NCBI RefSeq assembly: GCF_027568515.1
Contig: NZ_JANKZF010000019.1
Span: 1-64,000, forward strand
Direction of reading: 5' to 3'
Source: Arthrobacter sp. HY1533
Lineage (GTDB): Bacteria; Actinomycetota; Actinomycetes; Actinomycetales; Micrococcaceae
Length of the DNA: 64,000 nt
Of this stretch, positions 1 through 64,000 are shown one piece after another. The notes below the pieces were generated by a model. That model was not told the DNA's origin, made no database searches, and worked only from the letters and a program-made list of their open reading frames with translations. The translations under genes and the position numbers were made by a program. How positions within the stretch are numbered: the stretch's first letter is position 1; the number at the start of each line of letters is the position of its first letter.

Positions 1-74
1 CGGCGAGGACCGCCGCCATTTCCGCGGCAACTCTGGATCCCCCACCAGATCCAACTTTTTCGTTAAAGACGACA

Positions 75-114
75 CGGTCGTTGCAACTCCTAAAACTAGG
101 TGTTGCAACGACCG
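75..114. terminator. Long perfect hairpin downstream of the serine acetyltransferase gene
   Basis: Positions 75-87 and 102-114 are exact inverted repeats (13 bp). A T-T mismatch follows, then four more pairs (89-92 with 97-100) closing an AAAC loop. It lies about 115 nt beyond the stop of the leftward serine acetyltransferase gene, where a terminator would be expected. No T-tract follows, so it could instead be an operator. The rest of 1-228 shows no gene I can support. Confidence 0.5.
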
Positions 115-228
115 CTAGAACTCGCCCTTTCCTTTCGGAAGGTCACCGGCCGCCGTCGTACCCCACCCGCTCCCACCTCTCGCAAGCTCGAAGCGGGGCC
201 CTCGCGGGCGTGGGCCCATTGGAAGTAG

Positions 229-816
229 CTAGATCCACATGGCGGGGTCGATGTACTCCGCCGGGTCCACCGCCGGGGCCATTTCCTTGGCCGAATCGCG
301 GTGGCGGACCTTGGCCGGGATGCCGGTGAGGATGGATTCCGCCGGGGCGTCCTTGACCACCACGGCGTTGGCACCAATGGCGGAGTCGTCGCCAATGTGG
401 ATGGGGCCCAGGACCTTGGCACCGGCACCGATGGTGACCCGGTTGCCAATGGTGGGGTGGCGCTTGACCTTGGCCAGCGAGCGGCCGCCCAGGGTCACGC
501 CGTGGTAGATCATGACGTCGTCGCCGATTTCGGCCGTTTCGCCGATGACCACGCCCATGCCGTGGTCAATGAAGAAGCGGCGGCCGATGGTGGCGCCGGG
601 GTGGATTTCAATGCCGGTGGCAAAGCGCGCGAGCTGTGAGAGCACCCGGGCCGGGAACCGCAGGCCCGGACTGGTCCACATCTTGTGCGTCAGGCGGTGC
701 ACCCAAATGGCGTGCAGCCCCGAATAGACAAAAAAGTTCTCCGCGGAACCCCTCGCGGCCGGGTCATGAGAGCGGGCCGACTCAAGGTCTTCACGTATCC
801 TGGCGAAAAATCCCAC
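229..816 (-). CDS. cysE: Serine O-acetyltransferase (EpsC/CysE type)
   Basis: The 195-residue product should acetylate L-serine with acetyl-CoA to O-acetylserine, the substrate of the cysteine synthase encoded just upstream. The short N-terminal helical part and hexapeptide-repeat left-handed beta-helix (about residues 70-170) match the short EpsC-type family. The IDHG stretch (83-86) and YHGVTLGG (104-111) are the conserved active-site region. The start is GTG, with a GAAAG-type ribosome site seven or so bases ahead; an ATG slightly upstream is out of frame. It forms a same-strand pair with cysK, separated by 136 nt containing a hairpin. Function is confident from sequence pattern. Confidence 0.93.
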
Positions 817-887
817 AGACTTCTTTCATTTGGCCGCCGCGGGATTCCCGGGCGGGTGCTCGTTGCAGGGGCCCGCAAGCCAGAAGA

Positions 888-923
888 CCCGCATCACTGA
901 CTCGACAGCGTCAGTGATGCGGG
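888..923 (-). terminator. Hairpin between cysK and cysE
   Basis: A 14-bp perfect stem (888-901 with 910-923) with an 8-nt loop sits between the end of cysK and the start of cysE, both leftward. No long T-tract follows, so it may attenuate rather than stop read-through, letting cysE be expressed below cysK. Confidence 0.6.
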
Positions 924-952
924 AATTATTCCGGCAGCGGGCAAAGGCCGGC

Positions 953-1888
953 TTAGCCGCGGATGTCGTCGTACAGCACGGTGGAGATGTAGCGTTCGCC
1001 GAAGTCGGGGACAACGGCGACAATCAGCTTGCCGGCGTTCTCCGGACGCTTGGCCAGCTCCAGGGCGCCCCAGACCGCTGCGCCGGCGGAGATGCCGCCG
1101 AGGATGCCTTCCTGGTTGCCCAGGGCGCGGGAGACGGCCACGGAGTCCTCCAGCGAGGCGTCCAGGACCTCGTCGTAGATGTCCTGGTCCAGCACCTCGG
1201 GGATGAAGTTGGCGCCCAGGCCCTGGATCTTGTGCGGGCCGGGGGCGCCGCCGTTGAGGATGGCGGAGTCGATGGGCTCCACGGCAACAACCTGCACATT
1301 GGGGTTGCGCTTCTTCAGGAGCTGGCCGACGCCGGTGATGGTGCCGCCGGTGCCAACGCCGGCAACGAGGATGTCGACCTCGCCGTCGGTGTCTTCCCAG
1401 ATTTCCTCGCCCGTGGTGGCGAAGTGGATGGCCGAGTTGGCGGGGTTGGCGAACTGCTGGGCCCAGATGGCGTTCTCGGTGGTGGCAACAATGGCCTTGG
1501 CCTTCTCAACCGCGCCGCGCATGCCCTCGGAGCCGGGGGTCAGGACAATTTCGGCACCGTAGGCGCGCAGCATGACGCGGCGCTCGGTGGACATGGTCTC
1601 CGGCATGGTCAGGATGACCTTGTAGCCGCGGGCCGCGCCCACCATGGCCAGGGCGATTCCGGTGTTTCCGGAGGTGCCCTCGACAATGGTTCCGCCGGGC
1701 TTGAGTTCGCCGGAGGCCTCGGCGGCGTCAACGATGGCGACACCGATCCGGTCCTTGACGCTGTTGGCCGGGTTGTAGAACTCCAGCTTGACGGCAACCG
1801 TGGCCGCGAGGCCTTCCGTGAGACGGTTCAGACGCACCAGGGGGGTGCCGCCGACCAGCTGGGTGACATTGTCATAAATACGTGCCAT
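953..1888 (-). CDS. cysK: Cysteine synthase A (O-acetylserine sulfhydrylase)
   Basis: This 311-residue PLP enzyme makes L-cysteine from O-acetylserine and sulfide in the cytoplasm. The PLP lysine is K45 in [11 protein letters not shown], and the TSGNTG phosphate/substrate loop is at 72-77, both canonical for CysK. Length is typical of the family. I chose the ATG at 1888 because AAGGA lies nine bases ahead; the frame is open for 22 more codons upstream, but those residues match nothing in the family. The downstream cysE supplies its substrate, and the two proteins commonly form the cysteine synthase complex. Confidence 0.96.
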
Positions 1889-1987
1889 GGGTGGGTCCTT
1901 AGCTTCATTCACAGTTTGGTGGGTGCATCCCTGCAAGGGCCGCACACGGGGCATATCCGTCAGCGTAGCGAGTACGGCGGCGGCGTT

Positions 1988-2512
1988 CTAGGCGGTGAGC
2001 CACTTCGCGTAATGTTTTCGCACTTTGGCAATTTTCGGGTTGATAATGACCTGGCAATAGCCCACCCCGGGACGCTGCGCGTAGAAGTCCTGGTGGTAGT
2101 CCTCGGCCTCGTAAATAACCTCCAGCGGCGAAACTTCGGTGACGATCGGGTCGGCCCACAGAGGCTGGTTTCGCTCAATGGCCGCCAGGAACTGCGCCTG
2201 CTCTTCCTCATTGCGGTAGTACATGACCGAGCGGTACTGGGTGCCGACGTCGTACCCCTGGCGGTTCAGCGTGGTGGGGTCGTGCTGGACGAAGAACATG
2301 TCCAAAATGGTGTCGGCCGGAATGACTGTGTCATCGAACGTCACGGAAACCACCTCCGCATGGCCCGTCATGCCAGTGCAGATCTGATCGTACGTGGGGT
2401 TGGGCAGTGCGCCGCCGGTGTACCCGGAAACCACTGATTCCACGCCGCGGGTCATCTGGTAGACGGCGTCGAGGCACCAAAAGCAGCCTCCGCCCAATAC
2501 AAAAGTCTTCAT
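1988..2512 (-). CDS. msrA: Peptide-methionine (S)-S-oxide reductase MsrA
   Basis: The 174-residue protein reduces the S-epimer of methionine sulfoxide in proteins and free methionine. The signature GCFWC is at residues 9-13, with C10 as the nucleophile, within the first strand as usual. AAAGGAG sits just ahead of the ATG. It is divergent from the Nif3-like gene and follows cysK on the same strand after about 100 nt, giving a local sulfur-amino-acid cluster, although no shared transcript is evident. Confidence 0.96.
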   Translation of the reverse strand: MKTFVLGGGCFWCLDAVYQMTRGVESVVSGYTGGALPNPTYDQICTGMTGHAEVVSVTFDDTVIPADTILDMFFVQHDPTTLNRQGYDVGTQYRSVMYYRNEEEQAQFLAAIERNQPLWADPIVTEVSPLEVIYEAEDYHQDFYAQRPGVGYCQVIINPKIAKVRKHYAKWLTA

Positions 2513-2609
2513 GCTCCTTTATAAGCCATGGCGGCCCGCGAAGATTCCCGCGGCGGCTGCGGCCGTGCCTCTGCGTCCGCCTGCCCCCGCCCGCCAGTAA
2601 AGTAGGAGC

Positions 2610-3710
2610 ATGAGCAAGGAACCAGATTTTCCCGAGTCCGACGCCGGCACCGAAGCAGCTGCCCAGGCCGCCGACTCCCACGCGGCTTCCGGGAACACCC
2701 CTTTCGCCGTAGTCGGCGGGGATGCCGCGGCAGTCTTTGCCGAGGCAGATGAGTTGGGCCTCGAAGACGACGGCACCGACTCCGTGGCCGCCCAGGCCGA
2801 TGTTGACGAGGATGCAGACCCCGGCGCCGATGCGGCGGAGCCGGCTGACGGGGACGGGCACCTTCACCTGGACACCCCCGTGTTGTCCGATGTGCTCGTG
2901 GCCGTCGAGGAACTGTGGCCGGAATCGCTCGCCGAGGAGTGGGACCGCGTGGGCCTGGTGGTCGGCCACCCCGACGCCGAGGTGGACCGCATCATGTTCG
3001 CCGTGGACCCCACCATTGAGGTTATTGACGAGGCGCTTGACTGGGGTGCCCAGCTGCTCATCACGCACCATCCGCTGCTCATGAAGGGCGTCAACTCCGT
3101 AGCCGCAACCACCGGCAAGGGCCGCGCCATCCACCGGCTCATCGAGGGCGGCTGTGCACTGCTTACCGTGCACACCAACGGCGACAGCGCCGTGGGCGGC
3201 GTTTCCGACGTCCTGGCCGATGCCGTGGGCCTGACGGATGTCCTGCCCCTCATGCCGGCCGCGCACGGCCTGGTGGAGGAAGGCATTGGCCGCGTGGGCA
3301 TGCTGCCGGGTGCCGAAAAGCTGGGCGACCTGGCCGCCAGGATCTTCCTGCAGCTGCCCGCCGTCGCCGGCGGCGTCCGCGTCGCGGGGGACAAGGATGC
3401 CCTGGTCCGCAAGGTTGCCGTGTGCGGCGGTTCGGGCGACAGCCTTTTCGAGGCGGTCCGCTCCAGCGATGCCGATGTCTTTGTCACTGCCGACCTGCGC
3501 CACCACCCGGCGTCGGAGGCGCGGGAGGCCCGGGCCGACGGCAGGCCGTACTTGATCGACCTCTCCCACTTCGCCAGCGAATGGCTGTGGCTGCCGGCCG
3601 CGGCCCAGGCCCTGGGCAATGTGCTGGCGGACCAAGGCTTCGAGGCCGAGCTCGCCGTGAGCCAGGCCAACACGGACCCGTGGGATTTCATTCTCACCCC
3701 CGGCAACTAG
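2610..3710 (+). CDS. Nif3-like dinuclear metal centre protein with acidic N-terminal extension
   Basis: The C-terminal ~280 residues (from about 88) match the Nif3/YbgI family of hexameric ring proteins with a two-metal site. THHPLL (His153-His154) and the later SHFASEW region supply typical metal ligands. The biochemical role of the family is poorly defined (GTP cyclohydrolase I type 2-like is only a name). Residues 1-87 are an added low-complexity Asp/Ala/Glu-rich tail with no recognisable fold. Only 48 nt separate it from the downstream coiled-coil gene, so the two are probably one operon, a pairing common in Actinobacteria. Confidence 0.88.
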   Translation: MSKEPDFPESDAGTEAAAQAADSHAASGNTPFAVVGGDAAAVFAEADELGLEDDGTDSVAAQADVDEDADPGADAAEPADGDGHLHLDTPVLSDVLVAVEELWPESLAEEWDRVGLVVGHPDAEVDRIMFAVDPTIEVIDEALDWGAQLLITHHPLLMKGVNSVAATTGKGRAIHRLIEGGCALLTVHTNGDSAVGGVSDVLADAVGLTDVLPLMPAAHGLVEEGIGRVGMLPGAEKLGDLAARIFLQLPAVAGGVRVAGDKDALVRKVAVCGGSGDSLFEAVRSSDADVFVTADLRHHPASEAREARADGRPYLIDLSHFASEWLWLPAAAQALGNVLADQGFEAELAVSQANTDPWDFILTPGN

Positions 3711-3758
3711 GCTTAGCCCAGGAACACCACCCAACACAACGCATGCAGGAGGGCTTTC

Positions 3759-4496
3759 ATGGCCAAGGCAGCACCGGGCGAGCAGATGCGCTTGCTGGAC
3801 GTTCAAGTACTGGACGGCAAACTCAAGGGCCTGGACGTCCAGGCCAAGGCGCTCAAGGAAGACCCGCGCCTTCCCGACCTCCACGCCGGGGTCACGGTGG
3901 CCAAGAGCGACCTCGTGGTCCTGGACACCGCCGTCAGCGACACACAGCGGGCCCTGACCAAGTCCGAGGACGATGTTGCTTCCGTGGTGGCGCGCATTGA
4001 ACGCGACGAGGCCAAGCTGAACAGCGGCACCGGACTGTCCAAGGACCTCATGGCACTGCAGAGCGAAATTGAGTCGCTGGGTCGGCGCCGCAGCGACCTG
4101 GAAGACACCGAGCTCGAGGCCATGGAGGCCTTCGAGGAGGCCACCGCCAGGCAGGCCGCCCAGCGCGAGCTGGTGGCCAACATGCAGAGCGTGCTGGACG
4201 AGGTCCTGGATGAGGTGCGCAGCAAGCTGGGCGGGCTGAAGATGGAACGCGACGCCACCTTGGCCGAACGTGCCACGCTCACCGCCACCTTTGACCCGGC
4301 TTTGATGGCCATCTACGACCGCGCACTGGGTAAGTACGGTGTGGGCGCGGCCCGCCTGTTCCACGGCAAGTCGGAGGGTTCGGGCATGCAGCTGAGTGCC
4401 GGCGATCTCGTTGACATCAAGAAGGCCAGCCCCGACACCATTGTGTTCTGCCCGGATTCGGGCGCCATCCTGGTCCGCTCGGAGGAGTGGGGCTAA
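3759..4496 (+). CDS. Coiled-coil protein of the C4-type zinc-ribbon family, cysteines mostly lost
   Basis: The 245-residue product has a long coiled coil (about residues 30-180), rich in Glu/Arg/Leu heptads. A short C-terminal domain ends in FCPDSGAILVR. The family normally ends in a zinc ribbon with four cysteines; here I find a single Cys in the whole chain, so zinc binding is unlikely. It starts with ATG after an AGGAGG-type site and follows the Nif3-like gene closely. Its function is unknown. Homologues have been linked to nucleic-acid or RNase H-associated functions by neighbourhood only. Confidence 0.8.
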   Translation: MAKAAPGEQMRLLDVQVLDGKLKGLDVQAKALKEDPRLPDLHAGVTVAKSDLVVLDTAVSDTQRALTKSEDDVASVVARIERDEAKLNSGTGLSKDLMALQSEIESLGRRRSDLEDTELEAMEAFEEATARQAAQRELVANMQSVLDEVLDEVRSKLGGLKMERDATLAERATLTATFDPALMAIYDRALGKYGVGAARLFHGKSEGSGMQLSAGDLVDIKKASPDTIVFCPDSGAILVRSEEWG

Positions 4497-4575
4497 AAGC
4501 CACGCACAACGGGCGGATCCACCACCTGGAGAGTGAGTGGTACAACGGCGGCAGCTGGCAGGGCGCCGGCGTGGT

Positions 4576-5340
4576 TTAGTCCGCCAGGATGATGTTCAGG
4601 GCGTGCGCCTTGCGTGCGGTTCCCGGGACCAGCTCCACCGTCCACTTTTCGCCAGCCGCCTTGGCCAGCTGTGCGGGGGATTCGGGGGCCTTGCCGCGCC
4701 GGGTCAGCAGGTGCCTGGCCAGCTCGCCCCGGGTGTGCTTGGCAAAGTGCGAGACCACCTTGCGGACGCCGTCGCGCTCGGTGAAGACGTTGACGGCCAC
4801 TGTGCGTGCCGGGTCGGGCACCCAGGCGGCCGCGTAGCTGCTGGAGCGGCAGTCCACCAACAGGTGCCCCTCGGCATGCGGGGACACGGCCGCGGCCAAC
4901 AGCGGCTTCCAGTGGCTGGCCAGCTTCCCCAGGCCCGGCAGGCCCACGGACATGGACAGGCGGTAGGCCGGGATGCTGTCGGCAAAGCCCACGGCGCCCC
5001 ACAGGCCCGAGATGACGATGATCGATTCATCGGCCTTGCGCTTCTGGGCTGCCGTCAAGGTTTTGTAGCCCAGCGCGTCGTAGAGCACGCCGGTGTAGAT
5101 GCTGTGCGCCGGCGCGGCTGGCTCGTGGGCCAGCCGGGTATTGCGGATGACCTCGTGGGTCAGGGAGGCGCCCACGCCCAACTGCGCCAAGGCGTCCTCT
5201 TGTCCGGAGACGTGCGCCAAGGCGGCCGCGACGTCCTGCCGCGCCTGCGTCAGCGACGGGAAACTCAGCGTGGACAGGTCCACCGGCGTGCCGGCGTCGG
5301 GCGGGGTCTTGCCCTCGGAGGGGGGAAGCAAAATGAGCAC
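4576..5340 (-). CDS. yaaA: Peroxide stress protein YaaA (UPF0246)
   Basis: The 254-residue cytoplasmic protein carries the YaaA signature PPSEGKT at residues 6-12 and family-typical length. In Escherichia coli YaaA limits free intracellular iron during peroxide stress and binds DNA through a cantaloupe fold; that role here is inferred from family membership. It is convergent with the zinc-ribbon-like gene and divergent from the GAPDH-like gene. Confidence 0.88.
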   Translation of the reverse strand: MLILLPPSEGKTPPDAGTPVDLSTLSFPSLTQARQDVAAALAHVSGQEDALAQLGVGASLTHEVIRNTRLAHEPAAPAHSIYTGVLYDALGYKTLTAAQKRKADESIIVISGLWGAVGFADSIPAYRLSMSVGLPGLGKLASHWKPLLAAAVSPHAEGHLLVDCRSSSYAAAWVPDPARTVAVNVFTERDGVRKVVSHFAKHTRGELARHLLTRRGKAPESPAQLAKAAGEKWTVELVPGTARKAHALNIILAD

Positions 5341-5535
5341 CAGAAGAGCTTATCGGCTTTGCGACTTGGGCCCACGCGCCCGAGGGACCGGCTGCGAGCG
5401 AGGCGAGTTGCGGGAGGGCGTGGGGATAGACCGGTCTAGTGAATCCGGTCACGGAACTCGCCGGTAGCCTGCGTCCGCTGTCACACTTGTTTTGGCTTGA
5501 ACCAAGGGTGTTTTAAGCTAGAAGAGGTAGAAAAC

Positions 5536-7026
5536 GTGACGCACAACGACGTGGCACTGAAAAGTGACGCCGCCCTGGACACCTGGATCCAGCGCGAAAC
5601 CATGGCCGAGGCACTGATCCCGCTGATCGGGCGCCTCTACCGAGAAAACAATGTCATCACCAGTGTCCACGGGCGCTCATTGATCAACAAGTCCCCGTAT
5701 GACATCCTCAAGGCGCACCGCTTCGCCCGCCACATTGACGACGTGGAACTTCCCTTGGCTGAAACCCTGCCGCTGATCCAGGCCCTGGACACCCTCGAGC
5801 TCGGCTCGGCATCCCTGGACGTCGCCCGCCTGAACGCGAGCTTCAAGGCCTCTGGCGCGGCGGACCTGGAAACCTTCCTGCGCGCAGAACTGGCGGAGAT
5901 CGTGGGCCGCCGCGGCGAAGACGGCCGCACCAGCACCGACGTCGTGCTGTACGGCTTCGGCCGCATCGGGCGCCTGCTGGCCCGCATTCTCATCGAACAC
6001 AATGGCGGCGGCCACGGCCTGCGCCTGCGGGCCATCGTGGTCCGCAAGGGCGGCGACTTCGATCTGACCAAGCGTGCAAGCCTGCTGCGCCGCGACTCGG
6101 TCCACGGCCCCTTCGACGGCACCATCACCGTCGACAAGGACAGCAACATCATCCAGGCCAACGGCACTGCCATCCAGGTCATCTACTCCGATAGCCCGGC
6201 AACCATCGACTACACGGCGTTCGGCATCCACGATGCCCTCATTGTGGACAACACCGGCCGCTGGCGCGATGAAGAGGGCCTGTCCCAGCACCTCAAGAGC
6301 AAGGGTGCGGCCCGCGTGCTGCTGACAGCCCCAGGCAAGGGTTCGCTGAAGAACATCGTGTACGGCATCAACCACGACATGATTGAGGCCTCGGACAAGA
6401 TCGTCACTGCCGCCTCCTGCACCACCAATGCCATCACGCCGGTGCTGAAGGTGCTCAATGACAAGTACGGGATCATTCACGGCCATGTGGAAACTGTGCA
6501 CTCGTTCACCAATGACCAGAACCTGACGGACAATTTCCACAAGGGCGATCGTCGGGGCCGATCGGCAGCACTGAACATGGTGCTCACCGAAACAGGTGCC
6601 GCCAAGGCCGTCGCCAAGGCTCTTCCCGAACTGGAGGGCAAGCTCACGGGAAACTCCATCCGCGTGCCAACCCCCAACGTGTCCATGGCCATCCTCAACC
6701 TGACGCTTGAACACGGCACCACCAAGGAAGAAGTGAACAGCTACCTCCGCGACGTGTCACTGAACTCCGAGTTCCGCAAGCAAATCGACTACATCGACTC
6801 ACCCGAGGTCGTCTCCTCGGACTTCGTCGGCTACCGGCGTGCAGGCATCGTTGACGGCCTGGCGACCATCAGCACCGACAAGAACCTTGTCCTCTACGTT
6901 TGGTACGACAACGAATTCGGCTACAGCTGCCAGGTGGTGCGTGTCATGGAGGAAATGGCAGGGGTCCACCCTCGCCAGTTCCCCGCGCTGGAAGCCTCGC
7001 CCGAGCTGGCCACAGCCTCGGTGTAG
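5536..7026 (+). CDS. gap: Long-form glyceraldehyde-3-phosphate dehydrogenase
   Basis: The 496-residue protein has a GAPDH core. The Rossmann motif GFGRIGR is at 140-146, the catalytic cysteine is C295 in SCTTNAITP, and the C-terminus carries WYDNEFGYS. About 130 N-terminal residues precede the nucleotide-binding fold; this matches the ~480-residue actinobacterial GAPDH class rather than the ~335-residue glycolytic enzyme. It probably oxidises glyceraldehyde-3-phosphate or a similar sugar phosphate; direction and cofactor are not visible. I prefer the GTG at 5536 (GAAGAGG ahead); a TTG at 5497 would add 13 residues. Confidence 0.88.
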   Translation: MTHNDVALKSDAALDTWIQRETMAEALIPLIGRLYRENNVITSVHGRSLINKSPYDILKAHRFARHIDDVELPLAETLPLIQALDTLELGSASLDVARLNASFKASGAADLETFLRAELAEIVGRRGEDGRTSTDVVLYGFGRIGRLLARILIEHNGGGHGLRLRAIVVRKGGDFDLTKRASLLRRDSVHGPFDGTITVDKDSNIIQANGTAIQVIYSDSPATIDYTAFGIHDALIVDNTGRWRDEEGLSQHLKSKGAARVLLTAPGKGSLKNIVYGINHDMIEASDKIVTAASCTTNAITPVLKVLNDKYGIIHGHVETVHSFTNDQNLTDNFHKGDRRGRSAALNMVLTETGAAKAVAKALPELEGKLTGNSIRVPTPNVSMAILNLTLEHGTTKEEVNSYLRDVSLNSEFRKQIDYIDSPEVVSSDFVGYRRAGIVDGLATISTDKNLVLYVWYDNEFGYSCQVVRVMEEMAGVHPRQFPALEASPELATASV

Positions 7027-7039
7027 CCCACCCTGCCAA

Positions 7040-7081
7040 GCCAAGGTCCGGCGTCGTGCATCAACGACGCCGGACCTTGGC
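7040..7081 (+). terminator. Terminator after gap
   Basis: A 17-bp perfect stem (7040-7056 with 7065-7081) and 8-nt loop begin 14 nt after the gap stop codon and separate it from rnpB. No T-tract follows, which is common for high-GC terminators. Confidence 0.75.
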
Positions 7082-7107
7082 CGTCCCAGAGGGTACACTT
7101 GATCTCT

Positions 7108-7490
7108 GGATAGGGCAGCTGGGCAACCGCGCGTCACGCAAGTGGCTCGAGGAACGTCCGGGCTCCACAGGACAGGGTGGTGGGTAACGCCCACTCGGGG
7201 TAACCCGCAGGACAGTGCCACAGAGAATAGACCGCCCGCACGGCTTCGTACCGGAGCGGGTAAGGGTGAAACGGTGGTGTAAGAGACCACCAGTGCCCCA
7301 GGTGACTGGGGGAGCTAGGTAAACCCCACCCGGAGCAAGGCCAGACAGGGCATGATTGAGGGCTGTTCGCCCGAGTGTCCGGGTAGGCTGCTAGAGAGCG
7401 TCGGCAACGGCGTTCGTAGATGGATGGTTGCCTCTCCGCCGCGGGCAACTGCGGCGGACGACAAAACCCGGCGTACAGGCTGCCCTATCC
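7108..7490 (+). ncRNA. rnpB: RNase P RNA, class A
   Basis: This is the catalytic RNA that trims tRNA 5' leaders. Hallmarks are all in order: GAGGAACGTCCGGGCTCC near 7150, ACAGAGAATAGACCGC near 7220, GGTAAGGGTGAAACGGTGG near 7260 and ACAAAACCCGGCGTACAG near 7461. The ends pair as the P1 helix (GGATAGGGCAG at 7108 with CTGCCCTATCC at 7480), which fixes both boundaries to within a few bases. A TACACT at 7094-7099 is a plausible -10 box. Confidence 0.96.
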
Positions 7491-7620
7491 AACAATCTTG
7501 CTGCTTTCGCAGTGCCTGTGGACAACTCCGGGCACGCGGCCGCGCGGCTCCCTAGACTTGTTCCATCACGAATTCCCCGGCGCCTTCGACGCCGGACGTG
7601 CGGGCAGGGGCAGCCAATCC

Positions 7621-8457
7621 ATGGGACGGCACGAGCAAGACGGACAGGGCACAGCGCTGCGCCGCCCCGGACCGCCGGTCCGCCCCGTCCAACAACAGCC
7701 CCGCCCACCGTGGCGCATGGCTTCCGTACTTGCGGTCCTGCTGCTCGTGGCGCTGGGCGGCTGGCTGCACACCGCCGGACGCTGGCCCTTTGACCACGAC
7801 GCCGGCACGCCGCCCGTGTTCAGCACCCCACCTCCGGGGCTGGGCCGCCCCGTGGTGGCAGTTGGCCCCGGCACAGCCCTTGTTGCCCTGTTGGAGACGC
7901 TGCCGGTCAAGGGAAAGGCGCCCTCCAGCAGTTACGACCGCTCCTTGTTCGGCGAAGCCTGGGTGGACGCCGACGCCAATGGCTGCGACACCCGCAACGA
8001 CGTCCTGCGCCGGGACCTGGCCGGGGCAACATTCACTGACGGTTCCTCCTGCCTTGTGGCCTCCGGAATCCTCAACGAGCCGTACACAGGCCGGCAAATC
8101 CATTTTCGGCGCGGAAAAGACAGTAGCGCCCTGGTCCAAATCGACCATGTGGTGGCCCTCGGCAACGCGTGGCAGAGCGGGGCTGCGGCCCTGACGCCAG
8201 AGCAGCGTGCAAGCCTGGCCAACGACCCACTGAACTTGCTGGCCGTGGACGGGCCGGCCAATCAGGAGAAGTCCAGCTCCGACGCCGCCACGTGGTTGCC
8301 GCCCTCGAAAAAGTTCCGCTGCCACTATGTGGCCCGCCAAATCTCGGTCAAGGCCGCCTACCACTTGTGGGTTGCCCCGGCGGAGAAGGCCGCCATGGTG
8401 CGCGTGCTGGGACTGTGCCCGGAACAAGAAAGCCTGCCCTCCGGCTACCTCCCGTGA
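7621..8457 (+). CDS. Membrane-anchored or secreted HNH nuclease (DUF1524, GmrSD C-terminal type)
   Basis: The 278-residue product has one hydrophobic helix at about 34-49 that would act as an anchor or uncleaved signal. An extracellular nuclease domain follows. The His-Me motif is IDHVVALGNAW (Asp175-His176), followed by NDPLNLLAVDGPANQEKSS, the usual DUF1524 pattern. Family members are often secreted nucleases in Actinobacteria, probably for nutrient scavenging; substrate is not known. The frame is open into rnpB, so I set the start at the ATG at 7621, preceded by AGGGG. It is convergent with prfC. Confidence 0.8.
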   Translation: MGRHEQDGQGTALRRPGPPVRPVQQQPRPPWRMASVLAVLLLVALGGWLHTAGRWPFDHDAGTPPVFSTPPPGLGRPVVAVGPGTALVALLETLPVKGKAPSSSYDRSLFGEAWVDADANGCDTRNDVLRRDLAGATFTDGSSCLVASGILNEPYTGRQIHFRRGKDSSALVQIDHVVALGNAWQSGAAALTPEQRASLANDPLNLLAVDGPANQEKSSSDAATWLPPSKKFRCHYVARQISVKAAYHLWVAPAEKAAMVRVLGLCPEQESLPSGYLP

Positions 8458-8502
8458 AGGAGGCGCGAAGGGCAGGCCCGTCAGCCCGTCAGAACGCCGA
8501 GG

Positions 8503-10113
8503 CTAATTCTGCATGGTGGTGCCGATTTCCGACAGCGGCAGGTCCGGGTGGTTCTTTTCCACGCGGCGCATGGCCCAGATGTCGTTGAACAGGGCCAGGA
8601 ACTCGCCGTCCGTGCGCTCCAGCACCTCAGCGCCGTGGAGGTTGGCCAGCACGGCTGTTGCCTCCGGCGTCGTCAACCTGGCCAGGGAGTAGGGGAGGCG
8701 CTCCAGGCGCATGGGGGCGTTGAAGTCGTGGTGCATGCGGTCCTCGACCACCTCGAACTGCATGGGTCCGACGGCGGCCAGCACGGGTGCCTGGTCCCCG
8801 CGCAGGTCCGAGCGGAGGACCTGGATGACGCCCTCGTGCTCGAGCTGCTCGATGCCGCGGCGGAACTGCTTGTACTTGCTGGGGTCCTTGGAGCGTGCCA
8901 CCTGGAAGTGCTCGGGCGCGAACAGCGGGATGGCCGGGTACTCCACGGGCTCCTCCACAAAGAGGCTGTCGCCCACGCGCAGCGCCGAGGCGTTGACCAG
9001 GCCGACGACGTCGCCCGGGAAGGCGGTGTCGATGACTTCGCGTTCGCGGCCAAACACCTGCTGGGCGTACTTGGTGGCGAAGGACTTGCCGGTGCGGGTC
9101 TGGGTGACCACCATGCCGCGCTCAAACATGCCGGAGCAGACCCGGATGAAGGCCACGTGGTCGCGGTGCGCCTGGTTCATGCCGGCCTGGACCTTGAACA
9201 CGAAGCCGGAGAACGGTGCGTCGACGGCGCGGGCGTTGCCCGTGATGTCGGCGCGCGGCGAGGCCGGGGGTGCGAAGTCCACCAGGGTGTCCAGGATCTG
9301 CTTGACACCAAAGTTCAGGGCGGCCGAGGAGAACAGCAGGGGCGTGGCCTTGCCGGCGTAGAACGCCTCAAGGTCCAGCGGGTTCGCCTCGTCGACCACC
9401 AGGCTGGCCTCCTCGGTGGAGTCCTCCCAGGCGGCGCCTTCAGATTCGGCGGCCTGCTCCGGGGTCAGGTACTCCGTCAGGGCAATCTGGGCGCCGGAGC
9501 TGTTGCGGGCAAACTTGGCGAACTCGTTGCGGCGGATGTCCCACACGCCGCGGAAGTCCCCGGCGATGCCGATGGCCCAGGTCAGTGGCATGGGTGTCAG
9601 GCCGGTGCGCTCGGTGATCTCATCCATGAGTTCCAGCGGGTCAAGGCCCGGGCGGTCCCACTTGTTGATGACGGTGATGATGGGCAGGTTGCGCTGGCGG
9701 CAGACCTCGAAGAGCTTCATGGTCTGGGTTTCCAGGCCCTTGCCCGCGTCCACGAGCATGACGGCGCAGTCCACGGCCGCCAGGACGCGGTAGGTGTCCT
9801 CGGAGAAGTCGGCGTGGCCGGGGGTGTCCAGCAGGTTGATGACGGTGTCGCGGTAGGAGAACTGCAGCGCCGCGGAGCTGATCGAGATGCCGCGGTCCTT
9901 TTCCATCTGCTGCCAGTCGGAGACCGTGTCCTTGCGGTTGGACTTGCCGTTCGTGGCGCCGGCGGTGCCGATGACCTTCGCGTGCAGGGCCAGGGCCTCG
10001 GTCAGCGTGGACTTGCCGGCATCGGGGTGCGAGATGACGGCAAAGGTGCGACGGCGTTCCGCCTGGCCGGAAATTTCGGTGGCGCGGGCGGGGGACTGGG
10101 CCGGAGAGGACAC
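8503..10113 (-). CDS. prfC: Peptide chain release factor 3
   Basis: This 536-residue translational GTPase recycles RF1/RF2 from the ribosome after termination. GTPase motifs are intact: SHPDAGKST at 28-36, DTPGH from 96 and NKWD from 150. An RF3-type C-terminal half with its EF-Tu-like domain follows. The start is GTG with GAAAG upstream. It is a single gene with prfC-like length (about 525-540). Confidence 0.96.
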   Translation of the reverse strand: MSSPAQSPARATEISGQAERRRTFAVISHPDAGKSTLTEALALHAKVIGTAGATNGKSNRKDTVSDWQQMEKDRGISISSAALQFSYRDTVINLLDTPGHADFSEDTYRVLAAVDCAVMLVDAGKGLETQTMKLFEVCRQRNLPIITVINKWDRPGLDPLELMDEITERTGLTPMPLTWAIGIAGDFRGVWDIRRNEFAKFARNSSGAQIALTEYLTPEQAAESEGAAWEDSTEEASLVVDEANPLDLEAFYAGKATPLLFSSAALNFGVKQILDTLVDFAPPASPRADITGNARAVDAPFSGFVFKVQAGMNQAHRDHVAFIRVCSGMFERGMVVTQTRTGKSFATKYAQQVFGREREVIDTAFPGDVVGLVNASALRVGDSLFVEEPVEYPAIPLFAPEHFQVARSKDPSKYKQFRRGIEQLEHEGVIQVLRSDLRGDQAPVLAAVGPMQFEVVEDRMHHDFNAPMRLERLPYSLARLTTPEATAVLANLHGAEVLERTDGEFLALFNDIWAMRRVEKNHPDLPLSEIGTTMQN

Positions 10114-10217
10114 GAGACTACTTTCTAGCGGTGAAGAATTTGTTCAAGCAAGGGCAAGGCGCAACTATCAAGTTTACCGCAGCACCGGGGGACCCGCTGG
10201 GCGGCCGCTTGCGCCCG

Positions 10218-11075
10218 TCAGGGAAGCTGCAGGCTGCCGAAGCCAAGCTGCCAGGCGCCCCCGGCATCGATGCGCTCCAGCACCACCTGCTGCAGCGCCG
10301 TGGCACGCGGCAGTGCGGCGAGGTTGTCCATGCTGCGGGTGCGGAAGGTGAAGTACACGGCGTCGGTGGGCTCGTTGCGCGGTTCGCCGTAGGGGGTGAA
10401 CAGGGCTGCGAACTTGGCGATGTTGGAAGCCGGGTCCAAATGACCGGCAAGGTACGGGTCCAGCAGCCAGGACTCGCAGTTGGCTGTGCGGACAGGCTTC
10501 TCGGGGAAATGTGCGGCAAAGAATGCCCCGGCCTGTGCCAGGCTGTCGTTGACGGCTTCCGCCCCGAGCCCGCCGCCCTCGGGGATGTGGACGCCCAGGA
10601 TCCACTCGCCGTCGGCCACACCGGGAATGGGTGCAGTGGGCTGGTGGATCAGGTACTGCAGCCGGCCCAGCTGGTAGATGCGCCCTGAGAAGACGTGGTT
10701 GAGCCACTTGTAGGTGTCCATGCCGAAGCGGTTGTGCACGCGGCGGTTGATGGCCATGTTGCGGCCAAAGTCCGCCAGCGTGGCCAGGGTGGTTTCCTCG
10801 GGGATTCCCCGGCCCTGGTGCCAGGCAATGACCTCCGGGACAAACCGCACCATGGCGCCCAGCCAGTCCATCTCGCCGACGGGCACTTCGGCGGTGCCCA
10901 GTTCCGGGTTGGAGTCATCGGCGCTGCCCAGCCGGGCCGCCAGGTGGTCCAGGACCCGTTCGACGGCGGGGGATGCCGGAGCAGTGATGAGTTCCAGGCA
11001 TTCGGCCCGGTCTTCCGGGGCAATGTCCAGGATGTCGAGGGTCTGCTCGGGGCTCAGGGCGGTGCGAAGGGTCAT
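10218..11075 (-). CDS. Acyltransferase-domain protein (GNAT-like, DUF5596 type)
   Basis: The 285-residue protein resembles actinobacterial proteins annotated as acyltransferase domain-containing, with an N-terminal helical part and a GNAT-like C-terminal half. The segments WHQGRGIPEET (about 85-95), VADGEWILGVHIPEGGGL (about 153-170) and ESWLLDPYL (about 200-208) are the ones I recognise. No acyl-CoA loop is clear, so the substrate is unknown. It lies downstream of the sugar transporter, separated by a strong terminator, so it is probably transcribed alone. Confidence 0.6.
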   Translation of the reverse strand: MTLRTALSPEQTLDILDIAPEDRAECLELITAPASPAVERVLDHLAARLGSADDSNPELGTAEVPVGEMDWLGAMVRFVPEVIAWHQGRGIPEETTLATLADFGRNMAINRRVHNRFGMDTYKWLNHVFSGRIYQLGRLQYLIHQPTAPIPGVADGEWILGVHIPEGGGLGAEAVNDSLAQAGAFFAAHFPEKPVRTANCESWLLDPYLAGHLDPASNIAKFAALFTPYGEPRNEPTDAVYFTFRTRSMDNLAALPRATALQQVVLERIDAGGAWQLGFGSLQLP

Positions 11076-11125
11076 GGGGCCAGTTTAGCCAATGTGCGGC
11101 CCTGCTCCTGCGCACTGTTAAAGGG

Positions 11126-11162
11126 GCAATGGCGCGCAACTCCAGGAGTTGCGCGCCATTGC
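11126..11162 (-). terminator. Strong terminator after the sugar transporter
   Basis: A near-perfect inverted repeat (11126-11143 mirrored by 11145-11162, centre 11144) forms a very GC-rich stem 40 nt past the transporter stop codon. It can act in both directions. Confidence 0.75.
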
Positions 11163-11201
11163 GGCCCAACCGTGCGCGTGAGCGTCGGGAAGGCAGTGGG
11201 C

Positions 11202-12653
11202 CTAGCTTTTCTTGCCGGCCTTGGGCTTCTTCGTGAACAGGGTCTCCGCCTGCTCCAGCGACATGCCGTTGGTCTCGGGGATCTTGAACATGACAAAGAA
11301 GAACGACGCCGCGGCAAACAGTGCGTACATGCCGTAGGTCAGCGGCAGCGATGCGGCGGCCATGGACGGGAACGTCAGCGTGATCAGGAAGTTCGCCACC
11401 CACTGCGCCGCTGCGGCAAGGCCCAAGGCACGTGCACGGATGCGGGAGGGGAAGATCTCGCCGAGCAGGACCCACACGAGCGGGCCCCACGAGGCGCCAA
11501 AGCTGACCACAAACACGTTCGCGGCAACCAGTGCGGCCGGGCCCCAGGCGCCGCTCAGGTGGATGTCGGAGCCGGATCCGTCGGCGGAGGCAAAGGCCAG
11601 GGCCATGACGGCGAGCGAGACGGCCATGCCGATGGAGCCGGCCAGTAGGATGGGGCGGCGGCCGATCCTGTCCACGAGGGCAATCGCCACGAGCGTGACC
11701 AGGATGTTGACCACGGCGGTCACCACGGAGATGGTCAGCGAGTCCTTCTCCTGGAAACCGACGGCCTTCCACAGCGTGGTGGAGTAGTAGAAGATGACAT
11801 TGATGCCCACGAACTGCTGCAGCATGGACAAGATGATGCCGATCCACACCACCGGCTGGAGGCCAAAGCGGTTGCCGCGCAGCGAGCCCTTGCGTGCGGC
11901 CAGGGTGTCTTCCGCAACGGCGGCCTTGATGTCACGGATGCTGCGTTCGGCGTCGTCATGCGGGGCAATGGCCCGGAACACGCGGGCTGCCTCCTCTTCC
12001 TTGCCCTGCAGCACCAGGAAGCGCGGGGATTCGGGGAGGATGAAGGCGATCCAGCCGTACACAACGGCGGGGACGGCCGCGGCGAGGAACATCCAGCGCC
12101 AGGCAGGCAGGCCCAGCCACAACTCCTGCGCGGCGCCGCCTGCCGCGTTGGCGAACAAGGCGTCGGACAGCAGGGCGGCGAAGATGCCGATGGTGATGGC
12201 CAGCTGCTGCAGCGAGGCCAGGCGGCCGCGGTGCTGGCGGGGCGCGATTTCGGAAATGTAGGCCGGCGCAATGACCGAGGCCAGGCCAATGCCCAGGCCA
12301 CCCACCAGGCGCCAGAAGATCAGGTCCCAGACGCCGAACGCCAGGCCGGTTCCAATGGCACTGGCCAGGAACAGGATGCCGCCGAGCTTCATCGCCGGGA
12401 TGCGGCCCTTGGCGTCGGCAATGCGGCCCGCCAGGTAGGCGCCCACGGCGCAGCCCAGAAGTGCGACGGCGACGGCGAACCCCGTGAGTGCATCGCCCAG
12501 GACGAATTCGTCCTGGAGGGCATCGACGGCGCCGTTGACCACTGAGGAGTCAAAGCCGAACAGGAAGCCACCCACGGCGCCGGCCACGGCAAGGCCAACA
12601 ACCTTTCGGGGGATGCCGGTGGCTGCCGGTGCAGGTGTGCTGGAGCTGGACAT
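11202..12653 (-). CDS. MFS sugar porter (sugar:H+ symporter family)
   Basis: The 483-residue membrane protein has about 12 predicted transmembrane helices. Sugar-porter signatures are GRIADAKGR in loop 2-3 (about 75-85), the PRQHRGRLASLQQ segment after helix 4 (about 137-150), PESPRFL (about 207-213) in the central loop, and VDRIGRRP (about 323-330) in the second half. It should import a monosaccharide by proton symport; the sugar cannot be read from sequence. A LacI-like palindrome lies about 130 nt upstream, suggesting substrate-controlled expression, but no regulator gene is adjacent. Confidence 0.9.
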   Translation of the reverse strand: MSSSSTPAPAATGIPRKVVGLAVAGAVGGFLFGFDSSVVNGAVDALQDEFVLGDALTGFAVAVALLGCAVGAYLAGRIADAKGRIPAMKLGGILFLASAIGTGLAFGVWDLIFWRLVGGLGIGLASVIAPAYISEIAPRQHRGRLASLQQLAITIGIFAALLSDALFANAAGGAAQELWLGLPAWRWMFLAAAVPAVVYGWIAFILPESPRFLVLQGKEEEAARVFRAIAPHDDAERSIRDIKAAVAEDTLAARKGSLRGNRFGLQPVVWIGIILSMLQQFVGINVIFYYSTTLWKAVGFQEKDSLTISVVTAVVNILVTLVAIALVDRIGRRPILLAGSIGMAVSLAVMALAFASADGSGSDIHLSGAWGPAALVAANVFVVSFGASWGPLVWVLLGEIFPSRIRARALGLAAAAQWVANFLITLTFPSMAAASLPLTYGMYALFAAASFFFVMFKIPETNGMSLEQAETLFTKKPKAGKKS

Positions 12654-12781
12654 GGTTCTCCCTCGTGGCCGTGAGAAAAGCTGTCATGGCCGGAGTCGAC
12701 AAAATGGCGGAGATTTTTCTCCATGCCCAAGCTACTGCATGCCCCGCCACCTCACGGCCCCAATTTGGGGCTCGTGCAACG

Positions 12782-12795
12782 TGAGAATGTTCTCA
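12782..12795. promoter_or_regulatory. LacI/GalR-type palindrome upstream of the sugar transporter
   Basis: The 14-bp site has arms TGAGAA and TTCTCA around a 2-nt centre and fits the LacI-family consensus TGNNANCGNTNNCA with one central mismatch. It overlaps the def stop codon and lies about 130 nt ahead of the transporter start on the minus strand. The binding factor is not encoded nearby. Confidence 0.35.
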
Positions 12796-13365
12796 GTGGC
12801 CGAACGGGTCCGGATCCACTCCGGGCATCCAGGTCAGCCCGGGCACGCCCCAGCCATTGCTCTTGGCGGCACGCCGGGCCTTCTTGTTGAAGCGGGCGTT
12901 GAGCCGGTCAACGTAAAGCTTCCCGTCCAGGTGGTCGTACTCGTGCTGCATGCAGCGGGCAAACCAGTCTGTGGCCTCAAAGTCCAGGGGGTTGCCGTCC
13001 ACGTCGAATCCGCGCACGCGCACCCACAGGGCACGCTTGAGCGGGAAGTCGATGCCGGGCACGGAGAGGCAGCCTTCCACCTCGTCGTCCGGGTCCGGGG
13101 CGTTGCCGGAGATCTTGCCCACCGTGAGCGTGGGGTTCACCACCACGCCGCGGGCGGGGACGCCGTCGTCGTTTTCCATTTGGTAGGTGAAGATCCGCAG
13201 GCCAACACCGATCTGAGGGGCGGCCAGGCCAACACCGTTGGCGGCGTCCATGGTCTCGAACATGTCGTCCACGAGGGCCTTCAGTTCGGCGTCGAAGGCC
13301 TTGACCTCGTCGGCGCGGCGGTGCAGCACGGGTTCACCCAGGATGGTGACGGGACGAATGGTCAT
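12793..13365 (-). CDS. def: Peptide deformylase
   Basis: This 190-residue metalloenzyme removes the formyl group from nascent protein N-termini. All three motifs are present: GVGLAAPQIG (44-53), EGCLS (97-101, with the metal ligand Cys99) and HEYDH (141-145). I chose the ATG at 13365, preceded by AAGGAAG; the frame extends 19 codons further but those residues are outside the family. Confidence 0.95.
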   Translation of the reverse strand: MTIRPVTILGEPVLHRRADEVKAFDAELKALVDDMFETMDAANGVGLAAPQIGVGLRIFTYQMENDDGVPARGVVVNPTLTVGKISGNAPDPDDEVEGCLSVPGIDFPLKRALWVRVRGFDVDGNPLDFEATDWFARCMQHEYDHLDGKLYVDRLNARFNKKARRAAKSNGWGVPGLTWMPGVDPDPFGH

Positions 13366-13426
13366 GGTGGCTTCCTTTGCAGGCCGGGGGCAAGCGGGCG
13401 TTGTTGGTGCTTTTTCAGGCAATGAA

Positions 13427-13456
13427 AAACACCCCGACCAAATGACCGGGGTGTTT
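13427..13456 (-). terminator. Intrinsic terminator of tRNA-His
   Basis: A 10-bp stem (13427-13436 with 13447-13456) is followed on the minus strand by a run of T, the classic rho-independent pattern. It lies about 20 nt past the tRNA 3' end and just upstream of def. Confidence 0.8.
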
Positions 13457-13477
13457 CACGATTCGCAGGGAATCACT

Positions 13478-13553
13478 TGGGGTGAGATACGGGGGTTGAA
13501 CCCGCGACCTCCTGGACCACAACCAGGCGCTCTGCCAACTGAGCTAATCCCAC
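13478..13553 (-). tRNA. tRNA-His (GTG)
   Basis: On the minus strand the sequence folds as a cloverleaf. It has a 7-bp acceptor stem (GTGGGAT with ATCTCAC), anticodon stem CCTGG/CCAGG around TTGTGGT (anticodon GTG), and the T-loop TTCAACC. The extra G at -1 expected for tRNA-His is present at 13554, opposite C73, and CCA is encoded. Confidence 0.96.
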
Positions 13554-13728
13554 CATGTCCGCCGCTGCTCTTTGGTCACCTTGCGGTGTCCTCCGTGCTT
13601 GTGGCAACGACCAATACTCTACCTGAAATTGGGAGGCGGTCGTGACCACTTGCCGCGATTTTGCCCGTTTTGTGAGCCAAATCGCATTGCGGTGGCGGAA
13701 GTTCCGCGAATTTGCGCGGAATTTTCAC

Positions 13729-14325
13729 TCAGTGCTTGGCTGAAATCTTTTTTGCGGTGGCGGTGTCCGGGCCCGGGGCAGGCACAAAAACGGCTTCGCG
13801 GTAGTACTTCAGCTCGTTGATGCTGTCCTTGATGTCGCCCAGCGCGCGGTGGTTGCCTGTCTTGGCCGGCGACTGGAAGTAGGCGCGCGGGTACCAGCGG
13901 CGGGCAAGTTCCTTGATGGTGGAGACGTCGATGACCCGGTAGTGCAGGTGCTCCACCAGCTCGGGCATGTCGCGGACCAGGAAAACCTTGTCGGTGCCGA
14001 TTGAGTTGCCGGCCAGGGGGGCCTTGTTGGGCACGGGCACGTGCTCGCGGATGTAGGCCAGGACCTGGGCCTGGGCGTCTTCCATGGTGGTGCCGCCGTC
14101 GAGCTCGTCGATCAGCTTGGAGGTGGTGTGCATGTTGCGGACAAAGTCGCCCATCTGCGCCAGGGACTCGGCGCTGGGCTTGATGACGACGTCGACGCCC
14201 TCGCCCAGGATGTTCAGCTCCGAGTCGGTGACAAGGGCTGCCACCTCAATCAGGGCGTCGTTCTCGGCGTCCAGGCCGGTCATTTCACAGTCAATCCACA
14301 CAATGCGTTCATTAGTAATAGCCAC
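13729..14325 (-). CDS. orn: Oligoribonuclease (DEDDh 3'-5' exonuclease)
   Basis: The 198-residue enzyme degrades 2-5-nt RNAs left by other RNases, including pGpG. The first DEDDh pair is D12 and E14 in WIDCEMTG; the C-terminal NHRALGDIKDS segment gives the catalytic His and last Asp. I prefer the GTG at 14325 because VAITNERIVW matches the family start; an ATG at 14352 would add nine residues. No strong ribosome site favours either. Confidence 0.93.
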   Translation of the reverse strand: MAITNERIVWIDCEMTGLDAENDALIEVAALVTDSELNILGEGVDVVIKPSAESLAQMGDFVRNMHTTSKLIDELDGGTTMEDAQAQVLAYIREHVPVPNKAPLAGNSIGTDKVFLVRDMPELVEHLHYRVIDVSTIKELARRWYPRAYFQSPAKTGNHRALGDIKDSINELKYYREAVFVPAPGPDTATAKKISAKH

Positions 14326-14367
14326 CCGACCAATGTACCGTGAACGCGCCATGCCCGCGTGGGTTGC

Positions 14368-15765
14368 TCAGTGCCTGCGGGGCAGGTGGCTTGGCGTGAC
14401 GGTGGCTGCGGGGGAGGCCGCGGCGTCATGGCGGGCAATGGCCTGCGGATTGCGGCCCAGGACAAACAGCTGGCGCACGCTCCACACAAACAGCACCACC
14501 AGCAGCAGGTTGCGCAGTGTCAGCACGGCTGCCATGCCCGCGTGGTTCATGGTGAGCAGGTCATAAAACAGCGGGAACACCAGGAACGTCAGCCCGGCCA
14601 CGGCGATGAGCATGGCGGCCGGGACGCGCCAGGCACGCCAGTGGAGGGACAGGCCCACGGCAACGGCAGGCGCAAGCCACACCATGAACTGCGGCGAACC
14701 CACCTTGTTGAACACCACAAACGCCGTGGTCAGGGCCAGCGATCCAAACAGCAGCAGTGCCGTGCGGTCCGCGCCTCCATTGCGCTTGCCGGTGTGCAGC
14801 GCCCAGAAAACCAGGGCCGCCACCAGCAGCGCCGCGGCAATGAGCAGGGGCTGCATGAGGAAGCTCATGAGCTCGGATCCCGGGCCGTCCACCTGCATGG
14901 AGTTGATGTCGGTGTTCATGTACATGCGCGCCCCGCCCAGGCCCAGCACGCTCATCCACAGCCACGGGGTGGTGAACGTGGCCTCGAGCTGCATGCCGCG
15001 GTCGCCCTGCTCCAGCAGGAAGTTCAACAGCTGCGGCAGCGCACCCATGGCCAGGGCCAGCACCACCACGAAGGCTGTGACCAGCATTCCGGCCAGGACC
15101 ACCTGCACACGCTGCTTGACCACTGTGAAAAGCGCAAGCACGACGGCGGCCGGCCAGACCTTTGTCCACGTCGCCACGCTCAGGATGAAGGAGGTCAGGA
15201 ACGGGCTGGCAACCCCGATGGACAGGGCAATCAGCACCACGGGTGCGGTGAACCCGTCCACGCGGGCAAAGCCGAGCCACGCCATGATGGTGGTGAAGGA
15301 AAGCCACCACAGGGCGGCCGGAATGGCCTTGCGGTTGCGGCCCCAGCTGGTGAGCTTGCCCACGGCAAGAGTGTTCAGGGCTGCGATCATCAGGACCCAG
15401 AGAAAGAGGAAGGGGGCCGGGCCAAAAATGTATGCCACGGCCATGGGAACCAGGGCCAGGATGGGGTACACCCAGGGGCTGGGGCCCGAAACGCGGGAGC
15501 CGTCGAAGTCCACTGACGCCCAAACCCGGTAGATGAAAGTGTCACTGTAGGCTTCCCCGCGCAGTGACAGGATTGCTGCAAAGACAAGGAACAACACGTG
15601 GACGGCACCAAAGGCCACCCACAACCCGGCAGGGGACTTCAACCAGTTCTGCGCCGGCGTGGGCACAACTGCGTCCCGAAGGCGGGCAAGGGCGGAGAAA
15701 AACGTGTCCGTGGAAATGGTCCAGTCCTTCTGGGGTGCGGCGGCAGCCTGTTGTGGGCGCAGCAA
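14368..15765 (-). CDS. Polytopic glycosyltransferase of the GT87/DUF2029 type
   Basis: This 465-residue membrane protein has about 10-12 transmembrane helices. An early extracytoplasmic loop ends in YSDTFIYRVWASVDFDG (about 72-90), typical of GT-C mannosyltransferases using polyprenyl-phosphate sugar donors. FARVDGF (about 172-178) and the region around VGSPQFMVWLAP are further family-like features. It probably adds mannose to a cell-envelope glycolipid; the acceptor is unknown. The start appears to be TTG at 15765. It is divergent from the MptB-like gene with about 186 nt between them. Confidence 0.7.
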   Translation of the reverse strand: MLRPQQAAAAPQKDWTISTDTFFSALARLRDAVVPTPAQNWLKSPAGLWVAFGAVHVLFLVFAAILSLRGEAYSDTFIYRVWASVDFDGSRVSGPSPWVYPILALVPMAVAYIFGPAPFLFLWVLMIAALNTLAVGKLTSWGRNRKAIPAALWWLSFTTIMAWLGFARVDGFTAPVVLIALSIGVASPFLTSFILSVATWTKVWPAAVVLALFTVVKQRVQVVLAGMLVTAFVVVLALAMGALPQLLNFLLEQGDRGMQLEATFTTPWLWMSVLGLGGARMYMNTDINSMQVDGPGSELMSFLMQPLLIAAALLVAALVFWALHTGKRNGGADRTALLLFGSLALTTAFVVFNKVGSPQFMVWLAPAVAVGLSLHWRAWRVPAAMLIAVAGLTFLVFPLFYDLLTMNHAGMAAVLTLRNLLLVVLFVWSVRQLFVLGRNPQAIARHDAAASPAATVTPSHLPRRH

Positions 15766-15951
15766 TTGAGTGAAACGCCGTGGTTGCGTGGCCCGCTTAC
15801 TCAGGAGATGCTCGGCTGGAGTGGGTAGAATGCCAAGAATGTAGCGCTTGGCTTTTCCATGTTAGCGCAGCCGGAACTTGTTCCCGGGTAGCCCGTCCAT
15901 GCGCATGCCAAGCCGTCCTGCCGTAGTTGCGGACACAGATAGTTCAGGAGT

Positions 15952-17553
15952 TTGTTGTTGACCAGCACTGATGTTGCCACGTCGAAGGTGAGGAACCGGG
16001 TGTCCGCAAAACGGCCTGTAGGCACCGGAACCGCGTCCTGGGCCATCTGGCAGGGATTTGCCGGCTCGGTCATGATCCTGGTGGGGTCACTTGGCGTCGG
16101 TTGGCTGGCCAGCAGCTCCGTGCTCATCCGCAACCCGCTGTTCATTTTGGCCCGCACCACGCCGGTTGCCGTCATCACCGCCACAGTGGTGCTCTGCCTT
16201 GGTGCCGCACTGTTGTTCCGGGCCTGGCTGCTGCTGCGCAGGCACCTGGCCGGCTGGGGCGAAGAATCCGGCCCCTTGCTGAAGAAAGCGCTGGCCCTGT
16301 GGGTTGCTCCCATGATGCTGGCGCTGCCCCTTTTCAGCCGCGACTCCTACGCCTACATTGGCCAGGGCCGGCTCATGCAACAGGGGCTCAACCCCTACAC
16401 CGACGGCATCTCATCACTGAACAACTACTTCCTGCTGGGCCCGGACACCATGTGGACCGAGGCACCCACCCCCTACGGGCCGCTCTGGCTCTGGGTGGAA
16501 CAGCTGGCAGTGCTGCTCCCGGCCAACAGCCCGGAAATTGCCCTGATTCCGTTCCGGCTGGCCAGCCTGGCCGGCGTGGTCCTGCTGGCCATCTATGTGC
16601 CCAAGCTTGCCCAGCGCCACGGATTCAACCCACACAGGGCCATGTGGCTTGCCGTCCTGAACCCCATCACCTTGCTGAACTTCATCGCCAGCGTCCACAA
16701 CGACTCCCTCATGATGGGCCTCGTGGTGGCCGGACTCTACTACGCAAGCAACAAGCGGCCCGTGGTGGGCATCTTGCTGGTCACCGCCTCCATTGCCATC
16801 AAGCCCATTACGCTCATTGCCCTGCCGTTCGTGGGGCTGCTGTGGGCCGGATCGCGTGCTGGATGGGTGCGCAAGTTCGCCATCTGGGCTGCCACCCTGG
16901 GCATTTCCATGGGTGCCATGGCTGCCATGGGCGCGGTCAACGGACTGGGCTTTGGTTGGCTGGCGGCACTGCAGACCCCCGGCACGGTGTGGCATTGGTA
17001 CGCACCGATTGGCATGGGATCCGTTTCACTGGGGTCCCTGGTGGACGTCCTGGGCGGCAACGGCAACGCCGTCGCCAATGGCATCCAGAAGGTGGCCCAG
17101 GCCATCTCCATCCTCCTCGTCGTGGCCCTGGCCTTCCTGAAGGTCAAGGTGGAGCCGGGGACGGACTCGGCCACCGCGCTCCCTGAACCGCAGCGCTACA
17201 GCCATGCCGTGCTCCGCCGCATGGCCTGGGCCTTTGCCGCCGTGGTGCTGCTGGCCCCCATGATCCAGCCCTGGTACGTGGTCTGGCTGCTGGCGTTCTT
17301 TGCCATCACGGGCATCAAGGACGGCTGGCAGGTGCGCGTGGTGTACTACGCCACCGCATTCTTCATCCTGATTGCCCTCACGGACCAGTTGAGCGTTTTC
17401 CCGTGGATTCCCATGGCCGTGGTGCGCAGCGTGGCTGTCGGGGTGGGCCTGGGCGGCGTGCTGTACGTCATGTTCGTGGATCCGAAAACCCGGGGCATGT
17501 TCGTGCCCAAGTGGGAGCGCCGCGGCGCGGAGAAGGTGCAGCTTCCCTCCTAA
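15952..17553 (+). CDS. Polyprenol-phosphate-mannose-dependent alpha-1,6-mannosyltransferase (MptB-like)
   Basis: The 533-residue GT-C membrane protein has about 13 helices. The segment LFSRDSYAYIGQGRLMQQGLNPY (about 125-147) is the catalytic loop with Asp, and SVHNDSLMMG (about 246-255) is a second hallmark of MptA/MptB enzymes. In mycobacteria and corynebacteria MptB starts the alpha-1,6-mannan core of lipomannan; a similar envelope role is inferred. Three TTG codons in a row (15952, 15955, 15958) could start it; CAGGAG spacing favours the third. It is convergent with the AlkD-like gene, 12 nt apart. Confidence 0.85.
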   Translation: MLLTSTDVATSKVRNRVSAKRPVGTGTASWAIWQGFAGSVMILVGSLGVGWLASSSVLIRNPLFILARTTPVAVITATVVLCLGAALLFRAWLLLRRHLAGWGEESGPLLKKALALWVAPMMLALPLFSRDSYAYIGQGRLMQQGLNPYTDGISSLNNYFLLGPDTMWTEAPTPYGPLWLWVEQLAVLLPANSPEIALIPFRLASLAGVVLLAIYVPKLAQRHGFNPHRAMWLAVLNPITLLNFIASVHNDSLMMGLVVAGLYYASNKRPVVGILLVTASIAIKPITLIALPFVGLLWAGSRAGWVRKFAIWAATLGISMGAMAAMGAVNGLGFGWLAALQTPGTVWHWYAPIGMGSVSLGSLVDVLGGNGNAVANGIQKVAQAISILLVVALAFLKVKVEPGTDSATALPEPQRYSHAVLRRMAWAFAAVVLLAPMIQPWYVVWLLAFFAITGIKDGWQVRVVYYATAFFILIALTDQLSVFPWIPMAVVRSVAVGVGLGGVLYVMFVDPKTRGMFVPKWERRGAEKVQLPS

Positions 17554-17565
17554 ACCGGGACCGGT

Positions 17566-18285
17566 TCAGGGGGCCTGGAGGTGCTTGAGTGCCTCGCGGC
17601 GCGACAGCGGGCTGAGCCTTTCGCCCAGCCCGCCCACGTAGTCCCGGACCCACTCGGGCTCGGTCCTTGCGTACTGCCGAAGCGCCCAGCCAATGGCCTT
17701 GCGGATGAAAAACTCCTTGTCCGCCAGGTTGGGCTCAATCACCTCGGCCAGCAGCCTGGTGTCGGTGGCGGACTTCGCCGGCAGCTGCGCGATGATGGCA
17801 GCCCTGCGGAACCAGAAGTCGGGGTGCACGCTCCACTCGCGCAAAAGCGGCTCCATGCCCGCACGGTCTTTGTGAAGCAGATCCCACAGCCGCGGTGCCA
17901 CCGAGTCCACAAAGTCCCACCACTGTCCCGTGCCAATCACCGTGGCGTAAAAGGGCAGCAGTCCCGGGTCGCCGCGTCCCAGCTTCGAGTCCGTCAGCAT
18001 GATGGCGCAATAGCGTTCCTCGCGGTGAGTGGCTGCTGCCCAGAGCTCCGTCACGGAGGCAGCCAGGACCGCTGCGTTCGTGAAGGGGTGCTCCCGGGCC
18101 AGGTCCCGCACCGTCTTGCGGACAATGGGGGAGGGCACTCCCTTGTAGGGCATGGTGGATTTCATGTACGCGGCCATGCCGGCGGCTTTCTCCGGGAGGG
18201 CAACCGCGTCCAGGGCCGGGCCGAGCGCTTCCAGGAAAGCCTCGTTCGGTGTCCCTGTGACGGGTGAGGGGGCGGAGGGTGTCAT
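17566..18285 (-). CDS. DNA alkylation repair glycosylase, AlkD/HEAT-repeat family
   Basis: The 239-residue product is made of HEAT-like helical repeats. Diagnostic segments are GQWWDFVDSVAP (about 123-134), HPDFWFRRAAI (about 154-164) and KEFFIRKAIGWALRQYAR (about 192-209), which carry the aromatic and acidic residues that flank flipped bases in AlkD. It should excise N3- or N7-alkylpurines. It is a single gene, convergent with the mannosyltransferase. Confidence 0.88.
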   Translation of the reverse strand: MTPSAPSPVTGTPNEAFLEALGPALDAVALPEKAAGMAAYMKSTMPYKGVPSPIVRKTVRDLAREHPFTNAAVLAASVTELWAAATHREERYCAIMLTDSKLGRGDPGLLPFYATVIGTGQWWDFVDSVAPRLWDLLHKDRAGMEPLLREWSVHPDFWFRRAAIIAQLPAKSATDTRLLAEVIEPNLADKEFFIRKAIGWALRQYARTEPEWVRDYVGGLGERLSPLSRREALKHLQAP

Positions 18286-18316
18286 TCCACCAGCGTAACT
18301 GCGGGAGGTCTACCAT

Positions 18317-19159
18317 GTGGTTGATATGGAGCAAAGTGAAACGTTGCCCGAGGAATCGCTCGTTTCGGGGCTGCGGCTGGCCGGCTGCGTCTTCGCCGAG
18401 GAGGAAGCTGCCATTCTTCTGGAGTCGGCCCGCACGGACGCCGAACTTGCCATGATGCTCGCACGCAGGATCGAAGGGCAGCCGCTGGAGCACATTGTGG
18501 GCTGGGCCCAATTCTGCGGCTTCCGGGTCAAGGTGGCCCCGGGCGTCTTTGTGCCGCGGCGACGCAGCGAATTCCTGGTGGAGCAGGCGCTTGCGGCCCT
18601 GGCCGGGCGGGCCGGCCGTCCCGTGGTCCTTGACCTGTGCTGCGGCAGCGGTGCCGTGGGGGTGGCAATCGCCAGGTCCCTGGCAGCTGCTGCAACGGGG
18701 TGCGAGCTGCATGCAGCGGATGTGGACCCTGCCGCCGTCGTGTGCGCCACGGCCAACCTGGCGCCCTTCGGCGGGAGTGCCCACTGCGGGGACTTGTTCG
18801 CGGCCCTGCCGCAAGAACTGCGCGGGGGCATCGACTTGATTGCCGCCAATGCCCCCTACGTTCCGGCCGGGGCCATCGCGTTCATGCCGCAGGAAGCCCG
18901 GCTGCACGAGCCGGAGCGGGCCCTCAACGGCGGAGCCGACGGGCTGGACCTGCACCGCCGGATTGCCAGGGAGGCTTCTCAGTGGTTGCGGCCCGGCGGC
19001 TCGCTGTTGCTGGAAAGCAGTGCCCGGCAGGCACCGTTGAGTGCGGCCATCCTGGCATCTTGCGGTCTCACGGTCACCATTGCCTCCCATGACGAGCTGG
19101 ATGCCACAGTGGTTGCCGGCATGCTTTCGCCGGCCGGAGAGCTTCATATCGGCCGCTGA
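18317..19159 (+). CDS. PrmC/HemK-like N5-glutamine methyltransferase homologue
   Basis: The 280-residue protein has a SAM-binding Rossmann fold with VLDLCCGSGAVGVA (about 104-117). The catalytic NPPY loop is altered to NAPY (178-181). PrmC methylates the GGQ glutamine of release factors; actinobacterial paralogues like this are annotated as putative protein glutamine methyltransferases with unknown substrate. The N-terminal helical domain of true PrmC is shortened. The start is GTG at 18317, eight bases after GGGAGG. It is divergent from the AlkD-like gene. Confidence 0.8.
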   Translation: MVDMEQSETLPEESLVSGLRLAGCVFAEEEAAILLESARTDAELAMMLARRIEGQPLEHIVGWAQFCGFRVKVAPGVFVPRRRSEFLVEQALAALAGRAGRPVVLDLCCGSGAVGVAIARSLAAAATGCELHAADVDPAAVVCATANLAPFGGSAHCGDLFAALPQELRGGIDLIAANAPYVPAGAIAFMPQEARLHEPERALNGGADGLDLHRRIAREASQWLRPGGSLLLESSARQAPLSAAILASCGLTVTIASHDELDATVVAGMLSPAGELHIGR

Positions 19160-19210
19160 TGTGGCTAGCCTCGATACAGGGAAGCAACCATGCCGACGGG
19201 GGAGACCTTT

Positions 19211-20578
19211 ATGAGCCTGCACAGCCACCACATCCGCCGCCACGAAGCCATGTCCGGCAGCGCCTTCGACACCGCGCTGGGGACCATTCCCCGGCATGAA
19301 CTTCCGGAGGGAATCCAGGACCCCGATGCGGCAATGCGGTTCATCCAGGACGAACTCATGCTCGATGGCAACGCGCGGCAAAACCTGGCCACCTTTGTCA
19401 CCACCTGGATGGAACCGCAGGCGGTGGCCCTGATCCGCTCATCGTTGGAGAAGAACATCATCGACAAGGATGAATACCCGCAGTCGGCTGAGATTGAGCG
19501 GCGCTGCGTGAACATCCTGGCCAACTTGTGGCATGCGCCGGAACCCACGGGCGGGGCAGATGCGGTGGGGTGCTCCACCACGGGATCCTCCGAAGCGGCG
19601 ATGCTGGCCGGCATGGCGTTGAAATGGCGGTGGCGGGCGCGCCGGGAGGCAGCCGGCCTGGACGCCACCAGGCCCAACCTTGTCATGGGCGCCAATGTGC
19701 AGGTCTGCTGGGAGAAGTTCGCCAGGTACTGGGACGTGGAGGCCAGGCTGGTCCCGCTCGAGGGAGCCACGCACCTGACGGCCGGGCAGGCCGCAGCGGC
19801 CTGCGACGAAAACACGATTGGCGTGGTCGCCGTGCTGGGCTCAACCTTTGACGGTTCCTACGAGCCCGTGGCGCAGATCGCGGCGGCCTTGGACAAGCTT
19901 GAGGCCTCCACCGGCCTGGATGTCCCCATTCATGTCGATGCGGCCTCGGGCGGATTCATCGCCCCGTTCCTGGACACGGAACTCCTGTGGGACTTCGCGC
20001 TGGAGCGGGTGAAATCCATCAATGCCTCCGGGCACAAGTACGGCCTGGTGTACCCGGGCGTGGGGTGGGTGCTGTGGCGCAGTGCAGAGGACCTGCCCTC
20101 GGATCTGATTTTCAGCGTCGATTACCTGGGCGGTTCCATGCCCACCTTTGCCCTGAACTTTTCCCGCCCGGCCGCCCAGGTCGTTGCCCAGTACTACACG
20201 CTGGTGCGGTACGGATTCGAGGGCTACCGGCGAATCCAGGAGCGGTCCAGGCAAATTGCCGGCACCATTGCCCGCGGTGTCGAGGCCATGGGGCCGTTTA
20301 CCCTGCTCAGCCGGGGTGATGAATTGCCAGTCCTTGCCTTCAAGTGCACGACGCCGGCTGGCTGGTCCGTGTACGACCTCTCGCACGAACTGCGCACCTT
20401 TGGCTGGATTGTGCCCGCCTACCCAATGCCGGAGGGGATGGCGGACACCGACGTCCTGCGGGTGGTGGTGCGCAACGGCTTCACCTTTGACCTGGCCGGG
20501 ATGTTCTTGGCCGACGTGGCGAAATCGGTGGACCGCCTGTCCGGCCGCCAGAATGAAGCAGTGGCCTTCCACCACTGA
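19211..20578 (+). CDS. gad: Glutamate decarboxylase
   Basis: The 455-residue PLP enzyme converts glutamate to GABA while consuming a proton, an acid-resistance or GABA-forming step in the cytoplasm. The PLP lysine is K276 in SINASGHKYG, the same number as in E. coli GadB, and GCSTTGSSEAAML and HVDAASGGF are conserved. The ATG at 19211 is preferred (GGGGGAG seven bases ahead) over an ATG 21 nt upstream. No glutamate/GABA antiporter gene is adjacent. Confidence 0.94.
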   Translation: MSLHSHHIRRHEAMSGSAFDTALGTIPRHELPEGIQDPDAAMRFIQDELMLDGNARQNLATFVTTWMEPQAVALIRSSLEKNIIDKDEYPQSAEIERRCVNILANLWHAPEPTGGADAVGCSTTGSSEAAMLAGMALKWRWRARREAAGLDATRPNLVMGANVQVCWEKFARYWDVEARLVPLEGATHLTAGQAAAACDENTIGVVAVLGSTFDGSYEPVAQIAAALDKLEASTGLDVPIHVDAASGGFIAPFLDTELLWDFALERVKSINASGHKYGLVYPGVGWVLWRSAEDLPSDLIFSVDYLGGSMPTFALNFSRPAAQVVAQYYTLVRYGFEGYRRIQERSRQIAGTIARGVEAMGPFTLLSRGDELPVLAFKCTTPAGWSVYDLSHELRTFGWIVPAYPMPEGMADTDVLRVVVRNGFTFDLAGMFLADVAKSVDRLSGRQNEAVAFHH

Positions 20579-20709
20579 GCCGCTGCGCACCGCGTGCCGG
20601 CGGCGTGTGGGCATCCCGCGGCGGGAAGTGCAGTTTCCTCCTGGAGGAAGTCGATGCGGAGTACAATTTGAAGCCAAGCGGCGTTCAGTGTCGGACCGTT
20701 GGAGTGGGC

Positions 20710-21513
20710 ATGAATCTACTGAGGCCATCACAGTTTGCAGCAGGACGAGCGGTTGCACTGCGAGTCCTCGTCTTGACCGCCGCACTTGGCCTCATGACCG
20801 GCTGCGCAGGCAGCCCGGCACAAGTCGCGCCGAGCTCCACCTCGGTCCTCGAAGACACGGCCGATGGGTGTCTGCGGACCGACGGCGGGTGCCTCGGGGT
20901 TCTCTCCCCAGGTGCCCACAAAAGCGTCCATTTCACGACCTTCGGCGAACCGTCTGCCGGGCAGTTCTCCTACACAGTCGATTCGTCCTGGGCCAACGCT
21001 CTTGATCACACGCCCTCGTATTGGTTTCAGCGTGCCGACGCTTATGCCGCGAGCAACGGCGACGCCCAGCTGCCCGGAGTCTACGTATGGGGCGACGTTG
21101 CAGCCGCCGCTCAGACTTTCCCGTCCTGCCCAGAGGAATCCGACCCCGCTGGCCCCACCGAGGCAGTGGACCTCCTCGCTTGGATGACGACGCTTCGGGG
21201 CGTCATTGCGACGCCAATTAGCGCCCGGATAGGCGGTGCAACCGTCGATGGTCTCGACATCCGCGTTGACCCTGCCACCTCGTTGACGTGCGATGGGGCG
21301 GGTCCTTATGCGCTCCTGATTGCCGGCCGTCAAGGTGCGCCCGATCCGTATTTGTGGGGCGTCAGCTCGGTGGAGCGCGCGCAGGTCTTTCTTCTTGACC
21401 TCGGAGGCGGCCATACTGCCGCGGTCTTTATCCAGGCGCCGACAGCGGAATTCGACGCACTCCTGCCTCCGGCCCAAGACCTGATCGCCACGTTCAAGTT
21501 CACAGCACCCTGA
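20710..21513 (+). CDS. Putative lipoprotein of unknown function
   Basis: The 267-residue protein begins with a signal peptide ending in the lipobox LMTGC, placing the lipid-modified cysteine at C32. The exported domain has several cysteines and aromatic positions (YTVDSSWANA, PSYWFQRADAY, SVERAQVFLLDLGGGHTAAVF) reminiscent of small actinobacterial lipoproteins, but I do not recognise a family. The ATG at 20710 follows GGAGTGGGC; the frame is open 35 codons further upstream without a signal peptide there. It is apparently a single gene. Confidence 0.7.
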   Translation: MNLLRPSQFAAGRAVALRVLVLTAALGLMTGCAGSPAQVAPSSTSVLEDTADGCLRTDGGCLGVLSPGAHKSVHFTTFGEPSAGQFSYTVDSSWANALDHTPSYWFQRADAYAASNGDAQLPGVYVWGDVAAAAQTFPSCPEESDPAGPTEAVDLLAWMTTLRGVIATPISARIGGATVDGLDIRVDPATSLTCDGAGPYALLIAGRQGAPDPYLWGVSSVERAQVFLLDLGGGHTAAVFIQAPTAEFDALLPPAQDLIATFKFTAP

Positions 21514-21788
21514 CCTGCCCACGACAAACGCTTGCTGTTGTGGTTCTCCGCCCGGAGTAAAGGCCGCGGGTTCAGTGCATTCATGGCGCGGGAGAGCCCA
21601 TGAATGGTCATGTCTTGGTTGCACTCCGCTCAACGCAACGCCTGGCATCCTGGACGGACAGGATGGTGCCTCCTGCCGACTGGCCGGTCCGCCAATTTAG
21701 AAGCCTCCTTTCGCTCAGGGACCGGATGCGCGAAGATGGTTGAACAGCCCGCACAACCAGGGCCGGGCACAGATGGAGGGGGTGCGCC

Positions 21789-22289
21789 GTGAAGCCTCGA
21801 TTCGGGCAGGGGGCAGTGGTCGTGGGGATGCTGCCGGAGCAGGATCCCGCCGTGCTGGCTTGCGCGGTGGCACTGGCCGCGGCCTCGGGGGCAGAGCTGG
21901 TCGGTGCCTACGTCGACCCCGGCAGCTACCTCATTGAGTGGGACCCCAGCGGAAACGTGCTGGGCAACTCCCTGGACCGGGCCCTGGACCCGGAAGATGA
22001 TGCGGCCTCCGCCGTCCTGGAACTTGGACCGCTGCTGGCGGCTGCGGCGCAGGAACTCGGGCTGCGCTGCAGCTTCCGCGTCCTTGGCGGCGATCCGGCC
22101 ATGGCCCTGGGGCGGCTGGCAGAGGCACTGCAGGCCGCCGTCATCGTGGTCGGTGCCCGGCGGCCTGGGCTCCTGGCCGGGGTCAGCGAGGCGCTGACCG
22201 GTTCAGTGGTGCGCAAGTTGCTGGCCACCCAGCACACGCCCGTGCTAGCCATTCCCCGGCTCGACGCACACCCGCCGCTGCACGGATAA
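21789..22289 (+). CDS. Universal stress protein (UspA domain)
   Basis: The 166-residue protein is one Usp domain. The C-terminal VVGARRPGLLAGVSEALTGSV stretch gives the G-2X-G-9X-G(S/T) ATP-binding pattern, followed by HTPVLAIP. Such proteins bind ATP and are induced by stress; the specific role is unknown. The start is GTG at 21789 with GGAGGGGG ahead. The 275 nt upstream (21514-21788) hold no gene I can support. Confidence 0.85.
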   Translation: MKPRFGQGAVVVGMLPEQDPAVLACAVALAAASGAELVGAYVDPGSYLIEWDPSGNVLGNSLDRALDPEDDAASAVLELGPLLAAAAQELGLRCSFRVLGGDPAMALGRLAEALQAAVIVVGARRPGLLAGVSEALTGSVVRKLLATQHTPVLAIPRLDAHPPLHG

Positions 22290-22354
22290 ATCAAGGCAGA
22301 CGGGGCCTGCCAAACCCTTGACAAGCTGGAACCAACAGGGTCATGCTGAGATAG

Positions 22355-22370
22355 TCAACCAGTTGGTTGA
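22355..22370. promoter_or_regulatory. Operator at the ArsR-type regulator start
   Basis: The palindrome has 7-nt arms TCAACCA and TGGTTGA around GT, and a further TGGTTGAT half-site overlaps the start codon of the regulator at 22379. A TTGACA at 22318-22323 could be the -35 box, with only a weak -10. The layout fits autorepression by the ArsR-like product. Confidence 0.5.
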
Positions 22371-22378
22371 TAAACAAG

Positions 22379-22771
22379 ATGGTTGATTATCGGGACGTGG
22401 CTGTGAACCAGGACAACGAGGCGAGGCTGGACAGGGCATTTTTGGCCCTGGCAGATCCGGTGCGCCGCAAGCTCGTGGCGCGGCTGTCGCAAAGTTCCGC
22501 GACGGTCAATGAACTTGCCGAGCCTTTCGAGCTGAGCAAGCAGGCCATCTCCAAGCACATCCAGGTGCTGGAACGGGCCGGGTTGATCACGCGCAGCCGC
22601 GACGGGCAGCGCCGCCCCTGCCACCTGGCGCCGGCCGCGCTGGAGGAGCTCACTGCCTGGATCGACGGCCACCGGCTCGTTGCCGAGGCCCGCTACCGGA
22701 GGCTCGACAGCCTCCTGGAAAACATGCAAGGTGCCGGCGCGCCCAGGGTGCGCGGCGCAGGAAACGAGTAA
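22379..22771 (+). CDS. ArsR-family winged-helix repressor
   Basis: The 130-residue protein has the ArsR fold. ADPVRRKLVARLSQ is the N-terminal helix of the domain, and NELAEPFELSKQAISKHIQVLERAGLI (about 48-74) is the recognition helix and wing. Metal-binding cysteines are absent, as in the ArsR/AHSA1 regulator pairs. The AHSA1 gene begins 18 nt after the stop. The ATG at 22379 overlaps the operator repeats; GTG codons at 22397 or 22403 are alternatives. Confidence 0.87.
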   Translation: MVDYRDVAVNQDNEARLDRAFLALADPVRRKLVARLSQSSATVNELAEPFELSKQAISKHIQVLERAGLITRSRDGQRRPCHLAPAALEELTAWIDGHRLVAEARYRRLDSLLENMQGAGAPRVRGAGNE

Positions 22772-22789
22772 GGACAAGAGGAAACCACC

Positions 22790-23272
22790 ATGACCACCAC
22801 CAATGCACTTGTTGTCACCGCCGAGCCCGGCGTGCCGTTTGTGAGCAGCGTCCGCGAATTCGAGGCACCCGTGGCGGACGTCTTCCGCGCCTACGTGGAC
22901 CCGGACCTCGTGGTCCAGTGGCTCGGGCCCCGGGACCTCTCCATGGAAATCGATGCCTGGGATGCCCGGACCGGAGGCAGCTGGGCCTTCACGCACATCG
23001 ACGCGGAAGGGAACCGCTATGGCTTCCGCGGCGTCTTCCACGACGTCACGGAAAACAGCAGCATCGTCCAGACCTTCGAGTTCGACGGCTTCCCCGGCCA
23101 CGTCAGCCTGGAGCGGCTGGAGTTCATTGACCTGGGCGGCCGCACCCGGATCGTGAACCACACGGCGTTCCAGTCGCAGCAGGACAGGGACGGGATGGTC
23201 GCCTCAGGCATGGAGCGGGGAGTCCGCGAGGGCTACGAACGGCTGGAGGAACTGCTGGGGATCACCGGATAG
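22790..23272 (+). CDS. SRPBCC/AHSA1-domain protein
   Basis: The 160-residue protein has the START-like AHSA1 fold: VREFEAPVADVFRAYVDPDLVVQWLGP near the N-terminus, GGSWAFTHIDAEGNRYGFRG in the middle, and a C-terminal helix DGMVASGMERGVREGYERLEELL. Such proteins bind hydrophobic ligands. They are often coded with an ArsR regulator, as here, and the ligand may be the inducer; that is inference. GAGGAAACCACC lies ahead of its ATG. Confidence 0.87.
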   Translation: MTTTNALVVTAEPGVPFVSSVREFEAPVADVFRAYVDPDLVVQWLGPRDLSMEIDAWDARTGGSWAFTHIDAEGNRYGFRGVFHDVTENSSIVQTFEFDGFPGHVSLERLEFIDLGGRTRIVNHTAFQSQQDRDGMVASGMERGVREGYERLEELLGITG

Positions 23273-23308
23273 TCCGGCCGATCCAGGCATTGTTGGCGGG
23301 TTCAGCCG

Positions 23309-23938
23309 TCAGGCCAGGGCCCCCAGCAGTGAGGCATAGACCCAGTTGCGGTACCGGGGCAGGCTCCACCCGCACGCTTCCACGAGGGTGGCGTAGCTGT
23401 CCGGATGGCCCACGGCGAAGATCACCGCAGCCGCCTCGTCGTCGTCCATGCCGTTGCCCAGCCCGCCTCGTTCGCGGATGGCGGCCGCGGCGCGGCGGTA
23501 GTTGGCCAGCCGCTGCCGCGCCCGTTCATCGCGCAGCCTTGCCACTGCAGGGTCGACGGCGGCGGCCTGGCCTATCGCGGCAAAGGTGGCCCGGCTGCGG
23601 GGCATTCCTTCGGCGAACCAGTCGGCCAGCACGGCAACCACCGCCGGCACATCGGCCGCCGCTGCCACACGTTCGGCCATGAATTCCGGAACGGTCCTGG
23701 GGGAATTGGGTCCGGCCACCGCGGCGTCCAGCACGGCGGACAGCAGGGCGGGCTTGTTGCCCACCGAGTTGTAAATGGTTTGGATGGCCACGCCTGCGCG
23801 GCTTGCGATGGACTCAATGGACGTGGAGACGTAGCCGTTGCCCAAGAACAGCTCGGCGGCCGCCTCCACCACCACGGCGCGGGTCTCGGCGGCCTGGACT
23901 TGCCGCCGGTTCCGGGGTTTTTCTGCCGCCTCTTTCAT
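23309..23938 (-). CDS. TetR-family transcriptional regulator
   Basis: The 209-residue protein has an N-terminal TetR helix-turn-helix (about 20-65, with the pattern SIESIASRAGVAIQTIYNSVGNKPALL) and a ligand-binding helical C-terminal domain. It is transcribed divergently from the FAD monooxygenase gene, 78 nt apart, with a 31-bp dyad between them. It probably represses that gene and itself until an aromatic or ketone substrate binds. Confidence 0.9.
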   Translation of the reverse strand: MKEAAEKPRNRRQVQAAETRAVVVEAAAELFLGNGYVSTSIESIASRAGVAIQTIYNSVGNKPALLSAVLDAAVAGPNSPRTVPEFMAERVAAAADVPAVVAVLADWFAEGMPRSRATFAAIGQAAAVDPAVARLRDERARQRLANYRRAAAAIRERGGLGNGMDDDEAAAVIFAVGHPDSYATLVEACGWSLPRYRNWVYASLLGALA

Positions 23939-23945
23939 GAAAAAA

Positions 23946-23977
23946 GAATAGCATTCCAATGATTGGAAGCGTATTCT
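23946..23977. promoter_or_regulatory. TetR operator and -10 box between tetR and the monooxygenase
   Basis: The dyad centred on 23961 has inner arms TTCCAAT (23954-23960) and ATTGGAA (23962-23968), and outer arms GAATA (23946-23950) and TATTC (23972-23976). TATTCT at 23972-23977 is a likely -10 for the rightward monooxygenase gene, so a bound regulator would cover the promoter. Confidence 0.6.
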
Positions 23978-24016
23978 AGTGAAATAGTTTCGCAGCAGTT
24001 TCCTTGGAGGCGCACC

Positions 24017-25102
24017 ATGGCCGGAAACATGAACCACACCATTGTCATCGGGGCCGGGCAGGCAGGCCTGGCCGCGGCCGCACAGCTGCGCAACCGCGGC
24101 GTTGAATGTGAAATCCTGGAGGCCGCCGATTCGCCGGGGAACAGTTGGCGCAGCCGCTGGGACTCGCTGCGGCTCTTTACGCCCGCCCAACACTGCTCCC
24201 TGCCCGGCGCCACGTTCCCGGCAGCCCCTGGGGCCAAACCCGGCAAGGACCAGGTTGCCGACTACCTGGCCGCCTACGCCGCTGACATGCCCATGACCAC
24301 TGGGGTTGCCGTGGAAGGCGTGCGCCGGGGCAGCGGCGGATTCACCCTGGACACCTCCGCCGGAACGTTTGAAGCACGAAGCGTCGTTGTGGCCACGGGG
24401 GCAACGTCGGTGCCGTTTGTCCCGGGGATTGCGGAACGTCTGGACCCCGCCATCCACCAGCTGCACAGCAGCAACTACAGGAATGCCGCGGCACTGCCGC
24501 CCGGAGGTGTGCTCGTGGTGGGGGCAGGCACCTCGGGCATTGAGATCGCCGTGGAGCTCTCGCGCACCCGCCAGGTGTGGCTGGCCGGACGGGTCCCGTT
24601 CCATGTCCCCGACGCACTGCTTGACCATGCCGGCGGGCTGTACTGGCAGTTCATCCACCGTGTGCTCACCCGCAGCACGCCCATGGGGAGAAAAGTTGCC
24701 GGCGGCTTCACGGCGCACGGCGGGCCGTTGATCTCGGTTTCCATGGAGGATGCCCGCAAGGCAGGTGTCCGCGCCCTGCCGCGCCTGGAGGAGGTGGACG
24801 GCAGCGGACGGCCCATGTTCGACGGGCAGGCACTGCAGGGGGCGGACACCGTCCTGTGGGCCACCGGGTTCAAGGCGCAGTACGGCTGGATCGAGGGGCT
24901 GCCCCTGGACAGCCGCGGCTGGCCTGTCACCACGCGCGGCGTGGTTGAGTCCGTGCCCGGGCTCTATTTTGTGGGCATGCCGTTCCAGTACGGCCTGACC
25001 TCGTCATTGCTGGGCGGGGTGGGCAGGGATGCCGCGCACGTGGCAGGGCACATCGCCGCGGCAGAAATGGCCCGGGATTCAGCCCTTGGACTGAACCACT
25101 GA
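24017..25102 (+). CDS. FAD-dependent monooxygenase/oxidoreductase (FMO-like)
   Basis: The 361-residue flavoprotein has an N-terminal FAD Rossmann motif GAGQAGLAAAAQL (about 11-23) and a second, NADPH-binding GAGTSGIEIAVEL (about 173-185). ATG near TVLWATGFK (about 277-285) is the third FAD contact. The FMO fingerprint FxGxxxHxxxF is not clear, so it may act as a general NADPH-dependent hydroxylase or thioredoxin-reductase-like enzyme. The start ATG at 24017 has TTGGAGG ahead. It is controlled, by inference, by the divergent TetR, and its last 24 bases overlap the convergent SRPBCC gene. Confidence 0.82.
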   Translation: MAGNMNHTIVIGAGQAGLAAAAQLRNRGVECEILEAADSPGNSWRSRWDSLRLFTPAQHCSLPGATFPAAPGAKPGKDQVADYLAAYAADMPMTTGVAVEGVRRGSGGFTLDTSAGTFEARSVVVATGATSVPFVPGIAERLDPAIHQLHSSNYRNAAALPPGGVLVVGAGTSGIEIAVELSRTRQVWLAGRVPFHVPDALLDHAGGLYWQFIHRVLTRSTPMGRKVAGGFTAHGGPLISVSMEDARKAGVRALPRLEEVDGSGRPMFDGQALQGADTVLWATGFKAQYGWIEGLPLDSRGWPVTTRGVVESVPGLYFVGMPFQYGLTSSLLGGVGRDAAHVAGHIAAAEMARDSALGLNH

Positions 25103-25543
25103 GGCGAGCTGGGCCAGCCCCTTTTCAAAGTCGCCGCCCACCAGCTTGTCCATGTTCACGAACAAGGCGAACACCCGGCCCAGTCCCTTGTTCTCGCCCG
25201 CCATGGTCCAGGTGACCTGGGTGCCGTGGCCCTCGGGGACAAAGGTGAAGGTGGTGGGGTTGACGGCCTTCATGGGCTTGGTGAACTCCAGCCGCAGCAG
25301 GATTCGCGACGGCTCGGCCGCTTCCTGGATCTCCATGGTCCCGGCGCCGGCCTTGCCGTTGCCCTTCCAGGTGTACTTGGCACCCACACCTTCAACCGGG
25401 CCCGAATAGCTGCGCTGCATGGAGGGGTCCAGGCCCTCCCACGGCGACCAGCTGATCCACTCCCGGAAATTGCTGACCAGCGGAAAGATTGCCTCCGGCG
25501 GGGCCGGGATGAACGCCGTGCGCGAAACGCTGAATGATGACAT
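25079..25543 (-). CDS. SRPBCC-family polyketide cyclase-like protein
   Basis: The 154-residue protein has the helix-grip fold. The N-terminal strand SFSVSRTAFIPAPPEAIFPLVSNFREWISWSPWE leads into TYTWKGNGKAGAGTMEI-like beta strands. C-terminal FALFVNMDKLVGGDFEKGLAQLA gives the long helix. It resembles small stand-alone SRPBCC proteins with unknown ligand. Its stop codon lies inside the 3' end of the convergent monooxygenase gene (24-bp overlap). Confidence 0.8.
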   Translation of the reverse strand: MSSFSVSRTAFIPAPPEAIFPLVSNFREWISWSPWEGLDPSMQRSYSGPVEGVGAKYTWKGNGKAGAGTMEIQEAAEPSRILLRLEFTKPMKAVNPTTFTFVPEGHGTQVTWTMAGENKGLGRVFALFVNMDKLVGGDFEKGLAQLASVVQSKG

Positions 25544-25575
25544 GAGGCAAGTGTATGCGCCCGTCCATGCCCCGG

Positions 25576-25737
25576 CTAGGCGCTGTCGGGGCCCTCGGCG
25601 GCTTCCTGGGAGTGCATGCGAATTTCCGGCATGTCGGAGCCGTCGTTCCCTTCCGCCGCCGTCTCGCTGTGTTCACGCAGCGTGCCGTCGTCGGTGGTGC
25701 CTTCCAGCGGTGAACCTTGTGCTGGCGAGCTGTTCAT
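25576..25737 (-). CDS. Small hydrophilic protein, 53 residues
   Basis: A short reading frame begins with ATG at 25737, preceded by GGAAGG at ideal spacing, and encodes an acidic, Ser/Glu/Asp-rich, probably disordered peptide with no hydrophobic segment. It lies between the SRPBCC gene and the MpaB-like gene, on the same strand as the former (32 nt from it). I do not recognise it; support is the ribosome site, the clean gap it fills and unbroken frame. Confidence 0.45.
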   Translation of the reverse strand: MNSSPAQGSPLEGTTDDGTLREHSETAAEGNDGSDMPEIRMHSQEAAEGPDSA

Positions 25738-25831
25738 GGTGCGACCTTCCCTCGCGCCGTGCGGCATCCTTGCGCCGCGCGGCCTCCCCTTCATTGTGGC
25801 CCCGTGGCGGGCGGAGGGACAGACTGGGGGC

Positions 25832-26755
25832 ATGGAAAACTTTGTGGACCGCTGGCGCAGGGAGCTGCGCGGCACCTTCAGCAACAATTCCCCCACCATT
25901 CCGCAGTGGGAGCTTGACCTGGAAAAGGGCGACGACGGCGGCTACTTTGGGCCCGGATCGGCGGCCTGGGCCGTGCACGGCTCCATGACGACGCTCGTGG
26001 CAGGCATCCAGTCCCTGCTGATCCAGGCTCTGCACCCCGGTGCGCTCGCAGGAGTCCACGACCATTCCAGCTACCGGGCCGACCCCCTGGGCAGGCTCGC
26101 TGGCACCATCCGCTGGATCTTCACGGTCACATACGGGGACACGATGGCTGCCCGCGCAGCATCGGGGAAGGTGCTGGCCATCCACCAGTACATACGCGGC
26201 AGCTACACCGCCAACTCGGGGGAGGAGGTGCCCTACACGGCCAATGACCCCGAGCTGCTGCGCTGGGTCCACCTGGCGTTCACGCAGGCGTTCCTCGGCT
26301 CCCACGAAGCCTATGGCGGCCCCATTCCGGGGGGAGCCGACGCCTATGTGGCCGACTGGGCCGTGGCCGGGGCGCTCATGCGCGTGGAGAACCCACCCGC
26401 CACCCGGGCGGCTTTGCAGGAGCAGCTGGCCGCCTTTGCCCCGGAGCTGCGCTTCGATGAGCGCGTGGCAGAGACTGTGCGCTTCATCAAGGACCCGCCG
26501 CTGCCGCGCTCGCAGCAACAGGGCTACAAGGTGCTGTTTGCCGCCGCGGTGGCGTCACTGCCTCCCGGCTACCGGGAACTGCTGCGGCTGGAAGCGCCGT
26601 CCCTTGGCCCGGTGCCGCTCCCTGTGGCGCTGCCGGCCAAGGCCGTGCTCGCCGTCGTCGGCTGGAGCCTGGGATCGCCCGGGCCCAGTGAGGCATCGGC
26701 CCTGGCGCGGCGGCGCCGGCTGGGCTTGGAGCAGGTTCCCAGCAAGCACCGCTAG
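25832..26755 (+). CDS. MpaB/Lcp-like oxygenase (DUF2236)
   Basis: The 307-residue protein matches the DUF2236 family, which includes MpaB and the haem-containing latex-clearing protein. Typical features are the segment LLIQALHPGALAGVHDHSSY (about 57-76) with its histidines, RLAGTIRWIFTVTYGD (about 82-97), and HLAFTQAFLGSHEAYGG (about 145-161), where the histidine is a family-conserved position. The natural substrate in Arthrobacter-like organisms is unknown. The ATG at 25832 is preceded by GGGGG; the upstream open frame is not family-like. Confidence 0.78.
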   Translation: MENFVDRWRRELRGTFSNNSPTIPQWELDLEKGDDGGYFGPGSAAWAVHGSMTTLVAGIQSLLIQALHPGALAGVHDHSSYRADPLGRLAGTIRWIFTVTYGDTMAARAASGKVLAIHQYIRGSYTANSGEEVPYTANDPELLRWVHLAFTQAFLGSHEAYGGPIPGGADAYVADWAVAGALMRVENPPATRAALQEQLAAFAPELRFDERVAETVRFIKDPPLPRSQQQGYKVLFAAAVASLPPGYRELLRLEAPSLGPVPLPVALPAKAVLAVVGWSLGSPGPSEASALARRRRLGLEQVPSKHR

Positions 26756-26817
26756 GCTGGTCACGGCACATTTTGCCGACTAACTGTCACCAACTAGCCA
26801 AGGACTGCAACCAGCCC

Positions 26818-27279
26818 ATGACTCCCCGCACTTTTTACCGCACCGTGGCCATCGCAGAGGCCGTCACCTGGACCATGCTCATTGCCGGCATGATCCTGAA
26901 ATATGTGTTCAAGGTGGGGGACTGGCCGGTCAAGGTTGGCGGTTTTGCCCACGGCCTGGTGTTCATTTCTTACGTCTCAACTGCTGTTTTGGTGGGCCTG
27001 AACCAGCGCTGGCCCAAGAGGCAGATCACGGGAGCCGCCTTCACGGCGTTTGTGCCCTACCTGACCATCCCCTTTGACCGCTGGCTGGAGAAGAACAACA
27101 AGCTCGACGGCGAATGGCGCACCGCCGCAACCGACCACCCGCGCGACTCACACTGGGTCCAGGTGGTGCTGCGCTGGATGCTCAACCGGCCCGTGCTGCT
27201 GGGTGTGCTGTTCGTGGTGTTCGTTGGCGGCATCATGGCCACCATGCTGTTCATTGGCCCTCCCGGCGGCCGCGCCTAG
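26818..27279 (+). CDS. DUF3817 membrane protein
   Basis: The 153-residue protein has three to four hydrophobic helices (about 7-27, 37-60, 66-85 and 125-147). Its N-terminal pattern FYRTVAIAEAVTWTMLIAGM, KVGGFAHGLVFISYV, is the DUF3817 signature of actinobacterial integral membrane proteins of unknown function. It follows the MpaB-like gene by 62 nt on the same strand, so co-transcription is possible. Confidence 0.8.
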   Translation: MTPRTFYRTVAIAEAVTWTMLIAGMILKYVFKVGDWPVKVGGFAHGLVFISYVSTAVLVGLNQRWPKRQITGAAFTAFVPYLTIPFDRWLEKNNKLDGEWRTAATDHPRDSHWVQVVLRWMLNRPVLLGVLFVVFVGGIMATMLFIGPPGGRA

Positions 27280-27319
27280 CACCCTTCGGCACCGGCGCGC
27301 GTGACTGTGCCGGACGCCC

Positions 27320-28105
27320 TCAGCCGGCGGTCCCGCTGCGGAACGCCACAAGCTGCGCCTGCATGTCCCAGTACGGTGTTGCGGCCGGGGCCGGGCGGCC
27401 ATCGCGCAGGGCGTTGACGGCGTCCACGGCCGAGTCGACTGCCCTCCTGTAGGGCAGGGACCCGGAGCTGACCCGCCTGACGCCAAGCCCGCCCAGCTCG
27501 GCCACCGTCAGGGACGGGTGGGCCAGCACATTGACCGGCAGTGAGGTTCCCGCCGTGACCGCGCCGATGTCCGCGGCTGCGGCCAGGCCCGGGACAAAGA
27601 TCCCGTCGGCACCGGCATCGGCGTAAATGCGGGCACGTTCCAGGACAGCATCCACCGTGGCTTGTTCGGCGAACCAGAAGTTGTCCACGCGGGCGTTGAT
27701 GAACACGCCGGGATTGGCTGAGCGGACAGCGGCAATCTTGGCTGCGAAGGTGCCTGCCTGAACGAGGTGGCCGTCCACGCTGTCCTCCAGGTTGACCCCG
27801 GCCACGCCCAGCGCTGCAAGCTCCGCCACGTAGTCGGCCACCTCCGCCGGATCGGCGGAATAGCCGTCCTCAATGTCCGTGGTGACATGGACGTGGAGCG
27901 GGCCAAGTTGGGCGGCAAGGGCCATGGTGGCAGCCTTGCCGGAATGGCCGCCGTCGGGCTGGCCTGCACTGGCGCAGATGCCAAAACTGGTGGTTCCCAC
28001 GGCCGGGTAGCCGGCCGCGACGAAGGCAATGGCCGTGCCCACATCCCAGGCATTGGGCAGCAGGAGCGGGGTGGTGCCGTGGTGCAGTTCCCGAAATGTG
28101 GCCAT
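27320..28105 (-). CDS. Isocitrate lyase/PEP mutase-superfamily enzyme
   Basis: The 261-residue TIM-barrel protein carries ICL/PEPM landmarks: TTDIEDGYSADP (metal-binding acidic loop, about 84-95), VNLEDSV (about 110-116) and FINARVDNF (about 140-148). Superfamily members cleave or form C-C or P-C bonds of oxaloacetate- or isocitrate-like acids; the short single-domain form with PNAWDVGTA near the N-terminus resembles oxaloacetate decarboxylase or 2-methylisocitrate lyase-like proteins. The active-site cysteine loop KKCGH of true lyases is not seen, so the reaction stays open. The ATG at 28105 follows AAGGGGAA. Confidence 0.8.
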   Translation of the reverse strand: MATFRELHHGTTPLLLPNAWDVGTAIAFVAAGYPAVGTTSFGICASAGQPDGGHSGKAATMALAAQLGPLHVHVTTDIEDGYSADPAEVADYVAELAALGVAGVNLEDSVDGHLVQAGTFAAKIAAVRSANPGVFINARVDNFWFAEQATVDAVLERARIYADAGADGIFVPGLAAAADIGAVTAGTSLPVNVLAHPSLTVAELGGLGVRRVSSGSLPYRRAVDSAVDAVNALRDGRPAPAATPYWDMQAQLVAFRSGTAG

Positions 28106-28208
28106 GGCTGTTCCCCTTCCGGCGACAGGCAAATGTTGCCTTGCCGCACAGTCTACAAGGGGGTCCGGACACCGGGCTTGGGGGTGCGCCGCCAAACCAG
28201 CCCTCTCG

Positions 28209-29531
28209 TCAGGCCGCCTTGTTCGCCTTCCGCCCGGGTGCCGCAGGGTTGGTTTCGGCTGCGTGTGCCAGCATTTCCGGGGCCCGGGCAACCAGCAGCC
28301 ATACGGGCAAAACGGCGAAGCACAGCAGTGGCAGCAGCTTGATGTCACCGGCAACCACCACGGCGATGAAGATGGCAATCCAGCCGTCCCGGGACACGGC
28401 CAGGACGGTGCCCAGCGCGCCGCAGGCAACGGCCAGCCCCAGCGGGACCTGCGGGAACAACGCATGGCAGAGCAGGCCCACGGCCACGCCGATGAACACA
28501 GCCGGGAAGATCCGGCCGCCCCGGAAGCCGGCCGTGGAGGCAATGAGCAAGGCAAAGAGCTTGACCAGAATGATGGTTGCGATCTGCAGGGCCGTGAATT
28601 CCCCCGCCCGGTTCACGAGGTCCACCATCTGCGTGCTGCCCTTGAAGAGTGTCAGTGGCCCGCCCAGGGCGCCCAGCAGGCCCAGGAGCATGCCGCCGGC
28701 CGTGGTGTAGAGCAAAGGCCAGCGCAATTTGCGGAACGTTGCATGGAACGGCTGGAACAGGACGGCGCCCAGCAACCCCACCAGGGCGGCGAGGCAGGCG
28801 ATGGCCGCAGCGGCAGGCAGCAGCCCCAGCAGGGGTTCATCCAGCAGCGGCATGGCAGGTGACCGCAGCTGCTGGCCGCCCAGAAACAGCAGGGTCATCG
28901 AGGCGGTGCTGGCCGACAGGAGCGGCAGGAACAGCCTGTCCCACAAGGCGCCGCCTGACTTGGCGGCCGCAACCACGCCGGTCAGAACCAGGATTGCGGC
29001 CACAGGGGTTCCAAAGAGCGCCCCAATGGTTCCCGCCGCGGTCACCATGACCACCAGCTGGATCCCGATCTGCGGCCAGAACCGGTTGACCAGGGCAACG
29101 AGGATCGCGGTGTTGATGGCAATGATGGCCGACTCCGGGCCCAGGCTCACGCCGCCGGCCAGGCCCAGGATGGTCACCAACACCAGGCCGGGCACGGCGG
29201 AAAGCCGGAGTGGAGGTGCGATGAGGTCCACGGTGGCCGAGTCCCGGCCGCCGTGGCCAGGGACAAACGTGACAACCAGCCCGATGGCAAGCCCCGTGAG
29301 GGTGAGGACGCCGAAGATCCACCAGCCCGAGTCCGGTGAAATGCCAACCTGCCCGGGCAGGTGAACCCACAGCAGTTCCTGAAGCAGGTGGGCTGCCTCG
29401 TCCACCAGGAACAGGCACAGGGCCGACACCACGCCCACCAGGATTGCCGGCAAGGACAATTGCAGCAGCGTCTTGATGGAGGGGGCGGCTTGTTCGTCCA
29501 CGGTGTTCATCGTCCAAATGTACCCGAGCAC
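28209..29531 (-). CDS. ClC-family ion channel/antiporter-like protein
   Basis: The 440-residue membrane protein has about 11-12 helices. GGVSLGPESA (about 127-136) corresponds to the GK/RxGPxxH selectivity motif, and AGFRGGRIFPAVFIG (about 346-360) corresponds to GxFxP. The gating glutamate may be the E in GPE. It belongs to the divergent bacterial ion-channel group annotated near ClC; transport of chloride or fluoride is inferred. The GTG at 29531 follows CTGGAGG; an ATG seven codons in is the alternative. It is leftward, 36 nt after the Kef-type gene. Confidence 0.82.
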   Translation of the reverse strand: MLGYIWTMNTVDEQAAPSIKTLLQLSLPAILVGVVSALCLFLVDEAAHLLQELLWVHLPGQVGISPDSGWWIFGVLTLTGLAIGLVVTFVPGHGGRDSATVDLIAPPLRLSAVPGLVLVTILGLAGGVSLGPESAIIAINTAILVALVNRFWPQIGIQLVVMVTAAGTIGALFGTPVAAILVLTGVVAAAKSGGALWDRLFLPLLSASTASMTLLFLGGQQLRSPAMPLLDEPLLGLLPAAAAIACLAALVGLLGAVLFQPFHATFRKLRWPLLYTTAGGMLLGLLGALGGPLTLFKGSTQMVDLVNRAGEFTALQIATIILVKLFALLIASTAGFRGGRIFPAVFIGVAVGLLCHALFPQVPLGLAVACGALGTVLAVSRDGWIAIFIAVVVAGDIKLLPLLCFAVLPVWLLVARAPEMLAHAAETNPAAPGRKANKAA

Positions 29532-29567
29532 AATGGCCTCCAGAGGGCATGCCTGGCCCTCCGCCGG

Positions 29568-30761
29568 CTAGTCCAATTCGCTGTCAGCTTCCTTCAGGCT
29601 GCGCTGGCGGTGGAGGAGGGCAAGCAGGGGAAAGAGCAGCACCGAGAGCATGCCGGCGCCGATCAAGGCCGTGGCAATTCCCGAGGGAAGCAGGCCCCGC
29701 TCCCGGCCAATCGCGGTCACGGCAACGATGATGGGGAGCCCGGTGGCTGCGAACAGCACAATGGCACGCCTGTCCCGCGAGGTTGCCCCGGCGGGTGCAG
29801 CCAACAGGTTTGGCAGGCCACGGACCACCAGGAACAGGACCAGGAACAGCGGGACCAGTGCCAGGACCAGCGGATCGGCCAGCAGGGCGGCCAGGTCAAA
29901 GTCAACGCCCGTGTTGACGAAGAACACCGGGACCAGGAATCCGAAGGCGACGGCGTCGAGCTTGTGTTCCACAACCTCCCGGTCGTGGTGGCCTGCCCCT
30001 GCGATCAGGACGCGCCACAGCACCCCCGCCGCAAAAGCGCCAAGGAGCATGTCCAGGCCGAAGGCGACGCTAAGGCCCACCAGCAGTGCCAGGATCAGCA
30101 AGACCAGGCGCACGGCAAACTGGCCGCTGGTGTGCAGGGTGAGGTTGACCATGCGGTGGATCGCCTTGTTGCTGCCGCGGCCGGTGAGCCAGACGGCGGT
30201 TCCGGAGATGAGCACAAAGCCCACCAGGACAACCAGGGAGGGCCCCAGGTTGCGGCCGCTGAGGAACAGTGAAATGGCCAGCAGTGGGCCGAATTCACCC
30301 ACTGTGCCGATCGCCGTGACAGCCTTGCCGAACGGCGTCGAAAGTTCCTTGGCATCGCGCAGCACGGGCAGCAGCGTGCCCAACGCGGTGGAAGCGAGTG
30401 CCACGCCAATGAAGACCCCTGCCGCCGGAGTCGGGGCCAGCAGGATGCCGGCAACCAGCCCACCGCCGAGCGAAATGAGCCACGCCAGGCTGGCGCGGTT
30501 GAGGGGGCGGCCCTTGATGGCAGCAAAGTCAATCTCGTTGCCGGCCATGAAGAACAGCATGGCCAGGCCCAGGTCCGCCAGCACCTTGACGAACTCCGTC
30601 GGCTCCGCCCAGCCGAGCACGCTGGGGCCGATGATGATGCCCAGGACAATCTCAAAGACCACCAGCGGAACCTTGGCGACCTTGCCCACCGCCGCGGCGA
30701 GCAGGGGAGCGGCCGTGGCCACGAGGGGAATGAGGAGCAGGCTGAGCAGAAGATCATTCAC
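29568..30761 (-). CDS. Kef/NhaP-type cation:proton antiporter
   Basis: The 397-residue protein has about 12 transmembrane helices of the CPA2/Na_H_Exchanger domain: EIVLGIIIGPSVLG (about 36-49), FMAGNEIDF (about 70-78) and GAFAAGVLWRV in the second half. No C-terminal TrkA-N domain is present. It probably exchanges K+ or Na+ for protons. The GTG at 30761 has GAAGGAA ahead; the frame is open far upstream, antisense to the SDR gene, but that part does not encode this protein. It and the ClC gene lie on the same strand 36 nt apart and may be co-transcribed as an ion-homeostasis pair. Confidence 0.85.
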   Translation of the reverse strand: MNDLLLSLLLIPLVATAAPLLAAAVGKVAKVPLVVFEIVLGIIIGPSVLGWAEPTEFVKVLADLGLAMLFFMAGNEIDFAAIKGRPLNRASLAWLISLGGGLVAGILLAPTPAAGVFIGVALASTALGTLLPVLRDAKELSTPFGKAVTAIGTVGEFGPLLAISLFLSGRNLGPSLVVLVGFVLISGTAVWLTGRGSNKAIHRMVNLTLHTSGQFAVRLVLLILALLVGLSVAFGLDMLLGAFAAGVLWRVLIAGAGHHDREVVEHKLDAVAFGFLVPVFFVNTGVDFDLAALLADPLVLALVPLFLVLFLVVRGLPNLLAAPAGATSRDRRAIVLFAATGLPIIVAVTAIGRERGLLPSGIATALIGAGMLSVLLFPLLALLHRQRSLKEADSELD

Positions 30762-30861
30762 GGCGGGTTCCTTCAGCTGGCGGGCTGGTTCAGCCTCCAG
30801 TCTGGCAGTAGGACCGGCCCCGGGCCATGGTCGCCTGGCTGCCGGGCCGTGTCCAGGCTCG

Positions 30862-30891
30862 TTGCACGCCACTCCACCGGAAGCGTATTCT
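30862..30891 (+). promoter_or_regulatory. Promoter of the SDR gene with a TetR-like half-site
   Basis: TTGCAC (30862-30867) and TATTCT (30886-30891) are spaced 18 nt apart and sit about 24 nt ahead of the start codon. The 13-mer GGAAGCGTATTCT at 30879-30891 is identical to the right half of the TetR operator at 23965-23977, and TATTC-TCC-GAATA here forms a small dyad. Confidence 0.4.
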
Positions 30892-30914
30892 CCGAATAGA
30901 CACAGGGAGACCAG

Positions 30915-31931
30915 ATGCCTGAACGCGTGCTTGTTACGGGAGGAACCGGCTTCGTTGCCGGGTGGTGCATCGTGGAGCTGCTGCGGCGCGGATATGACGT
31001 GCGCACCACCGTGCGGAGCCTGGGCCGGACCGGCGAGGTGCGCGCTGCCGTTGCCACAATGGTTGATCCGGGGGAGCGGCTCACCTTTGCCGTCGCCGAC
31101 CTCAGCGTCGATGAAGGCTGGGATGCGGCCGTGGCCGGCATTGACTATGTGCTGCATGTGGCATCGCCCCTGGGCGCCGAGACCTCGCGCGACCCGGAGG
31201 CACTGATCGGGCCGGCCCGCGACGGCACGCTTCGGGTGCTGCGCGCAGCAGTGCGGCAGGGGGTCAAGCGCGTGGTCATGACCTCGGCAGCGAACGCGGC
31301 CAGTCCGTCGTCGTACACGGACGACGGCGTGACCGATGAATCGCTGTGGACCGACCCGGACGATCCCACCTTGACCCCGTACCGCAGGTCCAAGACCGTG
31401 GCCGAGCTGGCGGCCTGGGATTTCATGGCCGGGCAGCCCGGGACCACGCTGGCCACGATCCTGCCCGGGGCCGTGTTGGGGCCGGTCCTGTCCACCGCCA
31501 ACCTGGGGTCGGTGCAGATCGTCGCGCGCATGCTGGGTGGAAAGATGCCCGGCAGCCCGCGCATCGGACTGGAAATTGTCGACGTGCGGGACCTGGCGGA
31601 CATCCACATCCGCGCCATGACCTCCCCCGAGGCCGCGGGGCAGCGCTTCTTGGCCACGGGAGAATTCACCTGGATGCGCCAGATGGCACTGCAGCTCCGT
31701 GCCGCGCTGGGAGCGCAGGCGTACAAGGTGCCAACCCGCCAGCTGCCCGATTTCCTGGTGCGCATCTCAGCGTTGTTTGACCCGCCGCTGCGGTCCATCA
31801 CGGTCTCCCTGGGGCGGCGCAACCGGCACAGCACCGACAAGGCCACGCGGGTGCTTGGCTGGCAGCCGCGGCCGGCGGAACAGGCCGTCGTGGACTGCGC
31901 CAGGAGCCTGATCGAGTGGAAAGTGGTCTGA
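30915..31931 (+). CDS. NAD(P)-dependent epimerase/aldehyde reductase (extended SDR)
   Basis: The 338-residue protein has the SDR cofactor motif TGGTGFVA (about 8-15) and the catalytic YRRSK (Tyr156, Lys160). SAANAASPSS before it supplies the serine. It resembles the dihydroflavonol-reductase-like aldehyde reductases that reduce small carbonyl compounds with NADPH. GGGAGACC precedes the ATG. It is divergent from the Kef-type gene and shares a promoter 13-mer with the monooxygenase at 24017. Confidence 0.85.
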   Translation: MPERVLVTGGTGFVAGWCIVELLRRGYDVRTTVRSLGRTGEVRAAVATMVDPGERLTFAVADLSVDEGWDAAVAGIDYVLHVASPLGAETSRDPEALIGPARDGTLRVLRAAVRQGVKRVVMTSAANAASPSSYTDDGVTDESLWTDPDDPTLTPYRRSKTVAELAAWDFMAGQPGTTLATILPGAVLGPVLSTANLGSVQIVARMLGGKMPGSPRIGLEIVDVRDLADIHIRAMTSPEAAGQRFLATGEFTWMRQMALQLRAALGAQAYKVPTRQLPDFLVRISALFDPPLRSITVSLGRRNRHSTDKATRVLGWQPRPAEQAVVDCARSLIEWKVV

Positions 31932-32034
31932 GCGGCTGAGGTCAAGTCGCCCCAGCCCGCCGGGCAACGGCTTTCTAGTGAGTCGTAGCTCCCTACGGCC
32001 CGGGTGTCATGATTACGCAACAATCCATTGCCCT

Positions 32035-32061
32035 TATTATGGTTAGGTTAGCCTTTCCTCT
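32035..32061 (+). promoter_or_regulatory. Promoter overlapped by an IdeR/DtxR iron box
   Basis: TATTAT at 32035-32040 is a near-consensus -10. It is followed at 32043-32061 by a 19-bp sequence matching the DtxR/IdeR consensus TTAGGTTAGCCTAACCTAA at 15 of 19 positions, the first 12 exactly. The box would cover the expected transcription start, so iron-loaded IdeR should repress. The next genes are a 24-codon ORF and a membrane protein. Confidence 0.65.
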
Positions 32062-32139
32062 TGTCGCCTGGCGTGGCCGGTGTCGGAGCTGACGCAGCCC
32101 CACTTCGTTGACCCCATCACTTGCACGGAAAGAACAACC

Positions 32140-32214
32140 ATGAACAAATCCTCCATGCCGCAGTGCACAGGGTGCCCCAGCCAGGGAAATGCGGTGCGGT
32201 CCCATGGGCGCTAA
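32140..32214 (+). CDS. 24-residue leader peptide or microprotein with CxxC motif
   Basis: The ATG at 32140 has GGAAAG at good spacing. The product is 24 residues, ends in TAA at 32214, and contains CTGC (two cysteines spaced as CxxC). Its stop codon overlaps the start (32204) of the membrane protein gene by 11 nt, suggesting translational coupling. With the iron box upstream it could be a metal-responsive leader. It is too short for homology judgement. Confidence 0.4.
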   Translation: MNKSSMPQCTGCPSQGNAVRSHGR

Positions 32215-32821
32215 ATTGTTGAGTCCGCCATCCGGAGCCGAAGCGTTGGGTGCCGGGCTGTCCGGACAGCTGCCGAACCAGTCCCGCGTCCGGCTGTTCC
32301 TCTGTGGCTGCCTGTGCGTGGCCGGGTGGCTGGCCGCCGTTGCTTTCGGCTACTACGTGGACGCGGGCCAGGAATTGCACCGCATTGGTCTTGCCGTGCA
32401 CATCCTGGCCCTGGTCCTCTCGTTCGGGACCATACTTGTGGTCGACTGGCTGGGCTTCCTCTGGCTGCTGGGCAAGAAGGAGATTCATGAATCGGGCCGT
32501 CTTGAGGCGGCAGCCAAGCCGCTGATCTGGGGCGGCCTGGCCTTGATGCTGGTTTCAGGCGCATTGATCCACCCGGACCTGGCCAACCCCGTCACTGTGA
32601 TCAAGTTGCTCTGCGTGCTGGTGCTCATGCTCAACGGGCTGGGCATTGCCCCCGCCATGCATCAAATGTTGGCGCTGCCGCCCCATACACGCTTCGGTGA
32701 GATGGGCCGCCGCCTCAGGACCCGCCTCATGGTGGCCCTGACCATTTCCCAGCTCTGCTGGTGGGTGGCGGTGTTGATTGGATTGGCCAACAGCACCGTC
32801 CGGCGGTGGCCAGGAAACTAG
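32204..32821 (+). CDS. Iron-box-controlled membrane protein, unknown function
   Basis: The 205-residue protein has about four to five hydrophobic helices (about 33-52, 63-87, 105-120, 128-145, 172-192). Histidines near helix ends (LHRIGLAVH at about 58-66, AMHQM at about 147-151) could bind haem or metal, but no named family is recognised. The ATG at 32204 overlaps the leader ORF; an ATG 15 nt earlier is in frame. The IdeR/DtxR-type box 140 nt upstream suggests induction under iron limitation and a role in iron or haem handling; that is inference. Confidence 0.65.
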   Translation: MGAKLLSPPSGAEALGAGLSGQLPNQSRVRLFLCGCLCVAGWLAAVAFGYYVDAGQELHRIGLAVHILALVLSFGTILVVDWLGFLWLLGKKEIHESGRLEAAAKPLIWGGLALMLVSGALIHPDLANPVTVIKLLCVLVLMLNGLGIAPAMHQMLALPPHTRFGEMGRRLRTRLMVALTISQLCWWVAVLIGLANSTVRRWPGN

Positions 32822-32947
32822 TGGAAGCGGGGTTTGCACCGAGGTGCGCCTATCCGCCGGGCCAGTTCCCCGCCCAATCCGGGGTGATGCCTTGGCTGCC
32901 CGCCGGCTGGGTGGATAGGCTCGTGTCCAACGAGGAAGGACCTTGCC

Positions 32948-33802
32948 ATGAATACATCGATGCCCGATCTCGCCGTCACCGGATCAACGGGTGTGCTCGG
33001 CCGGCTTGTTGCGGGGCTCGTGGCGAACGCCGCAGTGCCGCAGCGGCTGCTGGTCCGCACGCCTGCCAAGGCACCGCAGTTGCCCGGGGCCACTGTCCAC
33101 CCCTTCAGCTACGAGGACCGCGAGGCGTCGGTGCTGGCCTTGGCGGGCGCCGCCACGTTGTTCATGGTGTCCGCTCCTGAAAGCGAGGGCCGCTTGGGGC
33201 AGCACAGATCGTTCATTGATGCGGCCTCCGACGCCGGTGTGCGGCATGTGGTCTACACGTCCTTCCTGGGGGCGGCCCCGGATGCCACTTTCACCTTGGC
33301 CCGCGAGCACCATGCAACCGAGGAATACATCAAGTCCTCCGGGATGGACTGGACGTTCCTGCGCGACAGCCTCTACATCGACTTCATGGACGCCCTCGTG
33401 GGGGACGACGGCGTCATCCGCGGCCCCGCGGGCAGCGGCCGGGCAGCCATCGTGGCCCGCGCCGACATTGCTGCCGTCGCGGCCGCCGTCGTGCTCAATC
33501 CGGAGGCCCACAGGAATGCCAGCTACGACCTCACTGGGCCCGAATCGCTGCGGATGGAAGATGTTGCCTCCATCCTCAGCGCGTCCCGGGGCAGCACTGT
33601 CACCTTTCACGATGAAACGCTGCCTGAAGCCTATGCATCGAGGGAAAAGTGGGGCGCCCCTGACTGGCAGGTCGATGCCTGGGTGAGCACCTACACCGCC
33701 ATTGCCTCCGGCGAATTGGCTGCGGTCACCGGCAACGTGGAAATGATCACGGGCCGCAGGCCAGTCAGCCTTGCCGAGTTTCTTGCGGGCAAGGTGGGCT
33801 GA
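32948..33802 (+). CDS. NmrA/QorB-like NAD(P)H-binding oxidoreductase
   Basis: The 284-residue atypical SDR has TGSTGVLG (about 11-18) as cofactor loop and VVYTSFLGA (about 101-109) as the following strand. It lacks the YxxxK pair in the standard place, as in NmrA and quinone reductase 2-like proteins. It may reduce quinones or sense NADP status. GAGGAAGGACC precedes its ATG. It is convergent with the DHFR-fold gene. Confidence 0.82.
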   Translation: MNTSMPDLAVTGSTGVLGRLVAGLVANAAVPQRLLVRTPAKAPQLPGATVHPFSYEDREASVLALAGAATLFMVSAPESEGRLGQHRSFIDAASDAGVRHVVYTSFLGAAPDATFTLAREHHATEEYIKSSGMDWTFLRDSLYIDFMDALVGDDGVIRGPAGSGRAAIVARADIAAVAAAVVLNPEAHRNASYDLTGPESLRMEDVASILSASRGSTVTFHDETLPEAYASREKWGAPDWQVDAWVSTYTAIASGELAAVTGNVEMITGRRPVSLAEFLAGKVG

Positions 33803-33834
33803 AGCCGGGTCCGCCCGGGTCCAGGGCTGGCCGG

Positions 33835-34428
33835 CTACTCATGCCCCCGGGCGCGTGTGTAGCTGAGCATGGCGACCCCGCTGGGGGTGGCAACTGTCCC
33901 CGTCAAGGTGAAATGGGCCGGAAGGCTGGCTTCGCCAAACATTCGCTTGCCCGCTCCAAGCACCACAGGAAAAACCAGCAGGCGGTACTCGTCCACAAGG
34001 TCGAGCCCGGCGAGGCCCCGAACCAGGGTGCCCGAACCAAAAACGACCAGGTCGCCGTCGCTTGCCTCACGGAGGTGCCGGACGGCCGGCGCCAGCTCGC
34101 CCCGGACAGGATGGGAGTTCTGCCATGCAAGTGTCCCGGGCGAGGATGTGACAACGTACTTCGGCATCGCGTTCATGGCCGCGACCGCAGGCTCGGCAGG
34201 ATCCGCCTGGGCCCAGGCGCCGGCAAATATGTCGTAGCTGCGGCGGCCCAGCAGCATTCCGGCCGCGGCGACCGTTTCCTGTTCCATGAAGTCGTTGACG
34301 GTTCCGTCGACGTAGGGCAGCACCCACCCGCCGTGTTCGAATCCGCCGTCGCGGTCCTCATCCGGCGACAACGGCGACTGGATCACTCCGTCCATGCTCA
34401 GGAAATTTACGACGGCGATGCGGCCCAT
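33835..34428 (-). CDS. Dihydrofolate reductase-fold protein (RibD C-terminal type)
   Basis: The 197-residue protein matches the DHFR/RibD_C superfamily: N-terminal VVNFLSMDGVIQSP (about 5-18), MLLGRRSYDIFAGAW (about 58-72), YVVTSSPG (about 92-99) and C-terminal LVFGSGTLVRGLAGLDLVDEYRLLVFPVVLGAGKRMF-like elements. Such proteins are NADPH-dependent reductases of unknown substrate and unlikely to be the folate enzyme itself. GAGGAAC precedes the ATG at 34428. Confidence 0.85.
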   Translation of the reverse strand: MGRIAVVNFLSMDGVIQSPLSPDEDRDGGFEHGGWVLPYVDGTVNDFMEQETVAAAGMLLGRRSYDIFAGAWAQADPAEPAVAAMNAMPKYVVTSSPGTLAWQNSHPVRGELAPAVRHLREASDGDLVVFGSGTLVRGLAGLDLVDEYRLLVFPVVLGAGKRMFGEASLPAHFTLTGTVATPSGVAMLSYTRARGHE

Positions 34429-34602
34429 GCTGTTCCTCCCCAAAACTCGCAATGTGCCTCCATGCTGCCATTGCCCGCCCCGGGGCCGTCAACCCCTAAG
34501 CCCCTGCGAATAGTTGAAGCTACAAGTAATGGTGTATCTTTGGAAGCAGGCCGGGTCTCTGCCCGTGGCCGCGAAGATGTCAGCAACCCCCAAGGAGTCC
34601 CC

Positions 34603-35250
34603 ATGAACACCACGCTGCGCGATGTGCGTTCCCCCGGCTGGGCCACAAGTCCTTCCCCCAGCGAGGCCGTGCTGTTCCTCCACGGATTCGGTTCCAACGA
34701 ACTGGACCTCGCCCCGCTGGCCCCTGCCCTCGGACTCGGGCTGCCTTGGGCATCACTGCGCGCGCCGCTTGAGCTGGGCAATGGGGGAGCGGCATGGTTT
34801 CAGATCACGACGCCGGGTGTCCCCGATGTTGCGCCGGTGCAACAGGCGACGGATGCCATCTGGGCGTGGATTGAGCAGAATGTGGATCCCGGGACACGCA
34901 TCATCCCCATTGGCTTCTCACAGGGCGGCCTCATGGCCAGCCAGTTGCTGCGCACCCGGCCGGAGCGGGTGGTTGCCCCCGTTGTGCTCGGCGGATTTGT
35001 GCTCGGTGCCGAGCAGCCCGGGGACGGCCTCCTGGCTGCGCAGCGCCCTCCGCTTTTCTGGGGGCGCGGTGCCGAAGATGGTGTCATAGCTCCAGTGGCC
35101 ATTGCCCGCACCAGCGAATTCCTCCCGAACCACACCGCGCTCAATGAACGCATCTATCCCGGGCTGGGGCATGGCATCAACGCCGCCGAGCTCGCCGATG
35201 TGCGCGAATTCCTGGCCCTGGAAGTTGGCGCCCGCGCGGTGGCGGCATGA
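34603..35250 (+). CDS. Alpha/beta hydrolase (phospholipase/carboxylesterase type)
   Basis: The 215-residue protein has the small esterase layout: VLFLHGFGSNELDL (about 23-36) for the oxyanion loop, IGFSQGG (about 103-109) with the nucleophile serine, an Asp in EDGVI (about 161-165) and GLGHGI (about 192-197) for the catalytic His. It should hydrolyse short-chain esters. AAGGAG lies ahead of its ATG. Its TGA overlaps the ATG of the luciferase-like gene by four bases, so both are translated from one message. Confidence 0.87.
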   Translation: MNTTLRDVRSPGWATSPSPSEAVLFLHGFGSNELDLAPLAPALGLGLPWASLRAPLELGNGGAAWFQITTPGVPDVAPVQQATDAIWAWIEQNVDPGTRIIPIGFSQGGLMASQLLRTRPERVVAPVVLGGFVLGAEQPGDGLLAAQRPPLFWGRGAEDGVIAPVAIARTSEFLPNHTALNERIYPGLGHGINAAELADVREFLALEVGARAVAA

Positions 35251-36281
35251 CCCCAGCCCCCTCGTTTGAGATTGGGATTTTCACCTTCGGTGAGCTGACC
35301 CGCAATGCAGACGGCAAGCCCATGGAGGCGGTGTCCCGCACGCGCGACATTCTGGAGTGGGCCCGGGTGGCGGACCAGGCCGGCCTGGACGTGTTCGGTG
35401 TTGGCGAGCACCACCGTGAGGACTTTGCTGTTTCCTCGCCTGCGGTTCTGTTGGCGGCTGCGGCAGCGCAAACCACGCGGATCCGCCTGACAAGCACGGT
35501 GACAGTCCTCTCGAGTGCCGATCCGGTCCGCGTTTTCGAGGACTTTGCCACTCTGGATCTCATCAGCGCCGGGCGGGCCGAGATCACGGCGGGCCGTGGC
35601 GCCTACCTCGAGTCCTTCCCCCTGTTCGGGCAGCAGCTGGAAAGATACGACGAATATTTCCAGGACAGGCTTGAACTGCTGCTGCGCATTCGCGATGAAA
35701 ACCCCGTCACGTGGCAGGGGACAACTCGTCCACCGCTGGCCGGCGCCGGGGTTTGGCCGCGGCCGGTGCAGGAGTCCCTGCCAATCTGGGCTGCCGTGGG
35801 AGGCACACCCGCCTCGGCAGAGCGGGCCGGCATGCTTGGCCTGCCGCTTTACCTGGCCATCCTGGGGGCGCCGGAACGTTTTGGGCCGCTGGCTGAGTTG
35901 TACCGCCGTGCGGCGGGGGCAGCCGGCCGGGAACCTGGCCAGATCGGGGTCACCTCCCACTTCTACGTTGAAGAAACCTCGCAAGGGGCCAGGGACACCT
36001 TCTTTCCGCACTACTCCTCCTACATACAGCAAAACATGCCGCGGGCCGGCAGGCTGGACCGTTCCAGCTTTGATGCCTGGGCAGCCCCTCGGGGAGCGCT
36101 CTTCGCGGGCAGTCCTGCCGAAATCGTCGAGAAGATCCTCTGGGAGCATGAGATCCTGGGCCACACGCGGTTCCTTGCGCAGGTGGGGCTGGGTGGCCTG
36201 TCGCAGGCGGACACCCTGCGGTCCATTGAGCTGCTGGCCACCGAGGTTCTTCCCGCGGTGCGTGCGGCGCTCCGGGGATAG
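35247..36281 (+). CDS. Luciferase-like (LLM-class) flavin-dependent oxidoreductase
   Basis: The 344-residue TIM-barrel flavoprotein has FGVGEHHREDFAVSSPA (about 50-66), SAGRAEITAGRG (about 109-120), IWAAVGGTPAS (about 180-190) and a C-terminal GHTRFLAQVGLGG pattern. LLM enzymes use FMNH2 or F420 to oxidise diverse substrates. It overlaps the upstream hydrolase gene by ATGA, suggesting linked steps such as oxygenation followed by ester hydrolysis; the substrate is unknown. A strong hairpin follows it. Confidence 0.88.
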   Translation: MTPAPSFEIGIFTFGELTRNADGKPMEAVSRTRDILEWARVADQAGLDVFGVGEHHREDFAVSSPAVLLAAAAAQTTRIRLTSTVTVLSSADPVRVFEDFATLDLISAGRAEITAGRGAYLESFPLFGQQLERYDEYFQDRLELLLRIRDENPVTWQGTTRPPLAGAGVWPRPVQESLPIWAAVGGTPASAERAGMLGLPLYLAILGAPERFGPLAELYRRAAGAAGREPGQIGVTSHFYVEETSQGARDTFFPHYSSYIQQNMPRAGRLDRSSFDAWAAPRGALFAGSPAEIVEKILWEHEILGHTRFLAQVGLGGLSQADTLRSIELLATEVLPAVRAALRG

Positions 36282-36322
36282 CCATTCGACGTCGGCGGCG
36301 TGCCCGTGGAGCGGCCAGCAGC

Positions 36323-36360
36323 GGGCCACTCCCGCAGGAACCTGCCCGCGGGAGGGGCCC
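36323..36360 (+). terminator. Terminator after the luciferase-like gene
   Basis: An imperfect long stem pairs 36323-36327 and 36329-36335 with 36348-36354 and 36356-36360, with one A-G mismatch. It starts 41 nt after the stop codon and lies just ahead of the promoter of the PheS-like ligase. Confidence 0.65.
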
Positions 36361-36510
36361 TGCTAGGCTGGAGAACATGCGTAGCCCCATGCGATTTATC
36401 AGCCCCCGACCGTATCCCGGTCGCGAGGGCTTCGAGGCGCGCGCCTAAGTCCTGGCGGCGGAATGGCTCGGGGGAGCACCCGCCGATCCAATCCCAGACC
36501 TAGGACTTTC
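36361..36510 (+). promoter_or_regulatory. Promoter and structured leader of the PheS-like ligase
   Basis: TGCTAGGCT at 36361-36369 is an extended -10 that would start the RNA near 36376. The leader can form nested hairpins: AGCCC with GGGCT around GACCG-TATCC-CGGTC, and GGCGG with CCGCC around GCTC/GAGC. Most telling, 36447-36455 pairs with 36500-36508 (nine pairs, one G-U), which sequesters the AGGA ribosome site of the ligase. The anti-Shine-Dalgarno strand begins inside the stop codon of a 23-codon ORF, so translating ribosomes would open the helix. Confidence 0.55.
36377..36448 (+). CDS. 23-residue leader peptide of the PheS-like ligase gene
   Basis: The ATG at 36377 lies at or next to the predicted transcription start, so the message may be leaderless; GGAG also lies five bases ahead. 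The peptide is Arg/Pro-rich (SPRPYPGRE in the middle) with two Phe codons and ends at TAA 36446-36448, exactly where the anti-Shine-Dalgarno strand begins. The position suggests translational attenuation. It is a proposal from sequence, not a known gene. Confidence 0.4.
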   Translation: MRSPMRFISPRPYPGREGFEARA

Positions 36511-37629
36511 ATGACAAATTACCTTTCCCCCGCCGAGCTGCATGCGGCGTTGATGCTTCGCGACCTCTCCGACCCGGACCAAGGCCCCCATGCGATGCAG
36601 GCGCTCTTGGGCCACGTGACCACCGCCCTGGCCCAAGCCTGGGGAGTCCCGGCCCGAACCGTGCGAAACAGCCCGTTGGTTTCGGTCGCGGACAACTACG
36701 ACAATCTCGGCTTCGCCCCGTCGGCGGTGACCCGCGACCAGAGATACTCGCGGTACGTGAGTCCCACTGTGATGCTGCGCAGCCACACCTCCGCTTCTGT
36801 CCCCGGGCTGCTCAGGCAGCTGCCGGAGGCCACTGCCCTGGACGAACTCGCCGTCGTGCCTGGCCTGGTGCACCGCAGGGACGCAATCGACCGCACCCAC
36901 GTTGGGGCGCCCCACCAGGTGGACCTGTGGCGCGTGTCCAATACAGGAACCCTGGGCACCGAGGACTTGGAGGCGATGGTGGCTGTCGTTGTGGAGGCGG
37001 TACTGCCCGACGCCGAATGGCGCACGGTCCCGGCCGTCCATCCCTACACAACGAGCGGAATGCAGGTGGATGCACTCATTGACGGGGAATGGCTGGAACT
37101 GGCCGAATGCGGTTTGATGGCACCGCACCTCTTCGCCACTGCGGGACTGGACCCGGAACAGTGGTCAGGACTTGCCCTGGGCATGGGCCTGGACCGCGCC
37201 TTGATGCTGCGCAAGGGCATTCCCGACATTCGGCTCCTGCGTGCCGGGGATGAACGCATCAGTGCCCAAATGCTCAACCTTGAGCCGTGGCGCCACGTCT
37301 CCCTGCTGCCGCCGGCACAAAGGGACATTTCCATTGTTGTCGCCGACTCCTTCGACGAGGAAATTCTGGGTGACGAAGTCCGGCAAGCGCTCGGATCACG
37401 GATGGATGACCTTGAATCCGTGGAACTCCTTGAGCTGACCCCAAGCCGGGATCTTCCACTCGGCGCAAGGGAGCGACTTCAGATCGATGAGGGCCAGGCC
37501 AACGCCCTCATCCGGATCGTGCTCCGGCCCATCGACAGGACACTGACGGCGGCAGAAGCCAACCTCATTCGCGATGACATCTATGGTGCACTCCACCAGG
37601 GGCCGGTCATGGAACTCATCGCCGGGTGA
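36511..37629 (+). CDS. srmL: PheS-like aminoacyl-tRNA-synthetase-type ligase with FDX-ACB domain
   Basis: The 372-residue protein has a class II synthetase core like the phenylalanyl-tRNA synthetase alpha chain: LRSHTSASV (about 89-97, PheS-like HTS loop), HPYTTSGMQVDAL (176-188) and motif 3 GMGLDRALMLRKGIPDIRLL (223-242). A ferredoxin-fold anticodon-binding domain (about 265-372) normally found at the end of PheT is fused to it, as in mitochondrial PheRS. It lacks the N-terminal coiled coil of PheS. I recall such actinobacterial proteins being called PheS-related mystery ligase (SrmL). The substrates, amino acid and RNA or small molecule, are unknown. The structured leader suggests regulated translation. 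Confidence 0.75.
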   Translation: MTNYLSPAELHAALMLRDLSDPDQGPHAMQALLGHVTTALAQAWGVPARTVRNSPLVSVADNYDNLGFAPSAVTRDQRYSRYVSPTVMLRSHTSASVPGLLRQLPEATALDELAVVPGLVHRRDAIDRTHVGAPHQVDLWRVSNTGTLGTEDLEAMVAVVVEAVLPDAEWRTVPAVHPYTTSGMQVDALIDGEWLELAECGLMAPHLFATAGLDPEQWSGLALGMGLDRALMLRKGIPDIRLLRAGDERISAQMLNLEPWRHVSLLPPAQRDISIVVADSFDEEILGDEVRQALGSRMDDLESVELLELTPSRDLPLGARERLQIDEGQANALIRIVLRPIDRTLTAAEANLIRDDIYGALHQGPVMELIAG

Positions 37630-37640
37630 GCCGGCGCAGG

Positions 37641-37671
37641 CGCGGCCAGTGGTCCTGGACCACTGGCCGCG
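37641..37671. terminator. Bidirectional terminator between convergent genes
   Basis: A perfect 15-bp inverted repeat (37641-37655 with 37657-37671) lies 11 nt after the ligase stop codon and 21 nt from the end of the leftward gene, so it can serve both. Confidence 0.75.
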
Positions 37672-37692
37672 TCCAGCGGAGGCACCGCAACG

Positions 37693-38019
37693 TCAGCTCG
37701 AGGGGCTGCCGGGTTCCATTTCCGCAAGCATGCGAACTTCGATTTCGGATTCAGGGTGGTCATTGGGGTCCATGCCCAGCAACCACGTCAAGCCCTTCAG
37801 CCCCCGGGAGTCGAGGCCCACAAGGGCGATCGCGATGATTGTGTCGTCGGGCGCCTGGTTCCTGGTCCAGTCGCGAACTTCGCTGAAGGTGGCACCGGAA
37901 ACGTCGAACGTGGTGATTGATCGCTCGGGTCCCTGGGCAAAGTAGACCCGGAAAGTGGAGTCGTGCTGCTCCCAGGTGCTGTCCCGCTCGTCCACTTCCT
38001 CAATGTGCATGGTCACCAT
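37693..38019 (-). CDS. Hypothetical protein, 108 residues
   Basis: A small soluble protein with alternating charged strands, including DERDSTWEQHDSTFRVYF and ERSITTFDVSGATFSEVRDWTRN, that suggests a compact alpha/beta fold. I recognise no family. ATG at 38019 or 38010 could start it; neither has a strong ribosome site. It shares the terminator with the ligase and is divergent from the next gene by 83 nt. Confidence 0.6.
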   Translation of the reverse strand: MVTMHIEEVDERDSTWEQHDSTFRVYFAQGPERSITTFDVSGATFSEVRDWTRNQAPDDTIIAIALVGLDSRGLKGLTWLLGMDPNDHPESEIEVRMLAEMEPGSPSS

Positions 38020-38102
38020 GATAGGCAGCACTGCTGCTAGATTGGCCACCATTGGACTCAGCCAAACGCCTACTCGACGCCCGACCCAGGACGGATCACC
38101 AT

Positions 38103-38687
38103 ATGCGCAAACTCGTGTACTACGTGGCAACGACCCTCGACGGCTACATCGCCGGCCCGGACGGTGGCGACCCCAGCGGGGCAGAGTATTTCCCGATCAC
38201 GCCCGACGTCGTCCGGTTCATTGTGGAGAACTATCCGGAGACGCTTCCCGGACCTGCCAGGGCCGCAATGGGCCTGGATGGCCCCGGCCTGGCTTTCGAC
38301 ACGGTCCTGGAAGGCCGGGCATCGTACGAGGTTGGCCTCGCCGCCGGATTGACGGACGCATACCCCCACCTTCGCCACCTCGTGTTTTCCTCCACCTTGG
38401 AAAGCATTGACCCTGCAGTCGAAACTGTCCGCAGCGGCGCCCTGGAGCGGGTGCGCGAACTGAAGGCAGAGCAGGGGAAGGACATCTGGCTGGTGGGCGG
38501 CGGCAAGCTGGCCCACTCCCTGCTGCCTGAAATCGACCGGCTCATCCTCAAACAGAACCGTTCCATCATCGGATCCGGCATTCCCCTGTTCGACGGCCCG
38601 TTCCAGCCCGTCATGTTCGAGCCTATGGACGAGACCCTGTTGGAATCCGGCGTGCGAGTAGTCACCTACGACCGCACCGGCCGTTAG
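38103..38687 (+). CDS. Dihydrofolate reductase-fold protein (second copy)
   Basis: The 194-residue protein has the RibD_C/DHFR-like pattern: LVYYVATTLDGYIAGPDGG at the start, LEGRASYEVGLAAG (about 62-75), LVFSSTLESID (about 85-95) and IWLVGGGKLAHSLLPEIDRLIL (about 122-143). It is an NADPH-dependent reductase of unknown substrate and differs from the copy at 33835. The GNAT gene begins eight nt after its stop, so they are probably one transcript. Confidence 0.85.
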   Translation: MRKLVYYVATTLDGYIAGPDGGDPSGAEYFPITPDVVRFIVENYPETLPGPARAAMGLDGPGLAFDTVLEGRASYEVGLAAGLTDAYPHLRHLVFSSTLESIDPAVETVRSGALERVRELKAEQGKDIWLVGGGKLAHSLLPEIDRLILKQNRSIIGSGIPLFDGPFQPVMFEPMDETLLESGVRVVTYDRTGR

Positions 38688-38694
38688 GGTCCAG

Positions 38695-39240
38695 ATGACC
38701 ATGGAACCCGGGGATGCTCAGCTCAATGATGGTGTGGTCATGCTCCGACCACTGCAGCTCGATGATGCGGCGGACCATCTGGCCGGCGAGGATACGGAAC
38801 TGGTGAGGTGGCTGTCGGGTGGACCCGGGACCGAGGAAACAGTTCGGGCCTGCGTTGAGCGGGCCCAACAGATGTGGGCCAACCACGGCCCCATATTCAC
38901 CTTCGCCATCCGCCCAAGTGCCTGCGACTCCCTCGCCGGAACAATCGACGTCCAACTGGACCAGCCGGCGTACCGCCCCGGCCAGGCCAACCTGGCCTAT
39001 GGCTTGTATCCGCAGTGGCGGGGCAGGGGGCTGGCAACTCGGGCAGTCAATCTTGCCCTGGAGTTCTTGCGTTCACAGGCCGGCGTGAACTCGGCGCTCA
39101 TCCGGGTCGAGCCAGGGAACGCGTCCTCAGTGTCTGTTGCCATGCGCGCAGGCTTCACCCTGGTGGCACACTCAACCGAGACCGCCGACGGCCATGACTG
39201 GTACGAACACGAGATCAATCCAACGACTGCCCGGGGGTGA
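38695..39240 (+). CDS. GNAT N-acetyltransferase (RimJ-like)
   Basis: The 181-residue protein has the GNAT acetyl-CoA loop in WRGRGLATRAVNLALEFL (about 108-125, matching R/QxxGxG/A) and VEPGNASSVSVAMRAGFTLV (about 138-157). This is the RimJ/RimL-like pattern of acetylation of protein N-termini or small amines. It follows the DHFR-fold gene by seven nt. The acceptor is unknown. Confidence 0.87.
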   Translation: MTMEPGDAQLNDGVVMLRPLQLDDAADHLAGEDTELVRWLSGGPGTEETVRACVERAQQMWANHGPIFTFAIRPSACDSLAGTIDVQLDQPAYRPGQANLAYGLYPQWRGRGLATRAVNLALEFLRSQAGVNSALIRVEPGNASSVSVAMRAGFTLVAHSTETADGHDWYEHEINPTTARG

Positions 39241-39345
39241 TAAGCCGGCAGAACGGATTGCTTGTGAACACGAGGCGCGAAGCTTGCCGTGACCGATGAG
39301 TGATGCTGTGCTGGACTGCCCATGCAATTGTCGGTGGAGCGAGGC

Positions 39346-41013
39346 TTAGCCGGCCCGGCTAAACACGCCGAGCCCGTTCGGCTCCTGTCCGGGCCCCGGG
39401 AACTTGTTGAAGTAGGTCAAGGTGACCCCGCTGATCTGCCCGTCCTCGCGGACGAAGACCGCGGAGGAGAGTGAACCGGGGAGCGCGTTCTCACCGGTCG
39501 GCACGAAGGACAGCGTGTCGCCGTCCCACGGATCGATCTTGAACGTGTACCCGCCCTCGGGGCCAAGCGCGCCGGTGAGGACACCGTTTTTCTCGGTCAC
39601 CTCGAATTTGCCAAAGTAGGGGCTCGTGTACGTGCCCACATAGTCGCCGGCCGGACCCGCCGGCGCAGCGTCCGTGGGTGGCTTCTTGCCGACGAGGTCG
39701 CCGGCCGGGTCGGAGAAGTGCGCGAAGACGCCGGGCCACAGGTCCAACCAGGGGCGCGTCTCCGCACCGAACTGGACCAGGTCGACGAACTCCGAAACGA
39801 TCAGCTCCGGGACACCCGAGGGTGCTCCGTTCGTGAGCACGACGATTCCGAGGTTCAGGTCCGGGATCATCGTGGCGTTCGTGGCGGAACCCCACCCGAA
39901 GGCGCCGGAGTGGCTGATGCTGACGCGGCCGGTCACGGTGGCACCGACGTTTGTGCCGAAGCCATAGTGCGAGGTGCGCGATGTCAGGTTCGCGGCATCG
40001 CCGCCGGTGATTGAGTGGGCGGAATAGGTTTTTGCCAGCACCAGCGGGTCGATGAATTCAGCACCGTCGACCTTGCCGTTGGCCAGCACCATGTTCATCC
40101 ACTTCGCAATGTCTCCGGCAGTGGAGGCGACACCGCCGGCAGGAGCCTCGGCATCAGCGTCTCGGTCGAACAGCTGCTCGTACTTTCCTACGCCGGTGCG
40201 CGCATGCATCGACGCGCGGTCATCTGCGGCAAGGTACTCGTCGTGGACGGTGGTGGTGGATGTCATGCCGAGCGGCTCGAACAGCAGCTCGTGCGCCGTC
40301 TGCGCCCACGTTTGCCCGCGAGACGCCGCGACCGCCTCGCCGCCCACCGTCAATCCAAAGTTGGAGTACTGGTAGGTGTCGCGGAACGACGCCAGGGGAA
40401 TCTGGTTCATGTGGGCCATGATGTAGTCCACATCGAAGCCGATGTCCTCGAGGTCATCGCCGCCACCGGTCGGAATGCCGGTGCGGTGTGAGAAGTAGTC
40501 GGCGATCTTTCCATGCCTGGTCACATACGGATCGTTGAGTGCGAAGTCGGGGAGGTACTTGACCACCGGATCATCCCAAGACAGGCCGGGGTCTTCGGTG
40601 ATTGCCTTGGCCACAATGCTTGAGGAGAGGGGCTTGGACAAAGACGCGATCTGAAACACGGTGTTGGCGTCCACTGGCTTCTTCGTGTTCACATCCCGCA
40701 CGCCATGTCCCTCTTCGAACACGACTTTGCCGTTGGAGACCACCGCGACTCCCGCGCCGGGCACTCCTGTCTGCTTGAGCGCCTTGTCGATGAACTGGGG
40801 TAGCGCAGCGACGGCTGCGGCAACTGCCGTGTCACGATCAGTGTAGAGATCCATGACGTCCTGGTTGGGTGCTTCGCCAAGTGTGACGGGGACCCCGCTC
40901 GAGGACGGCCGTTCCCCACCCGTACCCCCGGTGCATGCAGTGATTCCCAGCATGAGAGCTGCCGCCGTCGAAACGGCGACGAAGCGTACGATCCCCTTGT
41001 TCGTGCTGCCCAT
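39346..41013 (-). CDS. Serine beta-lactamase/penicillin-binding-type lipoprotein
   Basis: The 555-residue lipoprotein has a signal peptide with lipobox before C27. The catalytic domain has SxxK (Ser124, Lys127 in SLSKP) and YSN (216-218), the class C beta-lactamase/DD-peptidase triad; the third HSG-type motif is HSGAFGWGS (about 332-340). About 130 C-terminal residues form a beta-rich lipocalin-like domain (FEVTEKNGVLTGALGPEGG). It probably acts on cell-wall peptides or amide/ester substrates rather than antibiotics. GGGGAGG precedes its ATG. A 17-bp hairpin lies 30 nt upstream. Confidence 0.87.
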   Translation of the reverse strand: MGSTNKGIVRFVAVSTAAALMLGITACTGGTGGERPSSSGVPVTLGEAPNQDVMDLYTDRDTAVAAAVAALPQFIDKALKQTGVPGAGVAVVSNGKVVFEEGHGVRDVNTKKPVDANTVFQIASLSKPLSSSIVAKAITEDPGLSWDDPVVKYLPDFALNDPYVTRHGKIADYFSHRTGIPTGGGDDLEDIGFDVDYIMAHMNQIPLASFRDTYQYSNFGLTVGGEAVAASRGQTWAQTAHELLFEPLGMTSTTTVHDEYLAADDRASMHARTGVGKYEQLFDRDADAEAPAGGVASTAGDIAKWMNMVLANGKVDGAEFIDPLVLAKTYSAHSITGGDAANLTSRTSHYGFGTNVGATVTGRVSISHSGAFGWGSATNATMIPDLNLGIVVLTNGAPSGVPELIVSEFVDLVQFGAETRPWLDLWPGVFAHFSDPAGDLVGKKPPTDAAPAGPAGDYVGTYTSPYFGKFEVTEKNGVLTGALGPEGGYTFKIDPWDGDTLSFVPTGENALPGSLSSAVFVREDGQISGVTLTYFNKFPGPGQEPNGLGVFSRAG

Positions 41014-41042
41014 GCCGCTGCCTCCCCTGGACGGTCTGTGGC

Positions 41043-41082
41043 GGTGCCATGGCTTCCTATTCGCGTAGGAAGCCATGGCACC
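41043..41082. promoter_or_regulatory. Perfect 17-bp hairpin upstream of the lipoprotein gene
   Basis: Positions 41043-41059 and 41066-41082 are exact reverse complements around a 6-nt loop. The site is 30 nt ahead of the leftward lipoprotein start and about 130 nt ahead of the rightward regulator, where no upstream gene needs a terminator. It could be a 5' UTR stem-loop stabilising or repressing the lipoprotein message, or an operator of the divergent regulator. Confidence 0.5.
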
Positions 41083-41214
41083 TGGTCCCCCTGGGGACAA
41101 TTGTGCATGGACGGAAGCGGACAAAACAACCACCGCTTCAGGACATGGCCTCTAGAGGACGTCCGGATCCGGGCAGTTGCGCCATAATGGTGTCCACACG
41201 CTCCGGAGGTGGCC

Positions 41215-42162
41215 ATGGATGACAGGGAACTGCTCGAACTGATCTACCGCAGCCGCCCCAGGACGGTTGCGGAGCTCGCTGCGACCGCGCACGCGGATGA
41301 GGGCCGGACCGCCGACGCCGTTGCGCGCCTCGCGCGGGGAGGTGCCATCTCGGTGCGCGATGGCGCGATCGCGTATGCGACGCCGGCGATGTGGACGGCC
41401 GACGCCGTCGAACGCGAAGTGCGTGCGATTCGCCAGGCCGCAGACGGGGCCGCCACGCGAATCGAGGCCCTCGTGGCCGAGCTGCCGGCTCTGATGCGCC
41501 ACTGGGCTGTGGGCGAGGCCTCCGGTGACCTTGTTCCCGTTTTTGTGCGGCACGGGCCGCAGGCGGCAGAAGACCTCTGGTACGACATCGCGCGGGAGGG
41601 CAGCGACACCGCCTGGTCAGTGCTGCCCGACCTTGGACGCTACCTGCAGACCGATCCCGCGCGCGCCAGCCGATTCGCTGAGATGTTCGCCGGCAAGCGA
41701 TCGGTGCGGGCGCTGCTCCCGCGTTCGATGGCAGAAGACGCCCGGCTTGTGGCGATCGCCGAGCGCTACGCCGCCGTCGGGGTGGAGTTCCGCCTCCTTG
41801 ACGACCTTCCGAGCTGGTTCTGGATCGACGGCGAGGTGCTCGCGCTGCCGATCGAATGGGGCGAGGGGTGGCCTTCCAGCGTGGTCGGTGTCCGCAGCGC
41901 TTCCCTGGCAGAGCTGGGCCGAAGCCTGTTCCGCGAGCTCTGGCGCCGCGCCGAGCCGATCGGTGGTGTGGAGCAGCCGTGGGCGCCGCTTCTTGAGCTG
42001 ATGAAGCAGGGTGTCACGCTCGACTCGGCATCTCGCAGGCTCGGAATCAACCCTCGAACGGGTCGTCGTCGCATTGCGGCGGCGATGGAGCAGTACGGCG
42101 TGTCGACATTGTTCGCCTTGGGTGTGGCATGGGCCGCGGACGGGAAGCCCGGGGCTCGCTGA
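41215..42162 (+). CDS. TrmB/LuxR-like helix-turn-helix regulator
   Basis: The 315-residue protein begins with a winged-helix domain (about 5-50, with VAELAATAHADEGRTADAVARLARGG), then a central sensor-like region with an LLPRSMAEDARLVAIAERYAAVGVEFRLLDDLPSWFWID stretch typical of TrmB-like phospholipase-D-like middles. It ends with a LuxR-type helix-turn-helix (LLELMKQGVTLDSASRRLGINPRTGRRRIAAAME, about 262-295). This actinobacterial architecture is common but effectors are unknown. The ATG at 41215 follows GGAGG. It is divergent from the lipoprotein gene, which it may control. Confidence 0.78.
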   Translation: MDDRELLELIYRSRPRTVAELAATAHADEGRTADAVARLARGGAISVRDGAIAYATPAMWTADAVEREVRAIRQAADGAATRIEALVAELPALMRHWAVGEASGDLVPVFVRHGPQAAEDLWYDIAREGSDTAWSVLPDLGRYLQTDPARASRFAEMFAGKRSVRALLPRSMAEDARLVAIAERYAAVGVEFRLLDDLPSWFWIDGEVLALPIEWGEGWPSSVVGVRSASLAELGRSLFRELWRRAEPIGGVEQPWAPLLELMKQGVTLDSASRRLGINPRTGRRRIAAAMEQYGVSTLFALGVAWAADGKPGAR

Positions 42163-42198
42163 GCGGTGGTGTGGTCGAGCGCCGTCGTGCATGGTCTT

Positions 42199-43581
42199 TC
42201 AGGAGTCCCAGATCGGGCCGAAGGCCGGGACGCCCCGGCTGCGGAGGTCGGCAACCACCGCCAAGGTGGTGGACTTGTTGGACACCACCATGACAGCTTC
42301 GGCGCCGGTTTGGCGGTAGGCGCGGTAGGCCAGCACGGTGAGATCAGGCTTGCCCAGCAGATCGGTGTTCCAAAAGGTGGCATCCGGAATTGCCGTCCGG
42401 ATTTCTCCGGCGAGCTGCCGCCCATAGGTGCGCACGGGATCGCGGGTCACCCAGACAAGGGTGCACGGCGTGGCGCCCTCGAGCAGCTGCGGCAGGCACG
42501 GGGCAATGCCGCTGCCGGTGGCCAGCCACACCACCCTGTGAAAGACGTGTGACACGGAGACCATGCCGGCCGTTGGAATGCCCCGGGTCCAGATGTGCGT
42601 GGGGGAGTCCTCGATGAAACGGGCAGTCCACCCTCCGGTGCGGGAGATGGCGAAACGGCAACCGTCCTGTCCCGGCACCGTCATGGTTGCGAAGGAATGC
42701 CATTGGCCAAACGGGCTGCGGGCCAGCCTGGCCGCCGAACCGGACAGCACAAGGCCCGAGGCCATCGTCACCACCGCCACATGCTCGGACGGACAGTCCA
42801 CATGGACCCTGACGTGGCGCAATTGCAGCCAGGGAATCGCGACCATGACAATGAGGGCCGCAACGATCCACGCATTCGGGGAGGTGAGGACCGCGATGGG
42901 GACCGGGCGCCGGCCGTCGGCCGCAGCCATGATGGTCAAGGCGATGAACAGGGCCAGTGCGAGCCAGCCGCCATAGCGGTGTGTTGCCTCGAAGGCGTCG
43001 TGGTGCCGCTCACGGGCTGACGGCCGTGCCCACAGTGACATCGCCAGAAGGTCAAGAAGTATCGCGGCAGTCACGATGCGCAGGCCAACGTCCCGTGCCA
43101 CGTCGGCGGTTGGCAAGGCTCCGGTAAAGGTCAAGGCGGCGTAAATCCCGAACCAGGCGGTTGCTGAGATCGCGCAGCCAACATGGATGCCGCCCGGAAC
43201 CTGGTGTACCTGGGCGGCTGATGCCCGGCGGCGCAACGGCCAACTGTGCGGGACGCTCAAGACTGCGGCAAAAAGTGCATTGACGGCGTACTGCTGCCGC
43301 GCCAACGTGGCAATAGCAATATTGACAGTTGCTGCCGTGATGGCTGCAGCCATGGCAGCATCCCTGTGCGGCGCGGAAACCAGCAGCAGAACAGCCATGG
43401 CTGAATTTGCCAGGACCCCAAGGATCAGGATGCGGTGGAACGGCGTGAACCGGCGGTGCGCCAGAAGCGCTCGCACCCCGGTGACCCGGTCGGGGAGCCC
43501 CATACCCGACGGCGGCTCGGGTCCGGCCGTAATTCCTGCGGTTACGGAGCCGGACGGTCCGGAATCAAATGCTGTTGACAT
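42199..43581 (-). CDS. Membrane oxidoreductase-like protein, TM core with NAD-binding-type C-terminus
   Basis: The 460-residue protein has six to seven hydrophobic helices in its N-terminal two thirds. Histidines near helix ends (THRYGGW at about 215-221) could ligate haem as in ferric reductase-like proteins. The C-terminal third (about 330-460) resembles a ferredoxin-reductase NAD-binding domain: LATGSGIAPCLP (about 358-369) is the GxG loop after WLATG, and a final Asp-Ser follows FGPIWD. A clear FAD-binding RxYS is missing. Similar proteins occur in fungi and bacteria beside peptide or adenylate-forming genes. Its substrate is unknown. The ATG at 43581 is chosen by family layout. Confidence 0.65.
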   Translation of the reverse strand: MSTAFDSGPSGSVTAGITAGPEPPSGMGLPDRVTGVRALLAHRRFTPFHRILILGVLANSAMAVLLLVSAPHRDAAMAAAITAATVNIAIATLARQQYAVNALFAAVLSVPHSWPLRRRASAAQVHQVPGGIHVGCAISATAWFGIYAALTFTGALPTADVARDVGLRIVTAAILLDLLAMSLWARPSARERHHDAFEATHRYGGWLALALFIALTIMAAADGRRPVPIAVLTSPNAWIVAALIVMVAIPWLQLRHVRVHVDCPSEHVAVVTMASGLVLSGSAARLARSPFGQWHSFATMTVPGQDGCRFAISRTGGWTARFIEDSPTHIWTRGIPTAGMVSVSHVFHRVVWLATGSGIAPCLPQLLEGATPCTLVWVTRDPVRTYGRQLAGEIRTAIPDATFWNTDLLGKPDLTVLAYRAYRQTGAEAVMVVSNKSTTLAVVADLRSRGVPAFGPIWDS

Positions 43582-45187
43582 GTAAATGCCTGCTTCCCCA
43601 ACCCGGCCTCCACCTGCAGGGGCAGTGAGGGCAAAAACTAGCCCGTAAATGGCCGTCCAGACGATCCGGCGCAAACACCGCTCACCCAGATCTTCGACTG
43701 TACTTGGAGGGCGGGGGCCGTGGAATAGACCTGGATCCTGTCTGTCGCCTGTGCCGAAGGGGCAGTTGGGGTGTCTGCGTACCAGCACGTATGTAGCCTT
43801 TTCGTGGGTGGCCCTCCAGCTTCTGCAGCGCGGCCAGGCCTGTTCTGGGGTCACCATCATGGGGACTTCCAGGCTGCGCATGAGCTGACCCGCAGCTGGA
43901 AGTCCGCAAAGGTGATGATGTTGAACCGCTCTTTGTGGACCTGGCCCGCTTCGTCAATGTCTGTCTTCAGCGCTGAACGGCACCATCGGCGCGCCCCGAC
44001 AAGTTCGATGCCGTGGGAAAAGTACTCCTGAGCTATCAAGGCAACTGCTCCACCTCGATGTGGGACGCGAACAGGTCGGCAAAGGACGTCACGATCCTCG
44101 TCGCCGACAACGCGGCCACCGTGATCCAGACAAGCAGTTGAGAAATTCTCGGCGGATACACACTCGACGCCGCAAAGAACCGCCAGCCCCAAGAGAAAAA
44201 ATTCCATGGCGCCAGCTGTGGAACGATCTCTAAGAACGACGTCTCGGGACATGTATGAATCTTGTCCCGCGACATCACATGTGTGCTGGGGCGGGAATTG
44301 AACCCGGTACCAAGAGAAACTCAGGAGTCTCATGCCTTCTGTCGTCATTCAATGCCAAAAAAGCCAATTTCCGGGGATCTTCAGGTCAGTGGAGTCCATC
44401 GATATGCCATGATCAATGGTTGGTTTTCGTTCAAAAACGTGAGTAAAACGTGACGATTCCCTCCAGCGTAGCGTCGGAGCTGCTGTCTGGCGGCCGTTTG
44501 CGGGTTCATCGGCATGGTGGACGGCATGTCGTTGGTTGTCAATGTGGCTCCGTCAATGATCAACAATTCACGTTGTTTGATGCGTGGGTTCGGCCCCACC
44601 CGTCGTGTGTCCACTATCGGCCGTGAATCGTGCTTCTTGTTGACTATTTGCTGAGGGAATGGAGCACCATCCACCCATATCGGGTCGTCATTTGCCTCCG
44701 GCCGGCCGACCTGGTCAGCCCAAAATGGAATCAATTTCATGCCGAACTGCGAACGGTATAAGAGCGAACAGGCTGTAGACCGGAGAGTATCCGCGGGGTT
44801 TGCCGAGGACCGAATAGGTGAGAATGATGACGGAACCAATGGCGTCAGGAACAAAAATGGAGTTAGAAGCTGAGGGCCCCGCAGCTCTTGGCCGTGGGAC
44901 CCTCAGTAGTCCATAACAGGGAACCTGCCCCTGACTTTTACTGCAGGTTACTACTGTGAACAGGCGCGAAAAAATAAGTGTTGAGGCGGAACTCGCATTG
45001 GCTGAATGGAGCGGCAGATCTGAGTGGTGGATGCTGTATTCGGGCTTTTCCGTACACAATGCAACGGCGGGACCACAATGATCGGTAGCATTCCATCGCT
45101 AAACTGTCATCACACTGCAGCTCACCAGACAGCGCTAGCGGACGTGAACAACCTCTCATTCTTAGAGTTGCCGCAACGGCCCTGGAG
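43582..45187. other. Gene-poor junction region
   Basis: About 1.6 kb where I find no reading frame with a convincing product. GC falls compared with the genes to the left. Short frames here look like shadows or remnants. A tRNA-like T-arm stretch lies near 44288-44335 on the minus strand. This is where the backbone appears to give way to accessory DNA. Confidence 0.5.
44288..44335 (-). pseudogene. Possible tRNA or tmRNA 3'-end remnant
   Basis: On the minus strand this stretch reads ACCGGGTTCAATTCCCG, a four-pair T-stem around the T-loop TTCAATT, preceded by a GAGA/TCTC helix. The 3' end (CCCAGCACA) lacks a good CCA and no anticodon arm can be drawn, so it is not a working tRNA. It may be the remainder of an integration site; only the T-arm is supported. 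Confidence 0.25.
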
Positions 45188-46285
45188 CTAACGCCTGCGT
45201 CTACTGAACACCCAGGCCAACGTAGATCCAGCAAGGGCTAGAAGTGCGGGTGCTGCGAACAAGCGGAGGTAGTCAATAGAATCCGGGACATCGGTCTCGT
45301 TGCCTAGAGATGGCGTCAGCTCTCCTGCCTCTCCTGCCTTTTCTGCTGGAGGCGGTCTGCGATTCTGGCGCTTCTGGACAACGTCTTTGAGTACAGGGCC
45401 TGTGGAACCAACCAGCCATATTAGGCCACCCCCGGTCGTGCCTGCAGCCGCGGAAGCGAGGAAAAGCTTGCGCTGGGCCTCAGTCTCGTCTTGCTGGTCG
45501 ACACCAGTCAGCCGAAATCCTGCGGTCGTGTCAGCACTTCGAAGGGGAAGACTCCATGTGGGAGCCGTCGGATCTTCCACCTGTGGGCTTGAAATAGTTG
45601 GCACGTATTCAGCGGGGAGATCTCTGGGTTCGATGCTGACCACGGATTCAGCAGCTACCGCCTGAATGCCCAGTGAACCGATTTCAGCGGGCAATGTCAG
45701 AGTAGCGATACGAGGGAAGGCATAGCGGTGATGGGATCCTGCAAAGGCTTCAGTCGGCGCAGCGGTTTTGCCCTGGAGGGACACGGCCCAGCCAAGACCC
45801 GCTTCTCCGACGGTCGTATCCTGGAAATCCGTTGGGCTGATATCGGTCATAACGCAGTCGTCATCAAGGGAATATTCGAGTCCGATCTCACTTGCCTTCG
45901 GATTCGAATCTGTCGGCGGTATCGGAGGCGCAAAACTGAGTTCGTCGCCATTGCTCGACTTGCGCAGGTGAACATCCTTCATCGCTCCACAGAACCCGAC
46001 CATCAGCTCGCCTGCTTGGTCCGGCGGCACAGCGGCGGCGCTATCTCCTTTCAGAACCATGTCGAACAAGGTCAGGCTTGGAGAAGGGTAGTAGCGCAAG
46101 TCAACATCCACTCGGACAGGCGCCGATGCTGACCCGTGCTTCACGCCCACAAAAATTGCACCGGGCATGCTCAGCGATGGGACGGAAGCGAGGGCCGGTT
46201 GAGAATAATGCCACGCTCCGAATGCTGACGTGGCAGTGACGATGATGGCTGCCACCATTTGCGCCTTTTCATACGACTTAACCAT
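45188..46285 (-). CDS. Membrane-anchored protein of unknown function
   Basis: The 365-residue protein has an N-terminal hydrophobic helix (about 9-27), a glycine-rich hydrophobic stretch (about 280-298) and a C-terminal helix ending in RRRR (about 338-365). The middle, about 40-270, is a beta-rich domain with no recognised family. It is divergent from the 598-residue gene, 254 nt away, and has accessory-like codon use. The C-terminal topology suggests most of it is outside the membrane. Confidence 0.6.
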   Translation of the reverse strand: MVKSYEKAQMVAAIIVTATSAFGAWHYSQPALASVPSLSMPGAIFVGVKHGSASAPVRVDVDLRYYPSPSLTLFDMVLKGDSAAAVPPDQAGELMVGFCGAMKDVHLRKSSNGDELSFAPPIPPTDSNPKASEIGLEYSLDDDCVMTDISPTDFQDTTVGEAGLGWAVSLQGKTAAPTEAFAGSHHRYAFPRIATLTLPAEIGSLGIQAVAAESVVSIEPRDLPAEYVPTISSPQVEDPTAPTWSLPLRSADTTAGFRLTGVDQQDETEAQRKLFLASAAAGTTGGGLIWLVGSTGPVLKDVVQKRQNRRPPPAEKAGEAGELTPSLGNETDVPDSIDYLRLFAAPALLALAGSTLAWVFSRRRR

Positions 46286-46539
46286 CCCGGCAGTCTATGA
46301 CCAAGCGTATGATGTTTGGTCCTGTTGGGTTGAGTACACCCCAGAGCCAGAGTTGCTGACTCTCGTTTCGCTGTCGCAGAGGGTTCCCGATACCGACAGG
46401 CTCTGGGTAGCTTCCATTGGCAAGCTCTAGTCCAGTGACCACCCAGCTCAACTTGCCCATTGCGTAGGATTTTTCCGTTTTCTGCGGCGCCGCCATCGTG
46501 GCCCAAACTATGTCATCTCCATAGTCCACAATTGAGGGT

Positions 46540-48336
46540 ATGGATATGGAGCTGCAAGGCGTGACCGCCGTCAATGAAAGAATTCTCAGGTGCCGTCGGC
46601 TCAGAGCCTACGTTTTGGCGAATGACCGCACACCATTGACCGACGGACACATTGACGTCTACGCAGATGCTGAAAAGATCTCCAACGCGAACTTCCAGCA
46701 CCGCGTAAATGTCCAGGTGAAGGCCCGAGAACACAAAGCCGGGAAGAATCCGCCGAAGTCATTCGCAGTAAAGGCGAACGACCTTCGAGGGTTCTTAGAA
46801 CTGCGCGGCGTTCTCTACTTCGTTGTGTACATCAACAAAAAGACACTTCAAACTAGGTTGATGTACGCACAACTCACGCCGTTCAAGATCGAGGGCCTAC
46901 TTAAGAAAATTCCGGCTAGTGGAAGTGTCAGCATCCGCCTCGAACCATTCCCCCACGATCCCTCGGAAATCGAGAAAATCATTCGATTTGCGGCAAACGC
47001 ACAATCAGAGGACCCGCGGGCTCGAATTGACTTCAATTTGCTCCGAGATCCGGTAAGTATCACCCTGCATTCTGACAAGACGCTTGACCTTTCAGCTCCT
47101 CTGACCTTAACGCGAGATAGGGCAAACTACTCCGTTTCCTACCAATTCGCCGACGGTTCCAGAGTTTTCGTTGACCACGAATTAGCGATCTTTCCGGAGG
47201 ACTACTACGGGAGATACACCAACGTGCGTGTTGAAGCTGGAGACTTTGAGTACGCGAATCCGCGCCTGAGGAAATTAGACGACTCCACGGTTGAGGTCAC
47301 TCTCTCCAAGGGAATAGTAATGACCATGTCTAGGGAGGGATCGACGCTCAAATCGCCAGGTAGCATCAGAGTGTCCATGCGTCCCACACTCGAAGAGCGC
47401 CTACACGACCTTGGCTTTTACTTCACACTCCTAGAAAACCAGTCTCTCAAGATCAATGGCACCCTTCACGCAATGCTCGTAACTCCCAATGAAGAAACCA
47501 GTGATCTCCGTAGCCACTTTCACTTCCTAGAAACTATCGCCAAACTATGTGGACGTCTAGGCGTAGACACCCGACTCGTGGACCTTGAATCTCTTGAGGA
47601 GTACAGAGGAAAGCAGCTGCTGGCCCTTGAGGGCGTGCTACTTCACGGTGAAACACTCTCCTTGGAACATCAACACCTAGGAAGAATCTCCCAACCTATC
47701 GGAGAGTGGAATCTCCAATTCATCGTGCTCAATGATCCAACAACTAGTACATGGCGCTTGTACGGGACATTCGATCCAAACATGCCAGGACACATCGTTT
47801 CTCAATCTACGGACACGCACGATGCCCCCGCCATCGTCACTGTCTACGACGTGATCGAATACATGTACCTTCCATTCACACTGAACCTGCACCTAGAGAA
47901 TTTGGTCGCTGCATACCAAAAGGTCTCAGGCCACGCAGGAACAGATGATCGAGCCAATGAAACAGTTCTAAATCTCCTTCGCGCTGCCGACGACGTTCCT
48001 CGTAGACGAGTAGAATTTCTCACCGCCGCAACCGAACTCAACTCTTGGCTCCAAGCCAAGTACGGAAAACAACCCCATTATCTAATCAATGGATGGCAAA
48101 TCGCCGCACGCACAGGAGATCTTTCCTCACTTGACAAAGAATCCATTCGAACACTCAAACACCAAGCTACACGAGAAGATAAAGAAGGCGCCAGAGAAAT
48201 AGAACTTGCCTGCGCCATCCTTCTCCAAGATGATGCAGAGAGAGATTTCTGTTTGAAGAAACTCGACACTCGTCTAGCCAAACAATTCAAAACATGGCCT
48301 ATTTGGCGCCTAACAGAAACTGAACCCCGGCTTTGA
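46540..48336 (+). CDS. Large protein with a putative PD-(D/E)XK nuclease-like N-terminus (DUF4365-like)
   Basis: The 598-residue product starts with a segment matching the DUF4365-like restriction-endonuclease fold: DGHIDVY (Asp39) followed by FQHRVNVQVKARE (Gln59, Lys61), giving D-Xn-QxK. The remaining 500 residues do not match a family I know; a C-terminal helical part (about 450-598) holds many charged residues. Codon use is AT-richer than the backbone. A helicase or NTPase motif is absent, so if it is a nuclease effector its sensor must be in the unknown part. A phage-defence role is inference from fold and island context. Confidence 0.55.
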   Translation: MDMELQGVTAVNERILRCRRLRAYVLANDRTPLTDGHIDVYADAEKISNANFQHRVNVQVKAREHKAGKNPPKSFAVKANDLRGFLELRGVLYFVVYINKKTLQTRLMYAQLTPFKIEGLLKKIPASGSVSIRLEPFPHDPSEIEKIIRFAANAQSEDPRARIDFNLLRDPVSITLHSDKTLDLSAPLTLTRDRANYSVSYQFADGSRVFVDHELAIFPEDYYGRYTNVRVEAGDFEYANPRLRKLDDSTVEVTLSKGIVMTMSREGSTLKSPGSIRVSMRPTLEERLHDLGFYFTLLENQSLKINGTLHAMLVTPNEETSDLRSHFHFLETIAKLCGRLGVDTRLVDLESLEEYRGKQLLALEGVLLHGETLSLEHQHLGRISQPIGEWNLQFIVLNDPTTSTWRLYGTFDPNMPGHIVSQSTDTHDAPAIVTVYDVIEYMYLPFTLNLHLENLVAAYQKVSGHAGTDDRANETVLNLLRAADDVPRRRVEFLTAATELNSWLQAKYGKQPHYLINGWQIAARTGDLSSLDKESIRTLKHQATREDKEGAREIELACAILLQDDAERDFCLKKLDTRLAKQFKTWPIWRLTETEPRL

Positions 48337-48367
48337 TGCCGCTGTCCTTTTGAGAAAGATTGCATGT

Positions 48368-48433
48368 ATGCCCAAGAACTTTCCTGCTGAAGTTCGTTAC
48401 CGTGCCGTTCGCCTAGTGTTGGATCGTTTCTAG
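48368..48433 (+). pseudogene. IS3-family orfA remnant
   Basis: The first 21 codons read like the start of an IS3 OrfA transposase (PKNFPAEVRYRAVRLVLDRF), then stop at TAG 48431-48433. The following 50 nt carry further stops in the same frame. No inverted repeats or second frame are visible, so only a fragment of the insertion sequence remains. Confidence 0.55.
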
Positions 48434-48551
48434 GATCCGAAACCTACTGGGGGAGTTGCTAGTAAAGCTTTCCCTGATTGACGAACCGCCGCGTACCCCA
48501 CTCAGGTATTGTTTCGGTAACAACTCCCCTCCGTTTTCTACGGGAAATAAG

Positions 48552-48602
48552 AGGGAGCACTTAGAGTGCCCAAGCCCCGAGGCTTGAGCCGCGGACCTCC
48601 CT
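48552..48602 (+). other. Compact predicted three-way-junction RNA element
   Basis: Outer strand AGGGAG (48552-48557) can pair with CTCCCT (48597-48602) and encloses two hairpins: GCACT-TAG-AGTGC (48557-48569) and CAAGCC-CCGA-GGCTTG (48571-48586). It lies 115 nt ahead of the gene at 48717. It may be a cis-regulatory leader, terminator or degraded tRNA-like site; no promoter was assigned. Confidence 0.35.
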
Positions 48603-48716
48603 AGCAGGGGACAGATAGGGAATGTGTGTCATTGCGTTCTTGTCAGTCCTCCCCAGTAGTCTTGTGCTTGGCCCAGAGGCGCCTATGTATCAGAGAGAGT
48701 TGGGGATATATCAAGC

Positions 48717-49667
48717 ATGATTAGTTCTGCGGATTTAGCTTCTCCGTCCGAGTTGCGTCAGTACAAGCTGATTGGGCGAATTCTTGAGGTATCGGAAGAA
48801 ACTGGCCATCGTCAGGTACCGACAGAATCGCTCTACAGGGGCGGGCACCTGCTCAATGCTGATGAGCGGGCAATGGACGCTGACTTGGCCGCCTTCAAAG
48901 CGCGCGGCTGGGTCGACTACTTCGCTTCGGTGGCGGGTATCGACGAAGTAGTTCTCAAGCAGCCAGGCGCAGATGCCGGTGAGGCATTCGAGAAGTTCAG
49001 GACCAATCCGAGAAACAGAGTCCCCGCAGCTCGGGATGCCCTTGTGCAGTGGCTATATGACGAATACCTTGACGGCAATTCTTACCCCGTGATCAACAGG
49101 TTCTCTGAAAGTGCCTTCGAGAACTTCTATGGCGTTCCTTTCACCTGGCCCGAAGTCATCCGTGCATGCACGTGGTTGCACTCTGAGGGATTCATCGCGG
49201 GTACTAGGACGAACGCGGGCGTTGTCCCTCGGCCTAGCATCACCCCGAAGGGCATACGCTTTGTTGAAGGTAGGGCATCTGTCAATGATCAGCACAACGG
49301 AGGAGTAACTACGGTGACCAACAATCACCTCAAGGTCGAGGGATCTAGCGGCGTCAACGTGGCATTGAATAGCCAGAACGTCAATCAGTCCAACTCGGTG
49401 ACGATTGAACAGATCGAACAGACCACCAAGTTCATCGGGAGTGCCAGGTCACTGGTGCCAGCTCTGGGTCTAGATGGGGATCAGCAAGAGCGCGCCTTGC
49501 AGGTCATTGGTGAGCTTGAAGTTGAGTCCACCTCGACCGCTCCAAACCAGGGCCGGCTGAAGCAACTGATGGGAAAAGTCTTGGAAATCGTCGTAACAGG
49601 AACTGCCACGGGAGTAGCAGATGCTCTTGTGGCTATGGGCAATGGCGTCATTGGCTCTTTGGGGTAG
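48717..49667 (+). CDS. Hypothetical protein with winged-helix-like N-terminus and Asn/Ser-rich linker
   Basis: The 316-residue protein starts with two helical sections (about 10-150) that include a winged-helix-like WPEVIRACTWLHSEGFIAG...ITPKGIRFVE pattern. A low-complexity linker rich in Asn, Val and Ser (about 190-230, with VNVALNSQNVNQSNSV) follows, then a helical C-terminus with a hydrophobic Gly/Ala segment (about 285-310). Proteins with this linker are frequent in accessory islands, sometimes with phage-abortive C-termini. I recognise no family with confidence. It lies on the same strand as the structured element upstream. Confidence 0.55.
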   Translation: MISSADLASPSELRQYKLIGRILEVSEETGHRQVPTESLYRGGHLLNADERAMDADLAAFKARGWVDYFASVAGIDEVVLKQPGADAGEAFEKFRTNPRNRVPAARDALVQWLYDEYLDGNSYPVINRFSESAFENFYGVPFTWPEVIRACTWLHSEGFIAGTRTNAGVVPRPSITPKGIRFVEGRASVNDQHNGGVTTVTNNHLKVEGSSGVNVALNSQNVNQSNSVTIEQIEQTTKFIGSARSLVPALGLDGDQQERALQVIGELEVESTSTAPNQGRLKQLMGKVLEIVVTGTATGVADALVAMGNGVIGSLG

Positions 49668-49716
49668 CTATCCCGCCGCCCGCCGACATACTGGCATGTC
49701 TGCGGGCGTAGCAGCG

Positions 49717-50061
49717 CTATTCAGATTTCTTGGAGTCCCGCAGAGCTCCATAAATCCTACTGGTTGCTCGGCCGAGGCCAGACTTTTCGATTACGAGCTC
49801 TGTAACGTATACGAATCCGGAACATATGAGTACGATCCCAACAGCAAGTCCGGAAACTTGAAGTACCCAAAGTAGGACTGCCCATGCTCCAGGGTTTCTC
49901 AGGTAGCCTGCGGCGACAGCAAAGCAGTACAGAACTCCAGCGACGACTAGGCCGGAAATCGTACGAGCAACGACATCCCGCCAGAATTTCTCATCTCGCC
50001 ACCAGATGCGAAACCATGAGACCTGTTTCGCCTCAGGTTTTGTGCTGCCAGTTTCACTCAT
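49717..50061 (-). CDS. Small membrane protein, two helices
   Basis: The 114-residue protein has two hydrophobic segments (about 33-52 and 60-86), with an N-terminal cytoplasmic part rich in Trp and Lys (SWFRIWWRDEKFWRD) and a charged C-terminus. I recognise no family. It is leftward, with the 80-residue gene just upstream on the same strand (24 nt), so they may form a pair. Confidence 0.6.
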   Translation of the reverse strand: MSETGSTKPEAKQVSWFRIWWRDEKFWRDVVARTISGLVVAGVLYCFAVAAGYLRNPGAWAVLLWVLQVSGLAVGIVLICSGFVYVTELVIEKSGLGRATSRIYGALRDSKKSE

Positions 50062-50085
50062 GACGCAAGCGTATTCGAATCGGGA

Positions 50086-50328
50086 TCACTCTCGCTTGAT
50101 TAGTTCAGCGGGAAACCAATCGAAATGATACTTACCCCTTGAGTCAGTCCATTCAATGAGCCCGTGATGCCAGGTGTATGCCACTGCCCTGCCATGGATG
50201 TCACCGGCTCTCACTTGGGGAATTTCACTGGGGGAGAACTCCGTCATTGGTCCATCCCCAGGCACCACTGACTCGGCCTTCATCCGGGCCATCATCTTTT
50301 CAAAACCTGCTGCATCGAACTTGTTCAT
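50086..50328 (-). CDS. Hypothetical protein, 80 residues
   Basis: A small soluble protein beginning with a helical MNKFDAAGFEKMMARMKAE segment, followed by a strand-rich part with VAYTWHHGLIEWTDSRGKYHFDWFP. I prefer the ATG at 50328 (AGGATGG ahead); another ATG 30 nt upstream is in frame. I recognise no family. It is 24 nt upstream of the membrane protein gene on the same strand. Confidence 0.55.
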   Translation of the reverse strand: MNKFDAAGFEKMMARMKAESVVPGDGPMTEFSPSEIPQVRAGDIHGRAVAYTWHHGLIEWTDSRGKYHFDWFPAELIKRE

Positions 50329-50827
50329 GACCGCCATCCTGCCATCTAGTACTGACATTCTAATTCGAATGATTGAGGATGGCAGATAGGAGTTCTAGGA
50401 AGGTGAAGCCATACCACTAGGCCTCGCCATAAATAGCCTTCGGAGTCAGTGCCTTGTCCACGACCTCACCTCCAAAGCGCCTGGCCAACATTCCGCCGGC
50501 GCCTGGACAAGCCAAAATGAGGCCGGATGCTGGTTGGTCCGTACTGATCTCTAGTAGCCCCCCTGCCTGGACTTGCCCGGGCTGACGAACCGGATCAAGG
50601 GAACCCACATAGCAACTCCTCCACGTGGCCGCCGCCAAAAACCTACCCCCAAACACCGCGTGCGGTGTGTCAACTTCGCGAGCACGATAGATGAGGCACT
50701 CGCGAACTACTCCTTGAGCAGACCACAAGGGTTGTATGTTTAGCGCGACACGGACATGAAATAGAATTAAACCTTTTGAAACGCTATATACTGTCAGAAT
50801 GCACATGGGACCGGCAATTAGGAAAAA
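50329..50827. other. Intergenic stretch without a supported gene
   Basis: About 500 nt between leftward small genes and the rightward defence-like operon. The only long open frame (leftward, 50417-50806) has a product without any recognisable pattern and no ribosome site. The right end turns AT-rich and carries TATACT at 50787-50792, a plausible -10 for the operon. Confidence 0.4.
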
Positions 50828-52006
50828 ATGGGGTGGCGAGGTATGAAAATTACATCGAGATTACAGGATAATCGCATTGGTGCCGTAAATGTCTTGGCCG
50901 AGATGTCGCTTTCCGAGTATGCAGATCTGATTTCTGATAATCTTTCCAAGAATGAATTTCAGCGACGCCGCGTGAGTTCTTCGAAAACAGTCTATGCACT
51001 GCTGAAGGATGACATGCGCCGTGGATGCGTAATTCCCCCTTTGGTGTTAGCGCTCACTGAGGAAAGTGTTGAGATAGATAGACTGAGTAATGCTGAACTC
51101 GAGGCACTTATTGTTGATCAGGCATCCCGGCTCGTAATTCTAGATGGATTGCAGAGAACACACACAATAATTGATCTCCTGCAAGAGATTGATAAAATAG
51201 ATCCGCAGAGCTCAGCTACGCCTGTTGGTGATATGCCGGTTCGCGTTGAAGTTTACGTCGGGTTAAACCGCCTAGGTATCCTATACCGAATGCTCACCCT
51301 TAACACCGGACAGACGCCGATGTCCCTTCGTCAACAAATTGAAATGCTCTATTTGGATTACCATGATCCTGAATCTCGCATTGACCTCATACGGGAGGCT
51401 GATAATAGGATTGTAAAGAATCCTCATGAGTACAACTTCAAGGATGTTGTTGAGGGCTTCAATGCATATCTAAATCGAGATGAGCTTCCAATCGACCGTA
51501 CGAGTTTGTTGGAAAATATCCGAAGCCTCGAGAAACTTTCGAAGGAAAACCAAGACTCTGATGTATTCCGCAAGTATTCGGAGATATTGGACGATTTTAT
51601 ATTCCAAGTTGTTGACCTTGGTGGAGATGCAGAGCTGGCTGAAGACGATCTTATTGGGTCGAGTCCATTTGGTCGAACAGTAAATCAAGTTTTTAAGAAA
51701 CCTCAAGCAATGTCAGGGCTTGGAGCTGCTTTGGGCAAGCTTATTGACCGGAACGTATTCAATAATCTTGATGAGGCATCTGAAGCTATCGAAAACATTA
51801 AGATGGATAACCCCGAAGAGTTTCTGGTCGAAATAAACCGCTCACTGTCTTGGCTGAAAAACCATACAACAAAAATTGGCAATGCTCAAAGAACGTTTTT
51901 TACTTTCTATTTCCGGGAGCTCTTAAATCCAGAAACTGATAGTTATCTCGATCTTCAGTCGGCCGCCACAACGGCCCTGCGTAAATACCAAGACCAGAAT
52001 ATATAG
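50828..52006 (+). CDS. DGQHR/ParB/DUF262-like protein of a two-gene defence-like operon
   Basis: The 392-residue protein has the pattern NEFQRRRVSSSKTVYALLKDD then IPPLVLAL (about 68-75) then LVILDGLQRTHTI (Asp106-Thr111). The order of a QRR-type strand, IPPxVL and DGxQR is that of DGQHR (DndB-type), ParB-like and DUF262 (GmrS) domains, which bind or hydrolyse NTP or DNA. The LTLNTGQTPMS segment (about 157-167) also fits the DGQHR layout. The C-terminal 200 residues are helical. Its stop is four nt before the HEPN-containing partner. Codons are AT-rich against the backbone. Either ATG at 50828 or 50843 could start it. Confidence 0.6.
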   Translation: MGWRGMKITSRLQDNRIGAVNVLAEMSLSEYADLISDNLSKNEFQRRRVSSSKTVYALLKDDMRRGCVIPPLVLALTEESVEIDRLSNAELEALIVDQASRLVILDGLQRTHTIIDLLQEIDKIDPQSSATPVGDMPVRVEVYVGLNRLGILYRMLTLNTGQTPMSLRQQIEMLYLDYHDPESRIDLIREADNRIVKNPHEYNFKDVVEGFNAYLNRDELPIDRTSLLENIRSLEKLSKENQDSDVFRKYSEILDDFIFQVVDLGGDAELAEDDLIGSSPFGRTVNQVFKKPQAMSGLGAALGKLIDRNVFNNLDEASEAIENIKMDNPEEFLVEINRSLSWLKNHTTKIGNAQRTFFTFYFRELLNPETDSYLDLQSAATTALRKYQDQNI

Positions 52007-52010
52007 GCGC

Positions 52011-53156
52011 ATGGCAATCAAAGTGGGAGTTTTAGACGACGCTTGGACCGTGGATTTTGACGGGCTTGACTTTGTTGCTACCGATTCGGCTTCCGGTGTT
52101 GAAGTTCGCATCTCGTCTCCCTTGAATCTTGATGCGGGCTTTGCGGATGATTCATACACTGTGCATACTTTCCTCTTTAAGGGACTTTCGGAGAACTCAA
52201 CATTTGACGTATCGGTAAAGGGAGGTGGCCGTAATTTTGCACTTTTGACTCCAGCAAATGCTGTGGGGTCAGTTGATCACGACAGGGCCGGGAAGGCGTA
52301 TTATGCCAAGTGTGCATATGTGATCATTCGAGATATTCTTGGGCAAAAATTGGCTGGAGATCCGCAGTTTTTTGAGCCGTATGCAGGAATCAATGGACCT
52401 ATTCCGTTCTCAGATCTATTTCATGACGACACTTGTTTTCTATTAGTTGACAACGCCGAAGCCAGCAAAGTTAAGAATTTTAGTTTGACCAAGATAGTAC
52501 CCAGTCTTTTGGCTAATGGATTTGTTCCTGTTGACGTTTGTAATCCTCAGGAGCTAGCTTGGAGGAGTCCAATCGAGTTAGATACTAAATCACTGAAGGT
52601 ATCGCTAATTTCTGACGATATTGGTGACCCTGAATTGATTGGTGATCTATGCTCGCTTGCTGTGAAGGCAAGTGGATCCTCGATTATGCAGTTTTTCTAT
52701 TTGTATCAAATATTCGAATACTTAATGGAAAGTGTTCTGAAGCACAGGCTTCCAGAGGTTGCGATAGAGATGCTAAGGAAAATTGAAAATGGATCCGGTG
52801 ATCTGTACGATGATTATTCGCTACTAGCTGAGGTCATGCGAGAGAAAGAGAGGCTCCAATTGCTCGTGGGCAAGTACTCCGATTGCCAGTCAAGTTTGGG
52901 CTCCCTCGCCAGTGTTTCGCTTGACTTCATGAGGTCTGTTAATTTCAAGATTTCAGGCGAAATGTCAGGTGTGAAGGCTGTTTATGCCGTTCGGAATTTC
53001 CTGTTTCATCAAGCTAGGAATCTGCCCGTCCATGGAGAGTCGAAACTGGATGCGGTCGTTACTGCCTTAGCTCAGTTTATTCCGGAGCTCCTTGCGACTT
53101 ATAAATATCCAAAACACACAACTGTCTGGCCACTAATGCCGGCAGTTCCGTCGTGA
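52011..53156 (+). CDS. HEPN-motif protein, partner of the DGQHR-like gene
   Basis: The 381-residue protein has an N-terminal ~180 residues of unrecognised beta-rich fold and a C-terminal helical bundle. RNFLFH (Arg328-His333) is an exact RX4H, with N after R, the signature of HEPN ribonucleases such as those in Abi and toxin-antitoxin systems. Its gene starts four nt after the upstream stop codon, and codon bias is shared, so both were acquired as one unit. The HEPN catalytic dimer could be an RNA-cleaving effector; activity is inferred. Confidence 0.6.
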   Translation: MAIKVGVLDDAWTVDFDGLDFVATDSASGVEVRISSPLNLDAGFADDSYTVHTFLFKGLSENSTFDVSVKGGGRNFALLTPANAVGSVDHDRAGKAYYAKCAYVIIRDILGQKLAGDPQFFEPYAGINGPIPFSDLFHDDTCFLLVDNAEASKVKNFSLTKIVPSLLANGFVPVDVCNPQELAWRSPIELDTKSLKVSLISDDIGDPELIGDLCSLAVKASGSSIMQFFYLYQIFEYLMESVLKHRLPEVAIEMLRKIENGSGDLYDDYSLLAEVMREKERLQLLVGKYSDCQSSLGSLASVSLDFMRSVNFKISGEMSGVKAVYAVRNFLFHQARNLPVHGESKLDAVVTALAQFIPELLATYKYPKHTTVWPLMPAVPS

Positions 53157-53226
53157 CTAACAAACTCAGGCGATTATTTGACTTTCATTCTGGTATGGTC
53201 GTCGAATCTTCGTCCGGGATCTAAGT

Positions 53227-53243
53227 CGGCGAAAAATTCGCCG
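53227..53243 (+). terminator. Hairpin after the HEPN operon
   Basis: CGGCGAA and TTCGCCG pair around an AAA loop, 70 nt past the operon. The flanks are AT-rich but no strict T-run follows; the site separates the rightward operon from the leftward integrase. Confidence 0.5.
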
Positions 53244-53345
53244 TGTGTTAATATTCGGGTTACCTTCTTCACGGGTGGATGCTAGTTTCGACCATCGCTG
53301 GAAAATTAGTTTGTTCGTCATTATTTGGATTTTATTAGATTTTTA

Positions 53346-54542
53346 CTATTCACCAGATTCTGGTATATTCAGTTGATCCCCAAAGGCTTGCAGTATCTCA
53401 GTATTGTCCGGTGCCTCGTGCGTCTTTTGGACGTAATGCTTGCTCGTAATCTGCTCGCTGGAATGCCCGAGCTGCGCCGTCGCCGCGGCCATGCCCTGGG
53501 TGTTGGCCAGGATGGTCCCCACGGACTTCCGAAAAGTGTGGGGCGTGACCCAGTCAATGCCGACAGCTTTCCTTGCGTCGCGCCATTGCTTGCGAAACCC
53601 GTTAGGGTCCCGAATGGTCAAGGTGCTGGACGGGAACACCAGATCAAGGTCATTCTGGCGAACTGGATCAGCTTGACGCCTGCGCAGCATCTCGACGGCG
53701 AAGGGCGGCAGGAAGTAGCGTTGCCGTGAGTTAGCACTTTTGGGGTGGTCTTGGATTCTGAGCCCGTTCTTGCCCCGAACGTTGATGACTGTCCCGCGAA
53801 TGGTGACGGTTGGCTTCTCGGCGGCAAGATCAACGTCGGACCACCGAATGGCTAGCGCCTCGCCAATCCTAGCGCCGGTGGCTAGCATGATGTCGACGAC
53901 GTCGAGGATGTCCTTTTCGTGCAAACCGTTCTGCCGCCCGGTTGGTTGCTGCCAGGCATAGACGTCGTGACGGAGTTTGACCACCTCGTCGATGGTCAAT
54001 GCTCTAACTTCTTTGCTGCTGCTGGTGGGTATGCGGGCGACCTCACGGAGCGGATTAGCGGGGGCTGCACCATGGCGTGTAGCTAGGGACAGCATGCCAG
54101 TGAGCAGTGTCTTAGACATTTTGGCTGTTGCATTGCCGTGTTTGGTTCGTACACCTTTGAGGAACTTATCCAGGGTGGAGACGTTGGCTTCACGGATGGT
54201 TAGGTTGCCAACGCCGGGCAGGATGTAGGTGTCTATGATTTCCCGGTAGCGTCGGCGTGTATTGGCGGCTCTGCCGAGGTCTTCGAATTCTAGCCACCAG
54301 AATTTGGCAAGTTCGCTCATGGCCATGTCGGGGCTGATCACGTCATCGGTGGGTGGCAGCATCGCGTTCAACTTCGCCAGAAGGGTGGCTTCGGCTTGTG
54401 CCCCTGTTGGCCCGGTTGATTGGTACATGCGGGGCTTCCCGTCGTAGCCGCGCATGGTTGCCCGGGCCCTCCATGTGGTTGGCCCGAGCTTCCGGCGGGT
54501 TACTTTTCCCCACGTCCCGAGTGGTGTTTTTGCTCTAGCCAA
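53346..54542 (-). CDS. int: Tyrosine site-specific integrase
   Basis: The 398-residue recombinase integrates and, with Xis, excises the element. After an N-terminal SAM-like DNA-binding domain (about 70-160), the catalytic domain has GARIGEALAIRW with the first Arg, HTFR (His335, Arg338), GH (His360) and the tyrosine nucleophile Tyr370 in KHYVQ. The length matches the pSAM2-type integrases. The start is best at TTG 54542, which overlaps the xis stop by eight nt; a long upstream open frame is antisense to nothing known. The product should act near an adjacent att site at or below 53.35 kb. Confidence 0.93.
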   Translation of the reverse strand: MARAKTPLGTWGKVTRRKLGPTTWRARATMRGYDGKPRMYQSTGPTGAQAEATLLAKLNAMLPPTDDVISPDMAMSELAKFWWLEFEDLGRAANTRRRYREIIDTYILPGVGNLTIREANVSTLDKFLKGVRTKHGNATAKMSKTLLTGMLSLATRHGAAPANPLREVARIPTSSSKEVRALTIDEVVKLRHDVYAWQQPTGRQNGLHEKDILDVVDIMLATGARIGEALAIRWSDVDLAAEKPTVTIRGTVINVRGKNGLRIQDHPKSANSRQRYFLPPFAVEMLRRRQADPVRQNDLDLVFPSSTLTIRDPNGFRKQWRDARKAVGIDWVTPHTFRKSVGTILANTQGMAAATAQLGHSSEQITSKHYVQKTHEAPDNTEILQAFGDQLNIPESGE

Positions 54543-54756
54543 TGGGGTCTTCCGTGGTGGCGAGCCATGCGTTGAAGTCCGTGCGGCTGATACGAAGGTG
54601 GCGTCCGATCCTGTGAGCCCTCGGGCCCGCGTGCTTGACGCGCCACTGATAGAAGGTTTGCTCAGGAATCTGCAGCTCATGGCAGATCTCCTTAGGCGTC
54701 ATCCATTCGTCTACGAACGCAGGGATCGACGGTGCATGGTTTGGCTGGTCGGTCAT
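54535..54756 (-). CDS. xis: Excisionase / helix-turn-helix protein
   Basis: The 73-residue protein has a MerR/HTH_17-type DNA-binding domain (MTPKEICHELQIPEQTFYQWRVKHAGPRAHRIGRHLRISRTDFNAWL, about 19-64), the layout of recombination directionality factors. It overlaps the integrase start by eight nt, so the pair is translationally coupled. Overlap makes Int synthesis depend on Xis translation. Confidence 0.88.
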   Translation of the reverse strand: MTDQPNHAPSIPAFVDEWMTPKEICHELQIPEQTFYQWRVKHAGPRAHRIGRHLRISRTDFNAWLATTEDPIG

Positions 54757-55167
54757 CGGAATCTCCTATTCAATATCGGTGTTTCTCTTCCATGGCGCCA
54801 AAGCGATGAAAGTTCATGACCTACGTTGATCTGCCGGCTGGATGACGGCGATTCACCTGCCTGTCGAGGACTTAGGCAATGCCAGCGCCATCCCTGCAAG
54901 GATTGCCGTCGTCGGATCCACTTCCCATTTCCGCGGCGGAAGGAGCCCGGTCTATTTGCTCATTCATTGGATTCTCTTGTTCAACGTGGCCTTGCCTCTG
55001 TTCATGGTGGAATAGCGTCGGAACTACGTGACCACCTTTGCCAAATCGGAGGAATGACGGCGGCGACCTTACCCAATACCGCGGCTCGGCACGGGAGTTT
55101 GGTGCCTTGTCACGCTCGATGTCCCAGACGATACGTGAGACACTCACGGGACGTAGATTGGAGTGCA
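54757..55167. other. Control interval between xis and the regulator
   Basis: About 410 nt with no supported gene, which should hold the leftward xis-int promoter and the rightward regulator promoter. The only clear element is the dyad at 55134-55148. Confidence 0.4.
55134..55148. promoter_or_regulatory. Operator-like dyad ahead of the XRE-type regulator
   Basis: CGTGAG and CTCACG flank ACA, a perfect 6-nt-arm palindrome 19 nt before the ATG at 55168. Its place over or after the promoter suggests self-repression by the encoded regulator. Confidence 0.45.
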
Positions 55168-55659
55168 ATGGCGGATCAGGACGGAGCCGAGCGCTCTAAG
55201 CACACGCCGCAGGCTGAGCTTGCTCGAAGGCTTCGACTCTTGATTAAAGCGGCTGTCGCGGAGGGGGGCGGGCCGGTGTTGTTTCCGGACGTTCGTGCTG
55301 CGATGACTGTCCGTGGGGTGAAACTGTCCAGGGCACGGTGGTTGTACATGAAGGATGGCAACGGTGCCTTGATTCGGGACCGGCCACTGTTGACGGCGCT
55401 GGCTGACTATTTCAACGCGGATCCGGAGTATTTGCTCAGTGTCGAGGGGACTGCCCTCACAGGCGAGCAGCTCGAGGTTGTGAAGTCGTTGCGGGTGGCG
55501 AGGGTGAAGTCCTTTGCGGTCAACACCTTGGGGGACGTCTCGCCTGAGGTGTTGGACGCGCTTATTGAATACCTGGATCGGGATATTGCTCGGCCGCCTG
55601 GGGGAGAAGCGGTCGACGATTCAGGAGATAGTCCTGATGCGCACCCAGAAGTTCCTTGA
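55168..55659 (+). CDS. XRE/EspR-like helix-turn-helix regulator
   Basis: The 163-residue protein has a helix-turn-helix region (about 15-95) with the pattern LARRLRLLIKAAVAEGGG ... KLSRARWLYMKDGNGALIRDRPLLTALADYFNADPEYLLS, as in Actinobacterial XRE-type regulators of ICEs and secretion loci. The C-terminus is a helical tail ending in an acidic region. GGAG precedes the ATG. It is convergent with the next gene, overlapping 98 nt at the 3' ends. It probably controls the xis-int and transfer operons. Confidence 0.78.
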   Translation: MADQDGAERSKHTPQAELARRLRLLIKAAVAEGGGPVLFPDVRAAMTVRGVKLSRARWLYMKDGNGALIRDRPLLTALADYFNADPEYLLSVEGTALTGEQLEVVKSLRVARVKSFAVNTLGDVSPEVLDALIEYLDRDIARPPGGEAVDDSGDSPDAHPEVP

Positions 55660-55936
55660 TGCGGGTTTCGTCCACGGAATAGCGGGGCGACCTGCCATGG
55701 CGGCGACCTTGGGCGATGTCCACGACTATGGCACCGGTCTTTTCTAGTGCGATCAGGTGTTGGGCGACGCTTGCCTCACTTGCGCTGACGGCATCAACGA
55801 TGTCTCCGCGGGGTACCGGCCCGCTTCCTTCCAGATACCGGATGATTTCGTTGCGTCCGCGATTGCCGAACGCCTCGATGGCTGCCTCCACGTTGGAAGT
55901 CCAGGCCATGTCTACGGGATGCGTGATTCGAGGCAT
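55562..55936 (-). CDS. Winged-helix (ArsR/MarR-like) regulator
   Basis: The 124-residue protein has a winged helix: FGNRGRNEIIRYLEGSGPVPRGDIVDAVSASEASVAQHLIALEKTGAIVVDIAQGRRHGRSPRYSVD (about 23-90). No metal-binding cysteines are present. It faces the XRE-type gene, with a 98-nt overlap of the 3' coding ends, which could permit antisense or RNA polymerase collision control. Its start at 55936 lies next to the TTGACA-repeat region. I read the pair as the ICE control switch. Confidence 0.7.
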   Translation of the reverse strand: MPRITHPVDMAWTSNVEAAIEAFGNRGRNEIIRYLEGSGPVPRGDIVDAVSASEASVAQHLIALEKTGAIVVDIAQGRRHGRSPRYSVDETRIKELLGAHQDYLLNRRPLLPQAAEQYPDPGIQ

Positions 55937-55954
55937 GATCCCATTTTGCTCTAC

Positions 55955-56007
55955 TTATCCACAGATTGACATAGCAGGGGTTGACATTGGAAAAACCTGA
56001 ATTGACA
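55955..56007. promoter_or_regulatory. DnaA box plus TTGACA repeats in the ICE control region
   Basis: TTATCCACA at 55955-55963 is a perfect DnaA box, followed by TTGACA at 55966-55971, 55981-55986 and 56002-56007, and an AT-rich TATATAG. The sequence lies between two divergent regulatory genes (55936 and 56247). The repeats may be promoter -35 boxes or regulator sites; the DnaA box raises a replication or oriT role. The remaining 56008-56246 shows nothing else. Confidence 0.35.
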
Positions 56008-56246
56008 CTGGTTTATATAGTCTTTGGGATTCGGGTGAGTAGCTGGGATCCCTTACATGGCCGTAACGCCGCCGCTTCATTCGGGCAGCGTAGGGGTTCA
56101 CCCACACAGCGTGCAGTTTTTCTTGAACGAAGACGACGATGGTCTCTTATGCATCAGCTCGAACAATCCACCGCAAAGACCAACTTCCAGCGGATTTCAA
56201 GCCGGACCTAACTGTTAGCCACTGTGTCATCCGTGGCGAGGATGTC

Positions 56247-57047
56247 ATGATTGCCGTGGATGATATTTCCCGGTTTGTTCGTTCACGCTTGGCTCGGGCG
56301 GGGTGCCCTAATGAGCTGGAAGACGTACTTCAGGACATTCGCATTGCGGTGTGGTCTGGTGTTTCGCGGGGCCAGTATCAACCGCTGCCCGGTGTCCGTT
56401 TTGGGGCATGGGTCCAGGGTATTGCCAATAACGTTTGCACGGCTCGCATCGCTAAGGCATCTGCCCACTACACGGTTCCACTGTTCACGGAGGATTCCGA
56501 TGACCATCCCGTCTTCGATCGGCCGCAGGATGTCGTGGCGGAGCCTTCCGGGGTTGCGGATCGGGAATGGGCGATCAATGTCCTGAACCTGACGCGGATG
56601 TGTGCCGGGGAAGAAGCCTGGGGATCAGCCATGTTCCTCCTTTTGGATGATTATGATGACGGCAGCTGCGCAGTGACCGCCGGTGCTGACCGTGCGGACA
56701 CGCCGGCCTATCGCAGGGCGCGCAGGGATCTGAAGTTCGTGCGACAAGTGGCCATCACGGTGCGGAACGCACTGGCCGTGGTGGATTCCGATGATGGGAA
56801 TAGGGGCGAGACGGCCATGCGCGCGTCGAAGTGCCTGCCCACCGAGCTGCACCGCGCCATCGCTGAAACACTTGTCGTTCCTCGGTTGAGTGGATCGGAA
56901 CGGCTTGCCGCACTTCCTGTCATAGCTGCCAAGACCAACGTCACTCCCCGGTACGTCGCCGTCCAGACCGGTCGGGCCAGGGCGCTGTATATGGCGGCAC
57001 TGCGAGTCATTCGGATGTCTCAACCGGCCGAGGTCAGGCTCTTGTAG
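56247..57047 (+). CDS. Sigma-70-family-like regulator with a long linker
   Basis: The 266-residue protein has a sigma region 2-like block (DDISRFVRSRLARAGCPNELEDVLQDIRIAVW, about 5-36, with FGAWVQGIANNVC at about 52-64) and a C-terminal region 4-like helix-turn-helix (ALPVIAAKTNVTPRYVAVQTGRARALYMAALRVI, about 225-258). The linker of about 150 residues between them is far longer than in standard ECF factors. It probably directs RNA polymerase to the transfer operon just downstream. The ATG at 56247 follows GCGAGG; frames further upstream are open but not family-like. Confidence 0.65.
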   Translation: MIAVDDISRFVRSRLARAGCPNELEDVLQDIRIAVWSGVSRGQYQPLPGVRFGAWVQGIANNVCTARIAKASAHYTVPLFTEDSDDHPVFDRPQDVVAEPSGVADREWAINVLNLTRMCAGEEAWGSAMFLLLDDYDDGSCAVTAGADRADTPAYRRARRDLKFVRQVAITVRNALAVVDSDDGNRGETAMRASKCLPTELHRAIAETLVVPRLSGSERLAALPVIAAKTNVTPRYVAVQTGRARALYMAALRVIRMSQPAEVRLL

Positions 57048-57252
57048 CACCAAAGTCAGGAACGTGGATTCGCCCGGTGCTCCTGCATACCAGGCGACAC
57101 CGGCAGCCAGGTACCGACCTTGGCAGCTCGAATCAAGTTCGTTTGAACGCGCACGACGGCGTGGCCTGGCTTGGACGCCGCCGCAGATCCGCCGCGGCAG
57201 GGTCATACGCAGTTGCCTCCTTTGCCGCATGGACGGGTAAAGGAGGTCTCCA

Positions 57253-57975
57253 ATGCGCGGAGTATCAGCATGGAACAGATACCTGCCCCGTTCCCGGCGG
57301 CAGTGGTTTCTGATCGCAATACTGGGAACTCTCACCGGCGTGGTTATGGCGCTGTTTTGGCTACCAAGCACCAGTACGTCTCAACGGGCCACGAGTGTGC
57401 CGACATCCCCACCCCAGGCAGGCCAGACGGCAATAGGGCCAGGTCCTGCTGCCCTTGTAACCGAGGCGCCGGTTGGTGTGGTGTTGTCGCCGGGGGAGCC
57501 GCAGACTCTCGATTTCACGGCGTATGCCGAGAACACAGCCCGTGCGCTGTACACCTGGGACACACGTACCTCAACTTATACGCAGACTTATGCGCATGTG
57601 CGCAGCTGGTGGATCGTCCTGCCTGACGGGTCGAACCCGCTCACCGTGTATACACAAGAGTTAGAGGGAACCGGAATCAACTCCGCGGCATTCGCTCAAC
57701 TCTCCGCCTACGGGGCGTACCGGACAGCCACCGTCATCCAGACCAGCTGCGATGACCAGCTGGCCCAGGTGAGGGACCATCCGGCCCCTTGGATCGGGCT
57801 GCATGTCTGCACCATGACGCTCAGCGTCACCGACCGCTCCACGGTGGAACCCCACAAGACGGCATACCGCGTTCCGGTCAGTGTCATGGTGAACTGCCCA
57901 CCGGCGGCAACGGCTCCGGCACATCGTTGCGCGCTGGCAGGTTTTTACACCTCCGCTAACAGAATCGTCTACTGA
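57253..57975 (+). CDS. Membrane-anchored surface protein of the T4SS operon
   Basis: The 240-residue protein has one N-terminal transmembrane helix (about 18-36) then a Ser/Thr/Pro-rich linker and an extracytoplasmic domain (about 70-240) with several cysteines (SCDDQ, HVCTM, NCPPA, HRCAL). The topology is that of VirB8/TcpC-like assembly factors, but sequence similarity is not evident. AAAGGAGG sits at perfect spacing to the ATG, the first strong ribosome site of the operon. Its TGA overlaps the ATG of the NlpC/P60 gene by one base. Confidence 0.65.
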   Translation: MRGVSAWNRYLPRSRRQWFLIAILGTLTGVVMALFWLPSTSTSQRATSVPTSPPQAGQTAIGPGPAALVTEAPVGVVLSPGEPQTLDFTAYAENTARALYTWDTRTSTYTQTYAHVRSWWIVLPDGSNPLTVYTQELEGTGINSAAFAQLSAYGAYRTATVIQTSCDDQLAQVRDHPAPWIGLHVCTMTLSVTDRSTVEPHKTAYRVPVSVMVNCPPAATAPAHRCALAGFYTSANRIVY

Positions 57976-59135
57976 TGCCTGCGGCAGCCCTGGCCACGAT
58001 CGCGAAAGCGCGGCTGATCCAGAGAGTACTTGCCGCGCTGGTAGTGGTGGTCCCTGTAGGGATGGCCGCCCTGCTCGGCGGGACCAGCATCCTCGTCGCC
58101 CAGATCGCGGGTACAAACACTTCGTGCACGTCAGCACCCCAGGAATCGGCGTTCGTCGGACCGTCCTTGCAACCAGTGGCATCGCTGAGTAACGGTGTTG
58201 GGAGCCTGACTCTTCCGGGGCCCGACGGCGTATCCCTGACGCTAGACCCTGAGCAGCAAAGCACCGCCGGTAGCTACCTGTCCGTGGGCCAGTCTCTGGG
58301 TGTGTCGGCGAAGGGGATTCAGATTGCCATCATGGTCGCTCTCCAAGAATCCGGGCTCAGGATGCTGGCCAATCCTGCTGTCCCCGCATCGCTGGGCATG
58401 CCCCATGACGGTCTGGGCTATGACCATGATTCCCTTGGGTCAGCCCAACAACGGCCCAGTGCTGGGTGGGGAAGCATCCAGGAACTGATGATTGCCTCCT
58501 ACAATGCCGAAGCGTTCTTTGGTGGCCCGCGGGGGCCCAACCACGGGTCACCTCGCGGGCTCCTGGACATCCCAGGGTGGGAATCGATGGGTCTGGGGCA
58601 GGCGGCCCAGTCCGTGCAGGTGTCCGCGTTCCCGGAACTGTACGAACGCTGGGGGCCCACCGCCCTCACCATCATGGCGTCCGTCACCGGGACGGGCCTC
58701 CGGCAACCATGCCTGCAACCAGCCCCAGTAGAGGACCCCGCAGCACCGCCGGTTCCGGCGGACCTGAGCGCGACCAGGCATGCCATTCTCCACCATGCCC
58801 AGGAAGGCGTGGGCGGCAGTTACGTGTGGGGCGGCACCGCGTTCAAGGCGTGGGACTGCTCCGGTTACGTGCAATGGATCTATAACCAGGTGGGGATTGC
58901 CCTGCCTCGCACAGAACAGTGGCTGGCCGGGCACACCACGACCATGCCGCAGCCAGGCGATTTGGTGGTCCAGAACCCGGATGGGCCAAACCACTGGGGC
59001 CACGTCGGCATCTACGCGGGGGCAGGGATGATGTACAGCGCCCTGAATCCCTCGGTGGGCACGCTGCTCCACCCCGTGAGCTGGAATCCCGGCACCCAAT
59101 ACTTCGACCTTCTAGGACCGGCACCGGGTAACTGA
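57975..59135 (+). CDS. NlpC/P60 peptidoglycan hydrolase of the conjugation system
   Basis: The 386-residue protein has an N-terminal membrane helix (about 15-45), a lysozyme-like section (about 88-235, LGVSAKGIQIAIMVALQESGLRML), and a C-terminal NlpC/P60 domain with C295 in WDCSGYVQW and H343 in HWGHVGIY. It should open the cell wall for the secretion channel, the VirB1/TcpG role. It overlaps the previous gene by one base. Confidence 0.9.
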   Translation: MPAAALATIAKARLIQRVLAALVVVVPVGMAALLGGTSILVAQIAGTNTSCTSAPQESAFVGPSLQPVASLSNGVGSLTLPGPDGVSLTLDPEQQSTAGSYLSVGQSLGVSAKGIQIAIMVALQESGLRMLANPAVPASLGMPHDGLGYDHDSLGSAQQRPSAGWGSIQELMIASYNAEAFFGGPRGPNHGSPRGLLDIPGWESMGLGQAAQSVQVSAFPELYERWGPTALTIMASVTGTGLRQPCLQPAPVEDPAAPPVPADLSATRHAILHHAQEGVGGSYVWGGTAFKAWDCSGYVQWIYNQVGIALPRTEQWLAGHTTTMPQPGDLVVQNPDGPNHWGHVGIYAGAGMMYSALNPSVGTLLHPVSWNPGTQYFDLLGPAPGN

Positions 59136-59238
59136 TGTTCGACGGCAAACCTAGGTCATGCGGGTTGGGGCCGGGTGGTGCATGGAAGTGGAGAAGCAAA
59201 CGCACGGTCTGCCTCTAGCATCCGGATGGAGTAGTGTC

Positions 59239-59526
59239 ATGAATTTCGCGCCCGTAGACCCCGGAATCGTACCCAACGGCAATTTCCCGTTTCTGGACTC
59301 GCTCAAGCAGATTGGTGGAGGAATCCTGGTCGGTGCCTTCATCATCATCGCCATTGTCGCGATCATTGGTGCCGCCATGCTGTTGGCCGGCAAACTCAGC
59401 CAATCATCCAGACTCGCCTCCGGCGGTGGGATGATCCTGCTGTGGACCGGCCCCATCGCCGCAATCCTAGGCGGAATCAACGGCTACATCCTGTGGTCAC
59501 AAACCGCCTTCCACCTCGGGTTCTGA
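59239..59526 (+). CDS. Small integral membrane subunit (DUF6112-like)
   Basis: The 95-residue protein has two hydrophobic helices (about 24-52 and 60-85), preceded by a short N-terminus with NFAPVDPGIVPNG. Size, topology and position match the DUF6112/TrbC-like pilin-sized subunits found next to VirB6-like genes in actinobacterial ICEs. GGAG lies nine bases ahead of the ATG; a GTG or ATG further up is in frame. The TrbL-like gene follows after nine nt. Confidence 0.75.
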   Translation: MNFAPVDPGIVPNGNFPFLDSLKQIGGGILVGAFIIIAIVAIIGAAMLLAGKLSQSSRLASGGGMILLWTGPIAAILGGINGYILWSQTAFHLGF

Positions 59527-59535
59527 GCCTCCGCC

Positions 59536-60981
59536 ATGCAACCGCTGGAATGCACCTTCGGGGGATGGTGGCCCCTGGGGTGCGGCGTACTGTCGGCGGC
59601 CACGGACACGGTCACCTCGAGCATCGGCGGCTTCTTTGCCGGAGTCTTGGAGAGCATCGCCTCTTGGTTGTGGTCTTTCATCTCCGGCGCGTTCGGTGTC
59701 TCGGATGTCGATGATTCCCAGTGGACGGCGGTCCAGGGATTGACGAGCTGGTGGATTGTCGTCATGATGACACCTTTGGTGGCCGTCATGATTCTCCAAC
59801 TAATCTCGGGCCTGATCGCGCAACAACCCCGCCGGATTTGGCGGGCACTGATCGGCGGATTTGTGGCCGTGCCCATCGTCGGCGGTGCCGTGTATCTCAT
59901 GCAGGCTCTGACCCATGTCAGCGACAGCGCCTCAGCGGCCCTGTTGGACACCATGGGACCAGACCCCTATGTGGTCTTCATGCGACTCTTTGGATTTCAA
60001 CGAGGCCCAGCGGGGTCCGGTCAAGCGTGGATCATGAACCCGATGGGAGGCCAGCCCTCAACCACGACCGAGATCACCGGTACCATCGTGATCACTGTCT
60101 TGGCAACTCTGATTGTGTGGGTGCTGGCGTTCATCCTGATGTGTTCGATGATCTTCCGCTCTTTCGCCTTGATCGTGCTGGCAGCGGTTGCCCCGGTGGC
60201 CCTGATGTTGATGCCGTGGGAGAAGACAAAGTCCTGGGCAGGGCGGTGGTGCGAGCTCGTCGTTGCATTACTGCTCGCGAAACCGTTGGCCGCGACTGTT
60301 CTGGCTGTGGCCGTGAAACTGTACGCGAATTCCACCTCTTTTGCCGGGATGGCTGCCGGTGCCGTGGGTATGACGCTGGCCTGTGCGGCACCGCTGATGG
60401 CTCTGAAACTTGTCGGGTTCGCCGGTGGAGAACTGGCGGCAGCCGCCCAAACGGCCGGTGGAGGCCACCTTACCCACACGGGGGCCAGCTTTGCGGGGCG
60501 ACAGCTGGGGCAACAGCTCCGTGGACACCACAAGCTCACAACGGGTAGCAGTTTGAAAAGTCCAAAGGTAGTGGAGTCAAGTGCGAAGCCGGAGACGCTT
60601 CCCGTCAGAAAGCCTGCTGCGTCTGGGGCGACATCCTCGCCCGATAAACCCAAGATTCAACAACAACGCCCGCAGGCGCCAACAACTCAGTCTGCTGCCA
60701 CCTCGGCTCCGGGTCAGGCATCGACAACCCCGACTAGAAAGCAGTCAACAGGCCAGCCGCGCGCGCCCCAGCCGCCACCGCCGGGGAAACCCACCCCGAC
60801 AGTGCAGAGCACTGTGACAACACCGCCCTCGGCTAGCCCCGGCGTGCCGCGCCCAGGAGCTGAGACATCGAGTTCTGGCACCGCACGCCCAGGTTCACCG
60901 TCCGGGCCGAAGCCGCGGCCACCGGCGTCCCCGCCATACAACCCACCCATCAGACCGCCCCACACTGGAGAGTCATCATGA
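59536..60981 (+). CDS. VirB6/TrbL-like channel protein
   Basis: The 481-residue protein has about eight transmembrane helices in its first 320 residues (WWIVVMMTPLVAVMILQLI, IVITVLATLIVWVLAFIL and others), the polytopic pattern of VirB6/TrbL inner-membrane channels. About 150 C-terminal residues are Pro/Ser/Thr-rich and disordered. It sits between the DUF6112-like gene and the SCO6880 gene, whose start overlaps its stop (ATGA). Confidence 0.82.
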   Translation: MQPLECTFGGWWPLGCGVLSAATDTVTSSIGGFFAGVLESIASWLWSFISGAFGVSDVDDSQWTAVQGLTSWWIVVMMTPLVAVMILQLISGLIAQQPRRIWRALIGGFVAVPIVGGAVYLMQALTHVSDSASAALLDTMGPDPYVVFMRLFGFQRGPAGSGQAWIMNPMGGQPSTTTEITGTIVITVLATLIVWVLAFILMCSMIFRSFALIVLAAVAPVALMLMPWEKTKSWAGRWCELVVALLLAKPLAATVLAVAVKLYANSTSFAGMAAGAVGMTLACAAPLMALKLVGFAGGELAAAAQTAGGGHLTHTGASFAGRQLGQQLRGHHKLTTGSSLKSPKVVESSAKPETLPVRKPAASGATSSPDKPKIQQQRPQAPTTQSAATSAPGQASTTPTRKQSTGQPRAPQPPPPGKPTPTVQSTVTTPPSASPGVPRPGAETSSSGTARPGSPSGPKPRPPASPPYNPPIRPPHTGESS

Positions 60982-62450
60982 CTGAAGACAGTAACGTCTT
61001 GCAAGCGGTGAGTTTTCCCCGGCACGAACGCCGCGGCATCATCTTGGGGTTGCAGTGGTACCAACTTGCTCTCGCCGGAGGCGGAATCCTGATTGCAGGG
61101 GTGTCCTCGGCCATTGGCGGCCCTGCCGGATTCCTGGGTTCCAGCCCGGCCTGGATCTTCCTGTTGCTCTTCGGTGTCCTGCAATATGCGCGAACGCCGT
61201 ATCCCCTCTGGGCGCTGACCCTGACCCGATTTCTACTCCGGAAGTTGACCGGGCAAACCGCCTACTTCCTGCCCACCGAGGACCCCGTACCGGTCGGTAC
61301 TCTGGTTCTTCCCGGCGGGCTCGCGTCCTTGGTCATTCATCGAACTGTCTACGGTGAGTGCTTTGTCGTGGATGCCCAGGCCCATGAGGCCTTCGCAGTG
61401 CTGCGCTGCCGGGCCGGCGCTTTTGCCCTGCTCGACGATGACGACAAGGCCTACGCCGTCCAAGGCTGGTCCCGGGTGCAGGCCGCCCTGGCCAAACGGC
61501 CCGTCGTGGCCAGGATTGCCATCCAGGACCACACCGTCCAGTTCCCGGCCACAGCCCTCCACGACTATTACGACCAGCAAGTGACCTCCCGTGGCGGGGA
61601 GACACCTGTTTCGGACTGGGGTGACAGCTCCTACAAGGACCTCATCGCCGCAGCCGGGACAGCATCAAGCCATGACATTCTCCTGACACTGGTGCTGAAC
61701 ACCGCCAAGGCCAGGCGCCGGATCCATGACGCCGGCGGCGGCGCCCTCGGGCTGGAACACACGCTCCGCTCAGAAATCCATGCCCTGCGCACCGGGCTCA
61801 AAACCCACGGGGTGATCGTGGAGGAATGGCTCGGAGACAGGAGCTTCGCCGCGGTCCTGCGCGGGGCGTTTGACCCCGAATCGGTCATGCGCATCTCCCA
61901 ACGTTCTGGGGACTTCAAGGGAGTCGACCCGAGTCAAGGCGGCCCCACGGCGTTGGAGGAACACTGGTCCTACATTCGCACCGACAGCGGCTTCCACCAA
62001 ACCTTCTGGATCGCGGAATGGCCCCGCCAAAAAGTCTTCCCAGGCTTCCTGCACCCTCTGGTATACGTCGGCGGCTTCCGCCACACCGTCACCCAGGTCA
62101 TCAAGGCCATCCCCACCGACCAGGCGCTGAAGGACATCCGCTCTGCCCAGGAAGCCCACGAAACCAGGCGCCGGATCAACACAAAGTTTGACCGCCCCAC
62201 CACACGTGAACAACGCGCCGAGGAAGATGAAGTCCAACAGCGCGAGGAAGAAATCGTCGCAGGCCACGGTGACGTCCGCCCCGCCGCGTACATCACCATC
62301 ACCGGTGGCACGCTGGAAGAACTCTCCAGCCACCGCCAGGAACTCGAATCAGCAGCCGCCAGCGCCTTCGTCGACCTGAGACTCCTCGTAGGCGAGCAAT
62401 GGCCGGCCTTCATCGCCGGGGGACTGCCCCTGGGAAGAGGACTGAAATGA
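60978..62450 (+). CDS. SCO6880-family protein (PrgI/VirB3-like N-terminus, VirB4 N-terminal half)
   Basis: The 490-residue protein has two transmembrane helices near the N-terminus (about 24-45 and 52-68), the PrgI/VirB3 module, and then a long soluble part that resembles the N-terminal half of VirB4 ATPases, without Walker motifs. It is the partner of the ATPase coded next, from which it is separated by an ATGA overlap. The split VirB4 arrangement is known from actinobacterial conjugation systems. Confidence 0.85.
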   Translation: MTEDSNVLQAVSFPRHERRGIILGLQWYQLALAGGGILIAGVSSAIGGPAGFLGSSPAWIFLLLFGVLQYARTPYPLWALTLTRFLLRKLTGQTAYFLPTEDPVPVGTLVLPGGLASLVIHRTVYGECFVVDAQAHEAFAVLRCRAGAFALLDDDDKAYAVQGWSRVQAALAKRPVVARIAIQDHTVQFPATALHDYYDQQVTSRGGETPVSDWGDSSYKDLIAAAGTASSHDILLTLVLNTAKARRRIHDAGGGALGLEHTLRSEIHALRTGLKTHGVIVEEWLGDRSFAAVLRGAFDPESVMRISQRSGDFKGVDPSQGGPTALEEHWSYIRTDSGFHQTFWIAEWPRQKVFPGFLHPLVYVGGFRHTVTQVIKAIPTDQALKDIRSAQEAHETRRRINTKFDRPTTREQRAEEDEVQQREEEIVAGHGDVRPAAYITITGGTLEELSSHRQELESAAASAFVDLRLLVGEQWPAFIAGGLPLGRGLK

Positions 62451-63907
62451 AGACCACCCAGCAATCCGTCACCTTCATTCCCAGCAATGAGTCCCGTAGC
62501 GCCAGGCGGCAACGCCGGGCGCTGCAGGGCCAAGCCGTCGCCGGTCAGCAGGAACCCTTCTGGAAGAAGCTGGGACTGTTGGTCGGCGACGAGGAAGGAC
62601 CAGCCGCCGCGCAACATCTGCAGCCATTCGGTCCTCATTCCCTCAAGGGCCCGCACCGGCTGCACCCGGCTCCTCACCGCGCCTCGACCATGACCTTCGC
62701 CGCCGCGTATCCCTTCATCACTGAATCCGGGCTCGGCCACGAAGGCACCTACATCGGCAGCGATGTTTTCGGCTCCGGCGCCTTCTCCTACGATCCCTGG
62801 GTGCTGTACGAGAAGGGCGTTATCAGCGGCCCCTCCATCGTGATCATTGGCACCGTGGGGACAGGGAAGTCCATGTGCGCGAAGTCCCTCGTAGCCCGCT
62901 CCATCACCCTGGGCCGCAAAGCCGCCGTCGCCTCCGATCCCAAAGGGGAATGGGTTCCCGTGGCGAAAGCTGTGGGTGGCAAGGTCATCTCCGTGGGTCC
63001 GGGGCGGCCCACTAGGGTCAACCCTCTCGACGCTGGTCCCCGATCCCGGGACCTATCGAACGCGCAATGGCAGGCCGTGGTCCGGCAACGACGCCGACAG
63101 CTGCTCGTCGCCCTCGTATCCCTGATGAGACAGGGGGTTCCGATGCTTCCGGTCGAACACACGGCCTTGGACATGGCATTGACCGAGGCCGTTGCCGCCA
63201 ACGAGACCCCGACACTGCCCATGGTCCTGGAATACCTGCTCAACCCCTCGAAGGAGACCCGGGAACTCGTCGGCCCCGACGGTGGCCGGGCCGTCGCTCA
63301 TTCCCTGCGGCGCACCGTGTCAGGGGACCTGGAGGGCATGTTTGATGCACCCTCTACAGTCTCCTTTGACGCTGACGCGCCGATGATGGTCATGGACACC
63401 TCAGCGCTGATCGGGGCCTCGGAACAGGCGCTCTCCCTCGCCGCGGCCTGCGGGGCGACCTGGTTGGAAGCGGCCATCACCAACCCCGACGGTGGCAAGC
63501 GCATCGTGGTCTACGACGAGGGATGGCGCATGCTGGCTGACCCGTACATGCTGGTCAAAATGAGCGAACAGTGGCGGCTCGCCCGTACCTACGGCATCTC
63601 CAATCTGCTGATCATGCACAAAGTTGCAGACCTGAATGAGATTGGCGACAGCACCAGCGGCCACCGCCAAAAAGCCCTCGGGCTACTGACCGAGGCGGAC
63701 ACCCGGATAATTTACCGGCAAAAGCACGACTCCATGCGGCTGACCAAGGACGCCCTCGGCCTCACCGAGGCCGAATGCGGCCAGGTTGAAGAACTGCCCA
63801 AGGGGGTCGGTCTGTGGAAGGTCGGCAACCGTTCCTTCATCGTCGCCAACCAAGTCACCAGCGATGAACTCACCGTCTTCAGCACCGATCACAGGATGAT
63901 GCCATGA
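62447..63907 (+). CDS. VirB4-type conjugation ATPase (ATP-binding half)
   Basis: The 486-residue ATPase drives pilus or channel assembly. Walker A is GTVGTGKS (135-142) and Walker B is IVVYDEGWR (Asp357, Glu358). NLLIMHKVADLNEIGDSTSG (about 384-403) is the sensor region. The ATG at 62447 overlaps the preceding TGA. The next gene's ATG overlaps its TGA by four bases, keeping the coupling chain. Confidence 0.9.
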   Translation: MKTTQQSVTFIPSNESRSARRQRRALQGQAVAGQQEPFWKKLGLLVGDEEGPAAAQHLQPFGPHSLKGPHRLHPAPHRASTMTFAAAYPFITESGLGHEGTYIGSDVFGSGAFSYDPWVLYEKGVISGPSIVIIGTVGTGKSMCAKSLVARSITLGRKAAVASDPKGEWVPVAKAVGGKVISVGPGRPTRVNPLDAGPRSRDLSNAQWQAVVRQRRRQLLVALVSLMRQGVPMLPVEHTALDMALTEAVAANETPTLPMVLEYLLNPSKETRELVGPDGGRAVAHSLRRTVSGDLEGMFDAPSTVSFDADAPMMVMDTSALIGASEQALSLAAACGATWLEAAITNPDGGKRIVVYDEGWRMLADPYMLVKMSEQWRLARTYGISNLLIMHKVADLNEIGDSTSGHRQKALGLLTEADTRIIYRQKHDSMRLTKDALGLTEAECGQVEELPKGVGLWKVGNRSFIVANQVTSDELTVFSTDHRMMP

Positions 63908-64000
63908 GCATCGTGCACGCAGACTCCACACCGCTGATCACCGTCGGCCTGCTGTCCGTTGCAGGGTATGTCGGATTCAGCGCACTAACCGCGGCAGCCG
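63904..64000 (+). CDS. Start of a downstream membrane gene, cut by the window end
   Basis: The frame begins at ATG 63904 (ATGA overlap with the VirB4-type gene) and stays open to the window end, 32 codons. The N-terminus turns hydrophobic after about ten residues (LITVGLLSVAGYVGFSALTA), consistent with the anchor helix of a TraD/VirD4-type coupling protein, which often follows VirB4 in these operons. The identity is inferred. Confidence 0.6.
   Translation, partial: MSIVHADSTPLITVGLLSVAGYVGFSALTAAA

Follow-up and report, generated by a model that had tools for sequence, protein, structure and literature searches.

The gene pair dzbA-dzbB of Arthrobacter sp. HY1533 is, judged from profile matches, a divergent member of the previously described anti-phage system Dazbog, and the C-terminal domain of its second protein, DzbB, appears to be a HEPN domain with a predicted RNase active site. 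In the account that we consider the probable one, Dazbog is the cargo of a mobile element, the sensor DzbA acts on the HEPN RNase DzbB, and phage multiplication would be stopped, most likely via shutdown of the cell.

Identity and composition of the gene pair

The pair was found in a 64,000-nucleotide stretch of contig NZ_JANKZF010000019.1 (hereafter, the window), with the following features.

50828..52006, plus strand: dzbA, 392 aa, DUF262/GmrSD_N-like (ParB/Srx-type) by PADLOC and Pfam
51143..51157, plus strand: DGLQR codons (DzbA residues 106-110), putative counterpart of the DUF262 nucleotide-pocket motif DGQQR
52011..53156, plus strand: dzbB, 381 aa, N-terminal beta-rich part and C-terminal helical HEPN-type domain by PADLOC and AlphaFold
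52629..53105, plus strand: HEPN-type helical domain of DzbB (residues 207-365)
52992..53009, plus strand: RNFLFH codons, R328-X4-H333, predicted RNase active site

DzbA matched the PADLOC DzbA profile with 460 bits (E = 1.7e-138; residues 6-390 of 392, profile positions 2-392 of 393), and DzbB matched the DzbB profile with 164 bits (E = 1.3e-48; residues 20-365, profile positions 10-338 of 341). Given two nearly full-length matches in adjacent genes, we identify the pair as Dazbog, a system credited to Millman 2022 in the accessible part of PMC10952713. NCBIfam named neither protein above its cut-offs. The initial annotation had taken the pair for a new defence system and knew of no described one that combines exactly these two proteins; PADLOC names both as Dazbog, and the new-system reading was dropped on these matches; the proposed defence role appears to be right.

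The ORF coordinates leave a gap of 4 nt between the two genes. G+C content is about 44% across the pair and about 65% in the left part of the window, and no other stretch of the window is as rich in A+T. The early description of two genes with AT-rich codons and a four-nucleotide gap was accurate; the motifs quoted there are also present, at residues 69-74 (IPPLVL) and 105-111 (LDGLQRT) of DzbA and 328-333 (RNFLFH) of DzbB. Position 50843 may be an alternative start of dzbA, a Pseudomonas relative aligning from that methionine.

Two further proteins encoded in the window were noted. The one at 46540-48336 has 598 aa and matches DUF4365 (below threshold) and phrog_9827; its DNA is 90-91% identical in two genomes of the same genus. 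The 316-aa protein encoded at 48717-49667 weakly matches, in its C-terminal part, the PADLOC candidate PDC-M14B (E = 1.1e-4).

Probable host element, gene pairing and distribution

The pair is likely enclosed, as read from the sequence, in an integrative conjugative-type element of about 43 kb at a tRNA-Arg gene, reaching from window position 44289 to contig position 87223. The features concerned are as follows.

44289..44317, no strand: att-like repeat, 26 of 29 bases matching part of a tRNA-Arg gene (contig 87195-87223)
53346..54680, minus strand: tyrosine integrase of the host element (Pfam Phage_integrase, E = 2.3e-17)
54535..54756, minus strand: small HTH_17 protein (Pfam HTH_17, E = 5.5e-12), excisionase-like by interpretation
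57975..63907, plus strand: conjugation-type genes, i.e., NlpC/P60, TrbL/VirB6, EccE-like and AAA_10-type ATPase (ATPase matches below cut-offs)

The longest exact run of the att-like repeat is 17; in 100 Markov resamplings of contig positions 40001-80000, the longest run never exceeded 14. Its second copy lies in the tRNA-Arg(TCT) gene (contig 87195-87223, i.e., 3195-3223 of locus L119), and G+C drops at the left repeat of the element (44289-44317). The integrase, the HTH_17 protein, the conjugation-type genes and the repeat in tRNA-Arg thus support the mobile island that had been suggested from the letters alone.

Among 84,980 species genomes scanned, 95 loci were confirmed as encoding DzbA, and the best 80 of the 95 were analysed further. 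DzbB was encoded downstream of DzbA in 73 of these 80, so the adjacency whose conservation the initial annotation had proposed to check is near-constant; this count includes L075 and L088, where the ORF that gave the match begins at a distance of 776 and 500 nt, as well as a partial DzbB at a contig end (L031) and DzbB split over two ORFs (L071 and L076). Among the loci counted as lacking DzbB, four (L040, L061, L066 and L094) reach the contig end within 399 nt, and two (L073 and L074) have a divergent 403-aa partner with RNILYH (R-X4-H) that was missed by the 8-sequence DzbB profile. At the Trichormus locus L043 (7339-8364), dzbA is followed by an ORF that reads as transposase-like, and no dzbB was found. 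Over all collections, 81 of 84 gaps between the two genes fall between -65 and +17 nt. The two proteins also co-diverge: their distances correlate with r = 0.78 over 77 pairs, and none of 999 permutations was as high. Mean identity is 42% for DzbA and 22% for DzbB.

The DzbA loci belong to Actinobacteria, Proteobacteria, Bacteroidetes, Firmicutes, Cyanobacteria and others, and to one archaeon, Methanimicrococcus (phyla assigned from record titles). The nearest copies among the best 80 of 95 loci are in two Arthrobacter genomes (DzbA 72-73% identical). Dazbog is rare in the class and phylum of the window. Of 394 genomes from the class, two gave a DzbA match, the window's own and a second with a weak partial match, and one, the window's own, gave a DzbB match; the PADLOC DzbB profile hit two out of 296 genomes from the phylum, one of them the window's own. 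When 58 relatives (57 plus the own genome) were searched at the DNA level, with five candidates per genome scored, no listed match fell on dzbA or dzbB in the 57, although parts of the island were matched. The Leifsonia Dazbog (L025, 1452-5716) adjoins two ORFs that, from their sequence, resemble an ATPase and a restriction-type nuclease.

The best plasmid match was Pseudomonas sp. DY-1 plasmid p.1, where the adjacent genes encode a DzbA 57.6% and a DzbB 29.4% identical to those of the window. There the pair (L004, 9004-11378) lies within a filamentous-phage-like element with Zot, TspB-type and capsid genes; parts of this element are annotated twice in the record, and dzbA, used as query, hits it at two places. 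No match to DzbA or DzbB was found at E 1e-5 in 50,697 phage records. IMG/VR viral contigs do contain the pair, so that phages may carry it: a partner was present in seven of the first eight viral loci, the eighth being cut, and six of eight more distant viral loci had room downstream, all six with a partner assigned to DzbB by PADLOC (E = 1.2e-6 to 4e-60). The partners at three of the distant loci (L102, L105 and L106) match the DzbB profile in its C-terminal part only, and the N-terminal domain may therefore be variable next to a constant HEPN part.

Domain assignments of DzbA and DzbB

DGQHR marks DndB-type proteins, and the initial annotation had called the first protein DGQHR/ParB/DUF262-like. 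The DUF262/GmrS-like assignment stood. The Pfam DndB match is below its cut-off (18.6 bits versus 29.1; E = 0.0011) and the motif is DGLQR, not DGQHR, and DndB membership was therefore dropped. Pfam GmrSD_N matched the window DzbA with E = 3.7e-6 (27.6 bits, below the gathering cut-off of 33.2), and it matched 10 of 10 scanned DzbA, including this one, at E up to 0.01 (best E = 4.5e-8). According to excerpts of PMC10952713, the DUF262 motif (I/V)-D-G-Q-Q-R forms an NTP pocket; by its sequence, the D-G-L-Q-R of DzbA is a variant of this motif. It reads L-D-G-L-Q-R in the window, and D106-G-L-Q-R110 is invariant in 77 of 77 aligned DzbA, as are N42, Q45, R46, R154, N159, G161 and Q162, among others. 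The DUF1524 nuclease domain had no Pfam match in DzbA or DzbB at E up to 1, and membership among GmrSD type IV restriction enzymes was dropped on this ground.

An alignment of 77 distinct DzbB was made after ORFs shorter than 290 aa, three copies that were identical and five loci that lay at the same place had been set aside. Of its 381 columns, only those of Y325, R328 and H333 show no variation at all. An R-X4-H motif in one 381-aa protein is near chance (about 0.4 expected, by rough estimate), but chance does not account for its presence in all 77 distinct relatives. The profile that supplied 76 of the 77 sequences was built from eight DzbB, all motif-bearing, and could favour relatives with the motif; L073 was added by hand after its RNILYH motif had been noticed. 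E236, Q233 and F228 are kept in 76 of the 77, with a gap in the remaining sequence, and E236 matches the conserved upstream acidic residue of HEPN domains. The Ex3[KR] around that residue, which is typical but not defining of HEPN, is absent, E236 being followed by Y-L-M-E in the window. The polar residue after the HEPN arginine (mostly N, D or H) is N329 in the window, yet it is not universal among DzbB (N in 59, C in 16 and S in 2).

Pfam, its HEPN families included, gave no match for the window DzbB. Among 51 of the 75 available C-terminal domains, HEPN_Apea matched seven, with the lowest E-value of the matches listed (6.8e-5), and the other matches were HepT-like (n = 2), HEPN_Swt1 (n = 1) and HEPN_MAE_28990 (n = 1). 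Comparison of the DzbB profile with the ApeA-type HEPN by hhalign was not significant. Elsewhere in the own genome, another protein (contig C22, L112) has a HEPN_Apea match above the curated cut-off.

Structure prediction, which had been proposed as a check, gave a HEPN-like helical fold for DzbB. The AlphaFold model of the protein has a pLDDT of 93.5 and a pTM of 0.90, and the model of the C-terminal domain is confident and helical (pLDDT 95.6), with helices at 224-259, 265-276, 278-287, 293-309, 320-337 and 340-362. R328 and H333 sit towards the end of helix 320-337, next to last in an all-helical bundle, as in HEPN domains. Compared with solved structures, the top three matches of the domain model were MntA-HepT (two entries) and HI0074, and MtlR entries, counted as HEPN in accessible parts of the 2013 HEPN survey, took ranks 7, 8 and 10. 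Each of these lines is weak alone; from sequence and model, the C-terminal domain of DzbB appears to be a HEPN domain, and the early HEPN-type call holds up well, given the invariant residues, the HEPN_Apea matches of relatives and the HepT-like folds. A description of DzbB as HEPN was not found in the excerpted review literature on Dazbog, and one may have been published elsewhere.

Proposed mechanism and known systems

In our preferred model, DzbA would be a DUF262-type nucleotide-binding sensor that binds NTP and responds to a sign of infection, which may be the methylation of DNA by a phage enzyme. Once triggered, DzbA would activate or release DzbB, whose C-terminal HEPN domain, probably dimeric, would cut RNA through Arg328 and His333. 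Phage multiplication would thereby stop, with cell shutdown as the most likely, abortive route. HEPN domains are described, in the literature as excerpted, as typically dimeric RNases, and methylases can activate Dazbog (PMC12409349, in part). A more specific version, in which DNA methylation made by the phage is read by a DUF262 NTPase that then licenses a HEPN RNase, so that Dazbog is a modification-sensing switch whose effector step is RNA rather than DNA cleavage, we put forward tentatively, at somewhat short of an even chance. If true, it would connect the sensing of modified DNA with the cleavage of RNA in a system of two genes that occurs in several bacterial phyla and one archaeal genome. 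DUF262 would then be a general sensor that evolution has coupled to interchangeable nucleases, with PD-T4-2 alongside and GmrSD and Menshen as the DNase versions.

The main rival overlaps with the "release" of this model. In a toxin-antitoxin wiring, DzbB would be a constitutively toxic HEPN RNase and DzbA its restrainer, with infection lifting the restraint. The closest solved folds do come from the MntA-HepT toxin-antitoxin pair, dzbA and dzbB are coupled and co-diverge, and a dzbA without detected dzbB, as at L043, would be allowable for an antitoxin. Loss of the DUF262 gene, however, abolishes resistance (PMC10952713, in part), which fits an activator better than a restrainer, and we regard this wiring as unlikely.

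Rather improbable is a DzbA that acts as the main effector, a ParB-fold NTPase or nuclease attacking modified DNA or depleting nucleotides, with DzbB as regulator or back-up. ParB-superfamily proteins are described, in sources available in part, as nucleases and NTPases, DUF262 occurs in GmrSD-type restriction enzymes (PMC10952713, excerpts), and DzbA is the better conserved protein (42% versus 22% mean identity). Yet the cutting domain of GmrSD is a separate DUF1524 (same excerpts), for which DzbA has no Pfam match, and the residues that never vary in DzbB make up a catalytic-type motif, for which a mere regulator would have no use.

We think it very unlikely that DzbB uses its HEPN-like domain for binding nucleic acid or nucleotides without cutting. 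Some motif-less HEPN domains, e.g., nucleotidyltransferase-fused ones, are thought to bind substrate, and the HI0074 entry is titled as the substrate-binding domain of a nucleotidyltransferase; such families lose the motif, as far as the excerpted literature goes, whereas R and H of DzbB are constant in 77 of 77. A defence system unlike any described, for which one could cite the 29.4% identity of DzbB to its one plasmid-record match and its lack of a name in Pfam and NCBIfam, is refuted by the two nearly full-length PADLOC matches in adjacent genes (E = 1.7e-138 and 1.3e-48) and has practically no probability left.

MntA is a nucleotidyltransferase, and the MntA-HepT toxin-antitoxin pair differs in this from the DUF262-like DzbA. 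ApeA shares the HEPN domain, HEPN_Apea being the leading Pfam family among the listed matches of DzbB relatives; it is a single-protein system, unlike the two-gene Dazbog, and its profile comparison with DzbB was not significant. HEPN genes in operon with ParB are listed in accessible parts of the 2013 HEPN survey. The HEPN row in the excerpted PMC10952713 holds PD-T4-2, PD-T4-5, PD-T7-3 and ApeA, and Dazbog is absent from that row. PD-T4-2, listed there under both DUF262 and HEPN, resembles Dazbog by description, combining both domain types in a single E. coli defence system; PADLOC gave no PD-T4-2 match for DzbA or DzbB. GmrSD, BrxU and SspE share a DUF262 with a DG-x-Q-R motif and couple modified-DNA sensing to a nuclease (PMC10952713, in part), as is proposed here for Dazbog, but they carry a DUF1524 nuclease domain, whereas the window pair has no DUF1524 match and a separate HEPN-type protein instead. 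The Dazbog system itself is already known, and the useful addition is the effector assignment to DzbB, whose predicted HEPN active site gives a direct handle (Arg328/His333) on a poorly understood mechanism. The window pair is a divergent member, its DzbB reaching 164 bits and sharing 41-43% identity with even its two Arthrobacter counterparts, and both of its proteins match the Dazbog profiles nearly end to end in adjacent genes.
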